From Gossypium raimondii (lineage: Eukaryota; Streptophyta; Magnoliopsida; Malvales; Malvaceae), in NCBI RefSeq assembly GCF_025698545.1, contig NC_068567.1, positions 930,001 to 994,000 of the forward strand: 64,000 nucleotides of DNA, given 5' to 3'. Each line of letters starts with the position of its first letter. Position 1 is the stretch's first letter. The notes under the pieces are model-generated. The model saw only the letters and a list, made by a program, of their open reading frames with translations. It was not told where the DNA came from and searched no databases. This document shows positions 1 to 64,000 of the stretch, piece after piece. Both the position numbers and the translations under genes were made by a program.

Positions 1-1354
1 CATGTGTTGCGACACACTGACGACTTGTGTGAGCGAGCTGTGGACATTTCGGTGTTATTGATCGGTGGTAGCTTCGGCTACATTTCAGTGGTAGCTTCGG
101 CTACATATCAGTGGTAGCTTCCGCTATATATCAGTCTGGCACTTATGTGCTAAATCTCTACGTATCCGTGTATATTCCAAGTGTTCAACGGGATTAATAA
201 TGAATAAAAGTGAATATGAAATGAAGTGTGTAGGCAGGTACAATTGAAAGAATGAGTATATGTAATAAAAGTTAAGTGTGAAAATGTATATGCAAGTGAA
301 TTGGTAAGATTGTGCATTTGTAAGTGATTGAAATTGCTAAGAAATGTTTTGATTAGTTATATGTTAAAAGTGTTAATTGTTAAATGAGTACCTATTATTT
401 ACATGTAACTTACTAAGCTATTAGTAGCTTACAACTTTCTTCTTTTCTTTTGTTTTATAGTGATTTGAACTTGATCGAATTGGGGATCGTCGGAGCTCGT
501 ATCACACTATCATAATCATCTCGGTATTATGTGCTTTTCAAAATGTTTAAACTATGGCATGTATAGAGTCTTAATCATTTTGAGCATGTTCAAATGATAT
601 GGCTAATATTAGCTATTGAAGTAGTTATTAAAGAATATGTTTTGGTGTTATGTATGTTAAAATGGTAACTAATTCAAAGAAGCAGTTTCTTTGACAGCAG
701 CAGTGACGTGAATGTGAAAAATCACCATAAATATTAGAAATGGAATTAGAGAGTGAATCATATATAGAATTAAAGCTCATCAAGTCTATTTTTACATGGA
801 AGAAACGGTGTGGGCAAAGGAATTCTATAGTTAGAGATATTTGAATTTTAGTGAGACAGGGTCAGAATGGTTTTTGAAGTCCCCTGTTCTAACTTTATAA
901 AATCATTATAAATTGTACAGAAATAATTATAGGTCATAATTTATATGTCTAGATTTCTTAGTGAGTCTATTTTCAAAAGAAATAAACGGTAACCTTATAT
1001 GAATTCTGTACGATGAGATAATTGATTTTTAGTGCCAAGAGGTCAGATCTGTCAAGCTGTGAAACAGGGGATACTTTAATGAATAAACTGTACTAATTGG
1101 ATAAGTCAAAAATTCTGAAAATTTTATGGTAAGTATCAATATAAGTCTAGTTTTAGGGAAAATTTACGGATTTAAAATTTGAGTTCTGTATCTTGAGTTA
1201 TAATTAATTTAGTAACTGCTGCGCGATTGGACAACTTTGCTGTAAATAGTGAAAGTAATTTACAAAGCAAATTTTTATGCTCCGAATTGGTAAGTTAAAT
1301 TGGATAACATCTCGTACTCGATTCCGGCGACAGTCTCGGATAAGGGGTGTTACA
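1..1354 (+). repeat. Gypsy-type LTR, 3' part (left end outside window)
   Basis: The segment ends at 1354 with GGATAAGGGGTGTTACA, the usual 3' end of a plant LTR family that begins TGTAACA. Its middle (about 470-1240) matches in order the solo LTR at 54395-59785: the block with 'gatcgtcggag', the stretch beginning 'acagcagcagt', and the block 'attctgaaaattttatgg'. No open reading frame is present. Whether it was a solo LTR or half of a full element cannot be told, because the left end is off the window and no primer site follows 1354. Confidence 0.75.
66..133. repeat. Short tandem repeat inside LTR
   Basis: Three head-to-tail copies of a roughly 23-bp unit (gtggtagcttcggctacat and variants). 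It lies at the position where the related LTR at 54395-59785 has a different, 55-60-bp repeat (57860-58050), so this part of the LTR family tends to gain tandem repeats. Confidence 0.8.
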
Positions 1355-4236
1355 GGATTGGAAGAGTTTAGATATTTCTTCGACTTCGAGTCAATGAGAC
1401 ACTGGGTGTCATTTATTTACTTCGGATTAATTTGATGAGGCACTGGGTGCCAATTTACTTCGGTTTAGCCGATGAGGCACTGAGTGTTAAATTATTACTT
1501 CGAATTATTCGATGAGGCACTGGGTGCCAAACTGGTGTGTTTTGGTTGGATCCGTGTATCCGTCCGAGTCCGAGTTGTGTTAATGGGGGTAATTAATTGA
1601 AATTGCATTATGATTGATGTTAGATGATCTTGCATGTGAAATGAAAATGAGACAGTGAATTGAAATATGGATTGAGACACATGAATTGTGTATTCATGAA
1701 TTGGATATGGAATGAACAAAATTATTGTTTAAATTATATGTGTATTTTATTGTGAAAAGCTATTTATATAGCAAATATGAGAATTGAGATATTGTGAAAC
1801 AAATGAAATGTGATATGGTTATTGAAATATTTAGATTGTATATTTGTGATTTCATATTTTTTTTATATTCGGATTATAGAAATTCCATTGAGTTTTACTC
1901 AGCGTAAGGTTTTGTTTTCCGTGCGCAGGTTAAGTACTAAATTTTGATCGCCGATTCAGCATCCAACAACAATCCCGAACTCAAACGTGGTGATGTTTTA
2001 TCCTTTTGTGTCGGGATGTACCTAGGGTGCCTAAATAATAATTATTTTGTGGACTGATTGTAAAATAAATGGGATTATATGTTTAATATTGGTTAGTTAT
2101 ATACATATAATACGTGTTTATGTTTGAGGTCATGTTATGACTTGTTTAAGTTAATGTTTAAATGAATAGGAATTAGGCAAGGTAAATTGAATTTGGTATG
2201 GTTATAAATTGGATTTGAATGATGTTTAAATGGTATGAAATGATGATATAATTGTGGTATCTAAGAGGGTACATTGGTTAGAGACACCTAGGATGTTTGT
2301 TTGATATGATTTGGATGAGTTTGATTGTGTTTTGAATTGGTTAAACGAATGATTTTTGAGTTGCTTATTGTTTAAAATTGCAGGGAATGTTAAACTTGTT
2401 GTTAAAGGTATATTTTGAGTCCACATGGCCAGACACACAAGCTTGTGATGGGTGACATGTGAGACACTGACACGACCACCACAGGCGTGTGAACCTATGA
2501 CTTCAAAATTTTTTAATATTTTTCGAAAAATTCTCTGAGTTTTCGAATTAGTCCCGACTTGTTTCTTGTTGGATCGCCGGCACCCCTACGGCGCAGCGAA
2601 AAAAAATAAAATTGGCGACCCTAACCATGGATCCATGTGAGAGGAACGAATCGGGGTGATCAAGGTTACGAAATTACCTAATGTTTATTCAGAGTAGACA
2701 GCAACACCTCAACAACGAGTAGTCTGATCTGCTGTCGAACCAAGCCGCAATCTATCGTGATCCCGACCTCTACGTAACCCACCCAGTTGACTACGAACGG
2801 AAGGAATCCCCAAAACAGTTTTGAGAGTTATTTTTCTTTGACGGCTGCTAGGCTCAAACAAAGAAAAAAAGGATTATATATATCATTTTGTTTTAGGGTT
2901 TTTTTAGGAATTAAATAAATATAATAATATTTTTAAACCGAAAATTATAATTACATTAATTATAATATAAGTTCGGTAAACCATATATTTATTTGAATTC
3001 TTATGCTAACCAAATTCATGTCCTCACTATACATACAACAACCTTGTACATAATGTGTTGGAAATTTGATTACCGAATTAAATTAATTCTATAATTAATT
3101 TAATTTAAGCGACCCAAAAACAATACCAACTATGGTTTATTCCGTTCATTTCAACTATAGGGTGTGACCTCAGAGGTTCTGTAACGTTAATAAATAACAC
3201 TAGAATAATTCTAATGTCAGAAACAATGAGTGACATCTAGCAATGCATCATTGCTACCTAAGTCACAAGAGATCATGATTCGACATAACATTTTTTTATG
3301 ATTAACCTTTTATGCAATAATCCTTAAGTCCTTTATCTCTGGATTGGACGCAAGTCATGGAATAGTCACACTTGCATTGTCCATTCCATGTTTCTTGATA
3401 TCTTAAGCAGACTACGATATACAAATAAGTATGACATCTAATATCAACTTATTTGAGCATGGTCATGCATTTCTAGTTTCACTTAATCAAGTGGCCTAAG
3501 ATATTACTCCTATTATGTAGGAGGGACTTATCCTATATCGACCAACCATATCCCTCTACATAGATTGTGGTATATCCAACATCAGTCTTTATAGAACAAC
3601 CGATTGTGATATCGCTTGACTGTACCAAAATATACAACTCACGATGTTGGGATTATGATGATCTCAAGTCTGAGGATCATATAAATATTAATCATTATGA
3701 GTAATGTCGTGACAATTACATAATAATCCAAGAAACATACTCATAACGGGTCAGTCCAATATGTTGTTCTCTAACACACATATTCATGTAATGATTCTGA
3801 CATTCCATATCAATGGCAACTCTTTATCATCAATCAACTACATGTTAGTCTTAATGCATTATCGTTGTCCCATCCAACAATAATACTTGACTAAGGAACT
3901 TTTAAGAATAATCATATTATTCTCAAGACATTATTATAAAACAGTTTATTTATATACACAGAAAAGAAACTGAAATAATAATGGTAACGCCTTATATTAA
4001 TAAACATGATAAATCAAATATGTTATTACAACCATCTCATGATTGATCTTTGGGCATACTCTAACATTTCTAACACGTAATTTGAGCCTCGATGGCTCGA
4101 ATAAGGGACAATATGTATGTGTTTGATTGGTTTTGACTTGAATATTATATGATATGAAATGCATTGAAATTATGTCTGTTTGATCTGTAATACTTCAAAA
4201 CCCTATTCTGATGACGAATGTGGGTTAGGGGTGTTA
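1355..4236 (+). repeat. Second LTR-like remnant, interrupted by a solo LTR
   Basis: A second LTR-like sequence ends at 4236 with GGGTTAGGGGTGTTACA. Near 1400-1530 it has copies of a 'gatgaggcactgggtgcc' unit spaced about 50 bp apart. It is split at 2566 by the 1.5-kb element below. Short open frames here (1495-1719 and 2226-2438, minus) have no plausible coding features. The left boundary is a guess: I start it where the previous LTR ends. Confidence 0.6.
2567..4066. mobile_element. Solo LTR, 1500 bp, with TTTCT target duplication
   Basis: The element begins TGTTGGATCGCCGG and ends ACTCTAACA, the TG...CA ends of an LTR. It is flanked on both sides by TTTCT (2562-2566 and 4067-4071). Removing it and one TTTCT joins the surrounding LTR sequence smoothly. 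There is no internal coding region, primer site or second LTR, so it is a solo LTR left by recombination. The GC-rich left end (2570-2600) resembles Copia LTRs I recall from cotton, but the superfamily is not proved here. Confidence 0.85.
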
Positions 4237-5298
4237 CACGAATACTCACCCCTATTCTCGACATCACTAGTATGTATAATTGAATAATATTTTATTTAAT
4301 TTATATTACAAAAAATTATGAGATTTATAATAATTTATTTAATCAAATAATGAGTTATATATATAAATCAACAAAGCTAAACTCAAAAGGGTTAGAATTT
4401 GGATAATGTTATAAATTTTGTTAGAATTTATTTTAGGAGTGAAAATTGAATTATAAATTCTTAAGGAGTCAAAATATAATTTTATCATTATTGCTAAATT
4501 TTCAAAGGACTAAATTGAAATTTTATCATTTTTGGAGAGGATAGAAGGCGATTTTACTATTGTATTAACTTATAATTTCAAAATTTTAGATGTTTTTTTT
4601 TTACCATTTTGGGGGTCAACTCCCGTCTATCCCCTTTGGTGTCGTTCCTATTCTATAACAATGGTGTCGTGAGTTCATTTTCAATTTAAATATATAAATT
4701 AATGGCACTAAACATCTTAAATTATAGTTTGAATTTTAAATGTTAAACTCTGATCTAATATATAACATATTGGATGACGTGACTTATTGGGTTTACACAT
4801 GTCACACATGCTATATCATCAAATGATGTACATGCTACATGCAACAATTGGTCCATATCATCCAATTTTAGTAAAATTATAAAAATAAACTAAAATTGAA
4901 TGACGTGACCTATTAGGTTTAAACATGTGGCACATGCTACGTCATCAAATGATATATATGTCATGTGTAACAACATATTTGGTCCACATTATTCGATTTT
5001 AGTGGAATTATAAAATATATTAAAATTCATAATTAAATCCAAAGTAAAGTACAAATTTGAAGCCAAAAAATTATATATATACTAATCACAACATTCAAAT
5101 TAAACTCGAGTACCAACCAGTAATATATTTACCCTTTAAGAAAATTTAAAATATTTTTTGAAAAAAAAGTACCAAATTAATATAACCCAGAAAAAAAAGC
5201 TCACATCGACCCAATTACAAAAAAGTTCCAGAAATTATCCTAAACTGATATTTATTAGGGAAAAAGCAATAGGAACATAATACGACGTCGTTCGTCTT
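4237..5298. other. Intergenic, with a two-unit tandem duplication
   Basis: AT-rich DNA with no credible gene. Two imperfect head-to-tail units of about 127 bp occupy 4774-4898 and 4899-5030; each carries 'atgacgtgac', an 'acatgtg/acatgtc' block and 'atcatcaaatgat'. The segment 5230-5480 is likely the promoter and 5' leader of the next gene; it has two GACGTC palindromes (5282-5290 and 5415-5422), a core bound by bZIP factors, but this is only a sequence match. Confidence 0.6.
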
Positions 5299-5798
5299 GG
5301 AAGCAGTTAGCAATAGTATGTAGTAGCCGACTCCCATAGACGGAGCGGCAAGTTTTCAATAGCTGATTTGCAAGAAAAAAAGGTTCAGCCAACGGCAGCA
5401 CAGATCGCCCGATACGACGTCGGTTTCTCAATCCGATCAGTATTTTTTTGTTCTCTTCTTCTTAAAGTTCCATCTTTTAGTTATCAAGAAATTAAAAACC
5501 CAAACTTTTTATTTTTTTTTATTTTTTGCGTTTAATAATTTTTATATTTTTTTGCCATTTTTTTTGTAGTTTTATAGTAATTTAGCTCGAATCAAGTAGC
5601 TTTCAACTGATTTATTTTTAATTTCCTTTTATCCAATTTGATTGAAAGATTGATTATTTATTTTGTTTTAAGTCATGCATATAATTGTATCTGCTTAATG
5701 TAAATTACGAATGAAGTTCAGTTGCTATGAAAAAAAATGTGCTTGAGTTGATTCTGACATTGGGTTTTTGCATTTTTTTTTAATTATCTAAGCATCCA

Positions 5799-8700
5799 AT
5801 GGCAGCAGCTGTGGAAATTTCACCAGTTTTAGAGATTTTAGGTACTTAATAACTATGCTTCTTTCCAGAATTGGGTTAAATCACTATTTGAGGTCTGAAT
5901 TTAACAGTTTTTCCCACAGGGTCTGAACTTTCTTTTGTCCAAGTTAGGCCTTGAACTTGGCAATTGTTCCCATATTGGGACTTGAACTAGGCAACTATTC
6001 TCACGTTGGGGTTTGGACTTCTTTTGGTCCAAGTTAGTCCCTGAACTTGGACAAAAAAAAATTCAGGTCCTAGGAAAGAGTTACCGAAAGTATTTAACCC
6101 TTTAGAATTTATTCTCTGTATATAATTTGCTAAATTTTCTATTATTTTTATTGAATATTTGTAGTTCGAGAACCAGATGGATATTCTATCTGGAATGGAC
6201 CTCCATTCAAGAATAATAATCAACCTGGGATTAAGCTTGAAAAAGTTCCTTGCAATAATGCTAAGTATAGTGAGGATGGTTCAAGGATTATGGTGACAAA
6301 AACAGACTCTGCTATTGGTATCTATGATTCCAACACTTTGAAAGAGATAAGGTGTTTTCAAATCCCGAATGTAGTCGCTTCGGCTTTGTCCCCGTGTGGG
6401 GCTTATCTTCAAACCTTTCAGAAATCTACTACGCCGCAGGAAAAGAATGTGGTCTTATGGAGCATAGAGACCGGGGATCCTGTTTACGAGCAGTTCCAGA
6501 AAAACATGACAAAAGCTACATGGTACCATATATGAACATATGCATATATTGGCTGCACACATTACATTATTTTAAGTGTACTTACTTGTAAATCTGTGTC
6601 TCAGGCCATTAATCCGATTCAGCTCTGATGAAGCTGTTGCATGCCGGCTTGCTACAAATGAAATACAGTTTTTCGATGCTGCTGATTTCTCTAAAGGAAT
6701 TTCACATCGGCTAAGAGTTCCTGGGGTGGCTGCAGTGGAGCTTTCCAGAGCTCCTGGGTCCCATGTGGCAGCATTTGTTCCAGAATCAAAGGTCGGTGTT
6801 TCTTTCACTTCCGTTGGTTTCTTATAATGAAAGAAAGAGCCTGAGTCTTGTCCCAGATTAGTAATGTTCTGATGATTTGTTAACATGATGTGTCTTGAAC
6901 TTGAACGTCGATTTGTTTCATTTGTGGCAGTGAAGGAACATGTCGAAGTTAGTTAAAAGCGTATAATAAATACTATATGATTTGGTCGTATAGATTCAGG
7001 GTATTTCATTTGCGAGACTTGAATAAAATGTGGACTTTTTTGTGTTTACATGCTAAGGATGTTAGAAACAAGCCATGCAGCTCTAGTAAAGCACGTCTTC
7101 AAGAGCTAGTATGTAGGAAGTGTTCACATATAAAAGAGCCTTGAAGTTCTGGGAGTGATACATTTTGTGTTGTAAATTGGAAATGATTTAATTACCTCCT
7201 GATTGTAGATGTACGTGACACGGGAGCCTAACTTTTTACACTTTCGATAAATTTGGGTTTTGTTTTTCTTTTTTGTAGGGGAGTCCAGCTAGTGTCCAGA
7301 TATATGCGTGTGCGAAAGAGTTGCAGAGCCAACCTCTAGCTCGACGAAGCTTTTTTCGATGTTCTACTGTGCAGTTACATTGGAACCATGGTTCAACAGG
7401 ACTTCTAGTTGTGGTTCAATCTGATGTTGATAAGACTAACCAGAGCTATTACGGAGAGTCGAAGCTGCACTACCTTACAACTGATGGAGCCTTTGAAGGA
7501 CTTGTTCCCCTTCGTATGTTCTTGCTTAAACTTCTGTTTTTTCCCTTCTTCACCTTGTACAATTTATTGACTTTGTTACATATATTGGCAGGTAAGGAGG
7601 GGCCTATTCATGATGTTCAATGGTCATATTCCGGGAAAGAGTTTGCTGTTGTTTATGGATGTATCCTTTTCTCGTCATAGAAGACATGACCGCGTGTTCA
7701 ACTTTTGGTCGATGATTGGATTTTGATTTTTATCAGGGCTACATTTAGCTAGTGTGTTTATGAAATGTAATGGGATTTGGAGTGATAATAGCATGCACTT
7801 TTGATCCCCTGAGGTAGGCTATTTATGAATAGATCCTCTAGTGTAGTACATACAAATCATATTTATGAATTATTTAAGGGTAAATTACACTAGTAGTCAC
7901 CCAACTATTAATAAATTTCTTTTTCAGTCACCCAATTATTCAATTTTTTGTTTTTTGATCACCAATTGGCTAAAGTAAAAATGGAAACACCCAAAAATCC
8001 AAGTTAGTTGGGTGACCAAAACAGAAAAAATTTGAATAGGTAGGTGACCATTTTATAACTTTTCATAATTGGGTGACCAAAAAGGAAATTTACTAATAAC
8101 TTTTCATAGTTGGTGACAAAAAAAACTAATAGTTGGGTGACTACTAGTGTAGTTCACCCATTATTTAATTTGTTACATATAATGTGTTTGACATGTAAAA
8201 CAAGGGTATCCCTATATAGTGTATGGTAACAAGGGTTAGCCTTTCACTTCATTCTTGATGAATCCTTTCTGCAACTGTGCCCCTTGACATACTTTCAGTT
8301 ATGCCTGCCAGTGCAACAGTATTTGACAAGAAGTGCAAACCAGTACATGAGCTAGGATCTGGTCCTTACAATACCGTTCGATGGAATCCGAAGGGGAAAT
8401 GTATCCTTTTGTAAATAATTCGTAATATTCTTCCTATTTACCTTGTCTCATGAGCTTTAATTAACTGTTCATTGTACTTTTTGACTATACATATTTGTAG
8501 CCTTAAGTCTATGATATACAGTACTGTGTTTGGCCGGTTTCGGTAACTTGCCTGGCGATATGGTATGTATACACTTTATTTGCTGTATGTATTCACCTGG
8601 TGGAGTCGAGTTTGGTATTTGGGTGGTTCCTGTGGATTTGTTTCTCCGAGTTAGTTGACCCTTTTTCTTGGAGGGTCTCTGGCTTATATCTGCCTTCTGA

Positions 8701-10532
8701 TATTTACATTTTGGTCCTTATGTTCTATTCTTCACTTTTTCTTTTCGCTTTGAGCTAGTTTGTCTTTTTTTTTTTCCTCGTTTCCTTCTAAGGCAGGCAC
8801 AATCTTTGGGTTTTGTTTTTTTCCTCATTAGGCCTCTTCTCAATGAATTGTCCTGCCTCCCTTGTTCTTAATGGAGCTAATGTTTAGTTTTATTCTTCAG
8901 GCATTCTGGGATATTATAGACAAAAAGCAGCTTGGAACAACTAGGGCTGAATGCTCGGTAACAAGTGAGTGGTCTGCGGATGGATGCTATTTCATGACTG
9001 CTACAACAGCTCCCAGACTCCAAGTCGACAATTGGTATGTTGATTGTTGATGTTTTCTTATAATGAGGATTTAGCTGTTTGCAGCAGCAAGTTGGTCCAT
9101 TGGCTGAATTAGAGACTGAGTTGTTCTCTTTTAAAAACCAAATAGACTAGTCCACCTCAGTATTTCAATGACTATGGAGATACTGTCGTTAAGTGAAAAA
9201 GTACTAACATCCGTGCTATTATCTCTCCGTATTTTATATGAATAGAATGATCTATGTTCTTTCCTCTCTTTAGAAACCATATATAGATGATAGTGATATC
9301 ATATCTACCATTTGACCCAAGACAAGAGTAGCCATTATTTACCAAATAGTTTATTTACTGATTTCCGACTATCTTGTTTTTGAAGTGTTAAAATTTTTAG
9401 CTACAATGGATCGTTGCTCTTCAAGAAGATGTTTAACAAGTTGTTCCAGGTGTGTATCGTGATTGTTTAGTGCTCTTTTCATGAATTGGTTTTGTATGCA
9501 CTTTTTGTTACTTGATATTCATCATGCAGGCTGATTGGAAGCCGGAGTCACCAGATAAGTTCGGTGAAATTGCTGAACTTATAAAGTCCGTTGGTTCTGT
9601 GAAGATTGAAGAAACCAAATCACTAGGTTCTATTTCATCAAATTCTCTAATGTATTTTAATTCGACATTGGTTTGAGTTCGGACCATACTTGTACTTGAC
9701 ACTTGCACTTGAGTCCAATTAACTTAGATTTGATTATTAAATTCTCATTTGTAGATGTGTTGATGTTGTTTTACTCCTTTTCCAGGACAAGGGTCAACCA
9801 CCAAAAAGCCTGCATCGGCTAACCCTCCCGCACAGAAGCCTGCTGCTTATCGTCCTCCGCATGCTAAGAATGCAGCGGCAGTTCAGGCAGAGGTACTTCT
9901 CTGACAAGTCTTAAGATAATGATTTGAATGAAATGCAACGTATAAACAAGAAACTAAATGACAAGTTCACTAAGCAGTAAAAACACGATTGGCGAGACAA
10001 TAGCAATACGGTATAATACAATGACCCTCTAGTTGAGGATTAGTTACAGTGTCACCCTGCAAACAAATACTTTTTGGATTGTATAACCTATTTGTTCCAG
10101 TTTTTCATTTTTCCTTGGAGTATCCATGTTTGGTCTGTATTGGACCATGATACGAAAATATGACCTCTGAGGCTTCTCATTCTAGCCAACTTGCCTTCTG
10201 AAATATCTTAGATATGATTGCATTATTACGATGACATTCCTATGTTTTCAATTTCTTTTCATAAGTCCGAAAAAAAGAAAAATCTTTTTGTAACCCTGAC
10301 TCTCTATCATTGTGTAATTGCAGTTGTTTGGAGGGAGTTCTACAGGGTGAGTTTTCTTTCATTATAAATTCCGTGTCTAACATCCATACCGGTCTTTGAT
10401 TTCCGCATTTTCTGATTCTCACATGTATAATGTAGAGAAATGAGCAAGAATGCACTCAAAAACAAGAAGAAGAGGGAGAAACAGAAGGAGAAAAAGGCCG
10501 CCGAGGCGGCAGCGGCATCTGGTGCTACATGA
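5799..10532 (+). CDS. EIF2A: Eukaryotic translation initiation factor 2A (eIF2A), 13 exons
   Basis: Predicted exons: 5799-5841, 6165-6522, 6605-6791, 7279-7513, 7592-7660, 8299-8400, 8522-8562, 8901-9034, 9386-9449, 9530-9626, 9786-9892, 10324-10346, 10436-10532. All introns are GT-AG and the frame is open throughout, giving 518 residues, the usual plant eIF2A length. The protein begins MAAAVEISPVLEILVREPDG; the WD-like beta-propeller blocks follow (for example WNHGSTGLLVV, VQWSYSGKEFAVVYGF, VRWNPKGK, AFWDII, SEWSADGCYFMTA) and then YNGSLLFKKMF. The C-terminal tail is Lys/Glu/Ala-rich and basic, as is typical. In the cytosol eIF2A can bring initiator tRNA to the 40S subunit in a GTP-independent way; it is distinct from the eIF2 alpha subunit. 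The start is the first ATG of the exon. The exon 8-9 junction (9034/9386) was chosen because it restores VKIFSYNGS. Recognised from memory of the family. Confidence 0.93.
5880..6110. repeat. Repeat in eIF2A intron 1
   Basis: The intron contains repeated 'tccaagttag(g/t)cc(t/c)tgaacttgg' blocks (about 5936-5962 and 6018-6045), with a 'gggacttgaactaggcaac' block between. It looks like a degraded short dispersed repeat. No target duplication was found. Confidence 0.5.
7878..8160. mobile_element. MITE in eIF2A intron 5, 8-bp target duplication
   Basis: A 283-bp element with long terminal inverted repeats: the left end GGGTAAATTACACTAGTAGT is mirrored at the right end (ACTACTAGTGTAGTTCACCCA). It is flanked by TTATTTAA at 7870-7877 and 8161-8168. 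The inner arms repeat the 'gggtgaccaaaa' theme in both directions, so most of it could fold as a hairpin. An 8-bp duplication fits the hAT group. It has no coding capacity and does not touch the splice sites. Confidence 0.85.
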
Positions 10533-12021
10533 AAAAATTGCAGTTTTAGCCTAATTACCAATCAAACTATTTAGACCTTGATGCTTTGCAGTCACCATTT
10601 ACCAGTTTTGATATGTAGCATTCGTTTCTGATTTCCTATTTTTTCTATGGGAAAGAGAGAACTGAGTACACATATATTGTTCTTTATGAGCTAGACATAA
10701 CAATTCTTTACTCATCATAATTGTTTTTAAGATGTTATATATTTATTAAAATTTGACACATTAATAATTCGAGTTATATAAATTTGACATGTTTACAATG
10801 GGTTGAATCTCATTGTTCATACCTGGACATATTATTCCAAGCAACTGATGTTGAAACAAGGTCGGACAATGATATTTACAGCAATACTAAAGCTTAATGT
10901 TTATCCTTTTAATTTAAGAGCATATCATGGTATTATTACATAAAAAGGCAAATTAGTTTTTATATGTTAAATTAAAGAATAAAATAATTATTTCAGTTAA
11001 AAATTTTATCAATTTTTACTGTCAAAAGTTAATGTAAACGACAAAATAACCAGACAAATTATACATGATATTCATGTGTATTTCATGTTGATATACATAA
11101 ATCAGTTTTTACCAGTAAAAATAGATAGATTTTTTAACAGAAAGACCAATTTGCTTCTTAATTTAACGCACAACGATTGAATTGTTCATCTTTTTTAGTA
11201 GAAGGGGCAAAATACAATCTCTCTTAATATAAAGATGTCTATGGTACTTTTACCAACATCCCATTTATGTTCTGCAGCAAACCTTTCAGCTTTTTTCTGC
11301 ATTTTTCACTGTATTTCCATGATCCTTTCCCTGCCATTCATTTTGAAGGTACAAATCTATCCCTGGAAGACCTGAGAAACAAAGATAACAGTTAATACTG
11401 GTAGCAAAGTGTTGCTATTTTTTGGGAGCAAAAGAGAATTTCTATTTATTTGTACTTACAGTATAAACCAATAAACCAACGAAATGACCAACGAAGTGTT
11501 GGGGATAATGTAATGCACATTGCACTTCTTAGGAGAGAACACAAATTCAATAACATTGTTGGGAAGTACAACTACGAACTCTAAATATGAATCATACAAA
11601 AAAGAAAAAAAAACACCCAACAAAATGGGGATGTACCTTGATGAGGGAAGAACTTCGTAAAACACAATGCTCCAGTATGGCGTACGATAACAGGTCTGAA
11701 TGAAAGGGCTGCTACCATCAGCCACGGAGATTTGAAATGTATGCATGAATTTCATGATTTAACCTACAGCTCCATCACTGCATAAGGAAAACAGTATGAA
11801 TGGGATGGATGGAAACATTAATTGCTAAAGATAGCTATTTTGCCACAAAGGTTTCAAGCTGAATGCACGAATTGCAGGTTTCATATGAACTTTACAAAAG
11901 ATTATACTCAAATAAATCAGCACCAAGTTTTACAAAGCTCCAAATCCGAGATTACAACTCCAAGAATATATGTGGCTACTATATAAACCCAATAGTGTAA
12001 ATTTTAAACTCTACTGCCAGT
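10533..12021. other. eIF2A 3' region and intergenic DNA
   Basis: The first few hundred bases are likely the eIF2A 3'UTR. A MITE follows at about 10915-11254. From 11255 to 12021 there is an open frame at 11456-11755 (minus, 99 codons) that I do not recognise. A short minus-strand stretch at 11230-11310 encodes KMQKKAERFAAEHKWDVG in one frame and may be a decayed exon. Nothing else is supported. Confidence 0.45.
10915..11254. mobile_element. MITE-like inverted repeat
   Basis: It belongs to a family seen four times here (also 28141, 41915 and 50717). The right end is 'gggcaaaatacaatc ... atggtacttttacc'; the middle carries the shared 'gttaaaaattttatcaattttta' theme and, in the inverted arm, 'atagattttttaaca'. 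The left edge is poorly defined. No coding sequence. Confidence 0.55.
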
Positions 12022-12026
12022 ATATT

Positions 12027-13357
12027 TGATGCGGTCGTTGGAAGCACCAAAAATATCCTATCCCTAATAAATAATGAAAAGAATAGTAAAAGGGAAGTAG
12101 GGTCAAATCCTCAGGGACTGGACTTGCAAAATATCTTGTTCCGTGATATCCCAGGCAGAGTCTTGCCCAAGACAACTGCGTTCTGAAAAAATAAAAACAA
12201 TAGCAGAATTAAATTGTTGGATCTAGAAACGAAAAATAAAATAAAAACAGAATTAAGAATATTTAATTGAAAATTCGAAAAATTAAAAATAAAGTTAAGA
12301 GAAAGAAAATTCTTATGGGAGATTCCAGCCTCCAGTTGTCTTGTTCCGCCTTGGGTTCAATCATCGGCTTTTAGATGATCCTTCCCAAACCAAATAAGCC
12401 AGTTATAGTGGAAGAGGACGCCTACGACCACCAGCTCCAATGATTTAGACTACGATTTGGTGGAACCTGACTCTAGCTAACAATCGCTTCTGTGGGATCG
12501 TCTTATGCTAGATCAACGCTTCTCAATGGCGAATCCCACGCCATTTTGTCTCTTGGGCTCGCCAACCTCTGACGCAGTAAGCTAACGAACCGACTGTGCA
12601 ACCTTCCCAAAACATACAAAGCGGCCGCCTTTGCATATGTTGAAAAACTTACTTCTTAAGGGACTTGGACGGAAGCGTCAGCCCCGTAGTGCGGAGAAAC
12701 GATGAATACTCAGCGAGAAGGCTAAGTACGGATTCTTAGCCTCAAGAACCTTTTTGGGGATTTTTGACAACCTTCGGCTAGATGGATTTAGTAGCTCATG
12801 GTTGTGGTAGAAAAGAAAATAAATAAAATAAAAACAAAAATTTTATTGAAAGAAAATATGAAAAGAACAAAAGCCTAGACTTTTGGGGAGAGAGTGTTTA
12901 CAGAAAAAGAAAAAGATGAGATCCCCTTTTGAGTCATTTCACCCCCTATTTATAGTGTTAGGGGAGATATTCTAATTCTACTTAAATTCCTAAAAGATAA
13001 ATACATTTAATTGAAGATATATAAAGATAAAATAAAATCCTAAAAATAATCCTTAATAATTATCTCAATATTAATTATCCTAATATAATTAAAATAGAGT
13101 TTAATAAAATAAAATCTCTTCTTTTTTCATTTCAACCCTTGTGTCCTCCATGCTTGCACTTTTGGCACCAACTTTTCCTTGTGTCGCATATTGGCCCATT
13201 TTATCTCTAAATTCACGCTTTTGGCCCTTAATTTCACTTTTGCCTCAAATTTAGTCCCTATGAGATAAAAGATCATAAATAGCTCAAATTAGCAGGATCA
13301 TACTCAGAATAGATACATAATTAATACATAAAAATACGTTATTCTAGAGTGTTATCA
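12027..13357 (-). repeat. 3' LTR of the Athila-type element
   Basis: 1331 bp. It aligns along its whole length with 17659-18971. The two differ by substitutions and several short indels, clustered at 12085-12330 and 12590-12710 (for example 'gggaagtag' here against 'ggaagtag' at 17722). Neither carries an open frame. Confidence 0.93.
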
Positions 13358-13369
13358 AATCCCCCCTAC
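13358..13369 (-). other. Polypurine tract
   Basis: Directly inside the 3' LTR the minus strand reads AGTAGGGGGGATT before TGATAACAC, the purine run expected to prime plus-strand DNA synthesis. Confidence 0.8.
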
Positions 13370-13689
13370 TTAGCCCATGCTTGCCCTCAAGTATGGTTCC
13401 TATCTACTGTGAAAGTTAGATTCTGCCATAAAAGAAATACAACTACAAAGTTTTATAAAATCAGTCAAAATGCATATGAAAATAAAGAGAACCCTAAGCT
13501 TGCTTTAAGTAAAACAGAAAAAGATTTCCAATTAATACACGCAAAAATTAGAATCAACTTAAATTATTTAATGAAAATTAGGTAAATTACCAAACCTACC
13601 AAGACATCCTATTTGTTTCCTCCTTTAGTCCCCAAATTATTTTTTTTCTTTTTTTTTTGCTTTTTTTTGTTTTTTTTGTTATGCTTTAG

Positions 13690-13965
13690 GAATATCTTGA
13701 ACCTTTTGACGCGAAGAGAGATGATGACCAAGCACCCCACCCCGGTTTTCATTCAAACAAACTCCTAATTTATTATATTTTTCTTAAGAACACATCAAAC
13801 CTTTTGACGCGAAGAAAGATGATGACCAAGCACCCTCCCGGTTACTCATTAACATGTTCTTAAAAATTAATTCCGGTTAGCGGAGTTTTACCTAACACGT
13901 CACACAACCTTTTGACGCGAAATAGGATGACAACCCAAGCACCCTACCCCGGTTACTCAGTCAGT
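13690..13965. repeat. Three imperfect tandem repeats in the retrotransposon
   Basis: Three units about 110 bp apart start with 'aaccttttgacgcgaa' (about 13695, 13797 and 13909), each followed by 'gatgatgaccaagcaccc' or a variant and 'ccggtt'. They lie in the long noncoding part between pol and the 3' LTR, where Athila-like elements often carry noncoding DNA. Confidence 0.85.
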
Positions 13966-14734
13966 CACATTTTTAAGCTGCACTCATAACCACGGAACAT
14001 TAAATGACATTAATAATAAATTTTTTTATGAGGACTTTAGAGAAATAATAATAATAATCAAGTGTCAAAAATAAGTTTAAGTAATTACCTTAATAGTCAT
14101 CAACATATTTTAGCATGCAAACATATTAAGTGTCCACTTTGTATTTAAACTTGATCAATTTTACGAAAAGCAAGATAAAGTTAACTTTATGAATCACAAT
14201 TATTTTTACTCTAATAAAAATAAAACAGTGGAGATGGCATCAATTATGAAAAATTCGTAATTTTCTCAGAAAACAAGAATCATGCTTGTAGGTCAAACAG
14301 TAGGCAATTCTTGGTAAAAATCTTGGGCATGAAAAGAGGCAGGAGATTCCAAAAAAAATAAATATGGACAAAATAAAGCCTCAAGCAGAAACCCCAGCCA
14401 AAAATAATCACAAAGAAAAAGAACAATAACCAAAATCACAAGAGAAAATGATAGTAATAACGAAGAGTACCTCCCCTCATCGAAAGCACATTGTCCTCAA
14501 TGTGGACGAAAAGAAATAAATAGGTAGAAAAGTTTAGAAAACTCCCATGTGATCACAAATGATGGCAATGAGCTTGGTCAGTTGCTGGCCAAAGGTTTCA
14601 AGTCAGGCCTTAATGCGCTTTAAGTGTTGCTTAACGGTTTGCTTCATTTTTTTTTCTAAGCAAAAGAAGAAAAATTGATTAATATCCAAATAGGTAATAA
14701 ATAATAAAATAAAGTAATAAATAAAGTAAAGAAA

Positions 14735-14759
14735 AATAATAATAATAATAATAATAATT
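14735..14759. repeat. AAT microsatellite
   Basis: A run of about eight AAT units within the retrotransposon, next to the pol remnant. Confidence 0.9.
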
Positions 14760-14779
14760 GGGTTACCTCCCAACAAGCG

Positions 14780-15917
14780 CTTGTTTAACGTCGTTAGCTC
14801 GACGCCGTTATTGGTTCTATGGTGGTTCCAAATAGATTTTCTTAACCGTGTGGGCTTGAAAATTCTCATAAAATGGCTTCAACCGCTGGCCATTGACTAC
14901 GAACCGCTTTCCAGATTCTTCACTCTCTATTTCAATCGCTCCATGTGTGAACACTTTAGTAACAATAAAATGTCATTGCCATCGTGATCGAAGCTTACTC
15001 GAGAATAACTTTAACACGGAGTTATAAAGTAAAATTTTTTGTCCTACCGAAAAATGCTTCTGAGCTATTCTCTTATCGTGAAACAACTTTGTCTTGTCTT
15101 TATAAATGCGAGCATTCTCGTAGGCATCATTGCGAATTTCTTTTAACTCTTGAATTTTTAATTTCCTTGCCTTTCCTGTGGGTTCTAACTCCAACTCTGG
15201 TTCCTGTATAACAGAAGGTAACAGTTTAGTATTTGGAGATAATAACTCATTAACAAATTCAATTTCATCAAGTTCAGAATTATCTCCATAAATTGACTGA
15301 AAATTTTCTTCCACCAAAGAGTCAATTATATCGATACGATTTACGCTCAAGATTTCGCTTGGATGGCTAATGGCGTCGTAGACATTAAACTTTACGATTT
15401 CCCCATCAAACTCCATCGTGAGAGTTCCACTTCGAACATCAATTTTAGTACTAGCTGTACTAAGGAACGGTCGACCCAGCAGGAGATCTGAAGATCCAGG
15501 AGTGCTATCCTCCTCCATTTTGATCACATAAAAATCTGCAGGGAAAATAAGCTCGTTAACTTTTACCAGAACATCCTCAAGGACTCCTTCTGGATGCACA
15601 ACAGACCTGTCCGCCAATTGAATGATAACACCTGTTTTTGTCAAAAAACCCGCGTTAAGTGATTCATAAATAGAATATGGCATTACATTTATAGAAGCCC
15701 CTAGATCACACATAGCCTTCTTAATTCCTAGATGGCCTATTTTGCATGGTATTGCAAACATGCCCCTATCCTTGCATTTTGCCGGCATTTTTCGTTGTAA
15801 CACTGCGGATACATTCTCACCAACATTCACCCTTTCATTACCTGTTAATTTTCGCTTGTTGGTGCAAAGCTCTTTAAAAAATTTAGCATACCGTGGTATT
15901 TGCTTGATGGCGTCCAA
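14780..15917 (-). pseudogene. pol remnant: aspartic protease joined to integrase C-terminus
   Basis: The open frame 14973-15917 (314 codons) begins with the gag-pol linker, then shows the protease core [11 protein letters not shown] with the catalytic Asp at about residue 71 and LLLGRPFL at about 146-153. From about residue 255 it switches to [21 protein letters not shown] and [11 protein letters not shown], the C-terminal part of Athila integrase. Reverse transcriptase, RNase H and the integrase catalytic core are missing, so an internal deletion has joined the two ends of pol. After the stop at 14973 another frame continues with FIVTKVFTHGAIEIES and VNGQRLKPFYENF, the usual end of this pol, to about 14780. 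The frame is retroelement-derived and not a host gene. Confidence 0.85.
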
Positions 15918-15995
15918 CAGCGGAATATTGATCTCGACATTCCTAAATGTTTCAAGGATTTCCTTGTCCTCTTTACCTCTTCGACACTGGTTGAA

Positions 15996-17613
15996 TCATT
16001 CGGGAAATGGAGGTTGAATTTTAGGCAATGGAGGCTTCGGTCGGACCTGTTCGTCTTTCTTGGGTTTTTCCTGGGCAATTTCTTGGGCAAGATTCCTGTC
16101 AGAATCGATTCCAAGACTTTTTCGCTTCGTAACGCCCTTTGCATTTGCATTTTGTCTAGGGTTTGGTTCTGTTTGTGACGGCAGCTTCCCTTGAGAGTTT
16201 AATTTCTCGATCGATGTGGTCAACTCTCTGATAGACGCCTCGGTTTTCTGTTGAAAATCCTTCATCTCCTTTTGGAAATTAAGATTTTGTCTTTGAAAAT
16301 CAAGAACATTAGCTGCTAACTTATTGACCATGGTTTCTAGAAAATTACCTGAACCTTGCGGCTGTTGCGGAAATCGATTTTGGTATGGCTGGTTATTTCG
16401 TAGGTTGGCCCCATAACTTAAGTTAGGATGGTCCCTCCACCCTGGGTTGTAGGTATTAACGTAGGGGTCGTACTGCCTTTGTGGTGGCCCAGGGAAATTT
16501 CCAACAGCATCCAGATGGGCCGTGGTATCATCATACAAACTGGGACATGCATCAGTTGTGTGATCAGGTGTAGCACATATTCCGCATAATCGAGCTGTCT
16601 TCGCTTTTTCTGCAATAAGAGAATTCATCATATTAGTAAGTCTATCAACTTTATCCTCTAAGGTTGAATTACTTAGCTGATGAACACTTCTAGGGGTTCA
16701 AGATTGGCTCGAATCGCGAGAATTTGCGACCATCGTGGAGATCAAGTCTCTCGCTTGTTGGGGAGTCATGTTGACCAATGCTCCTCCACTAGCAAAGATC
16801 TACCATATTCATCTCCATGGGCTTCAAACCTTCGTAAAAGTATTGGAGGAGAGATTGCTCTGTTATACCATGTTGTGGACAACTTGCACACAACTTCTTA
16901 AACCGCTCCCAATAATCGTAAAGGGACTCAGCTTCTTTTTGCCTTATTCCAACGATCTCTCTTCTTAACTCAATTTGCCGAGATTGGAAAAACACTGTTC
17001 GAAACAAACGAGATAGATCAGCCCAAGTTGTAATAGATCCAGGGGGTAAATAAAATAATCATTCTTTAGCGGAATCTGCTAGGGAGAAAGGGAAAGCACG
17101 CAATTTAATCTGATCCTCAGTTACCCCCTGAGGTTTCATGCTAAGACAAACCATATGAAATTCTTTCAGATGCTTGTGGGGATTTTCATTTTGTAACCCA
17201 CGAAAAGTTGGCAATAACTGGATTAAACCTGACTTCAATTCAAAATCAGTATCCATAGTAGGATATGCGATGCATAATGGCGGTTGTTCTGTTGGAGCTT
17301 CGGCCAGTTGCCGAATTGTTTGAGCCATTGGTTCGTGTGCTAAATTTGGGTTTTCGTTAACCCTAGCGTTAAGCACTTCTTCTGGTGAGTCGACTTCTAC
17401 TTTTTCGCTTTCAAGTGTTCGAGTAGGATTTTCGTTAACCCTAGACTCAGCTTCGTCGTCGACTTCAATTTCTGGCAGTGGATTACTTTGAGTTCCAACC
17501 ACCGCTGACTGCTTTTTTCGTAACTTTGTCTCCTTGCGATTGGCTCTAGCAGTCTTCTCAATTTCTGAATCGAACGCAAGAGTACCTGGAGCAGATCTGG
17601 TCATAAGAAACAA
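15996..17613 (-). pseudogene. gag remnant with CCHC zinc knuckle, broken
   Basis: Gag is split over three frames. 17059-17613 is the N-terminal part (RGLQNENPHKHLKEFHMVC, RAFPFSLADSA) and ends at a stop codon. 16789-17007 continues with YDYWERFKKLCASCPQHGI and QYFYEGLKP, then shifts frame at a TAG. 15996-16631 carries the knuckle CGICATPDHTTDAC (C-x2-C-x4-H-x4-C, 16545-16586), followed by a Pro/Gln/Asn-rich stretch. In an intact element gag builds the particle that packages the RNA; here it cannot be made whole. Confidence 0.88.
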
Positions 17614-17640
17614 AAAACAAGATTAGTACGTTGCCGGTCC

Positions 17641-17653
17641 AAGAACGGCGCCA
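17641..17653 (-). other. Primer-binding site
   Basis: On the minus strand TGGCGCCGTTCTT follows the 5' LTR after a five-base spacer. TGGCGCCGTT is the start of the primer site of Athila elements, reported as matching tRNA-Asp; the tRNA is from memory. Confidence 0.8.
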
Positions 17654-17658
17654 AAATT

Positions 17659-18971
17659 TGATGCGGTCGTTGGAAGCACCAAAATATCCTATCCCTAATA
17701 AATAATGAAAAGAATAGTAAAAGGAAGTAGGGTCAAATCCTCGTGGATGGACTTGCAAAATATCTTGTTCGTGATATCCCCAAAGAGTCTTGCCCAAGAC
17801 AACTGCGTTCTGAAAAAATAAAAACAATAGCGTAATTAAATTGTTGGATCTAGAAACGAAAAATAAAATAAAAAAAATTAAGAATATTTAATTGAAAATT
17901 GAAAATTAAAAATAAAGTTAAGAGAAAGAAAATTCTTATGGGAGATTCGGCCTCCAGTTGTCTCGTTCCACCTTGGGTTCAATCATCGGCTTTTAGATGA
18001 TCCTTCCCAAACCAAATAAGCCAGTTATAGTGGAAGAGGACGCCTACGACCACCAGCTCCAATGATTTAGACTACGATTTGGTGGAACCTGACTCTAGCT
18101 AACAATCGCTTCGTGGGATCGTCTTATGCTAGATCAACGCTTCTCAATGGCGAATCCCACGCCATTTTGTCTCTTGGGCTCGCCAACCTCGACGCGCAGA
18201 AGCTAACGAACCGATTGTGCAACCTTCCCAAAACATACAAAGCGGCCGCCTTTGCATATGTTGAAAAACTTACTTTAAGGGACTTGGACTAAGGCGTCAC
18301 CAGTAGTGAGAAACGATGAATACTCAATGAGAAGGCTAAGTACTGATTCTTAGCCTCAAGAACCTTTTTGGGGATTTTTGACAACCTTCGGCTAGATGGA
18401 TTTAGTAGCTCATGGTTGTGGTAGAAAAGAAAATAAATAAAATAAAAACAAAAATTTTATTGAAAGAAAATATGAAAAGAACAAAAGCCTAGACTTTTGG
18501 GGAGAAAGTGTTTACAGAAAAAGAAAAAGATGAGATCCCCTTTTGAGTCACTTCACCCCCTATTTATAGTGCTAGGGGAGATATTCTAATTCTACTTAAA
18601 TTCCTAAAAGATAAATACATTTAATTGAAGATATATAAAGATAAAATAAAATCCTAAAAATAATCCTTAATAATTATCTCAATATTAATTATCCTAATAT
18701 AATTAAAATAGAGTTTAATAAAATAAAATCTCTTCTTTTTGCATTTCAACCCTTGTGTCCTCCATGCTTGCACTTTTGGCACAAACTTTTCCTTGTGTCG
18801 CACATTGGCCCATTTTATCTCTAAATTCACGCTTTTGGCCCTTAATTTCACTTTTGCCTCAAATTTAGTCCCTATGAGATAAAAGATCATAAATAGCTCA
18901 AATTAGCAGGATCATACTCAGCATAAATACATAATTAATACATAAAAATACGTTATTCTAGAGTGTTATCA
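17659..18971 (-). repeat. 5' LTR of the Athila-type element
   Basis: 1313 bp. It pairs with 12027-13357 and has the same TG...CA ends. It has somewhat more short deletions than its partner, notably around 17720-17780 and 18190-18320. Confidence 0.93.
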
Positions 18972-19307
18972 ATATTTTAAAATATCCTTTTATTAATGGT
19001 TTCTAAGAGGTATATTAATGACAAATTGTTTTGTTTATCTGCATTTACTCAAACTGTTCTTTTCGAACAACATAGAGGATATTACGTCCTCTATTGTGTC
19101 TAATATCCTCTATAGGACATCATAATTCGAGATGCAAAAAAGGCTTCATCTAAAGATATAGTTTAAGTTGGTATGCATCTTCATAAAGGTGTATTTGAGT
19201 GTAACAAGAGTTTACCTTTGAGTTGAAAGATCTGCAGGTGATTTGCAAAAGAAATAGTTGACATTTGACTTCTTTGGTCTTTACTTATCTTCAAGAACCA
19301 ACTCTTT

Positions 19308-22300
19308 CTATTCTATTTCTAAGTATGGGATATGTGCAATTTTGGACCAGTCCCAACCATTCTTCTTTTCCAGGCGTCCTTGTGAAGCAGGGCATCCTTT
19401 GATTACCAGCCTTTGGAGATTGGTAAGGTAATGTATGCCTGATGGTAGCGATTGCAACATTGGGCAACTCACGATACTTAATTCCTCAACAGAACCAAGG
19501 GACGCCAGACCAGAAATGTCCCTCAGTTGTTCACACTCCATAACATCAAATCTCTGAAGGGAAGTCAGTGATCTCAGGCCCAAAGACAATGACATCAGTC
19601 TATCACAGTACAAAATACTCAAATGTTTAAGAGAGGAAGGTGCTTGGTTATTCTCAAATAGATGATCCAAATTATCACAATCGTAAAATGTCAGTTTCTC
19701 AATAGAGAAGTTTTTAAAGTAAGAGGTTAAAAACTTGAGCTTGAATTTTTCTACCACCAAAGAGGAAAGCGATGGTAGATGGACTACTGAGTGCAGTAGC
19801 ATCTCATTGCTGTCACAAAGAGCTAAGCTTCTAAGATTTGGTATAACTGGCAACACAGTCAACCTATGACATCCTTTGACCACAAGTTTGTCAAGGCAGG
19901 GGAAAACTTCAAGTGACAAGGGACCAGAAGATCCTTCTATACTCATCCATTCCTCCAAGTTAGGCATATCATATATTTCAAGCTGTTCCAGGCAAGGGAA
20001 TCCTCCATCCCCATAAAATTCAAGGTCTATTAACTGCACTTCAGACATCCCTTTCAAATAGAGAAACTTAAGGGAAGGTAGCTGTCCAAGTGGTGGAAGT
20101 GTTTGACAACTGCAACTGATTAATGAAATACTCGACAGATTCCGAAGACCCCAGTTCATCCATGATGGAAACTTGGAACCTTTGTATCCTTTTAAACAAA
20201 AATCCCTTAGGTTCAGGGGTGGGTAGAGGTATTCTAGTATTTTGGCAGACATTTGAGCACTCATAACACCACCGTGGCCCCAAGATAATTCCAATGAGTG
20301 AATGCTTACTTTCTTAAACAGCTCTGCGCCTTGTGCTTCTGCCTCCTTAGTCACATTTTCAAGATTCTTAATCTCTAGTCTCTCTTTAAGGTCCAGCTCA
20401 CTCAACTCATTTAATTTAGCACTATCAGATTGCTTTCCAAGAACAAATGTTGGCAGCTTCTCAAGAAGCCTCAACTTTTCAATCCCTGAGGGAAGATAAG
20501 TCAAAGAGCAGCATGATGAAACACAGAGATTTACCAGACTTGTCAACTGGGGGACAGTTTTGGGCAACTCTTCAAGGTTGTAACACTCAGAGAGTTCCAA
20601 TGTCTGCAAATACTTCAAGTTAATGATGGTTTCTGGTATCTTTCTTATATATGTGCGAGATGCATCGAGGCACCTCAAGTGTTTTAAAGCCCCAAGAGAA
20701 ACAGGCAACTCAGAAATGCCGCTTTGGCTAAAGTCCAACACGTGCAGGTGGCTAAGTCTAGAGAATATCGTATCGGGGATACTGTCAAATTTACTCGATA
20801 TGAAAAGCAAAGTCTGCAGGTCTTCTTTATTACACAAATATCTTAGTTGTGTTGACGGCTCAGATTCAAATACCAAGGAGCAATGATGAAGTTCTTTAGC
20901 AACAATTTCAGGCCCCACAACTGAGCATGTAGCCAAACTAACAGTCAACACAAAATCATACACTACATCATGCATTCTGCAAAACACATTGCCAGAGTCA
21001 TCTCTTACAATGTCCTCAAAAAATAAGCGCTGCAACAATTTCATAAAGCAGTCCTCCGCTATGTCCTCAAAAAATGAGCCACTTGTTTGCGGAAAACCCT
21101 CAGATTTCCACAACTGCAACAATTTTTCTTACTGATCCAATATTCTCGTGGGAATATTGAACAATAAGCGAAGCATTGTTTCAGATTGGATGGTAAAAGA
21201 TCATAGCTGAGGCGCAGAACTGGCAAAATATTAGAGGTATAACTATACTTTTGCAGCTCCAGTAAAGCAAAAGTAGCAGCAGATAACCAATCGCCCATTT
21301 CTCCATTATAGGGCAACAAAGCACCAAGTACCTTGACAGCAAGAGGCAACCCCCCACAATGCGCAACAAGAATCTTGCTAATTTGTAACAATTCAATATT
21401 CTGTTTTTCCTCTTTTTCTTCCCTGGGTAACAATGCCACCTTCCAAAGCATATCCAAACAATCTGCATCATGCAAAGGCTGCAAGTAATACAAGGGCATG
21501 CTACCTAAACTATCTGCAACTTCAACTGAGCGAGTCATGATTAAAACAGTGGATCCAGGAGAACCCACATTGAATAAGTTTTTTAACATGAACCATAGAT
21601 CCATCTCCTCAATACACAAATTATCAAGCACAGCCAAAAACCTCTTCCTCAGCAGTTCCCTTCTAACACCATCCATCAAGTCAACCAAGCTCGTAAATTT
21701 TTTAGAGCAAATTGCTTCCCCAATCCTTTCAACATTGAAACGAAGACCATTTCCAGGAGAAATCCAATATTTGAACCTGAAATTACGCCCTAGTGCCTCA
21801 TCATTGTAAACCAGACGAGCTAGTGTTGTTTTTCCCACTCCTCCAACGCCTACAATGGATACCACCCGACATATCTCCTTGGCCTCGCTCAATAATAAAG
21901 TAATCACCTTATCCCTATCCGTAACCCTGCCCACAATTTCAAGTTCTAAACCTAAAGAACTAGTTCCAGATCCAGAATTCAATCGAAAATAAAGATCTGG
22001 TCTCCAATTACTTTCCAGTGGCCAATTGCCTTCTCCGGCGAGTGTGGCCAACTTCTGGAGCACATTCGCTATCGGACGCCAGTCTCCAGTTTTAGTGAAG
22101 AAACCAAAACAACAGCTCATTAGTTTTTGATTCCTTACCTTGCATATTTTCTGTTCATAGTCATCCAACAGATAACTCAATCGGTAAGCTAAACGTTTGA
22201 CTTCAGTCAACCACAGTTTGATTTCCACCGCCATTTCGAACCGCTGCTCCGCCACTGTAGCTAAGTCTTTGACTGCCGCCACAACACTTCGCGACCTGGT

Positions 22301-22402
22301 CAAGATCTCGTCGCCGCCGCGGCCGCCGCCAATTGAAAGGCAAATGGAATCCAACCTATTGAGAAGCGATTGGAGAAGGGGAGACACAATTGAATCCGCC
22401 AT
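19308..22402 (-). pseudogene. CC-NB-LRR disease resistance-like gene, one frameshift
   Basis: The minus-strand gene starts at ATG 22402-22400 with MADSIVSPLLQSLLNRLDSI, a coiled-coil start with an EDVID-like LLDDYE at about residue 80. The NB-ARC parts are P-loop GVGGVGKTT (185-193), kinase-2 FLAVLDNL (255-262), VLIMTRS, GLPL (351-354) and CFAYCSIFP (410-418). At about 21122-21131 one base seems to be missing in an A run, so this frame leaves the family sequence and stops at 21059. The other frame takes over with LLQLWKSEGF, MHD (in CRMHDVVYDF) and many leucine-rich repeats to the stop at 19308, ending PYLEIE. Kinase-2 has Asn where the second Asp of LDD is expected (residue 261). Intact proteins of this class are cytoplasmic or nuclear immune receptors for pathogen effectors. 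As written only a truncated CC-NB-ARC is made. I call it a pseudogene, but a single sequencing error would make it a normal gene of about 1030 residues. Confidence 0.85.
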
Positions 22403-23191
22403 TAAACCCTGTCTCTAAATTACAGTTGAATTGGATTCCCTCTATGGAATATCCAGTAAACCAAAGAATTTGAATTTAGCTCCATATTTACATTAACTAA
22501 TATTACCGAAAATTAAATAAAGGTGTAAATTTACGAAACTGCACTTTCTATTCTTAGTAGCTAAAATTGAACTTTTGTGTAATTAAACTTTTCTTTTTGG
22601 ATATAATCGTCAAACCATATTATATTTTCAAAGCAACGCTGGTTAAATAAAATTTCAGTTCAATTATTCGTGTCGGAAGCTACAAAATTACGCTTTTGAA
22701 ATTTTAGCCCTTTAGTTGGCTCTGGTTTTCACCAACTTCGCTGATTGCAGCGGCCGGCGGTTGTTTATGGCTTGAGCTGAAATTTTACGGTTAGTTCTGC
22801 CTTTTTCCATATCTATCATTTCCTCTCCCCCCTACCCTTTTTTTTTTCATTTTTGAATTGTTGAAATCAAATTAAATTCGTTTAGTTTCACTTATATTTG
22901 ACTTTGGTTTCGATATATTTTTTTTAGACTTTTTTCCAGAGGGATTCTTGCCTCGGCCTAGTCTTCGTGGAAAATCAGATTTGTTTGAAGCTTTTCTCGG
23001 TCAGTAATTCAAGGAAGATAATTTGATTGCATCCCTCTGGTAAATTATTGAATTTTTTATGTTAATGAGATAACTACTTTATCCATAATCTCTAACCCTG
23101 AATGAGAGGAAAATGTGCTTGAATCCACGTTATATGTTGTAATAACAATGGAGCCACTTGAGCCAAAAAATTAATGTAAATAATTGATTTT

Positions 23192-23408
23192 TGTTGAGGT
23201 GAGACCGAAAAATCTTCAAGGTGTCATCTGCTGGGAGCCGGCTGACCTCTCAATGAGTATGACTCTGATGAAAGCCCAACCTACCTAGCCCAAGTGGTAG
23301 CATAATTGCCCATAAATTCTTACAGTTCCTTGGTAGGTGATCGTGTGCATCACACATGGTCTTGTTTCAACGAAACGCTCTCGACTTTGGCAAGAGCTTG
23401 AGTGCTTC
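23192..23408. repeat. Direct repeat, copy 1
   Basis: Starts TTGTTGAGGTGAGACCGAAA and ends 'caagagcttgagtgctt'. It is nearly the same as 23849-24064. The stretch 'tagcccaagtggtagca' resembles a tRNA-type polymerase III A box, but no clear B box was seen, so a SINE origin is only possible. Confidence 0.85.
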
Positions 23409-23848
23409 ATTCAGTTATGCATTCAGAGATCTTTCCTTTAAAGATCTCTATTATTAATTGGGAAGATCTTTCCTTAATTTTCACTGTTGGTGAATATATA
23501 TGTTTCTTCCTGATTTAATTTATATGTAAATGAAAAAAAGTTTCAAATTTTGGATAATTTCATTCTTTAAATTTTAGTTAGTACTGTTATCCTGTGTTTA
23601 TTTTTATTTTTATTTTAGAATATGATATGCTACTTCAACTCTATGTTTATAGGGATGGTAACATGACTAATATATATGTGTGTTATATTAATTTTTGCAA
23701 AATTAAATTAATATATACTATAAATCATAAAATATTACAAAACTAAATTCTATAAAAAGGGTTAATATAATAATCCCTTGATCTTTGGCCTTGAGTTTGG
23801 CATATTTGAGACTTGAACTTAGCAATATTTACATTAGTGATTGAATTT

Positions 23849-24064
23849 TTGTTGAGGTGAGACCGAAAAATCTTCGAGGTGTTATCTGCCGGGAGCCGAC
23901 TGACCTCTCAATGAGTATGACTCTGATGAATGCCCAACCTACCTAGCCCAAGTGGTAGCATAATTGTCCATAAATTCTTACATTTCCTTGGTAGGTGATC
24001 ATGTGCACCACACATGGTCTGTTTCAACGAAATGCTCTCAACTTTGGCAAGAGCTTGAGTGCTT
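23849..24064. repeat. Direct repeat, copy 2
   Basis: Second copy of the 217-bp unit in the same orientation, 657 bp from the first, with a handful of substitutions and an indel near 24020. Confidence 0.85.
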
Positions 24065-24445
24065 GAGGCTGGCTTTTTTGTTGAGGATTTCCGACTCCTT
24101 TGGGAGAAATCTTCTTTTGTAAATCTTTTTTGTTGAGACTGCCTTTTTTTACCGAATGATGAACCTTTTAAATCTTGTTTATCTGGAAAGTTTCTGATCT
24201 TCTTCTATAAAACTAGAAATAATGGTTTTTAAACTTGTATCCCCTAATAAACTTCAAAATAGTACTTTATGGTTTATATTAATCGCAGTTTAATGTAATG
24301 AATCCTAGGTAGAGAAAATTGAACATTTTATTGAAACGAAACAAGCCCTGTGAGAGTAGTTACAAATTATTTCAGCTTTTTGCTTGATACTAGAGTTGAT
24401 GGCTTTATATGGTGTTAATTTGGTGGTTTATTTTCTGCAGGTGAG

Positions 24446-27400
24446 ATGGATTTTAGGCAGGATACCGGTTTTTCACATGTGGTTTCCTGGTGTAAGAAAA
24501 TCACAGGTGCAAAACGCCGGAAAAAGATTTATCCGTCACTTAGACCAAAGACCGAATATCTGTTTGATCTACGAGATTCAGTGAAGGAAGAAATGATCAA
24601 AGAATTAATGGTTGGGACAAAGCGAACAAAAGAATGTCGAGAATGGCTGATCAAGTTGAGAAAGTTTGAAGCTAATGCAAAAGAATTACTGCAGTTTCAT
24701 GAGAAGATTTCGGATAACTTGAGATTTTCAAAGAAACAACCACATGCTGATTTGATGAATGTGCTTGATGAAATCACTCGTCTCTTGGAGAGTTCTCCGT
24801 TGCAAAGGGAAACTAGAACAAGGAGTTCTTCAATGATTGAGGGCAAGAGCTTTGGGCTTGCTGAAAGAACTTCAAATGCTTACTTGAGGAGCAAAACTGA
24901 AGATCCCGTCGACACATATCTAGAAGCTGCAAGATCTCGTGCTATGGGGAAGGAAGTTGAAAAGGGGAAAGAGATACTGCTTATTAAAGATGGTATGAAA
25001 TTGCTATCATCATCAAGAAAAGCTGAGGGAGATCAGAAGCCAAGAAATATGACCAAAAAAAAGGGATCATTTTTCTCCTTACCTCAGGTGGAGACCAAAG
25101 ATGGATCAACTACAGCAGTTGGATCAATGATTGACATGGAAGCTCCTTTATCTGGTAATTCAGGTGCTTTTTGGTCAGAATCTTCATTGATTACAAGCTC
25201 TTCGTTGCCATCAGATGGTGTAGACCTCAAGACAAAGCCTGAGGAGGTATCATCTTCACAGACCAACATCTTGCCAACTGCTGAACAAGAAACCAAACTT
25301 ATTTCTTTTGAAGAAGAAGAAGCAGAAGAAGAAACGAAACCATCTCAGCGACCTGAAATTTCTAAGACCGCGCTTAATGAAATTGAAGAAATTTCCTCCA
25401 GTCATGAAACAGAATCTGAGACTAGTTTACCAGCAGCAAGTCAAATTCCTGAATCACTAAAAACTGTCGACCAGTCAGTTGAACCTCCTATTGAAGTGGG
25501 AGCATTCATCTCTCCCAAAAGAGATGATGTCTGGGAGAGTATAGATTTAGAAGCAGTTGGTATTCCTAATCCTAGCTCGGAAAATGGCAGTGCGATAATA
25601 CTGGCAACTAGGAATTTGGAGGTTTGTGATAACATGCGTTTCATAAATATGATCGAAGTTGGAACTCTTTCTAATGAAGAAGCATGGAAGCTGTTCTGTG
25701 AACAAGTAGGTAGAGTTGTCAACAAGCCAGGTATCCTGCCCTTTGCTCGAGTTATCGCTGAGAGGTGTGGAGGTCTGCCTCTGCTGGTTATTGTCACTGG
25801 AAGAGCTCTGTTTGAGGAAGAAGATGTCTTTGCATGGGAACAAGCATTCAAGCAATTTTCAGGGCCTTGTGGAGATCTAAGAAGCCGAAATGACATCATC
25901 CAATTGTTAAAATTCAGTTTTGACCGATTGCAGGTTCATGACATACAGAGTTGCTTCCTTCATTGTGCTTTATTTCCCGAAGATCAAGAGGTTAATATTT
26001 CTGAATTTGTTACATATTGTATCGAAGAAGGTTTGATTGCTGGGAATACGGCTGATGCATATAAGAGGAGCCATGAGATAATTACTGTTCTCATACGTGC
26101 CTTTTTGTTAGAAACTACTTCCAATTCTTCCATCATAATGCATGATATGATAAGAGACTTGGCATTGGCCATCTTGTTGCAGGAAAAAGGCAGTCAATTT
26201 CTGTTAAGAGCTTACTCAAAACCAGTGAGCCGAGAAAACCATTCATCACTCGTACTACATGAAAGCCATGAGAACAATAGATTGTTTATTCCTGATGGTT
26301 GTCAATTCATATTGAGAGGCGGTTCAAGATTGACCCAACCACCTTCAGTAGAGGAATGGGGGAAAGTCTAGTATGATCTTTTTGATGGACAATAATTTGT
26401 CCTCTTTACCTGAGAGCCCAGGTTGCCCTGGACTTTTGACACTGTTTCTTCAAAGAAATTTCAGGCTCAGAGTGATACCCGTGTCCTTTTTTGACTGCAT
26501 GCCTTGTTTGAAAGTGCTAAACTTGTCAAATACCCGAATAAAGTCTCTGCCAAGAACAATTTCAAAACTTGTAAGCCTGGAAACTCTCATCCTTCGTCAT
26601 TGTGAACGCCTTTCTATGCTTCCCTCTGATATTGGATCCCTCAAACTTCTTCAAGTACTTGATCTTAGAGGCACTGAGATAAACTTATTACCTGATGAGA
26701 TCGGTGAACTATCGTCTTTGACATACTTTGATATATGCTTCTATGGATCTATCAACCGAAGGGAGCATCTTAAATTGCCACAAGGCTTGATTTCTAGTGG
26801 GATAATATCGAGGCTATGTGCATTGCAATCACTAGGGATTAGAGTGTGCCCGGGAGATGAGCGGTGGGACAAATGTGTCGAATCCATCATTTACGAGGTA
26901 AGTAAATTGACGGGGCTAACTTCTCTGTCTTTTTATTTCCCGGAAGTAGAGCTTCTTGAACTGTTCCTTCAAATAGTGCAGCCTGGATTGATCAATGCTT
27001 AACTGAGTATAATTTTGTGGTTGGCCATGACATCAAGCGTATTGTCTCTCGAGTTCCACAATATGTGGAGCTTGATTATAATCGAACAAGCCAACGCTTG
27101 AGATTTGTTAACGGTGAGAAGATACCTGATGCAATCGTCAAAGTACTAGCATATTGCTCAGCTTTTTATTTAGATCATCACCTGGACGTAATCAGCATAT
27201 CGAAGTTCGGGATTGCCAACATGAATAAGTTGAAACACTGCATAGTAAGTGAGTGTCCCACAGTTAAAGCTGTTTTGGACGATAGGGAATTTACCGAGGT
27301 TGTATTTCCATGCCTAGAGCACTTGAATCTTCACTATTTGTGGAATTTGGAATACATCTGCGACAACCTTCTTCCTGAAGGAAGCTTCGCCATGCTACGG

Positions 27401-27820
27401 ATCTTGTATGTGCACGCATGTCCAAAGTTGAAATATGTCTTGAAAAGCTCCATGCTTCGTTTCTTCTCGAAGCTAGAGGAGTTGATAGTCGATGATTGTA
27501 CAGCAATCGAGAAGATCATACTTGACGATGATATGACCACTGATTTGAGTCACATGTCGGATTCCAGTTTCAAAAGATTAACTCTTCACTACCTTCCTGC
27601 ATTAGAAACCATTCGAGAAGGTGTTTGGCCCTCATTCGAATATATCAGTGTATACAACTGCCCTAATTTCAAGAAAATCAATTTAGATTCCAAGTCGAAA
27701 CACACACTGAAGGGGATTAAAGGTGAGAAGGATTGGTGGGATTCATTAGAGTGGAAAGAACCTTCTCTAAGCATACATTTCAACGACTTGTTTACTCTAG
27801 TTTCTGAGGATGATATATGA
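24446..27820 (+). pseudogene. NLR-like gene lacking the P-loop, two frameshifts
   Basis: Three frames follow one another: 24446-26371 (641 codons), 26373-27002 and about 26985-27820. The first begins MDFRQDTGFSHVVSWCKKIT and has a charged helical N-terminus to about residue 100. Residues about 110-355 are Ser/Glu/Lys-rich and look disordered. The sequence then enters a normal NB-ARC in mid-domain: DDVWESIDLEAVGIP (from about 359), SAIILATR, RCGGLPLLVI, CFLHCALFPED and MHDMIRDLALAI (about 565). The P-loop, RNBS-A and the hydrophobic start of kinase-2 are absent. Frame 1 stops at TAG 26369-26371; leucine-rich repeats resume one base over with MIFLMDNNLSSLPESP. A second shift near 26980 leads into DQCLTEYNFVVGHDIKR and the C-terminal repeats. 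The family is like Arabidopsis At4g27220/RPS2-type CNLs (from memory). Probably a decayed gene, although the N-terminal frame is long and clean. Confidence 0.8.
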
Positions 27821-30539
27821 GGAGATAGTATCAATTGACGCTATTTTCATCGCTTGAGTCAATGATGTGTAAGAATCAAGAATTTTTACCAGCAGAAAAT
27901 AAATCAAGGCTGAAGAGGTATTGTCTCCTTTTCCTTTTTCTTTTCCAGGATTATGAAGTATTTATATTTATTTGAAATTCAAGCATGCTTATATAGTAGG
28001 TGAATATCACTTAGCAGTGAGTACCTCGTTATTTCTTCTTCAATTTTCCTATAGTATCCATGTCCGGCACATTTTTGCAAAAATTGAGTTCCTCTTAACA
28101 TCGACAAATAGTAAAAAGGTAATTATTTGGTCAATTCTTTGGTAAAAAGTAACATGAAAGCTCCTCTATTAGGAGGTGGACTGCATTTTGCCCCTCTACT
28201 TAAAAACGGATAAATTAGTTTTTGTATATTAGGTTAAAGGGTAAACTGGTCTTTCTATTAAAAATTTCATTCATTTTCTATTAAAAATTGGTCATTGTAT
28301 GTCAGCATGAGATACACGTGACACGTCATGTCATTGTCTGATTATTCTGTCAACCACATCAGATTTTAACCGTACAAATTGATGAAATTTTTAACCGAAA
28401 TGACTAGCTTGCTTTTTAGTCTAATGTATAAAGATTAATTTGTCCATTTTTGAGTAGAGGGGTAAAATACAATTCGATTTCTAGTATAGGGGTCTTCATG
28501 GTACTTTTATTCAATTATTTTCATCTAAATTGTGGTTGGTTGAATGTTTTATGGTTTAGCATGCCTTATTTGCTACTTTGTTTTATTTTTCCATGCATAA
28601 CTTTCCAATCAAGATTATTGATAATTCACTTTTCTTAGGGCACTCCTTGGGGAGCTTTGAAATTCCTTCTCTACAAAGTTTCCGGCAGCAAATCAGCTCC
28701 TCACACTGGCAAACAAAGAGACAGGCGGAAATGGCTGTCCATTGACAACCAGTGCTATTGGTATAGCGAATGCAAACAATTAGAATAGCCTTTTCCGGAA
28801 CAATTTCCGGAAAACGGAACTACCATTGTAGATAAAAGTACTGCTTCCTTCCCAATTCCCTCATGGATTCCCCGTAATGTGTTAGAGGAAGCATGGCAGC
28901 ATCACTAACAACACTTGCATCCGTCGACAGTCGATTTATCGGAATTCTGGAAAGGTATCGGTCAAGAACTTGTATCTTTTGTTCCCCTTACAATCTAGAC
29001 ATGTTGAAGCCCTGAATTTATGGTTTAAAGATCTTGTTATATTAGGAACTTTCTCTGATTATTTTGCCTTCCATGTATATAATTTGTTGTCATTTTGAAT
29101 TAACTTAATACAAGGAACATGCTTTTGTTCAATTCTTTAAAATGGGGTTGTTTAATATTTAAAAAAAATTAATTTAGTGTTGAATAAACTGTAAATTGAA
29201 AAATATTACACATTTAAATACGATTAAATTTGATTGCTATATTGAGACAATAATATATAGAAAATAATAACTCTGTTATAATTTGAATTTATTTTTATTT
29301 TTAATAATAAAAGATTAATTTAATTTATTTAATAATAAAGAGATTAATTTAATTTAGTCTTTATAATACAAGCATAAGTAATTTAACCTAAACTATAATA
29401 TATATAATTATATATATGACTACTAATCAAGAACTTAACGAAAGTCGAAGGCTTTCCTTCTTTTCTGTAGGTATTTGCATGTGCATTATTGTTAGATTCT
29501 AATGTCACGAGGTTGGGACGAGTCTTACAAAGCGCATCGTGGCCCATAGACACTAGCAGATGGTTCATCCTAAGGTTTCACGTCTGGGAAGAGAAAATCC
29601 ACCTCTTTGAATTGCATCTATGAGATTTTGTGATTACAATGTTAGTTTAACATTGTTTTTTAAAATTATTTTTAAAAATTTTGGTTCAAAATTTAAATAT
29701 GCACTTAATTACTGTCACGAATTAACTCAACACCAATAAAATTATTAAAAACTCATTTTAAATAATTAATTTATATTGTTATAGGATATTTCTGAATTTT
29801 CATATATTTATATAAAATTAATTTAAAAAACAACTTTAAATTAAGATAATATGCAAATAATGCTATTTAAACTCAAAACATCAAAAATATTAAATTTTGC
29901 CATCCACCTAAACCTGGTTATCATTCTATACGATAATCTTTATAATCCAATTTTATTTTTGTACATATTGTATGTTCTGTTATTATTAATTTCAAACCAT
30001 ACACTTTATTATTTATTTTATATTATTTTTAAAAGCATACATATATTTTACATATGTAGTTTTCACGCACATACTTGTAATAAAATTTCTATTATTATTA
30101 ATTAGCATGAAAAAAAATTAAAATATATTCAAATTTGTTGTTACTCACATTGACATTTTAATTATTAAAAAATCCAAAAATAAGTTTTAAATTTCTTAAA
30201 GAATTTTTTTGAAAATATGAACAGCTATTTTTTAATTTTTATGTACCTTTTAAAATAGTTTTTATTATGTATTTTGAATTCTAAAAAGAAAGGGTTAAAT
30301 TGATAAAACTATTAATATTAAGTGCAAAATGAATCATTCTACCTTATCTATAATTTCCACATTTATTAAATAGACTAATAACTTAAAATTTAGAATTAAA
30401 AATAAAAATTAAAATTAAAATACAAATATCTCTTTCATATTTAAACCTAAAACCCTTTAATAAAAAAATAATTCATCTATACTATAATAAAATTTATGGA
30501 TTATATAATAAATTCCTGACTGAATGTGTATATATATTT
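27821..30539. other. Intergenic region
   Basis: It holds a MITE (28141-28511), an exon-like piece at 28640-28790 after an acceptor-like 'cttttcttag' (it reads GTPWGALKFLLYKVSGSK to a stop; I do not recognise it, and it may be spliced 3'UTR of the NLR), and AT-rich DNA from 29100 on, with an (AT)n run at 29395-29420. The piece 29480-29610 ('gttgggacgagtcttac') looks like an LTR scrap. No supported gene. Confidence 0.45.
28141..28511. mobile_element. MITE-like inverted repeat
   Basis: The ends mirror each other: GGTAAAAAGTAACATGAAAG ... 'catggtacttttat'. Inside them, 'ttgcccctctacttaaaaa' is mirrored by 'tttttgagtagaggggtaa'. Same family as 10915, 41915 and 50717. About 370 bp, noncoding. Confidence 0.75.
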
Positions 30540-30846
30540 GGTTAAAATATGTTGTTAGTTTCTATACTATAATGAAAATTAAAATCTAGCTTTTGTATTT
30601 GAAAAATTAAAAGTTAAGTCCTTTTTTATTTAAAATCTTAGTTTAATCATTAAAATCGTAAGTATTTTCTGTTAGAATTTGTCCATTTGGTATATGATTA
30701 ACAGGAAATAAATATGATAAGTTGGTAAATTTTAATAGAAACTACCGACAATGATGATGGTCGGACTATAATTTTTAAATTGAAAAAGTATATGAACTAA
30801 ATTTTAAATTTTAAATAAGTATAGGGACTAACAACATAATTTAACC
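30540..30846. mobile_element. MITE whose end overlaps the DUF599 stop codon
   Basis: The left end GGTTAAAATATGTTGTTAG and the right end (read on the minus strand) GGTTAAATTATGTTGTTAG mirror each other, followed by 'tttctatac'/'tccctatac'. About 307 bp. The same family occurs in the phosphoglycerate mutase gene (36373-36923). The right end covers 30841-30846, where the neighbouring gene ends in GGT TAA. No clear target duplication was found. Confidence 0.75.
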
Positions 30847-31678
30847 GATGGGGTAAACAACACCAACCTCGGTATCATCCTCAGAACCACCGTGATTATC
30901 GTCGGAAATTTCCACAACCGGCGAACCAAATTCAACATTATTATCCAGAAAATAAAGCAAAAAGACCAGGACCAAACAACACAAAATCATAGGAATTGGT
31001 CCAAATATCCACAAAAAAAGAGGCAAAGAGAAATAAAAGCCACGTAATCCCAACGACCAAAAATAACTTCCACGGTTCACAATCGTCGCCACGTAATCCG
31101 CCGTAAGACAGTGGCGGAACTGGTTCTCCGTACTCTTCTTCTTCGGCGGTATACAAACAAGTATACTCGCATGGCTATAATACCTTATAGACTGTATATT
31201 CAATAAGAAGACCACCATAAAACAAAGTAACATAGCAAAATACTTGATCGAAAAAACCCGGTGACTTAAATCTCCGACATCGATCGCCGATTTCTCGCCG
31301 GCGTTACTCGTCATTAACAACGCGATGAGCGAACTTAACGTTATCGCCGTCGAGGCTAATACCGTTGATGCCATTATGTTGTTACGTAACGTTTGAACTG
31401 CTAAGACACCGTTGCCCTGTACATCCTGTGAAAAAACGAGGATTTAATTTCAAATTAATTCAAAAAAAATATATCGAATTAATGATGAAGAACAGCTTCG
31501 AAGTTCGAACCTCCATCATGCAATGAACCCAGAATCGGCGACTAATTGCATTAATGCCGATGATAGTTTTGATAGGGTATTTGATAACACGATGAAGAAG
31601 CCATAGATGATAAACAGTCATTATTAAAAGACCAATTGGAACTAATATACAATCAAGATATCTAATCTCCATAGCCAT
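30841..31678 (-). CDS. DUF599 family membrane protein, two exons
   Basis: Exons on the minus strand are 31678-31511 and 31425-30841, with a GT-AG intron of 85 bp; the total is 250 residues. The start MAMEIRYLDCILVPIGLLIM was chosen over an upstream in-frame ATG at 31726, which would add a Lys/Ser run. Features of DUF599 are visible: a hydrophobic first helix, YHLWLLHRV, the block VLAVQTLRNNIMAST just after the junction, and further membrane segments at LLCFMVVFLLNI, YFSLPLFLWIFGPIPMILCC and LVFLLYFL. That gives about four membrane spans and an acidic tail (SEDDTEVG). Plant members are of unknown biochemical function. The last codon and stop come from the adjoining MITE, so the original C-terminus may have been slightly longer or different. 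Confidence 0.87.
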
Positions 31679-33728
31679 AATTATTGATGAAGAAGAAGAT
31701 TTTTTTTTTCTTTTTTTTTTAAGCAAACAACAATTTTTTTAATTATATTATTTCCTTAATGAAAGGAAATAATAATTGAAAAATAATGTGTCAAATTTTT
31801 TTCTTTTATTTTGATAAAAAAGATTTAAATTATAAATAAAATTTTTGTTTCTAAGAAAATGAGTTGAAATGGGTTTTAAATGGAAATTGTTTCTAATTTA
31901 AGAGTGGTATCAAATATAAAAAGAAATATTAATATTTATTTCTAAATTAAATGAAATATTAATTTAGTCCTCGAGTTTATATTTTTTTATCAATTTAGTT
32001 TTTATTTTTAAAAAGGAGTCAAATTGATTTTTTAACGGAAATGTTTATTAAAATGTTTTTATGATGATATTGGTGTTGCAACCCGCTTGATAGTCCACGT
32101 TTATTTTATGCTCATATAATATTATTTGACTTATATGTCACGTCAACAAATAATTTTAAAATTATAAAAATAAAAAGTATAAAATTCAAAAGAGTTAGTA
32201 TAAAATGCACACGAATTGTCATACAAGTTGCCATGTCCAAGAATTAACGTTTTAGTCAATATTTTCGTTAAAAAAAATTTAATTCGACTCTTTTTAAAGG
32301 GCCAGAGCTAAATTTAGCTTTAGAAAAAAGGAATAAAAGTCAATTTGATAAAAGATATAAATATTAACAATTAAAGTTGTCATTACGCTTGTAATATATA
32401 TTATTTTAAAATTATTTTATGATACACAATATTTATATATACAATTTATATTTGATGTATTCACATGTATAATTTTAAGAGTGATGTCAAGATTTTTCAG
32501 AGAGAGCCAAAATTAAATTATAAAATTGAGGAATGGTCGAAATATAATCTTATTATTATTTTAACTTCACTTTTTTTACAATTTTTAAGAGGGTTGAACT
32601 ATAATTTACCATTTTGAGAAGCCCAAATGAAAAAAAAATTTATGTTGATTTGGTGGCTAGGGTGTTCATCATTTTAGATGCGATTTGAGTTCGAGTTGCA
32701 CTAGTCACGTTGTTGTAAGAGTTTTGCTCTCTTATAATTCACCAAGAAAAATATATTTAAAAAATTCACGTCTTCTGAAATAGATTGTTTAAAATTCATT
32801 AAACAGTTCGAATTTAATCATTGCCGATAAAAGTGAAGGCTAAATCTGGCAACAATTGTTTATCGACCCAAAGTTAGCAATTTATGTCACAATTGTAAAC
32901 TACACCTAATATCACTAAACTATTAGTAAGTTTACATTTTGGTTATTCAACTTCAAAATGTTACAAAATTGGTTATTGAACAATTTGAAAGTTTTCATTT
33001 AAGTCATTGGGCTGTTAAAATTGAAAGCTCTCATTTTCCTTCTCTTTCAAAGTTCAATTTTTTTCATGAAACAACTTTAAAACGTCACAAATGTACGACA
33101 AACCAATACATATGATATACAATACTTATATTTACAATTCTTTTATGATACACAATATCTATATATACGAATTTACATTTGATGTATTGATGAGTATAAT
33201 TTTAGGGTGAAACCAGAAATTTTACTTGAAGAGTGATCAATTGTAGTAAACTATAAATTTCCCATTTTGAGAGCTAAAATGTAAATGTAAATGAAGGTTT
33301 TAAAATATTTATATGTTAAGGAAAACAATTTTTATTTATAAACATGAAAATAATGTAATAAAGATAATAAAATACTTTTAATTTCATAGAATTATAGTTG
33401 GGGAAAAAACTCAATACACGCAGTGTCTGCAAAGCATTACATTACAATAACATTGTCTACGAACCGATCAAGGCCGACCCTCAGCAAACATCAGAAAATG
33501 GCCCCATTAAAAGGGAAAATTATGAGGTCAAATTTAAAGAAAAAGGGGCAATGAAGCCCAAAGTTTTCCTGGAAAAACACTTCAACCACAATTGTCTAAC
33601 AAAAATATAACGTTTTTTGGCCAAAAAAAGAACAAAAATATAACATTTTGAACCTTATTCTAAATTAATGTTTGGGTATAGGAACAGAGCAAATATATAA
33701 AAATCGAGGCAATGTTCTATCAGCGAGC
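31679..33728. other. AT-rich intergenic DNA
   Basis: Two genes (DUF599 and phosphoglycerate mutase) lie on the same strand either side. About 32880-33260 carries pieces of a dispersed repeat ('aaactattagtaagtttacattttggtt'). A possible SINE scrap lies at 32640-32740 ('gagttcgagttgcac'). The open frame 33398-33610 is in the likely 3' region of phosphoglycerate mutase and has no support. Confidence 0.45.
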
Positions 33729-36700
33729 CTAGTTGTCAGCCACTTCGATGAGTGTTGTCTCGTAGTCATTCGGAGCTACGAAACCATGGAGATTCATGAC
33801 GGTTGCAGCCACGTTTGCAAGTCCACCATTCGGAACATCGCTCCGGAATCTAACACCAGGTGCCAATCCTGGACCTCCGATCGCAATAGGCACCTAATCG
33901 AAACATCGATAATATACATCACATATTCAGAACCTAATATAGATTTCGATAATGCGACCATTCATTGGTCTTTGGTGCAAAAAGATTTAAGATATTGGAA
34001 ACTTACAGGTTGACAAGTGTGGGAGGTGAGTATCTGGAGATCTCCATTCTTGTCGAGAAGAGGTTCCCCGGATTTATTTCTCTTCACCATGTCCTCGGCG
34101 TTACCGTGGTCTGCAGTCACAATGTATATTCCGCCAACTTGCTCTATCGCATCGAGGATCATCTGCACCAAGCAATATGATCAAGAAAAGCCTTCTTACA
34201 AGACAATGTATGCTTTAGAACATTATCGGATATGAAAATACAACTCAAGAATAGAACGACTTCAGTATAAATGTAAAAAATGGATGATACATTCATAATA
34301 CGAAGAACAAGTAATATTGATTTCCGATGAAAAATATCCCGTCAGCATCATATGAATAACTAGTGTGAAACACGACTGATTACAATTCATTAAAATGCTG
34401 TAAAATCATTAGAAATTTTTGAAGTAACAATTAAAGAATGAACTCGAGCCATTGTACCTCGACAGCTTCATCGGCAGCCTTGCATGCCACAACCGTAGCC
34501 TCGATATCTCCGGTATGACCCACCATGTCACCATTTGGTATGTTCACACGTACCTAAACAACAAAAAAGCCATTCAGCATGGGCTGAGTAAAGGTCAGCC
34601 AGTTCGGTTTTGGTTTCAGTTAGAACAATCGGTTTTAATAGATTAAGTTGGTGAATTGTCAGTTCTTGAATTTTACTCCATTAATAATCACCTGGTCAAA
34701 TTTCCCACTCAGAATAGCATCCCTAGCCTTTTCACCGATCTCCAATGCCTTCATCTTAGGTTGAACATTGAACGTAATGCCAACATCGCTCGGGATTTCC
34801 ACATATTCTTCCATTTGAGGATTGAAATACCCGGAGCGATTCCCATTCCAGAAGAAAGTGACATGGCCAAATTTGACAGTCTCACTGCAGATAAACAAAC
34901 AAAGCATTTAACATATTGAATATTTCAAGGAAATGGGAGGTACGGATTATAATGAGTTGTCCTAAAATGCACCTGCAGGCAAAAGTACGGACACCATTAT
35001 GCACCAAATATTCACCCGATGTTCTATCAATCTCTGGAGGAGAAACAAGGTAGCGGCTCGGAAGCTTCAACTCGCCATCATACTGAAGCATTCCAGCATA
35101 ACGGATTTTAGGGACCCGTACACGATCAAATTTGTTGAAATCTTGATATTCAAGTGCCTTAGCAAGCATAACCATTCGATCTGCTCGGAAGTTAATGGTA
35201 ACAACAGCATCACCATCTACTATCGGACCCACAGCCTTGTTGTTATCATCAACAATGACAAAGGGAGGTAAATACTGGTCATTGGCATTTTCTCTCAGTT
35301 TCTTTACAGCTTCAACGGCATTCTTAAACTTGTGTGGGGCTTCACCGAGAACTTGAGCGTCCCATCCTCTTTTAACAACATCCCAATCATTCTACGAAAA
35401 ATCCAGTCACAAAAGTTAGCTTCTTAATCAATTCAAACGAATCTTTTAGATCTTTGACAATGATTTCTCACCTCATAACGGTCCATTGTGACATACATAC
35501 GGCCACCACCAGATGCGATGCGGGCATCTACACCTTTTTCACGTAACTTTGCAAGGTCATTCTCCAGAGTCTCCACAAAGCCTACACTCGAACCATCCAA
35601 AACATCACGACCATCAGTGAGAACATGAACACGGATTCTTTTAGCACCACGCTCACTAGCTCCCTTCAGCAACAACTGCACAAAAAGATTTTAAAAAACA
35701 ACTAATTAAACTTAAAGAAAGGAAATGAATTCATTAAAGAAACCAAGAATCACCGAAAATTACCTGCAATTGATCGAGACGGGAGTGAACACCTCCATCG
35801 CTAAGTAATCCGATCAAGTGAAGGGTACCCTTCTCAAAAGATTCACTTATATACTTAAATCCTTCACCATCATAGATCTTCCCCGAGGCAAGAGCAAGAT
35901 CAACAAGCTTAGCCCTACGGTTAAAAATGACTTAACACGTTAGAACACTTGCAGCACGGTTAAATTTCCATCAAGATAGCAAGCATATCCATCCATCCAT
36001 ACACATCACAGACACACACATATATAAAGCAATAATCATGAAAATAAGCTTACCCTTGAGCGAAAATGCGGCCTGCACCGAGAGCATTGTGACCCACTTC
36101 ACTGTTTCCCATGTCATCCTCTGTCGGAAGCCCTACAGCATTTCCATGAGCTCGGATTAATCTCCATCTGTCCGGGGCACCCTATATTCAATAACATCAA
36201 TTTCTATCAAAATATAAGTCTCATAACAGAATGGTATAATGTAAATCCTTTTATTAATCAAAAGATTGTAATAATGTCCATATGAAGAAAAAAAATACTT
36301 ACAGTTCCCATAACTTAAAGCAAACATATCTACACATTTTCCCCAAATTGCCGGAATCAACTAACTTATACAGGTTAAATTGTTCTGTTAGTCCCTTTAC
36401 TTGTATAAAATTTGAGATTTGGTCCCTATACTTTAAAAGTTAAAATTCAGTCCTACTTTTTCAATTTAAAATCCTAGTCCAATCATTATAGTCATTGATA
36501 GTTTCTACCAAAATTTATCAAATTAAAATGTGAGTATAGCCTAATCATAACTCCAAGTCGACAAATTAAAAAAAAAAAAAACAATTACGATTTTAATGAC
36601 TGGGCAGAGATTTCTAAATAAAATAAAGTAGGTTAATTTGTGCTGTTAGTCCCTCTACTTGTATAGAATTTGAGATTTGGTCCCTGTACTTTAAAAGTTA

Positions 36701-37341
36701 AAAAATCACTCTCCTATTTTTTCAATTTAAAAATCCCAGTCCACTTAGTCATGTGAGTATAGCCTAGTTGACAAAATTTAAGAAAAAATAATTAAGATTT
36801 CAATGACTGGGCTTAGATTTTTAATAAATAAAAAAAGGACTAAATTTTCAACTTTTCAAGTACAGGGACAGGGACTAATCTCAAATTTTGTCAAAGTACA
36901 GGGACTAACAGCATATTTTAACCACATATATAGTTCGATTCTCTGCATTATCAGTCAACCAAATCAAACAGTCATCTCATTAAATCCCAATATTAAAGCA
37001 CAGGCTAAAAAAAACCCTACTCTAAAAGCAAGATTGAAAGCTTCATTTTCATAAAGAAACGAGATCCAAACCAACCAATACCATTAACAAACTATTATCG
37101 AATCAAAAACCAAGAAAATCCTAGATCTAAAATCACAAAAACAAATAGAACCTTAAAAGAAGAAAAAGGGCGGGACCTGTTTGAGGGAATCCATGGTGGG
37201 CGTTTGAGCAACATGGATACAATTGTATTGATCGGGTTTATATTCGCCCCAACCATCGAGGACCACGACGGCGATACGTTTTCCCTTTGGAAGCTTTGGG
37301 TGGTCCTCTAATTTAAACGATACTTGTCCTGAACTCGCCAT
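33729..37341 (-). CDS. PGAM-I: 2,3-bisphosphoglycerate-independent phosphoglycerate mutase, 9 exons
   Basis: Minus-strand exons: 37341-37177, 36181-36054, 35914-35764, 35675-35472, 35391-34973, 34884-34692, 34553-34458, 34162-34007, 33893-33729. All introns are GT-AG. The frame is open for 558 residues, the normal plant length. The enzyme interconverts 3- and 2-phosphoglycerate in cytosolic glycolysis, using two metal ions (Mn or Co) and no bisphosphoglycerate. Visible motifs are VVLDGWGE near the N-terminus, [16 protein letters not shown] with the phosphorylated Ser, [15 protein letters not shown], and [10 protein letters not shown] with metal ligands near the C-terminus. It begins [20 protein letters not shown] with no targeting peptide. 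Intron 1 holds a MITE. Part of exon 1 and the promoter is copied at 53169. The symbol is a family label. Confidence 0.95.
36373..36923. mobile_element. MITE in phosphoglycerate mutase intron 1, left half duplicated
   Basis: The left end GGTTAAATTGTTCTGTTAGT at 36373 recurs in near copy at 36633; the right end at 36923 mirrors them ('ggactaacagcatattttaacc'). The element therefore has a full unit (36633-36923) preceded by a partial copy of its left part. Same family as 30540-30846. It lies within the 995-bp intron 1, away from splice sites. Confidence 0.75.
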
Positions 37342-37497
37342 TGTTGTTAAGCTTCGAATGTTTGTATTTTAATTAAGATTTGAATGAAGGTTTGATGATG
37401 GTTATATATATAGTAAGGGAAAGAAAAAAAATGGAAAAACGAGAGGAGAAGACGGCGGCGAGAATAGTGAAAGGATTCAAAGATTTTGACCTTTTAA
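37342..37497 (-). promoter_or_regulatory. Phosphoglycerate mutase promoter and leader
   Basis: Directly upstream of the ATG. On the minus strand a TATATATA stretch (37407-37414) lies about 70 bp before the ATG and could be a TATA box. The segment is copied in unit C (53253-53418), including the (TA)n stretch. A roughly 150-bp spacer then leads into the triplicated block. Confidence 0.5.
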
Positions 37498-39263
37498 ATT
37501 AAACTGGTGGCGTAGAGACAAAGCATGGCATAACCACGTGATATAAATTTTTTCTTTATTGAAAAATCTCTCTCGCAACGTAATCATCCTCATGAAATAA
37601 AAATTTAAGCTTCAACTTACTTAAATTTATGTCTTTTCTAGAAGCCGACAAGTGCTTTGAAATAAAAAAATTATTATTTAGTTCTTTTAAATATTTTTAA
37701 ATTTTAAATTAATAAATATAAAATTATATTTTAAAAATTATAAAGATATAAACTATAAAAATTAAAATTTTATTCGGTCTCTCTAAAAAATTGTTCTAGC
37801 TTTCACCTGGTCTTCTTACATTGATAACTATATCGATATTAATCGAGTTAAAACTCAACCAATCACACATCTATAATCTTATTCTTATTTTAATTGTTTT
37901 ATTGGATGATCGAGTATTTATTATAAAATTACTAAAAAGTATAATCACTTATTTAGTCATTCAACTTAAAAATAAAATCATTTTAGCTCTTCATTTAAAT
38001 TTTTCTTATTTTTAATTTTTAAACTCAGTATTATTTGTTAAATCATCTCAAATGGAATAAAAAATTAGCGTATATTAACTTTATTGATGTGACATCCGAG
38101 TCTCACGATATGCCACATTAATAATTAATTATTTTTAAAAAATTAAAAAATTCAATTTTATACTTTTATATTTTTAAAACAAAGAGGCAAAAATTTAAAT
38201 AGAAGAATAAAATAACTTTTTTGTGAAGTTGGAAGGCTAAATTAGTCATTATATATACAATTTAAACCCAAAACACCATGTATGATATACATTTAACTTT
38301 AATTTTATTATGTAACCAAAACATCAATAGATTATTTATGTAAAATTTTAATAAATATATTTGTTACATAATTTTTATGTAGTTTAATAAGTTTAGTTTT
38401 TTTGATAGAGTAGATCTATAAATATAAATATATTATTATAACTACAGATAAAGAGACTTAAACAATTAAACTTGAATGCTCAAATCCAAACCTTCATGTT
38501 TTTATTACGTTTATTATATTCTAATTGATCGAAAATATATTATTTAAACTTTGTACATTATGATTCTCGGAACTTCAATTTTATTATCTCAATCAAAACT
38601 TCATCCACTAATTATATTATATTTAATTATTTCATATAATATTTATACTATATTATTATAATATATTTTTATATTTTTATATTATGTTATTTTTATGTAT
38701 ATCGAGTTTAATATTATCATATTTTAAGAAAATAATCACAGTGTGTGATAGAAGATTCTAGAAGTTCAAAACAAACATAAATAATAACCCTTTTTTTCAA
38801 GGTTCAAAAGGAATAAGGACAGAAAGTGACGCCCACAGCAGAGGAATTACCGAGAAAAATCCGTGAAAGTGCTATTAAGGATTAATATATCATTTAGGAC
38901 TTAAATTTATTTTAATATTCAATTTGGTATTTGAATTGTGTTCCAAAGTTCAATTTGGTATTCATACCAAACGGCATCATGCTGTTCAATAAATGCTTGA
39001 CATGTGTGCTTGATATATACTTATTCTCGTTGAAGTTTGAATACGAGAGCATGAAGTATGAGCCTTCAAAAACTAAATATCAAGGACCAAAACCATAATT
39101 TCACCAATTATAATTACACTGTTCAATATTTACATGAAGAATAAAAATGGAAAATAAGGACACGGATTTTGGGACCCACTTGTAATATTTTCCACAATCT
39201 AAAATTCGGGCCGAAGTACTCACTGCTTTATTAAACACTTACTATATGCTCATTTCCCCCATC

Positions 39264-39273
39264 AAAGCAAAGC
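39264..39273 (+). repeat. AAAGC microsatellite, 5' leader of NAC copy 1
   Basis: Two AAAGC units about 40 bp before the ATG. The same site has four units in copy 2 (47707-47726) and three in copy 3 (61304-61318). Confidence 0.85.
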
Positions 39274-39305
39274 AAATCATCCGTTTGTGCCTTCCTATCC
39301 ACGCA

Positions 39306-40992
39306 ATGAACAACCCCAAGCTCAAAGGCTATGGCTTCAAGCCCTCCGATCAAATCCTCATCGACTATCTCCGAGACCGAACACTGTTCGGCCGTGATTA
39401 CTTGGTCCAAGATATCATCGTCCTCAGTCACGATATTTGCAACTATGATCCATGGGATCTACCTGGTATGTTCCCTTGTTTTTGTTTTTCTTTTATTCAA
39501 TTACTTACTAACATTCTCTTTAAATTCGATTCTTTCTATTCGTAGGTTGTGATTCGGTCACACCAAATGATTCGGAACGGTTTTTTATTTACCCGAAAAC
39601 GTATAAGTATGCAAACAGTAAGCCCAAGGTGATCGGTACGCCTACAGGACAAGTACCAAACAGTGATCAGCGGCAGCCGATGATAAATCGAGCTACCAAG
39701 AACGGAAAGTGGAAAGTCTCGGGGGTTCGAGTTAACGTAAAGTCTAGTGATGAAACTAAACAAGTGATTGGTATTAAGACAAGATTGTATTTCAAGCACA
39801 ATAGTTGCCCAAACAAAACATCATGTGTGTTACATCAGTACGAACTTGTTGATATTGATCCTTGCCAAGTAAGTTATTCCTTAAACTCGAACCGATTTTC
39901 AGTTGTGTTGCGTTTATTGTAATGAATTTTTCTTCTCATTGATTTTTGTAGGATAAATATTTTCTTGGTAAAGTGATAATGAAAGAATTTAAGCAGACCA
40001 ATATTTCAAGTAACAATATAAATGGTCGGATTTCAATTCCAGAGGTTAGTTAACTTCAATTTGTGCCAACAATGGTGACTAATTAAAATACTACACATCA
40101 AGTTTATGTTTTATGTATATTTCAGGTTCGAGTAGAACTTGGTCCGGAGCCATTAGTTGAAACCGAAGTAACTAATGAGTACGAGTGGACTCAAAGTGAA
40201 CAAACTAATGAATTTATAACTCCTTGTCCGGTTTTCGGCAACGAAAACTTTATTGATGACGGGAATGAAGTGATCTCTAATCACCAGTCACAAGTAAGAA
40301 CGCTTTTCTCAGAAATTTCGAAGTTTAGTTTATTTAATTAATGTAATTACTGTTAAAACGTGTCTCGAAATCCACAGATAAATAAAGAGCTAATTAGAAG
40401 CTTGGAAGTACCTAATATAGGTATTGAGGATCAAAATCAATCATACCAGAATATTGGGATCGATAATGATCCAACAGTCCCCGATGAAGGAAGCAATCAA
40501 CATAATATAGGTGCAGTTGCAGAGAATGAAAGCTCAATGTTGCCTTCTAATTTACATGACCATCTAATAGATTTTATAAATCAAATGGTGAGTAACTTCT
40601 ATATTGTTCATAAAAAAACAGGCATAAAACATGTTGAAAAATCTAATATTTGCTTGTTCAATATGATCCAGGAATGGTCCGATTTATACAACTTATGCCG
40701 CGGTAACGATGACGGGCTTTTTCTCGACGAGTTGTCTGACGAGCCGCCAGAACTCGGGCCACAAAATCAATGCGGTATTAACCAGCAAGTTGCTGCTGGT
40801 GCTGAGATAGAGAGCACCAATTTGCCCCCTTTGGATGTGACTGAATCTTCCTACTCGACGGATTCAGTCCGTAAAAGATCAGCCTTGGAGGTTGAAAGAT
40901 CGGCCACCGGTGTAGAAACTGAATTGGCTCAACAACAAGCAAACAGAAGTAGATTAAAAAGTTCGAGTTGCTTATCTCCCGTATTTGATTAG
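39306..40992 (+). CDS. Divergent NAC-domain transcription factor, copy 1
   Basis: Exons: 39306-39465, 39546-39868, 39952-40044, 40126-40293, 40378-40587, 40672-40992; all GT-AG, 424 residues. NAC subdomains are seen in order: LKGYGFKPSDQILIDYLRDR (A), DPWDLPG (B), the block with FFIYPKTYKY (C), NRATKNGKWKVSG, equivalent to the usual WKATG motif (D), and IGIKTRLYF with NKTSCVLHQYEL (E). The first residues are shorter than the usual LPPGFRFHPTDEE start. The rest is acidic and Asn/Gln-rich and ends with VRKRSALEVE and a basic NRSRLK, possible nuclear signals. The last intron (40588-40671) is 84 bp with no stop in frame, so retaining it would simply add 28 residues. The normal TAA after NRSRL is AAA here, adding KSSSCLSPVFD. 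The role is inferred as nuclear DNA binding; the target is unknown. Confidence 0.82.
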
Positions 40993-41451
40993 TGCTTATA
41001 AGTCGTAATGTTAGACCCATTGTCTTATAAGTTAGTTTTCGAGGTTGGGTTTAAGTTTATTTGACTTGGGATCCTATCTAGGCATAGGTATTTATATCGA
41101 AAAGATTTTTTGCGTTGCTTGTATTACAAGTTAGGTTTTGAGGTCTCGTGTTTGAATATGTTTCAACTGTATATATGGACATCTGTAATAGCAAGTGCGG
41201 CTTGCTTGATATGTTTTTCTTTTTATGTTGATTTCAGAAGTTATAGCATGTAATTTCTTGACATTTGTTGCTGCTGTAAGAGAAAAGACACAGAACCATA
41301 TAGTGGGGAGCATAACAAACTAAAGTGGCAAAAGAACAACAGGTTTGTGGTCAAAAAGGAAGAGAATAATGAAGAAAAATGAGGGTTGGAAAAAAAAAAG
41401 CATAAAAGTTTGCAAGTAATTTCATTCCAGAAAAATAATAATATCAATGTT

Positions 41452-41590
41452 GCCGGCTAAGTTCTAGCTCAATTGGTATTAGTATTATTGTCTACGTAAG
41501 AGGATGTCGATTTGAACGTGCTGAAACACATTTATCCTCCTATTGAAGGGTTGGTGAGCAATTATGGATAATTCTAGTCAATTTGTATAA
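41452..41590 (+). mobile_element. tRNA-derived SINE (unit A)
   Basis: The body begins GCCGGCTAAGTTC. 'tagctcaattggtatta' fits a polymerase III A box; 'gatttgaacgtg' 40 bases on fits a B box ('gggtttgaacgtg' in unit B). It is flanked by near-direct repeats 'aataatatcaatgtt' (about 41437-41451) and 'taatgacatcaatgtt' (to 41606), as LINE-driven insertion makes. It is present at the same place in all three units. Confidence 0.7.
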
Positions 41591-41914
41591 TAATGACATC
41601 AATGTTCGATGGACCAATACTTTCGACTAGTTATAGGAGAAATGACGAATAATTTACATTATTTAAGTCAAAACATTAAATAACAGGTTCAAAGTTAAAC
41701 AATTATTTTTCATTAAATTTATAAGAAAAAAACGTCTCGTTAAAAAAAAATCAACTTTTATGCCAATTAGTTATAGGTGAAGTTACGAATGATTTAGCTT
41801 TATTTAAGTCAAGAAATTAAGTCTCAAGTTTAAATCTAAACAATCCCTTTTCCTTCCTCTAATTTAAAAAAACCTTTATAAGAAAATAATGTCATAATTT
41901 ATTGAAATAAACAG

Positions 41915-42262
41915 GGTAAAAATTTTATTAGGAGTCATATTTCATTTTGTTTCCTCTATTGAAAAAGTGCAATTAGCACTTGTACATTACATAATAAAGT
42001 AAAATAGTCATTTCTGTTAAATTTTTTGTCCATTTGTATATAAACTGGTTTGCCTGCCGGAACAACTAGACAGTGACGTCACGTGTTCCTTATGCTGACG
42101 TACAAGGATAAATTTTTAACAGTAGAAATGGATAAAATTTTTAATAGAATGACCAGTTTACTTTTTTATCTAACGTATAAAGATTATTTTACCCTTTTTT
42201 TGAGTAAATGAAGCAAACTATAATCTAACTCCTAGTAAAGGGACATCAATTGTACTTTTACC
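41915..42262. mobile_element. MITE-like inverted repeat (unit A)
   Basis: It starts GGTAAAAATTTTATTAGGAG and ends 'ctcctagtaaagggac ... tgtacttttacc'. The arms mirror each other over about 60 bp. Same family as 10915 and 28141. Confidence 0.7.
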
Positions 42263-42902
42263 AATAAAAAGAAAAGTGTTAGTGCATGGTGTTGATAGTA
42301 TACGACATATCTTTTAAGTTTTTTTTTTTTTAAATGTATATGAACAACTAAGATTGTTTAAACCAGACCAGATTTCAATCGGATAGATTGAACCAAGAAT
42401 TAATTGAGATATGGGTTCGGAGAAAGATATTGAACTGGTTAACTCAAGAATCAATATAAACTAGTTGAACTAAACAAAAAATCGATTGAATCAAACAATT
42501 AAATCGATTGAACTAAATTTTTAATATTTTTAATAAATTATTTAATTAAATAGGATGCACTGAACAAACCGATCAGATCAATTATCTATTTGCGACCAAT
42601 TCGATTATTGATTTAGTTCTAAAAAACTTTGTCAACAAGCAAAACCATAAAGGCAGAGAAGCTTTGGACGCAAGTAATGTAAGAGTTGAGGGTTATTTTT
42701 TCTACGAAAAGACTGGGGTGAGCATAACAAACTAAAGTAAGCGAAAGAAAAATTTGGAACAGGCCAAAAAGGTAGTTGACTAATGGCAATTTAAAAGAAG
42801 AATCATGAAAATTTTAAAAGAAGAATACTAGTGAATCAGACAATTCGTGTCAAAGATCGTAAAAAAAAATATTATGTTTTTATTAAACTGGTGGCGTAGA
42901 GA

Positions 42903-43309
42903 TAGAAGTGCTCATGGGCCGGGCTGGGCCTATAAAAAATTTTGGCCCGAGTCCTAGATCCAGGCCCGGCCCGAAATATGGGCCTGAAATTTTGTCCATG
43001 CCCGGCCCGGGAAAAAAATCATAAGCCCGGGCCCAGCCCGGCCCATTTTTAATAAAATACCAAAAAATTATTTTAAAAATTAAAAAAATTAAAAAAAGTA
43101 TTTTAAAAATATTTTAAAATTAAAAAATTTAAAATTTAAAAATATTTATTATATCGGGCCGGGCCAGGTTGGGCCCGGGCCAAAAAAGTTGTGCCCGAGG
43201 CCCGGCCCATTTTCTAAATGGGCCTCATTTTTTGCCCAAGCCCATATTTCAAGCCTATATTTTTACCCAAACTCGGCCCGACGGCCCGCCCGGCCCATGA
43301 GCACCTCTA
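42903..43309. mobile_element. Short hAT-type element, CGTAGAGA target duplication
   Basis: 407 bp. The ends are TAGAAGTGCTCATGGGCCGG (one base off the TAGAGGTGCTC form) and 'cccatgagcacctcta'. Perfect 8-bp duplications CGTAGAGA stand at 42895-42902 and 43310-43317. Units A (37511-37518) and C (53425-53432) have a single CGTAGAGA and no element. It has no transposase, and the middle is an A/T-rich run. Confidence 0.93.
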
Positions 43310-43607
43310 CGTAGAGACAAAGCATGGCAGTACCACGTGATTACACATCTATAAATTTTTTCTTTTTTCAAAAATCTCTCTCTCAACGTAACTATCCTCG
43401 TCATGAAACAAAAATTTAATCAGCTTCAACTTACTCGAATTCATGTCTTGTTAGAAGCTGGTAAGGGCCTTTAAAATGGAAAATTATTATTTAAGTCTTT
43501 TAAATATTTTTAAAATTTTAAATTAGTAAATATAAAATTATATTTTGACCTTTCAATATTATATATATTCAATTTAATTTTTTAAAAGTTATAAAGATAT
43601 AGACTAT

Positions 43608-45954
43608 TGTCGAAACCGTTTTTGAAAACAAAAAAAATTGTCCACTTTTAAAAATAAAACTGGAGTCGCCACCGATCCTTTATTAAGGTGTGACCGGCCC
43701 ACCTTAAAAATGATTTTGGTCTGCGAATTTTGAAAACAGTTCGAGTCAAGATTCACATGACGAGGAAGGGTTAGCACCCTCGTAACGCCCAAAAATCGGT
43801 ACCAAATTGACTATTTAATGTCTTAGTGTCGAAAGTTAAAAAAGATTTTAAAATAAGCTTGAATGATGAAATTTGCAAAAGGATAACCAATTGTTCAAGT
43901 CATGTAAAGAAATTGAGTCCCAATACGTTAGGGTACAATTCCTCATAATCCCCGAACTTTGGATATCTCTCTTATTTTATACGAAAATCTTCATTTCGAG
44001 AAAGTAACATGCCACACCCAATACGTTAGGGCACAACAAGTTAAGTTCCCAAAAATGATTTTTATGCATTTTGAATAAAAACTATTCTTAGTCATTTAGG
44101 ATTGACGAAGAAAATCGGAACCCAATACGTTAGGGCTCAATTTCCCTCGAAAATCCCAAACTTCCAAAAATGCTTTTATTCAAAAAAAACCTTTAAATCA
44201 AGAAAATAACTTTGATGTATTTTCAAGAGGGTATGTTAAAGAGCTAATATACAATATGATACAGATCCTTTAATTTTCAGCATACACGAATAAATATTCA
44301 CAAAAACATATACAAGTACAATTAACAAGTAAATTTGCAAATATATGTACACATATATTTATTACGCATATACAAGGATACATAAAAAATGGAATGGAGT
44401 ATAACAATCAAAACTAACAAAAATGCATGCATATATATTTGAAAATCGTGAAAATAAAATAAAAATATAAAAGTATGTACATGTGTATATATTTACAAGA
44501 TAAAAAAATGTTTAAGTATACATGAAAATCTGCATTCGCATATATTTAGATATACATATATATATATAATATATAAAATAATAGATTATGTAAAACAATA
44601 TAAATATTTATAATAATTTTAAAAACGGGTACATAAGTGTATTAAAACGTGCATGTGTTATGGAACATATATATATAAATATAAAGTATAAAGTATACAA
44701 AGAAATTTAGAAAAGTAAAATAAAACAAGTATGCATGCGTAAAACATATGCAAATTTAAACACTCAAAAGTATATATTAAAATATGCACATATATTATAT
44801 AAAAATATGCGTGTATATGTATTGCAATTATAGTAGTAATAATAATAGAAAACAACGCAATAATAACAATATAATGTAACATAATAATAGTAAAAAAAAT
44901 ATAAAAAAAAATGAAAAGAAGGATTGAATTGAATTTAAAACAAAAAATGGGGGGCAAAATTTAAAACAATAAAAAAGATCAATTTGAACACGCGAGCGAT
45001 AGTGGGGGACTAAAAAGGAAATAATTCCTTCCCTTCCAAAACGCTGCGCAATGTGGTATCAAATTGAAATAAAAATGAAATACGCAACCCAAATTTTAAA
45101 ACGAATAAAAAGGATTTAATTGACGTGCGCTGCAAAAGAAAGGGGCTAAATGCGCAAATTCCCCACCTGACGTCAGAGCGCGCGGATCCTCCCCTTCGGG
45201 TCGGGTCACCGCGCGGGTCAGGGCCTGGACAAAACGGCACCGTTTTGAGGTTTTAATAAAACAAAATTTCCTTTTCAAAATCATTCAGAACCGAATGAAA
45301 GAAGAAAAAAAACTAAAAAAAAAAATCCTCTGGTGTTCTGCTAGGGTTTTCCCCCCCAAGCGTCCTCGCGCCGCCGCTCGCCTGGCCAAGCTCCGATCGC
45401 GACGGAGATGGCCACCAGTCCGGCGTCCTCAACAAATGAGGTAAACCCTTTCCCTTTTCTTTGTTATTTTTTTAAAAAACCATAAAACGCAAAAGGAGAG
45501 AAAAAAATAAAATAAAAATGAAACTAAAAGAACCCGACTCACCTTAAAAAAACTTTATACTCTGTTTTCCTTTCAATTTCTTTTTTCTATTTCTCTGTTA
45601 TTCAATATCCGTCCCTTTTTACAGATTTCAAAGGGCCTTTTATAGGCCAAAAATAAAATAAATCGAGGGGGAAAAATAATCTTGCTTGCTGTTTTTTTTC
45701 TCTTTGGACTCCTTGAGTCCGTTTTTCAGGTGTTCGTGGAGAGTTTGGCGCGCGTGGAGGCCGAAACGTGCGGCGATCGGGCGTTGGGCGCGGCGCGAGT
45801 ACTGTTGCGGCGTTGAGGCAGATGCGGCGCTCCTTATTGCTTAGGGTTTTTCTGCTTAACTTTGTAGTGTTGGGCCAGGAACCGTTTTGGGCCGTCTGTT
45901 TAATTTTGTAATGTTGGACTAGGAACTGCTTTGGACCGATTGGGCCTTATTACA
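43608..45954 (+). mobile_element. Solo LTR, 2347 bp, ACTAT target duplication
   Basis: It starts TGTCGAAACCG and ends CCTTATTACA, flanked by ACTAT (43603-43607 and 45955-45959); unit A has a single ACTAT (37752-37756). Inside are three spaced 'cccaatacgttaggg' motifs (about 43919, 44016 and 44121), an AT-rich middle, a GC-rich leader-like stretch (45160-45440) with TGACGTCA at 45168-45175 and a palindrome CAAAACGGCACCGTTTTG (45231-45248), and a 47-bp tandem pair near the end (45856-45950). The open frame 45010-45240 (minus) is incidental. Confidence 0.9.
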
Positions 45955-47706
45955 ACTATAAAAAAATTAAAATTTCATTCGATCCCTCTAAAAAATTGTT
46001 CTAGCTTCGCCCCTGGTATTCTTACATTGATAACTATACTCATATTAATCGAGCTAAAACTCAACCAATCATACATCTATAATCTTATTCTTATTTTAAT
46101 TGTTTTATTGGATGATCGAGTATTTATTATAAAATTACTAAAAAGTATAACCACTTATTTGGTCATTCAACTTAAAAATAAAGTCATTTTAGCTATTCAT
46201 TTAAATTTTTCTTATTTTTAACTCTTAAACTTGTATTATTTGTTAAATCATCCCAAATGGATAAGAAACTTAGCGCATATTAACTTTGCTGACGTGACAT
46301 CCATGTAGGAGTCCACGTATATGCCACATTAGTAATTAATTATTTTTAAAAAAATTATAAAATATTAAAAATTGCAAACTTATACTTTTTATATTTTTAA
46401 TTTTTTGAATTTTATTTTAAAATTTAATTAATTGTTAATGTGGCATCAATGTGTATGACAGTTAAGAAAGTTAACAAATAGACGAAAATTTAAATGGAAG
46501 AATAAAATGATTTTTTGTGAAGTTAGAAGGCTAAATTAGTCATTATATATACAATTTAAACCCAAAACACCATGTATGATATACATTTAACTTTAATTTT
46601 ATCATGGTAACCAAAACATCAATAGATTATTTATGTAAAATTTTAATAAATATATTTGTTACATAAATTTTTTATTCATATCACGTGTAGTTTAATAAAT
46701 TTTTTTTAACTGAGTAGATTTATAAATATAAATATATGATCATAACTACACATAAAGAGACTTAAACAATTAAACCTGAATGCTCAAATTGAAACCTTTA
46801 TGTTTTTATTAAGTTTATTATATTTTAATTGATCGAAAATATATTATTTAAACTTTGTACATTATGATTCTCGAACTTCAATTTTGTTATCTCAATCAAA
46901 ATTTCATCCACTAATCATATTATATTTAATTATTTTATAATATTTATTTTTTTATATAAGACCATCTTAAATTCAGACACTTAAATGTGTATCTACTTAA
47001 ACTACCACACAAATAAAATCATTAATTACTTATATTAATTAGAATATGGTAAACATCTTTGATCAACGGGTCAAATGTTGAGTTCTTATAATATAAAAAT
47101 ATATTTTAGATTTTTATATTTTGATATAATGTTATTTTTATGTAAATCGGGTTTAATATTATCATATTTTAAGAAAATAATCACAGTGTGTGAAGATTCT
47201 AGAAGTTCAAACAAAACATCATTAATATCCCTTTTTTTCAAGGTTCGAAAGGAAGAAGGGCAGAAAGTGACGCCCACAGCAGAGGAATTTCTGAGAAAAA
47301 TCGGTGAAAGTGCTATTAAGGATTAATATATCATTTAGGACTTGAATTTATCTTAATATTCAATTTGATATTTGAATTGTGTACCAAAGTTTAATTTGGT
47401 ATTCATACCAAATCACATCATGCTGTTCAATAAATGCTTGACATGTGTGCTCGATATATACTTATTCTCGTTGAAGTGTAAATACGAGAGCATGAAGTAT
47501 GAGCCTTCAAAAACTAAATATCAAGGACCAAAACCATAATTTCACCAATTATAATCACACTGTTCAATATTTACATAAAGAAAAAAAAATGGAAAATAAG
47601 GACACGGATTTTGGGACCCAATTGTAATATTTTCCACAATCTAATCTTCGGGCCGAAGTACTGACTGCTTTATGAAGCACTTACTATATACTCATTTCCC
47701 CCATCA

Positions 47707-47726
47707 AAGCAAAGCAAAGCAAAGCA
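47707..47726 (+). repeat. AAAGC microsatellite, 5' leader of NAC copy 2
   Basis: Four AAAGC units about 30 bp before the ATG, against two in copy 1 and three in copy 3. Confidence 0.85.
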
Positions 47727-47757
47727 AATCATCCGTTTGTGCCTTCCTATCCATGCA

Positions 47758-49604
47758 ATGAACAACCTCAAGCTCAAAGGCTATGGCTTCAACCCCTCCG
47801 AGCAAATCCTCATCGGCTATCTCCGAGACCGAACACTGTTCGGCCGTGATTACTTGGTCCAAGACATCATCGACCTCGGTCACGATATTTGCAACTATGA
47901 TCCATGGGATCTACCTAGTATGTTCCCTTGTTTTTGTCTTTCTTTTATTCAATTACTTACTAACATTCTCTTTAAATTCGATTCTTTCTATTCGTAGGTT
48001 GCGATTCTATCACACCGAGTGATTCGGAACGGTTTTTTATTTACCCGAAAACGTATAAGTATGCAAACAGTAAGTCCAAGGTGATTGGTACGCCTACAGG
48101 ACAAGTACCGAAAGGTGAACAATGGCAGCCGATGATAAATCGAGCTACCAAGAACGGAAATTGGAAAGTCTCGGGGGATCAAGTTGATGTAAAGTCTAGT
48201 GATGATACTAAACAAGTGATTGGTATTAAGACAAGGTTGTATTTCAGGCACAATAGCTGCCCAAACAAAACAACATGGACGTTATATCAGTTCGAACTTG
48301 TTGGTATTGATCCTTGCCAAGTAAGTTATTCCTTAAACTCGAACCGATTTTCGGTTGCGTTGCGTTTATTGTAATGAATTTTTCTTCTCATTGATTTTTG
48401 TAGGATAAATATTTTCTTGGTAAAGTGATAATGAAAAAGCCAACCAATATTTCAAGTAACAATATAGACGATCAGATCTCAATTCCGCAGGTTAGTTAAC
48501 TTCAATTCGTGCCAACAATGGTGACTAATTAAAATACTACACATCGAGTTTACGTTTTATGCATATTTCAAGTTCGAGCAGAACTTGGTCCGGAGCCATT
48601 AGTTGAAACGGAAGTAACTAATGAGTACGATGAGTGGACTCAAAGTGAACAAACTAATGAATTTATAACACCCTATCCAGTTTTCGACAATGAGAACTTT
48701 ATTGCTAACGGGAATGAAGTGATCTCCTATCACCAGTCGCAAGTAATAACACTTTTCTCGGAAATTTTTAAAATACTACACATCGAGTTTATGTTTTATG
48801 TATATTTCAAGTTCGAGTAGAACTCGGTTCAGAGCCATTAGTTGAAACCGAAGTTACTAATGAGTATGGGTGGACTCAAAGTGAACAAACTAATGAATTT
48901 ATAACTCCCTGTCCGGTTTTCGACAATGAGAACTTTATTGATGATTGGAATGAAGTGATCTCCAATCACCAAGCACAAGTAAGAACACTTTTCTCGGAAA
49001 TTTTTAAAATACTACACATTGAGTTTATGTTTTATGTATATTTCAGGTTCAAGTAGAACTCGGTTCAGAGCCATTAGTTGAAAACGAAGTAACTAATGAG
49101 TACGGGTGGACTCAAAGTGAACAAACTTATGAATTTATAACTCCCTGTCCGGTTTTCGACATTAATGATGGGAATGAAGTGATCTCCAATCACCAGTCAC
49201 AAGTAAGAACAATTTTCTCGGAAATTTTGAAGTTTAGTTCATTTAATTCATGTAATTACTGTTAAAACGGGTCTCAAAATCTACAGATAAATATGGAGCT
49301 AATTAGAAGCTTGGAAGCACCTAATATAGGTATTGAGGATCAAAATCAATCATACCGGAATATTGGGATCGATATTAATGATCGAACAGTCCCTGATGGA
49401 AGCAATCAACTTAATATAGTTGCAGTTGCAGAGAATGAAAGCTCAATGTTGCCTTCTAATTTACATGACCTAATTCAAATGGTGAGTAACTTCTATATTG
49501 TTCATAAAAAAACAGGCATAAAACATGTTGAAAAATCTAATATTTGCTTGTTCAATATGATCCAGAAATGGTCTGACTTATACAACTTATACGGCTGGTG
49601 CTGA
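47758..49604 (+). CDS. Divergent NAC-domain gene, copy 2, C-terminus truncated
   Basis: The NAC exons match copy 1: 47758-47917, 47998-48320 and 48404-48490, encoding LKGYGFNPSEQILIGYLRDR, DPWDLP and NRATKNGNWKVSG. The next exon exists three times: 48572-48742, 48811-48978 and 49047-49202. The first two have 'ttcaa|gttcgag' where the others have 'ttcag|gtt', so their acceptor is lost or moved by one base. Only the third keeps a proper site, so a normal-length message is still possible by skipping two. Then 49287-49481 and 49566-49604. In the last exon a deletion of about 110 bp relative to copy 1 shifts the frame and stops at 49602-49604, losing the Ser-rich tail and the VRKRS motif, whose coding sequence remains untranslated to 49758. 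The donor of exon 1 reads CTA|GTATGT. Possibly functional as a shorter NAC protein, possibly on the way to a pseudogene. Confidence 0.72.
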
Positions 49605-49758
49605 GATAGAGAGCACCAATTTGCCCCCTTTGGATGTGGCTGAATCTTCCTACTCGACGGATTCAGTCCGTAAAAGATCAGCCTTGGAGGTTGAAGGATC
49701 GGGCACCGGTGTAGAAACTGAATTGGCTCAACAACAAGCAAAGAGAAGTAGATTATAA
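49605..49758 (+). pseudogene. Orphaned C-terminal coding stretch of NAC copy 2
   Basis: After the premature stop another frame still encodes the AGAEIESTNLPPLDV and STDSVRKRSALEVE region and ends at TAA in RSRL, as in copies 1 and 3. It is cut off by the frameshifting deletion. Confidence 0.8.
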
Positions 49759-50252
49759 AGTTCGTGTTGCTTATCTCCCGTATTTGATTAGTGCTTATAA
49801 GTCGTAATGTTAGACCTATCCTCTTATAAGTTAGTTTTAGAGGTTGGGTTTATGTTTATTTGACTTGGGTTTACGTTGCTTGTATTACAAGTTAGGTTTT
49901 GAGGTCGTGTGTTTCGATATGTTTCAACTATATATATGGACATCTATAATAGCAAAGCGTGGCTTGCTTGATATATATATATATATATATATTAATATAG
50001 ATATATTTATTTCAAAAGTTATAACATGTAATTTCTTGACATTTGTTGATGTTGTAAGAGTAAAGACAGAGATAGTGGGGAGCATAACAAACTAAAGTGG
50101 CAAAAGAACAACAGGTTAGTGGTCAAAAAGGCAGAGAATAATGAAGAAAAATTAGGGTTGGAAAAAAAGCATAAAAGTTTGCAAGTAATTTCATTCCAGA
50201 AAAATAAAATGTCACATTTTTAAGAGATTAAAGAAAAAAAAAATATCAATGT

Positions 50253-50394
50253 TGCCGGCTAAGTTCTAGCTCGATTGTTATTAGTATTATTGTCTACGTA
50301 AGAGGACGTGGGTTTGAACGTGTTGAAACACATTTATCCTTTTATTGAAGGATTGGAGAGCGACTATAAATAATTCTAGTCAATTTGTATAATA
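50253..50394 (+). mobile_element. tRNA-derived SINE (unit B)
   Basis: Same insertion as 41452-41590. The B box is best preserved here ('gggtttgaacgtg'). Flanking repeats are 'aatatcaatgtt' (50241-50252) and 'aatatcaatgtt' (50397-50408). Confidence 0.72.
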
Positions 50395-50716
50395 ATAATA
50401 TCAATGTTTGATGGATCAATACTTTTTATGTCGATTAGTTATAGGGAAATGATGAATAACTTACATTATTTAAATCAAAACATTAAATAACGGGTTCAAA
50501 GCTAGACAATTATTTTTCATTAAAATTACAAGAAAATTACGTCTCATTAAAAAAACAACTTTTATGACAATTAGTTATAGGTAAGTTACAAATAATTTAG
50601 TTTTATTTAAGTCAAGAAATTAAATCTCAAGTTTAAATCTAAATAATCCCTTTTCCTTCCTCTAATTAAAAAAAACCGTTATAAGAAAATAATGCATAAT
50701 TTATTGAAATAAATAG

Positions 50717-51070
50717 CGTAAAAGTATTATTAGGAGTCATATTTCATTTTGTTTCCTCTATTGAAAAAGTGCAATTAGCACTTGTACATTACATAATAGA
50801 GTAAAATAGTCATTTTTGTTAAAATTTTCGTCCATTTGTACTGTTATAAATTGGTCTCGTTGACGGAACAACTAGACAATAACGTCACGTGTTCCTCATG
50901 CTGACGTATAAAGATAAATTTTTAACAGTAGAAATGGATAAAATTTTTAATAGAATGACTAGTTTGCTCTTTGATCTAACGTATAAAGATTATTTTACCT
51001 TTTTTTTTTGAGTAAATAAAGCAAACTATAATCTAACTCCTAGTAAAGGGACCTCAATAGTACTTTTACC
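50717..51070. mobile_element. MITE-like inverted repeat (unit B)
   Basis: The same insertion as 41915-42262, with a few changes. It ends 'atagtacttttacc'. Confidence 0.68.
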
Positions 51071-51770
51071 AATAAAAAGAAAAGTGTTAGTGCATGGTGT
51101 TGATAGTATACGATACATCTTTAATTTTTTTTTTTTATGTATATGAACAACTAAGATTGTTTAAACCGGACTAGATTTCAATCGGATAGGTTGGACCAAG
51201 AATTAATTGAGATATGGGTTCGGAGAAAGATATTGAACCGGTTAACTCAGGAATCAATATGGACTAGTTGAACTAAACAAAAGATCGATTGACTCAAACG
51301 ATTAAATCGATTGAACTGGATTTTTAATATTTTTAATAAGTTATTTAATTGAATAGGATGCACTGAACAAATCGATTAGATCAATAATCTATTTGCCTGA
51401 CCAATTCGATTATTGATTTAGTTCTAAACAACTTTGTCAACAAGCAAAACCATAAAGGGAAAGAAGCTTTGGACGCAAGTAGGGTAAGAGTTGAGTGTTA
51501 TTTTTTCTACGAAAAGATTGGGATGAAGATAGCGATATATTAGAAGCAAATTTGGTGCCCAAGAAAGACCTTTTTATGTGTGCTTATAATATAAGGACAA
51601 CCATATTAGTGGGGAACATAACAAACTAAAGTAAGCCAAAGAAAAATTTGGAAAAGGCCAAAAAGGTACGTGGCTATTGACAATTTAAAAGAAGAATCAT
51701 GAAAATTCTAAAAGAATAATCCTAGTGAATTAGACAATTCGTGTCAAAGATCGTAGAAAAATATTGTTTG

Positions 51771-53168
51771 GATTTTGGTTTGTAAATTCAATTCGAAACT
51801 TTCAAAGTTATTTCATGAAAAAAATATTGAATTGTAGAAGATAAGGAGAATGTGAGTTTTCGGTTGGTGCCAGTGGTATAAACAGAGAAAGTCATACAAT
51901 AATGATTTTAGTAGCCTAGCGGTTTAAATGAAAACTTTCGAATAGTTTATTAATCATTTTGTAACTTTTTAAAGTTAAGTAACCAAAACATAAATTTACT
52001 AATAGTCTAATGACCTTGAATGTAATTTACCCTAGAAAATTGATCCAACCGGTTTATAGAATCGAATTATTAGAGGATTTGAAAAATCTAAAAAGACCGA
52101 CCCAACAAAAGCAAGCTCAACCCAATTCTTCGTTTATTGAATTTTCTAAAAAACTTTTGGTCTGCCCAAAATTTCGTGATTCTTAGCCCAAGAATATTGA
52201 ATTTTAATTTTCTATTTACTGTTTTATTTTCTGATTTAATTTTAAATTATTTTCTTTGAGCCCTAGGCAGCTGAGTATTGCTTCATCTACTCTTTCTTCT
52301 TCTTTAGCCGTGAGCCTTTGCTTCATTGAAGTTCTAAATCTCTGCTTTGCTTGCTGCTGCCGTAGTGATTTGCTGCTGCTGTCGGCTCCGGTAAGTTCTT
52401 TTTTTTTTTTTTTAAATTTTATTCGATAGTGCTAGAATAAGTAAGCACATGCTATCTACGTTGTTTATGAACCTTAGGCTTCTTCTTAAGTGAATATTGA
52501 TTGATAATTTGATGCATCGAAAGTGTTGCTTTAAAACAAGAAATTTCACAACAGAATAAACCTATTGAAACTATTTGTTTTTACTGTTTTAAGGCTTTAG
52601 CAAATTTGCAATATTGATCGATTATCAGAGTCAGTTTTTTGTTAACAATATGCAATATGAACACACAAACACACAAGCGCGCGCACACACAAAATTTTTA
52701 GACTTTTTTTAAGATTTTCAACCGGTTAAATAGGGAATTAATGGTTTGATTGGTTGGATTACTAACTTGGTTCTTTAACCCCATTCAACTAAACCCTAAT
52801 TCTCTCTTTTTCAGGATTACAATAAGAATGGACAAGTTTCATCAAACAGATTGCATTGAAATTTTATCTCAAATTAAGCATCAAGAGAAGCTGCTTAATC
52901 TCAAAAGAAGGTTCTTCCTCGTCTTTCTTTTCTTTAATTTCTTGCCTATTCAATTTATTCTCTTTGATTTCTTCAATATATATACTTTTCTTATAATTCT
53001 TCACAATTCTGAAAATTAGCTAGTAATTTGTAATATAAAATATACTGGTGGTCTTTTTATTTATTTATTTCTTGTTGAAACAAGTTAAAGATTGCCCTTT
53101 TTCTCAGTGCATATATATGTGTGTGTGTGTGAAGGGAATTATGTTGTTTCTTGTAAGAATGCCTACTA
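51771..53168. other. Single-copy DNA between units B and C
   Basis: A repeat scrap ('ctaatagtctaatgaccttg') lies at 51890-52035, then the 5' end of an unknown gene (next entry), a mixed CA/CG run near 52664-52691 and a (TG)n run at 53117-53131. The segment stops abruptly at 53168, where the copied phosphoglycerate mutase exon begins. Confidence 0.6.
52250..52910 (+). pseudogene. Truncated 5' end of an unknown gene
   Basis: A leader-like exon (about 52250-52390, CT-rich) ends at CTCCG|GTAAGT. An intron follows to TTTTTCAG at 52814, then an exon at 52815 with ATG at 52828-52830 reading MDKFHQTDCIEILSQIKHQE and on to KLLNLKRR, with a possible donor at 52911 (AAGAAG|GTTCTT). The frame also runs on to a stop at 53019 as a hydrophobic Phe/Leu-rich stretch that looks like translated intron. 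The rest of the gene is missing because unit C begins at 53169. I do not recognise the protein. Confidence 0.55.
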
Positions 53169-53252
53169 GAGGACCACGACGGCGATACGTTTTCCCTTTG
53201 GAAGCTTTGGGTGGTCCTCTAATTTAAACGATACTTATCCTGAACTCGCCAT
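53169..53252 (-). pseudogene. Copied fragment of phosphoglycerate mutase exon 1
   Basis: It matches 37258-37341 over the first 84 coding bases (from the ATG to LDGW). Codon 6 is changed from CAA to TAA, so it stops at once. Upstream (53253-53418) the promoter and leader are copied too, so a copied promoter faces the truncated gene to the left. Confidence 0.92.
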
Positions 53253-55424
53253 TGTTGTTAAGCTTCGAATGTTTGTATTTTAATTAAGATTTGAATGAAG
53301 GTTTGATGATGGTTATATATATATATATTAAGGGAAAGAAAAAAAATGGAAAAACGAGAGGAGAAGACGACGGCGGGAATAGTGAAAGGATTCAAAGATT
53401 TTGACCTTTTAAATTAAACTGGTGGCGTAGAGAGAAAGCATGGCATAACCACGTGATTACACATCTATAAATTTCTTCTTTTTTGAAAAATCTCATCCTC
53501 GCCCATGAAACAAAAATTTAATCAGCTTACTCGAATTCATGTCTTGTTAGAAGAGTGCCTTAAAATAAAAAAATTTATTATTTAAATTATTTAAATATTT
53601 TTAAAATTTTAAATTAATATATATATATAATTTTATCTTTTTCTTTTAATATTATATATATTTAATTTAATCTTTTAAAATTATAAAGATATAAAGTATA
53701 AAAGATTAAAATTTCATCCGTCCTCTAAAAATTTGTTCTAACTTTGTCCCTAGTCTTCTTACATTGATATAACTATACTCATACTAATTGAGTTAAAACT
53801 CTACCAATCTCATATCCATAATCTTATTCTTGTTTTAACTGTTTTATTGGATGATCGAGTATTTATTATAAAATTACTCAAAGTATAATCATTTATTTGG
53901 TCATTCAATTTTAACAATAAAGGCATTTTAGCTCTTCAATTAAATTTTTTCTTTTTCTTTTAACTCTTAAACTTATATTATTTGTTAAATCATCCCAAAT
54001 AGATAAAAAAATTAGCGATATTAACTTTGTTGATATGACATACATGTAGGAATCTACGTATATGCCACGTTAATAATTAATTATTTTTAAAAATTATAAA
54101 ATATTAAAAATTGCAATTTTATACTTTCTATATTTTTAAATTTTTGAATTTTTATTTTAAAATTTAATTAATTGTTAATGTGGCATCCATGTGTATGATA
54201 GTTAAGAAAGTTGACAAATAGACGAAAATTTAAATGGAAGAATAAAATAACTTTTTTGTGAAGTTGGAAGGCTAAATTAGTCCTTATATATACAATTTAA
54301 ACCTAAAACACCATATATGATATACATTTAACTTTAATTTTATCGTGGTAACCAAAACATCAATAGATTATTTATGTAAAATTTTAATAAATATTGTAAC
54401 AGTTCGATTTTGGGCCTAATCGGAACAGTGATTTCAGAACCACAAATTCGATGTAAGAAAATTTATTTATTTTATTATATTTTTATGATCTACGATTTCA
54501 CGAAATGATTTTATCAAAATTTCGTTCGAAAATTTTAACATTTGGGCACTCAATTTAGTCAAAAATACTAAATTGTAAAAAGTGCAAAAGTTAAGTTCTA
54601 AATGTTAGAGGTGTCCAATTGTTATGAAATTTTAAATTGGAGGTCATTATATGTAAATTAGACCATTGGTTAAGTTGGTGGACAAAAATGGACATGGTTA
54701 AGCATGTTTCCAAAATTTTTCATTAAGGATATTTTAGTCATTTAGTTATTAAATTGAAATAAAATCAAAATTAAAAGCCAATTTTTGTCCATCTTCAACC
54801 TCTTGGCTGAAACTTGTATGGAAAACTATGGCTAGGGTTTTTCAAGCTTCCAAGCTCGATTGTAAGTTCATTCTAGCCCCGTTTTTAATTATTTTTATGT
54901 TTTTGAAATCCTCGTAACAAGATATAGCTATTTCTACCATTATTTTGAGCTAGGGTTTGTGTTTAATAATTTACCCATGGATGACTTGCATGTGTTTTGA
55001 TGTTTCATGGTAGAATATGAAAGTTTGAAGTGTAATAAACAACTTCTACTAAGTGATTTTTAGTGAAATTTCATAAAATGACCTATTTGTAAAAGTTATA
55101 AAATGTGTAAAAAATGTGATTTAGTGAAAATTGTGGGCTGCTATAAGAGGGAATATGAATCGGCTAGACTTGGGTAATGAGAAAAATGAGTACTTTTCAT
55201 TTTAAGAGCCTAGGGGTAAAAGTGTAAATATGACAAAGTTTAGGCGCAAAAATATAATTTTTGCCAAATATGATTTTTGGCTGAATTGATTAGTATAATG
55301 ATTAAATAAGTTAAATGTGATGTTTTAGATCAAGAAAAACAAGGTTCGGATCTAGATCGGGGAAAAATAAGTAATTGACGAATAAGTCCTTTTTACCGAT
55401 TTTGCTTTCAAGGTAAGTTTGTAT

Positions 55425-57710
55425 TAGAGGTGCTCATGGGCCGGGCCAGGCCCAGAAAAAATTCCGGCCCATGTCCTAGGCCTGGCCCTGGCCCGGCCCA
55501 AAATATGGGCTTGAGATTTTGTCCAAGCCCAGCCCAGGGAAAAAATATAGGGCCCAAGCCCGACCCGGCCCATTTTTTACTTAAAATTAATTGTTATTAA
55601 AATTATATTAAATATCAAATTATATTTTCTTTGTATATAATGAACAAAAAATAAAATAAGATAACTTATTTGAAGAACAAACTCAAACATTGACTAATGT
55701 GGGATAAAACTGCTTAAGTAAATAACCTCAAACTGTAGCCTGTACAAAAAGGAAAATCAATTTGATATTTATTTTTTCCGTAATTAAGGAGAAAATAGTA
55801 TAGCATATTATCTATAATTGCAATTCTATGGATAAAATTATTACAACAATTGAAGCCAATATAGTGGAATATGGGCTCTAAAATGGTATGTCAGTATTGA
55901 TAAAAGAAAACTGCCCAAGCTACATGAAGATTCAACCCAGGTAACCCAAATATGAAAATATGGTAGCAAAGTAAAGGAACACTAGAAACTATTACTGGAA
56001 AGTGGAAACTATGACTGTGATAATTTAACTGGTCTCATTGTGATAATTTATAACAGTATATTACAAATTTTATAACAATATATTAAACCAGTATATTACA
56101 TTAATAATTAAGGTGTAGTATTTATAACAGTATATTTATAACAGTATACTAAAACAGTATATTAAAACAGTATATTTATAACAGTATAATAAACTAGTTA
56201 TTTAACTACAATAGATCAAACTTATATTTACAGTAAAGATCAGAGAAAGAAAGAAAAAAACTAACTTTTGATTTTAAGTAAAACTTATATTTCCAACATC
56301 GTTAAATTAGCAGAGGCACCAACAATGCTTGAAAGCACAAGAGGGTCAATTATACTAATCCCTTGCCTTCTCATCTTAACAAACAAGCCAAATGCATCAA
56401 CCCCATTTCCACTCTGTATTAACCCAGATATCAAAGCAGTCTAAGCAAACAAATTCAGGTGAACCCTTAAAAACAACTCCAAAGCCTCTTCTTTTCTTCC
56501 TTTTCTAGCATAGCCATATATGATAGCAGTCCAAGAAGCCGTATTTTTCAACTTAATAGAATCGAAAACTAAACGACTATCATCAGGTAATCCACATTTT
56601 GCATACATATCAACCAAAGATGACTTAACAACATCATCATCAAAATAGGGTGATACTAAAAAGTTGCCATGAACTTGCTTACCTTGTTTAATAGCACCCA
56701 AGCTACCACAAGCCTTGACAAGGCTACCACCTGCTGTTTGTGAACCAGCATGCATGAAAGAAGCAGAAAAAATATACTTGTATGTGATCTCAGAATTCAG
56801 CCCTGCAAATTACATGTTCTATAAAACATAAATCAATTCTCATCCAATAATAATTGAATAATACAATTTTGCTCTTAATTCTCATCCAAAATGAAAATTG
56901 TTGTTAATGACAGTGACATATTAGTTTAGTTTAATTTAAGCAGTCAATTTGGAGGGTTATTTTTTCAGTTTTTTTAGATTCCATAAACCCTAAATCCAAT
57001 TCTATTGATTTTCTTCCTTTTTCGGTTTTAATAAAAGAACAAATTTGCAACAAAAGAACAATCATCATTCAAGAAAAGAAAATCACATTAATCCGCAAAA
57101 GAACTAAAAAAAAAATAGAACAATATGTAAAGTGTAAACACAATCAAAATCCCCCCAAGATTCAGTGTCTCAAAATCAAAATCAGAAAATCGTTAACAGC
57201 AAAAATCAAAATCACAATCAAAAGCAAAAAGCAAAAAGGGGAGAAGACATTGAAAAATTAGAAAACCGTTAACAAGAAATAGGGTTAACAGCAAACTTAC
57301 CTTTGAAATTCTACCACGTTGGAGGCTAGAGCGGAGGTGGAGTTGTGGAGGACCGGACACCAGAGGTGGAATGGTGGATCGGTGGAGGTGAGTTTTCGAT
57401 TTGGGGGAAAAAAAGGGAGGAGGGAAGGGGTTAGGGATTTATAGATACACGGGGTCGGGAAATGAGAAATGGGGAGGGGAATTGGGAAATGTAACTGTAA
57501 TAATAAAATTTAAAAATAAAAAATATATATTAATTAGATTAGGGCCGGCCCGGGCCAAAAAATTTTTGTCCGAGGCCTGGCCCGTTTTCTAAACGGGCCT
57601 CATTTTTTTGCCCGAGCCCATATTTCGGGCCTATATTTTTACCGGAACCCTCCCAAATTTTGGGCGGGCCGTTGGGCCGAGCCGGGCCGCCCAACCCATG
57701 AGCACCTCTA
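55425..57710. mobile_element. Pack-type hAT element with captured PPR gene piece
   Basis: 2286 bp. The ends are TAGAGGTGCTCATGGGCCGG and 'cccatgagcacctcta', with perfect 8-bp duplications GTTTGTAT (55417-55424 and 57711-57718). The outer 160-180 bp on each side match the short relatives at 42903-43309 and 59030-59547. The inside (about 55590-57530) is unrelated to those and holds gene sequence (next entry). No transposase. Confidence 0.9.
56284..57400 (-). pseudogene. Captured PPR gene fragment (leader, intron, first coding exon)
   Basis: On the minus strand a leader (about 57400-57301) ends CAAAG|GTAAGT. A 498-bp intron ends TTTGCAG at 56803, and an exon starts at 56802 with ATG at 56755-56753. 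The frame 56755-56441 (104 codons) shows PLS-class pentatricopeptide repeats: SLVKACGSLGAIKQGKQVHG, SLVDMYAKCG, and SWTAIIYGYARKGRKEEALE. A TAG at 56443-56441 stands where Trp is expected (the next words are TALISGLIQSGNG); the frame beyond is open to about 56284 (SSIVGASANLTMLE). Whole PPR proteins have many more repeats and bind RNA in organelles; this piece cannot. Confidence 0.85.
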
Positions 57711-59029
57711 GTTTGTATGTAAATAATGCATCGTTTTTACTTATGTTATCATATTTTATTATGTTTTATGAAATGTGGCTGAATATTGAATGAAATTGAC
57801 AAGTATCGAAAAGTAAGAAATTTCTCGATTAAACATTAGGAATAGAATAGGATACAAGTGACATGTCACTAGTGACTCAAGTGTGGTAATATGTGAAGGC
57901 CACTTTGTAAAGAAAGATAGTTTTGGTCACAATTGTGGTATGTGAAGGCCACTTTGTGAAGAAAGATAGCTTTGGTCACAAGTGCAGTACTATGTGAAGG
58001 CCACTTTGTGAAGAAGGTAGCTTTGGCTACAAGGGTGGTACTATGTGCAGGCCATCGAGTATTCGTTATTATTCCGATATATTCAACGGGAAATGACTAA
58101 GTGTAAACGAATATGACTATGTGATGAATAAGTGCAGGTATGTGTGTATAAACGTATGAGCAATGTACTCGAGATATAATCAAATTTTGGTAAGATTGAT
58201 ACGGAGTAAGTATTACAATGAAAGTTACTATAAATAAAACATGAAAGAGTGAAATTTAAAAATAAAATAGTTTTGGACAGCAGCAGTTGTGCGAATTTGA
58301 AAAATCACCAAAAATGGTGGAAATTGAATTAGAAGTTGAATAAGATATGGAATTGAAGCTTATTGAGTCTATTTTCACATAAAAGAAATGACGTCAGTAA
58401 AAGAATTTCATATTATGATATATTTGAATTTTTGTGAGATAGGGTTAGAATGATTTGGAATCCCCTGTTCTGACTTTGGAAAATTATTAAAAATTGTACA
58501 AAAATAGTTACGGGTTAGAATTTATATGTTTAAAATCCTGAATGAGTCTATTTTCAAGAGAAATAAACAGGAACATTATCGAAATTCTATACGAGAAGAT
58601 AATTAATTTTTAGTGCAGAAAGGTCGAAACTATTAGACAGTAGAACAGGGGAACTTTAAAGAATAAACTGTACTTATTGGCTAAACAAAAAATTCTGAAA
58701 ATTTTATGGTAAGAAGATATGTGAGTCTAGTTTTAGGAAAAATTTGCAGAACTTAATTTGGAGTTCTGTAACTCAAGATATAAATAATTTAGTGACTATG
58801 ACTCGAGTAGATAGCTAGATATGAACTTGAGTAAATATTTGAACTATGTGCAATTATGATTGTATTATTTTGAGAACGAATTGTGAAGATTGATAAAAGC
58901 ATGTTAATAAATTGTTTATTATTTACATACCAACTTACTAAGCTATATGCTTACTCCCTTTTCTTTCCCTTGTCTTATAGTGCCACCAAGCTAGTTCAGG
59001 TACGGAGATCGTCGGAGATCCATCCACAC

Positions 59030-59547
59030 TAGAGGTGCTCATGGGCTAGGTTGGGCCGGGCCGGGTTCGGGCTGGTCCTAGAAAAAATTTTGACCCGAGT
59101 CCTAGGCCCGAGCTCGGCCTGAAATATGGGCCTGAAATTTTGCCCAGGCCCGGCCCGAGAAAAAAAGCATAAGCCTGAGCCCGGCCCGGCCCGACCCATT
59201 TTTTTATAAATACCAAAAAATTATTTTAAAAATAAAAAAATAAAAAAAGTATTTTAAAAATATTTTAAGATTTAAAAAATTTTAAAAAAGTATTTTAAAA
59301 ATATTTTCAATTTTAAAAAAAATTTAAAAAGTATTTTAAAATTAAAAAATAAAAAAATTATTTATTATATTCAGGCCAGGTCGGGCCGGGTCGGGGCCAA
59401 AAAAGTTGTGCCCAAGGCCCGGCCCGTTTTCTAATCGGACCTCATTTTTTTACCCAAGCCCATATTTCGGGCCTATATTTTTACCCAAACCCTCCCATAT
59501 TTTGGGCGGGCCGTCGGGCCGGGCCGCCCGGCCTATGAGCACCTCTA
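59030..59547. mobile_element. Short hAT-type element in the solo LTR
   Basis: 518 bp. The ends are TAGAGGTGCTCATGGGCTAG and 'cctatgagcacctcta'. The 8-bp flanks ATCCACAC (59022-59029) and ATTCACAC (59548-59555) differ by one base. No coding capacity; the middle repeats 'agtattttaaaaatatttt'. Confidence 0.9.
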
Positions 59548-60204
59548 ATTCACACTATCAACACTCTTTTAGTATTTTTGAAAGCAACATTATGAATTAT
59601 GGCATGTATAGAAGACTTGGTTATTTTGTTATGTGTCATAATTGATTTGGCCCAAAATGATGGCCTATGTTATTTGATAGTTCAATTTGTATAAGCCCAT
59701 TGATGTTGGCTATTATTGGTTATGTTTAAGTCCGGTAATACCTCGTACCCTGTCCTGGCGTCTGACACGGGTAAGGGGTGTTACAAATATATTTGTTATA
59801 TAATTTTTTTATTCATATCACGCGTAGTTTAATAAATTTAATTTTTTTAATAGAGTAGATTTATAAATATAAATATATGATCATAACTACACATAAAGAG
59901 ACTTAAACAATTAAACCTGAATGCTCAAATCCAAACCTTTATGTTTTATTAAGTTTATTATATTCTAATTGATCGAAAATATATTATTTAAACTTTGTAC
60001 ATTATGATTCTCATAACTTCAATTTTATTATCTCAATTAAAACTTCATCCACTAATTATATTATATTTAATTCTTTTATATAATATTTATACTATATTAT
60101 TATAATATATATTTTATATTTTTATATTTTGATATTATGTTATTTTTATGTATATCGAGTTTAATATTATCATATTTTAAGAAAATAATCGCAGTATGTG
60201 ATAG

Positions 60205-60785
60205 TGTCATGGGTTGCATGGGAACACGCAACCATGACGAACTTCAGCGATCCATCGTATTTGAAGGAGGTCATTTGGTCCAACCAAACCGCCCGTTTCT
60301 CAAGAGATTAAAGCCCATCCCAAGAGTCGATAAATAAGGAAGAGACCCAAGAAGATATGATTATTTAATCTTAGAGTTTTAATTGTATACAGCTTCTAAT
60401 TATGTCTTAGAGTTCTAATTGTATACAGCTTTTAATTATAGCCTTTGATGTACTTTGAGGCTCAACTATAAATAGAGACCTCTTTACTCATTGTAATTCA
60501 CTCAGTTATTAATAAGAATTTTGAGAGTATTCCCTCAAACTTTTCTCTCAAGTGTTCTTGCTTTTGTTCATCTTTCAAGGCTCGTTCTTACTTCATTCTT
60601 CTGCTGTTCTTAGCGAAAATCTTAAGGGAATTCTATTGAATCCTTTATTGTTGTGAGTTAAGTTGACTTGTGCGTTTTTGCTGTTGAATCCTTTTTCTTT
60701 GCAAGTTAGGCTGACTTAGGCGTTTTAAGCAGAGAAACTGCCTAAGGCCGCACGGATCGCGTGGGAAAGCTCTAAGTCCGTGACA
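60205..60785 (+). mobile_element. LTR of 581 bp (solo or TRIM-like)
   Basis: It starts TGTCATGGGTTGCATGGG and ends AAGTCCGTGACA. It is flanked by ATAG (60201-60204 and 60786-60789), a single copy in unit A (38748-38751). The first 35 bases form an imperfect hairpin (GTCATGGGTTGC against GCAACCATGAC). A promoter-like CTATAAATAGAG (60468-60479) and 'attaataagaatt' (60510) follow, as in an active LTR. The 4-bp duplication is shorter than the usual 5. Confidence 0.8.
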
Positions 60786-61303
60786 ATAGAAGATTCTAGA
60801 AGTTTAAACAAAACATAAATTATATCCTTTTTTTCAAGGTTCAAAAGGAAGAAGGGCAGAAAGTGACGCCCACAGCAGAGGAATTTCTGAGAAAAATCGG
60901 TGAAAGTGCTATTAAGGATTAATATAAAATTTAGGACTTGAATTTATCTTAATATTCAATTTGACATTTGAATTGTGTACCAAAGTTTAATTTGGTATTC
61001 ATACCAAATCACATCATGCTGTTCAATAAATGCTTGACATGTGTGCTCGATATATACTTATTCTCGTTGAAGTGTAAATACGAGAGCATGAAGTATGAGC
61101 CTTCAAAAACTAAATATCAAGGACCAAAACTATAATTTCACCAATTATAATCACACTGTTCAATAATTACATACAGAAAAAAGAAATGGAAAATAAGGAC
61201 ACGGATTTTGGGACCCACTTGTAATATTTTCCACAATCTAAAATTCGGGCCGAAGTACTCACTGCTTTATTAAACACTTACTATATGCTCATTTCCCCCA
61301 TCA

Positions 61304-61318
61304 AAGCAAAGCAAAGCA
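61304..61318 (+). repeat. AAAGC microsatellite, 5' leader of NAC copy 3
   Basis: Three AAAGC units about 30 bp before the ATG. Confidence 0.85.
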
Positions 61319-61349
61319 AATCATCCGTTTGTGCCTTCCTATCCATGCA

Positions 61350-63180
61350 ATGAACAACCTCAAGCTCAAAGGCTATGGCTTCAACCCCTCCGAGCAAATC
61401 CTCATCGGCTATCTCCGAGAACGAACAACCTCCGGCCGTGATTACTTGGTCCAAGACATCATCGACCTCAGTCACGATATTTGCAGCTATGATCCATGGG
61501 ATCTACCTGGTATGTTCCCTTGTTTTTGTTTTTCTTTTATTCAATACCTACTAGCATTCTCTTTAAATTAGATTCTTTCTATTCGTAGGTTGTGATTCGA
61601 TCACACCAAATGATTCGGAACGGTTTTTTATTTACCCTAAAACGTATAAGTATGCAAACAGTACGTCCAAAGTGATCGGTATTCCTACAAAACAAGTACC
61701 GAACAGTGATCAACGGCAGCCGATGATAAATCGAGCTACCAAGAACGGAAAGTGGAAAGTCTCGGGGGTTCGAGTTAACGTCAAGTCTAGTGATGAAACT
61801 AAACAAGTGATTGGTATTAAGACAAAGTTGTATTTCAAGCACAATAATTGCCCAAACAAAACATCATGTGTGTTACATCAGTTCGAACTTGTTGATATTG
61901 ATCCTTGCCAAGTAAGTTATTCCTTAAACTCGAACTGATTTTTGGTTGTGCTGCGCTTATTGTAATGAATTTTTTTTTTCATTGATTTTTGTAGGATAAA
62001 TATTTTCTTGGTAAAGTGATAATGAAAGAATTTAAGCCAACCAATATTTCAAGTAACAATTTAAACGATCGGATTTCAATTCCGGAGGTTAGTTAACTTC
62101 AATTCGTGCCAACAATGGTGACTAATTAAAATATTACACATCGAGTTTATGTTTTATGTATATTTCAGGTTCGAGTAGAACTTGGTCCGGAGCCATTAGT
62201 TGAAACAGAAGTCACTAATGAGTACGAGTGGACTCAAAGTGAACAAACTAATGAATTTATAACACCATATCTGGTTTTCGACAATGAGAACTCTATTGAT
62301 GACGGGAATGAAGTGATCTCCAATTACCAGTCACAAGTAAGAACGCTTTTCTCGGAAATTTTTAAAATACTACACATCGAGTTTACGTTTTATGTATATT
62401 TCAGATTAGAGTAGAACTCGGTTTAGAGCCATTAGTTGAAATCGAAGTAGCTAAAGAGTACGGATGGACTCGAGGTGAACAAACTAATGAATTTAGAACT
62501 CCCTGTCCGGTTTTCAACAACGAGAACTTTATTGATGATGGTAATGAAGTGAGCTCTAATCACCAGTCACAAGTAAGAACTCTTTTCTTGTAAATTTCGA
62601 AGTTCAGTTCATTTAATCAATGTAATTACTGTTAAAACAAGTCTCCAAAACTACAGATAAATATGGAGCAAATTAGAAGCTTGGAAGTACCTAATATAGG
62701 TATTGAGGATCAAAATCAATCATACCAGAATATTGGGATCGATATTAATGATCCAACAGTCCCCGATGAAGGAAGCAATCAACAAAATATAGTTGCAGTT
62801 GCAGAGAATGAAAGCTCAATCTTGCCTTCTAATTTACATAACCTTCTAATAGATATTATATTATATTTTATAAATCAAATAGTGAGTAACTTTTATATTG
62901 TTCATCAAATAAAAGGCATAAACATGTTGAAAAATCTAATATTTGTTTGTTCAATATGATCCAGGAATGGTCCGACTTATACAAGTTATGCCGCTTTATT
63001 GACCAGCAACGTGCTGCTGGTGCTGAGATAGAGTTCCCCAATTTGCCCCCTTTGGATGTGGCTGAATCTTCCTACTCGACGGATTCAGTCCGTAAAAGAT
63101 CAGCCATGGAGGTTGAAAGATTAGCCACCGGTGTAGAAACTGAATTGGCTCAACAACAAGCAAAGAGAAGTAGATTATAA
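61350..63180 (+). CDS. Divergent NAC-domain transcription factor, copy 3, extra exon
   Basis: Exons: 61350-61509, 61589-61911, 61995-62087, 62169-62336, 62405-62572, 62657-62881, 62965-63180; all GT-AG, 450 residues. The NAC region matches copy 1 (LKGYGFNPSEQILIGYLRER, DPWDLPG, NRATKNGKWKVSG). Exons 4 and 5 are tandem copies of one 168-bp exon, both with good acceptors (ttcag|gttcgag and ttcag|attagag) and both in frame, so this protein has a doubled 56-residue segment (RVELGPEPLVETEV... and RVELGLEPLVEIEV...). The last intron is 83 bp and must be spliced. The tail has VRKRSAMEVE and ends AKRSRL. Intact in every respect that can be checked. Confidence 0.83.
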
Positions 63181-64000
63181 AGTTCGAGTTGCTTGTCTCC
63201 CGAATTTGATTAGTGCTTATAAGTCGTAATGTTAGACCCATCGTCTTATAAGTTAATTTTCGAGGTTGGGTTTATGTTTATTTGACTTGGAATCCTATCT
63301 AGGCATAGGTATTTATATCGAAAAGATTTTATGCGTTGCTTGTATTACAAGTTAAGTTTTGAGGTCGTGTGTTTAATATATGTTTCAACTATATATTTGG
63401 ACATCTATAATAGCAAGTGCGGCTTGCTTGATATGTTTTTCTTTTTATGTTGATTTCAGAAGTTATAGCATGTAATTTCTTGACATTTGTTGCTGCTGTA
63501 AGAGAAAAGGCACAGAACCATATAGTGGGGAGCATAACAAACTAAAATGGCAAAAGAACAACAGGTTAGTGGTCAAAAAGGAAGAGAATAATGAAGAAAA
63601 ATGAGGGTTGGAAAAATAAAGCATAAAAGTTTGCAAGTAAAAATAAAATGTCACATTTTTAAGAGATTAAAGAAAAAAATATATATCAATGTTGCCGGCT
63701 AAGTTCTAGCTCGATTGGTATTGGTATTATTGTCTACGTAAGAGGACGTGAGTTTGTACATACTGAAACACATTTATCCTCCTATTGAAGGGTTGGTGAG
63801 CAACTCTGGATAATTCTAGTCAATTTGTATAATAATAATATCAATGTTCGATGGATCAACACTTTCGATTAGTTATAAGGGAAATGACGAATAATTTACA
63901 TTATTTAAGTCAAAACATTAAATAACGGGTTCAAAGCTAAACAATTATTTTTCATTAAATTTACAAGATAAATAATGTAGAAATGGATTTGTATTGTTAT
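63181..64000. other. Downstream region of NAC copy 3
   Basis: 3' region and spacer equivalent to 40993-41720 of unit A, with the shared SINE. The homology seems to break off near 63968 ('aagataaataatgtag'), close to the window end. Confidence 0.65.
63694..63834 (+). mobile_element. tRNA-derived SINE (unit C)
   Basis: Same insertion as 41452 and 50253. Flanks are 'atatcaatgtt' (63683-63693) and 'aatatcaatgtt' (63837-63848). Confidence 0.7.

Follow-up and report, generated by a model that had tools for sequence, protein, structure and literature searches.

A probable gene-carrying (Pack-type) hAT transposon with a captured PPR gene piece in Gossypium raimondii

Within a 64,000-nucleotide stretch of Gossypium raimondii DNA (hereafter, the window), positions 55425-57710 combine the ends of a hAT transposon with an interior resembling the leader, intron and coding exon of a PPR gene. 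This arrangement raises the question of which parts were taken from a host gene, which belong to the transposon, and when and how they came together. Our analysis indicates that the 2286-bp element is very probably (roughly 93%) a non-autonomous, gene-carrying (Pack-type) hAT transposon, delimited by its ends, its target duplication and three further genomic copies with the same PPR junctions.

Ends, target site and host LTR

As originally predicted, both ends of the element and its 8-bp target duplications are clear. A perfect duplication, GTTTGTAT/GTTTGTAT, occupies 55417-55424 and 57711-57718, and the element begins and ends in 22-nt terminal inverted repeats that are 91% complementary (55425-55446, plus strand; 57689-57710, minus strand) and common to two relatives in the window and to others in the genome. 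These are hAT-family features, as opposed to the 9-bp duplication and Mutator-type ends of a Pack-MULE. Comparing the first 16 bases of the element with the whole window at up to 3 mismatches revealed 6 matches, against 0.22 expected by chance, and the motif bounds three elements: 55425-57710, 42903-43309 and 59030-59547. The latter two are the short relatives whose ends had been said to match, and the match is borne out. The left end with its GC-rich subterminal region (55425-55587, plus strand) is common to 42903-43309 over about 163 bp, and the right end (57499-57710, minus strand) to both relatives over about 210 bp; element 42903-43309 is flanked on both sides by CGTAGAGA. An AT-rich tandem array of AACAGTATA-type units at 56048-56205 has similar counterparts in hAT relatives.

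Consistent with a Pack-TYPE transposon, a host gene piece lies inside the inverted repeats and duplications, its donor is located elsewhere and the element moves with its cargo. Pfam searches found no transposase domain in the 10 of 35 listed non-PPR frames that were scanned, which gave a single match far below its cut-off, nor in the PPR frames; over these frames the element is without transposase coding sequence of its own. It aligns over 34% of its length to a transposase-bearing relative (L043), with none of that alignment inside the transposase frames. We also considered 55575-56283 as a nested element bounded by 22-nt inverted repeats, and rejected this candidate because, of 100 simulated sequences, 16 contained an inverted repeat just as good. 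Searches of viral contigs yielded 12 stretches that fit a pattern from the PPR piece, none of them confirmed, and no match to the end motif.

The element interrupts an LTR at 54395-59785, which has TG...CA ends, is flanked by AATAT at 54390-54394 and 59786-59790, and measures 2571 bp once two hAT inserts are removed, a length from which we read it as a solo LTR. An empty LTR site is visible in two sibling units of the surrounding repeat, and the nesting order originally proposed (repeat unit C, then LTR, then hAT insertion) is correct. When we sought an empty site for the hAT insertion itself in the window's other LTR copies, only the right part of the LTR had a relative. A diverged relative (78%) of that right part lies near the window start, at 690-1236. 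The second hAT insert in the same solo LTR, 59030-59547, is short, belongs to the same family and has a duplication matching at 7 of 8 bases.

Sources of the cargo

The captured piece of a DYW-type PPR gene spans 56288-56726 (439 bp), where the minus strand encodes PPR repeats. Its donor, at C3:2338862-2339303 (98.2% identity), is on the same contig 1.35 Mb from the element and lies in a 611-residue open frame (L012:2534-4366) that encodes PPR, E and DYW domains. Finding this donor supports the prediction that a hAT element had captured a PPR piece, but the match is limited to 56288-56726 rather than extending over 56284-57400, and the donor frame continues uninterrupted upstream of the captured part. 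A search of the genome to which the window belongs (751 Mb) with 56284-56830 produced 19 matches, comprising the window itself, near-full matches on C5, C12 and C6, the donor and 14 short matches on the leader side. Beyond 56288-56726, nothing else of the element matched the 7 kb around the donor at E 1e-6. The single nonsense change that had been reported is present, as a TAG codon at 56441-56443 (minus strand) where the donor and the three other copies have TGG; both this stop and a 3-bp deletion occur in the window copy alone. Bordering the PPR piece on its 5' side, 13 nt (56727-56739, minus strand) could be assigned neither to the donor nor to hAT relatives and may be filler.

A second captured fragment of 324 bp, at 55676-55999, matches C4:50374906-50375229 at 97% with 10 mismatches and no gaps. 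Among the 56 matches listed from a search that scored the best 40 of 162 candidates, this interval is covered only by the four Pack copies and the C4 locus, barring left-end matches at its very margin. The 901 bp fetched around the C4 locus contain no hAT end motif.

Upstream of the PPR piece, all on the minus strand, the element has a TATA-like CTATAAAT (from 57444) and a C-rich leader exon at 57301-57444, both predicted; a predicted 498-bp, T-rich GT...AG intron at 56803-57300; and a second leader exon at 56740-56802, whose ATG at 56753-56755 would be the first in the RNA after the predicted splicing and is in frame with the PPR piece. The intron and second leader exon are hAT-family sequence. 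Querying the genome with 56727-57498 returned at least 51 matches, the four Pack copies and 47 others, a lower bound because only the best 40 of 164 candidates were scored. Two of the leader-bearing loci connect this sequence to a transposase: L043, a 5025-bp element with both hAT ends and the duplication GTGGTGTT, and L016, with its right end within the fetched stretch and a left-end match just beyond. In both, zf-BED, hAT-like RNase-H and Dimer_Tnp_hAT domains lie downstream of leader-type sequence on the same strand, in interrupted frames, which indicates that the family encodes a hAT transposase. The resemblance of L043 to the element is uneven, at 95.9% across 56783-56880 and 72% across 57336-57684. 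In six loci (L013, L014, L015, L016, L017 and L019), the ATG-bearing stretch (56755) is followed by mutually shared sequence that is not PPR.

Since the donor matches 56288-56726 only and the leader and intron recur across the hAT family, we rejected the reading of leader and intron as PPR sequence. The original description of a PPR leader, intron and coding exon thus holds for the coding piece but not for the other two. Most simply, 56740-57498, with its promoter-like region, leader exon and intron, would represent the 5' region of the hAT family, with a putative link between leader and transposase gene that is one of position only.

We drew on 25 longer loci (11 + 14) that were picked by their likeness to cargo or leader rather than randomly. 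All but the PPR donor (L012) were scanned for both end motifs, with left-end pieces from L050 and L051 added, and 11 of these 24 loci, the C12 Pack copy among them, contain an entire element in which both ends are present and 6 or more of the 8 bases are duplicated. Another leader-bearing locus has a frame that looks by eye like a hAT transposase (L038:8634-9068).

Sister copies and order of events

The genome search found other copies in which the same ends carry the PPR piece, on C5, C6 and C12, each with both PPR junctions as in the window copy. The C12 copy (L010:2100-4262) is flanked by the duplication CTTCCAAT, the C5 copy by TGTTGGAT and the C6 copy by GTTTCATG/GTTTCATA, which match at 7 of 8 bases. 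Two copies are split, on C5 at 54178563-54195394 (~17 kb) and on C6 at 12000136-12011602 (~11.5 kb), probably by later nested insertions; judging from positions, matching ends and duplications, each would be continuous across its split. Identical PPR junctions combined with four different target duplications imply one capture followed by at least four insertions. The capture had been thought younger than both the LTR and the repeat unit, but it precedes the insertion studied here, and only the insertion is younger than the LTR.

Gaps aside, the PPR piece differs from the donor by 4 substitutions in 436 positions in the window copy, 9/439 in C5, 10/438 in C12 and 9/433 in C6. All four copies share a substitution at column 267 and each other change is private to one, a star pattern such as a single capture with early spread of the copies would leave. 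Synonymous and nonsynonymous changes from the donor number 0/4, 3/6, 4/6 and 4/5, so that nonsynonymous changes are not depleted and no purifying selection on the PPR piece is evident. The PPR frame is broken in three of the four copies, by the nonsense codon in the window copy on C3 and by frame-shifting gaps in C6 and C12, and the C5 copy is open from the corresponding ATG through the entire piece. As far as these sequences allow, the order of events can be read as capture, then spread, then decay.

Intact splice sites had also been predicted, and the acceptor TTTGCAGGGCTG at 56803 does look intact in the window copy, but it is altered in the three sisters (L009, L010 and L011). Among the relatives, TTTGCAGGGCTG is found in L018 and L042, and TTTGTAGGGCTG in L043, so that the window copy either kept or regained its acceptor. 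None of the four copies combines an open frame with the TTTGCAGGGCTG acceptor. Differences between copies reach 4.2-5.7% across 56727-57710, GC-rich end included, versus 2.5-3.9% in the PPR piece, and on this leader and right-end side 8 columns split the copies into pairs, in three ways that conflict, and 73 columns are private to one copy. The leader-side excess could mean that the GC-rich end decays faster or that related elements have exchanged sequence. Taken together, the leader-side divergence, the conflicting columns and the acceptor found only in the window copy leave room for some such exchange.

Mechanism, function and related elements

We propose that a break inside a hAT element was under repair when fragments were copied into it by template switching, as in abortive gap repair, and that the composite would then have been moved in trans by transposase from full-length relatives, although the transposase frames of L043 and L016 are interrupted. 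The intact donor, two unlinked fragments, missing transposase coding region and 13-nt junction fit template switching. Maize Ac/Ds offers a parallel, in which Ds elements with an internal deletion and their own ends contain foreign filler DNA from abortive gap repair; the present element is alike in all three respects, a likeness drawn from description only.

Two other routes to the same structure were weighed. Capture of a single contiguous gene piece with leader, intron and coding exon would account for the good splice consensus in the window copy and for the in-frame position of the ATG at 56753-56755 relative to the PPR part, and some weaker matches to solved proteins, such as PPR10, begin at residue 17 of the 171-residue piece. 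Against it, besides the extent of the donor match, the donor's open upstream frame and the many leader-bearing loci that have no PPR piece, homology to the PLS-type structures 9kfx, 5iww, 5iwb and 5izw begins only at residues 25-27, upstream of which the PLS-type consensus has other sequence, and we regard contiguous capture as scarcely credible. Mobilization as one unit of two hAT elements flanking the PPR donor deserves somewhat more weight and is unlikely rather than implausible: fusion of neighbouring insertions is the capture model favoured in the available part of PMC8903248, where it is described for several superfamilies including hAT, and the donor does lie on the same contig, 1.35 Mb away. 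However, the 7 kb fetched around the donor gave no hAT-end match and the 901 bp at C4 no end motif, two unlinked fragments would demand two rounds of the process plus internal deletions, and the hAT leader abuts the PPR piece but for 13 nt.

As to function, the cargo is most likely passenger DNA that is now decaying neutrally, and the promoter-like region of the element may drive its transcription as a predicted PPR fusion. That this fusion is a new functional gene or a source of regulatory RNA under selection appears very improbable: the C5 frame is open from its ATG through the PPR piece and the element carries promoter-like sequence, but the frames of the three other copies are broken, nonsynonymous changes are not depleted and the acceptor is altered in three copies, C5 among them. 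Only a little less doubtful is the broader notion that the family works as a portable expression cassette, in which PPR or NLR-like pieces (the latter in L045 and its C9 copy) would be transcribed under the promoter that the element retains from its family, yielding fusion proteins or small RNAs acting on their donors.

Gene capture had been called less documented for hATs than for Mutator-type elements, a fair description, although cases are in print (PMC2528002, PMC8277862 and PMC8903248, as far as the available parts of these papers go). By those accounts, gene-carrying hATs are known in grape, maize, rice and frog, and the element described here is another example. Closest are the Pack-hATs of maize and rice, which are non-autonomous like ours, with hAT ends, 8-bp duplications and pieces of host coding sequence, sometimes from more than one locus; they come from other plants and have another family of ends, and, unlike them as described in the part of PMC8903248 available, our element has hAT promoter-like, leader and intron sequence beside its captured exon. 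The grapevine Hatvine-6 elements carry pieces of host exons and introns but share transposase coding sequence, and a PPR piece had already been reported in grape in a CACTA element, not a hAT (PMC2528002, available part). The frog Pack-hAT-N8_XT is likewise multicopy and belongs to an animal family; gap-filling or template-switching models appear in the same paper, where its origin was argued through outgroup genomes (PMC8277862, available part). No title among those listed in the literature searches dealt with the present element.

What this case offers is a hAT capture with a donor gene, a second source locus, junctions placed nearly to the base, four copies and a transposase-bearing relative. 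It also sets right an error that is easily made, namely crediting the captured gene with a leader and an intron that belong to the transposon. Through this error, automated annotation of Pack elements could arrive at too many spliced gene pieces.

Other members of the family also contain cargo, of which only the L045 piece looked genic among the few frames tested. That element (L045:4577-7397; duplication AATTACGG/AATTGCGG) holds a 524-bp NLR-like stretch. The longest frame of this stretch resembles the disease-resistance winged-helix domain WH_DRP (E 4.6e-5), with a score of 23.8 that is below the cut-off of 27 bits. A cluster of places on C5 (29.3-30.0 Mb) matches the stretch at 71-81%, and C9 has a second copy (97%), situated within L040 with a right end on one side and left-end-like sequence on the other. 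Six more places in the genome carry positions 161 or 166 to 524 of the stretch, at 93-96%. A related hAT at L039:4509-6623 contains 871 bp of cargo with one other genome match (C11:56227583-56228463, 95%). The unique stretch of L037 has a counterpart on C10 (94-96%) and partial matches elsewhere, six of them adjoining leader matches. A stretch in L013 has an 85% match on C9.
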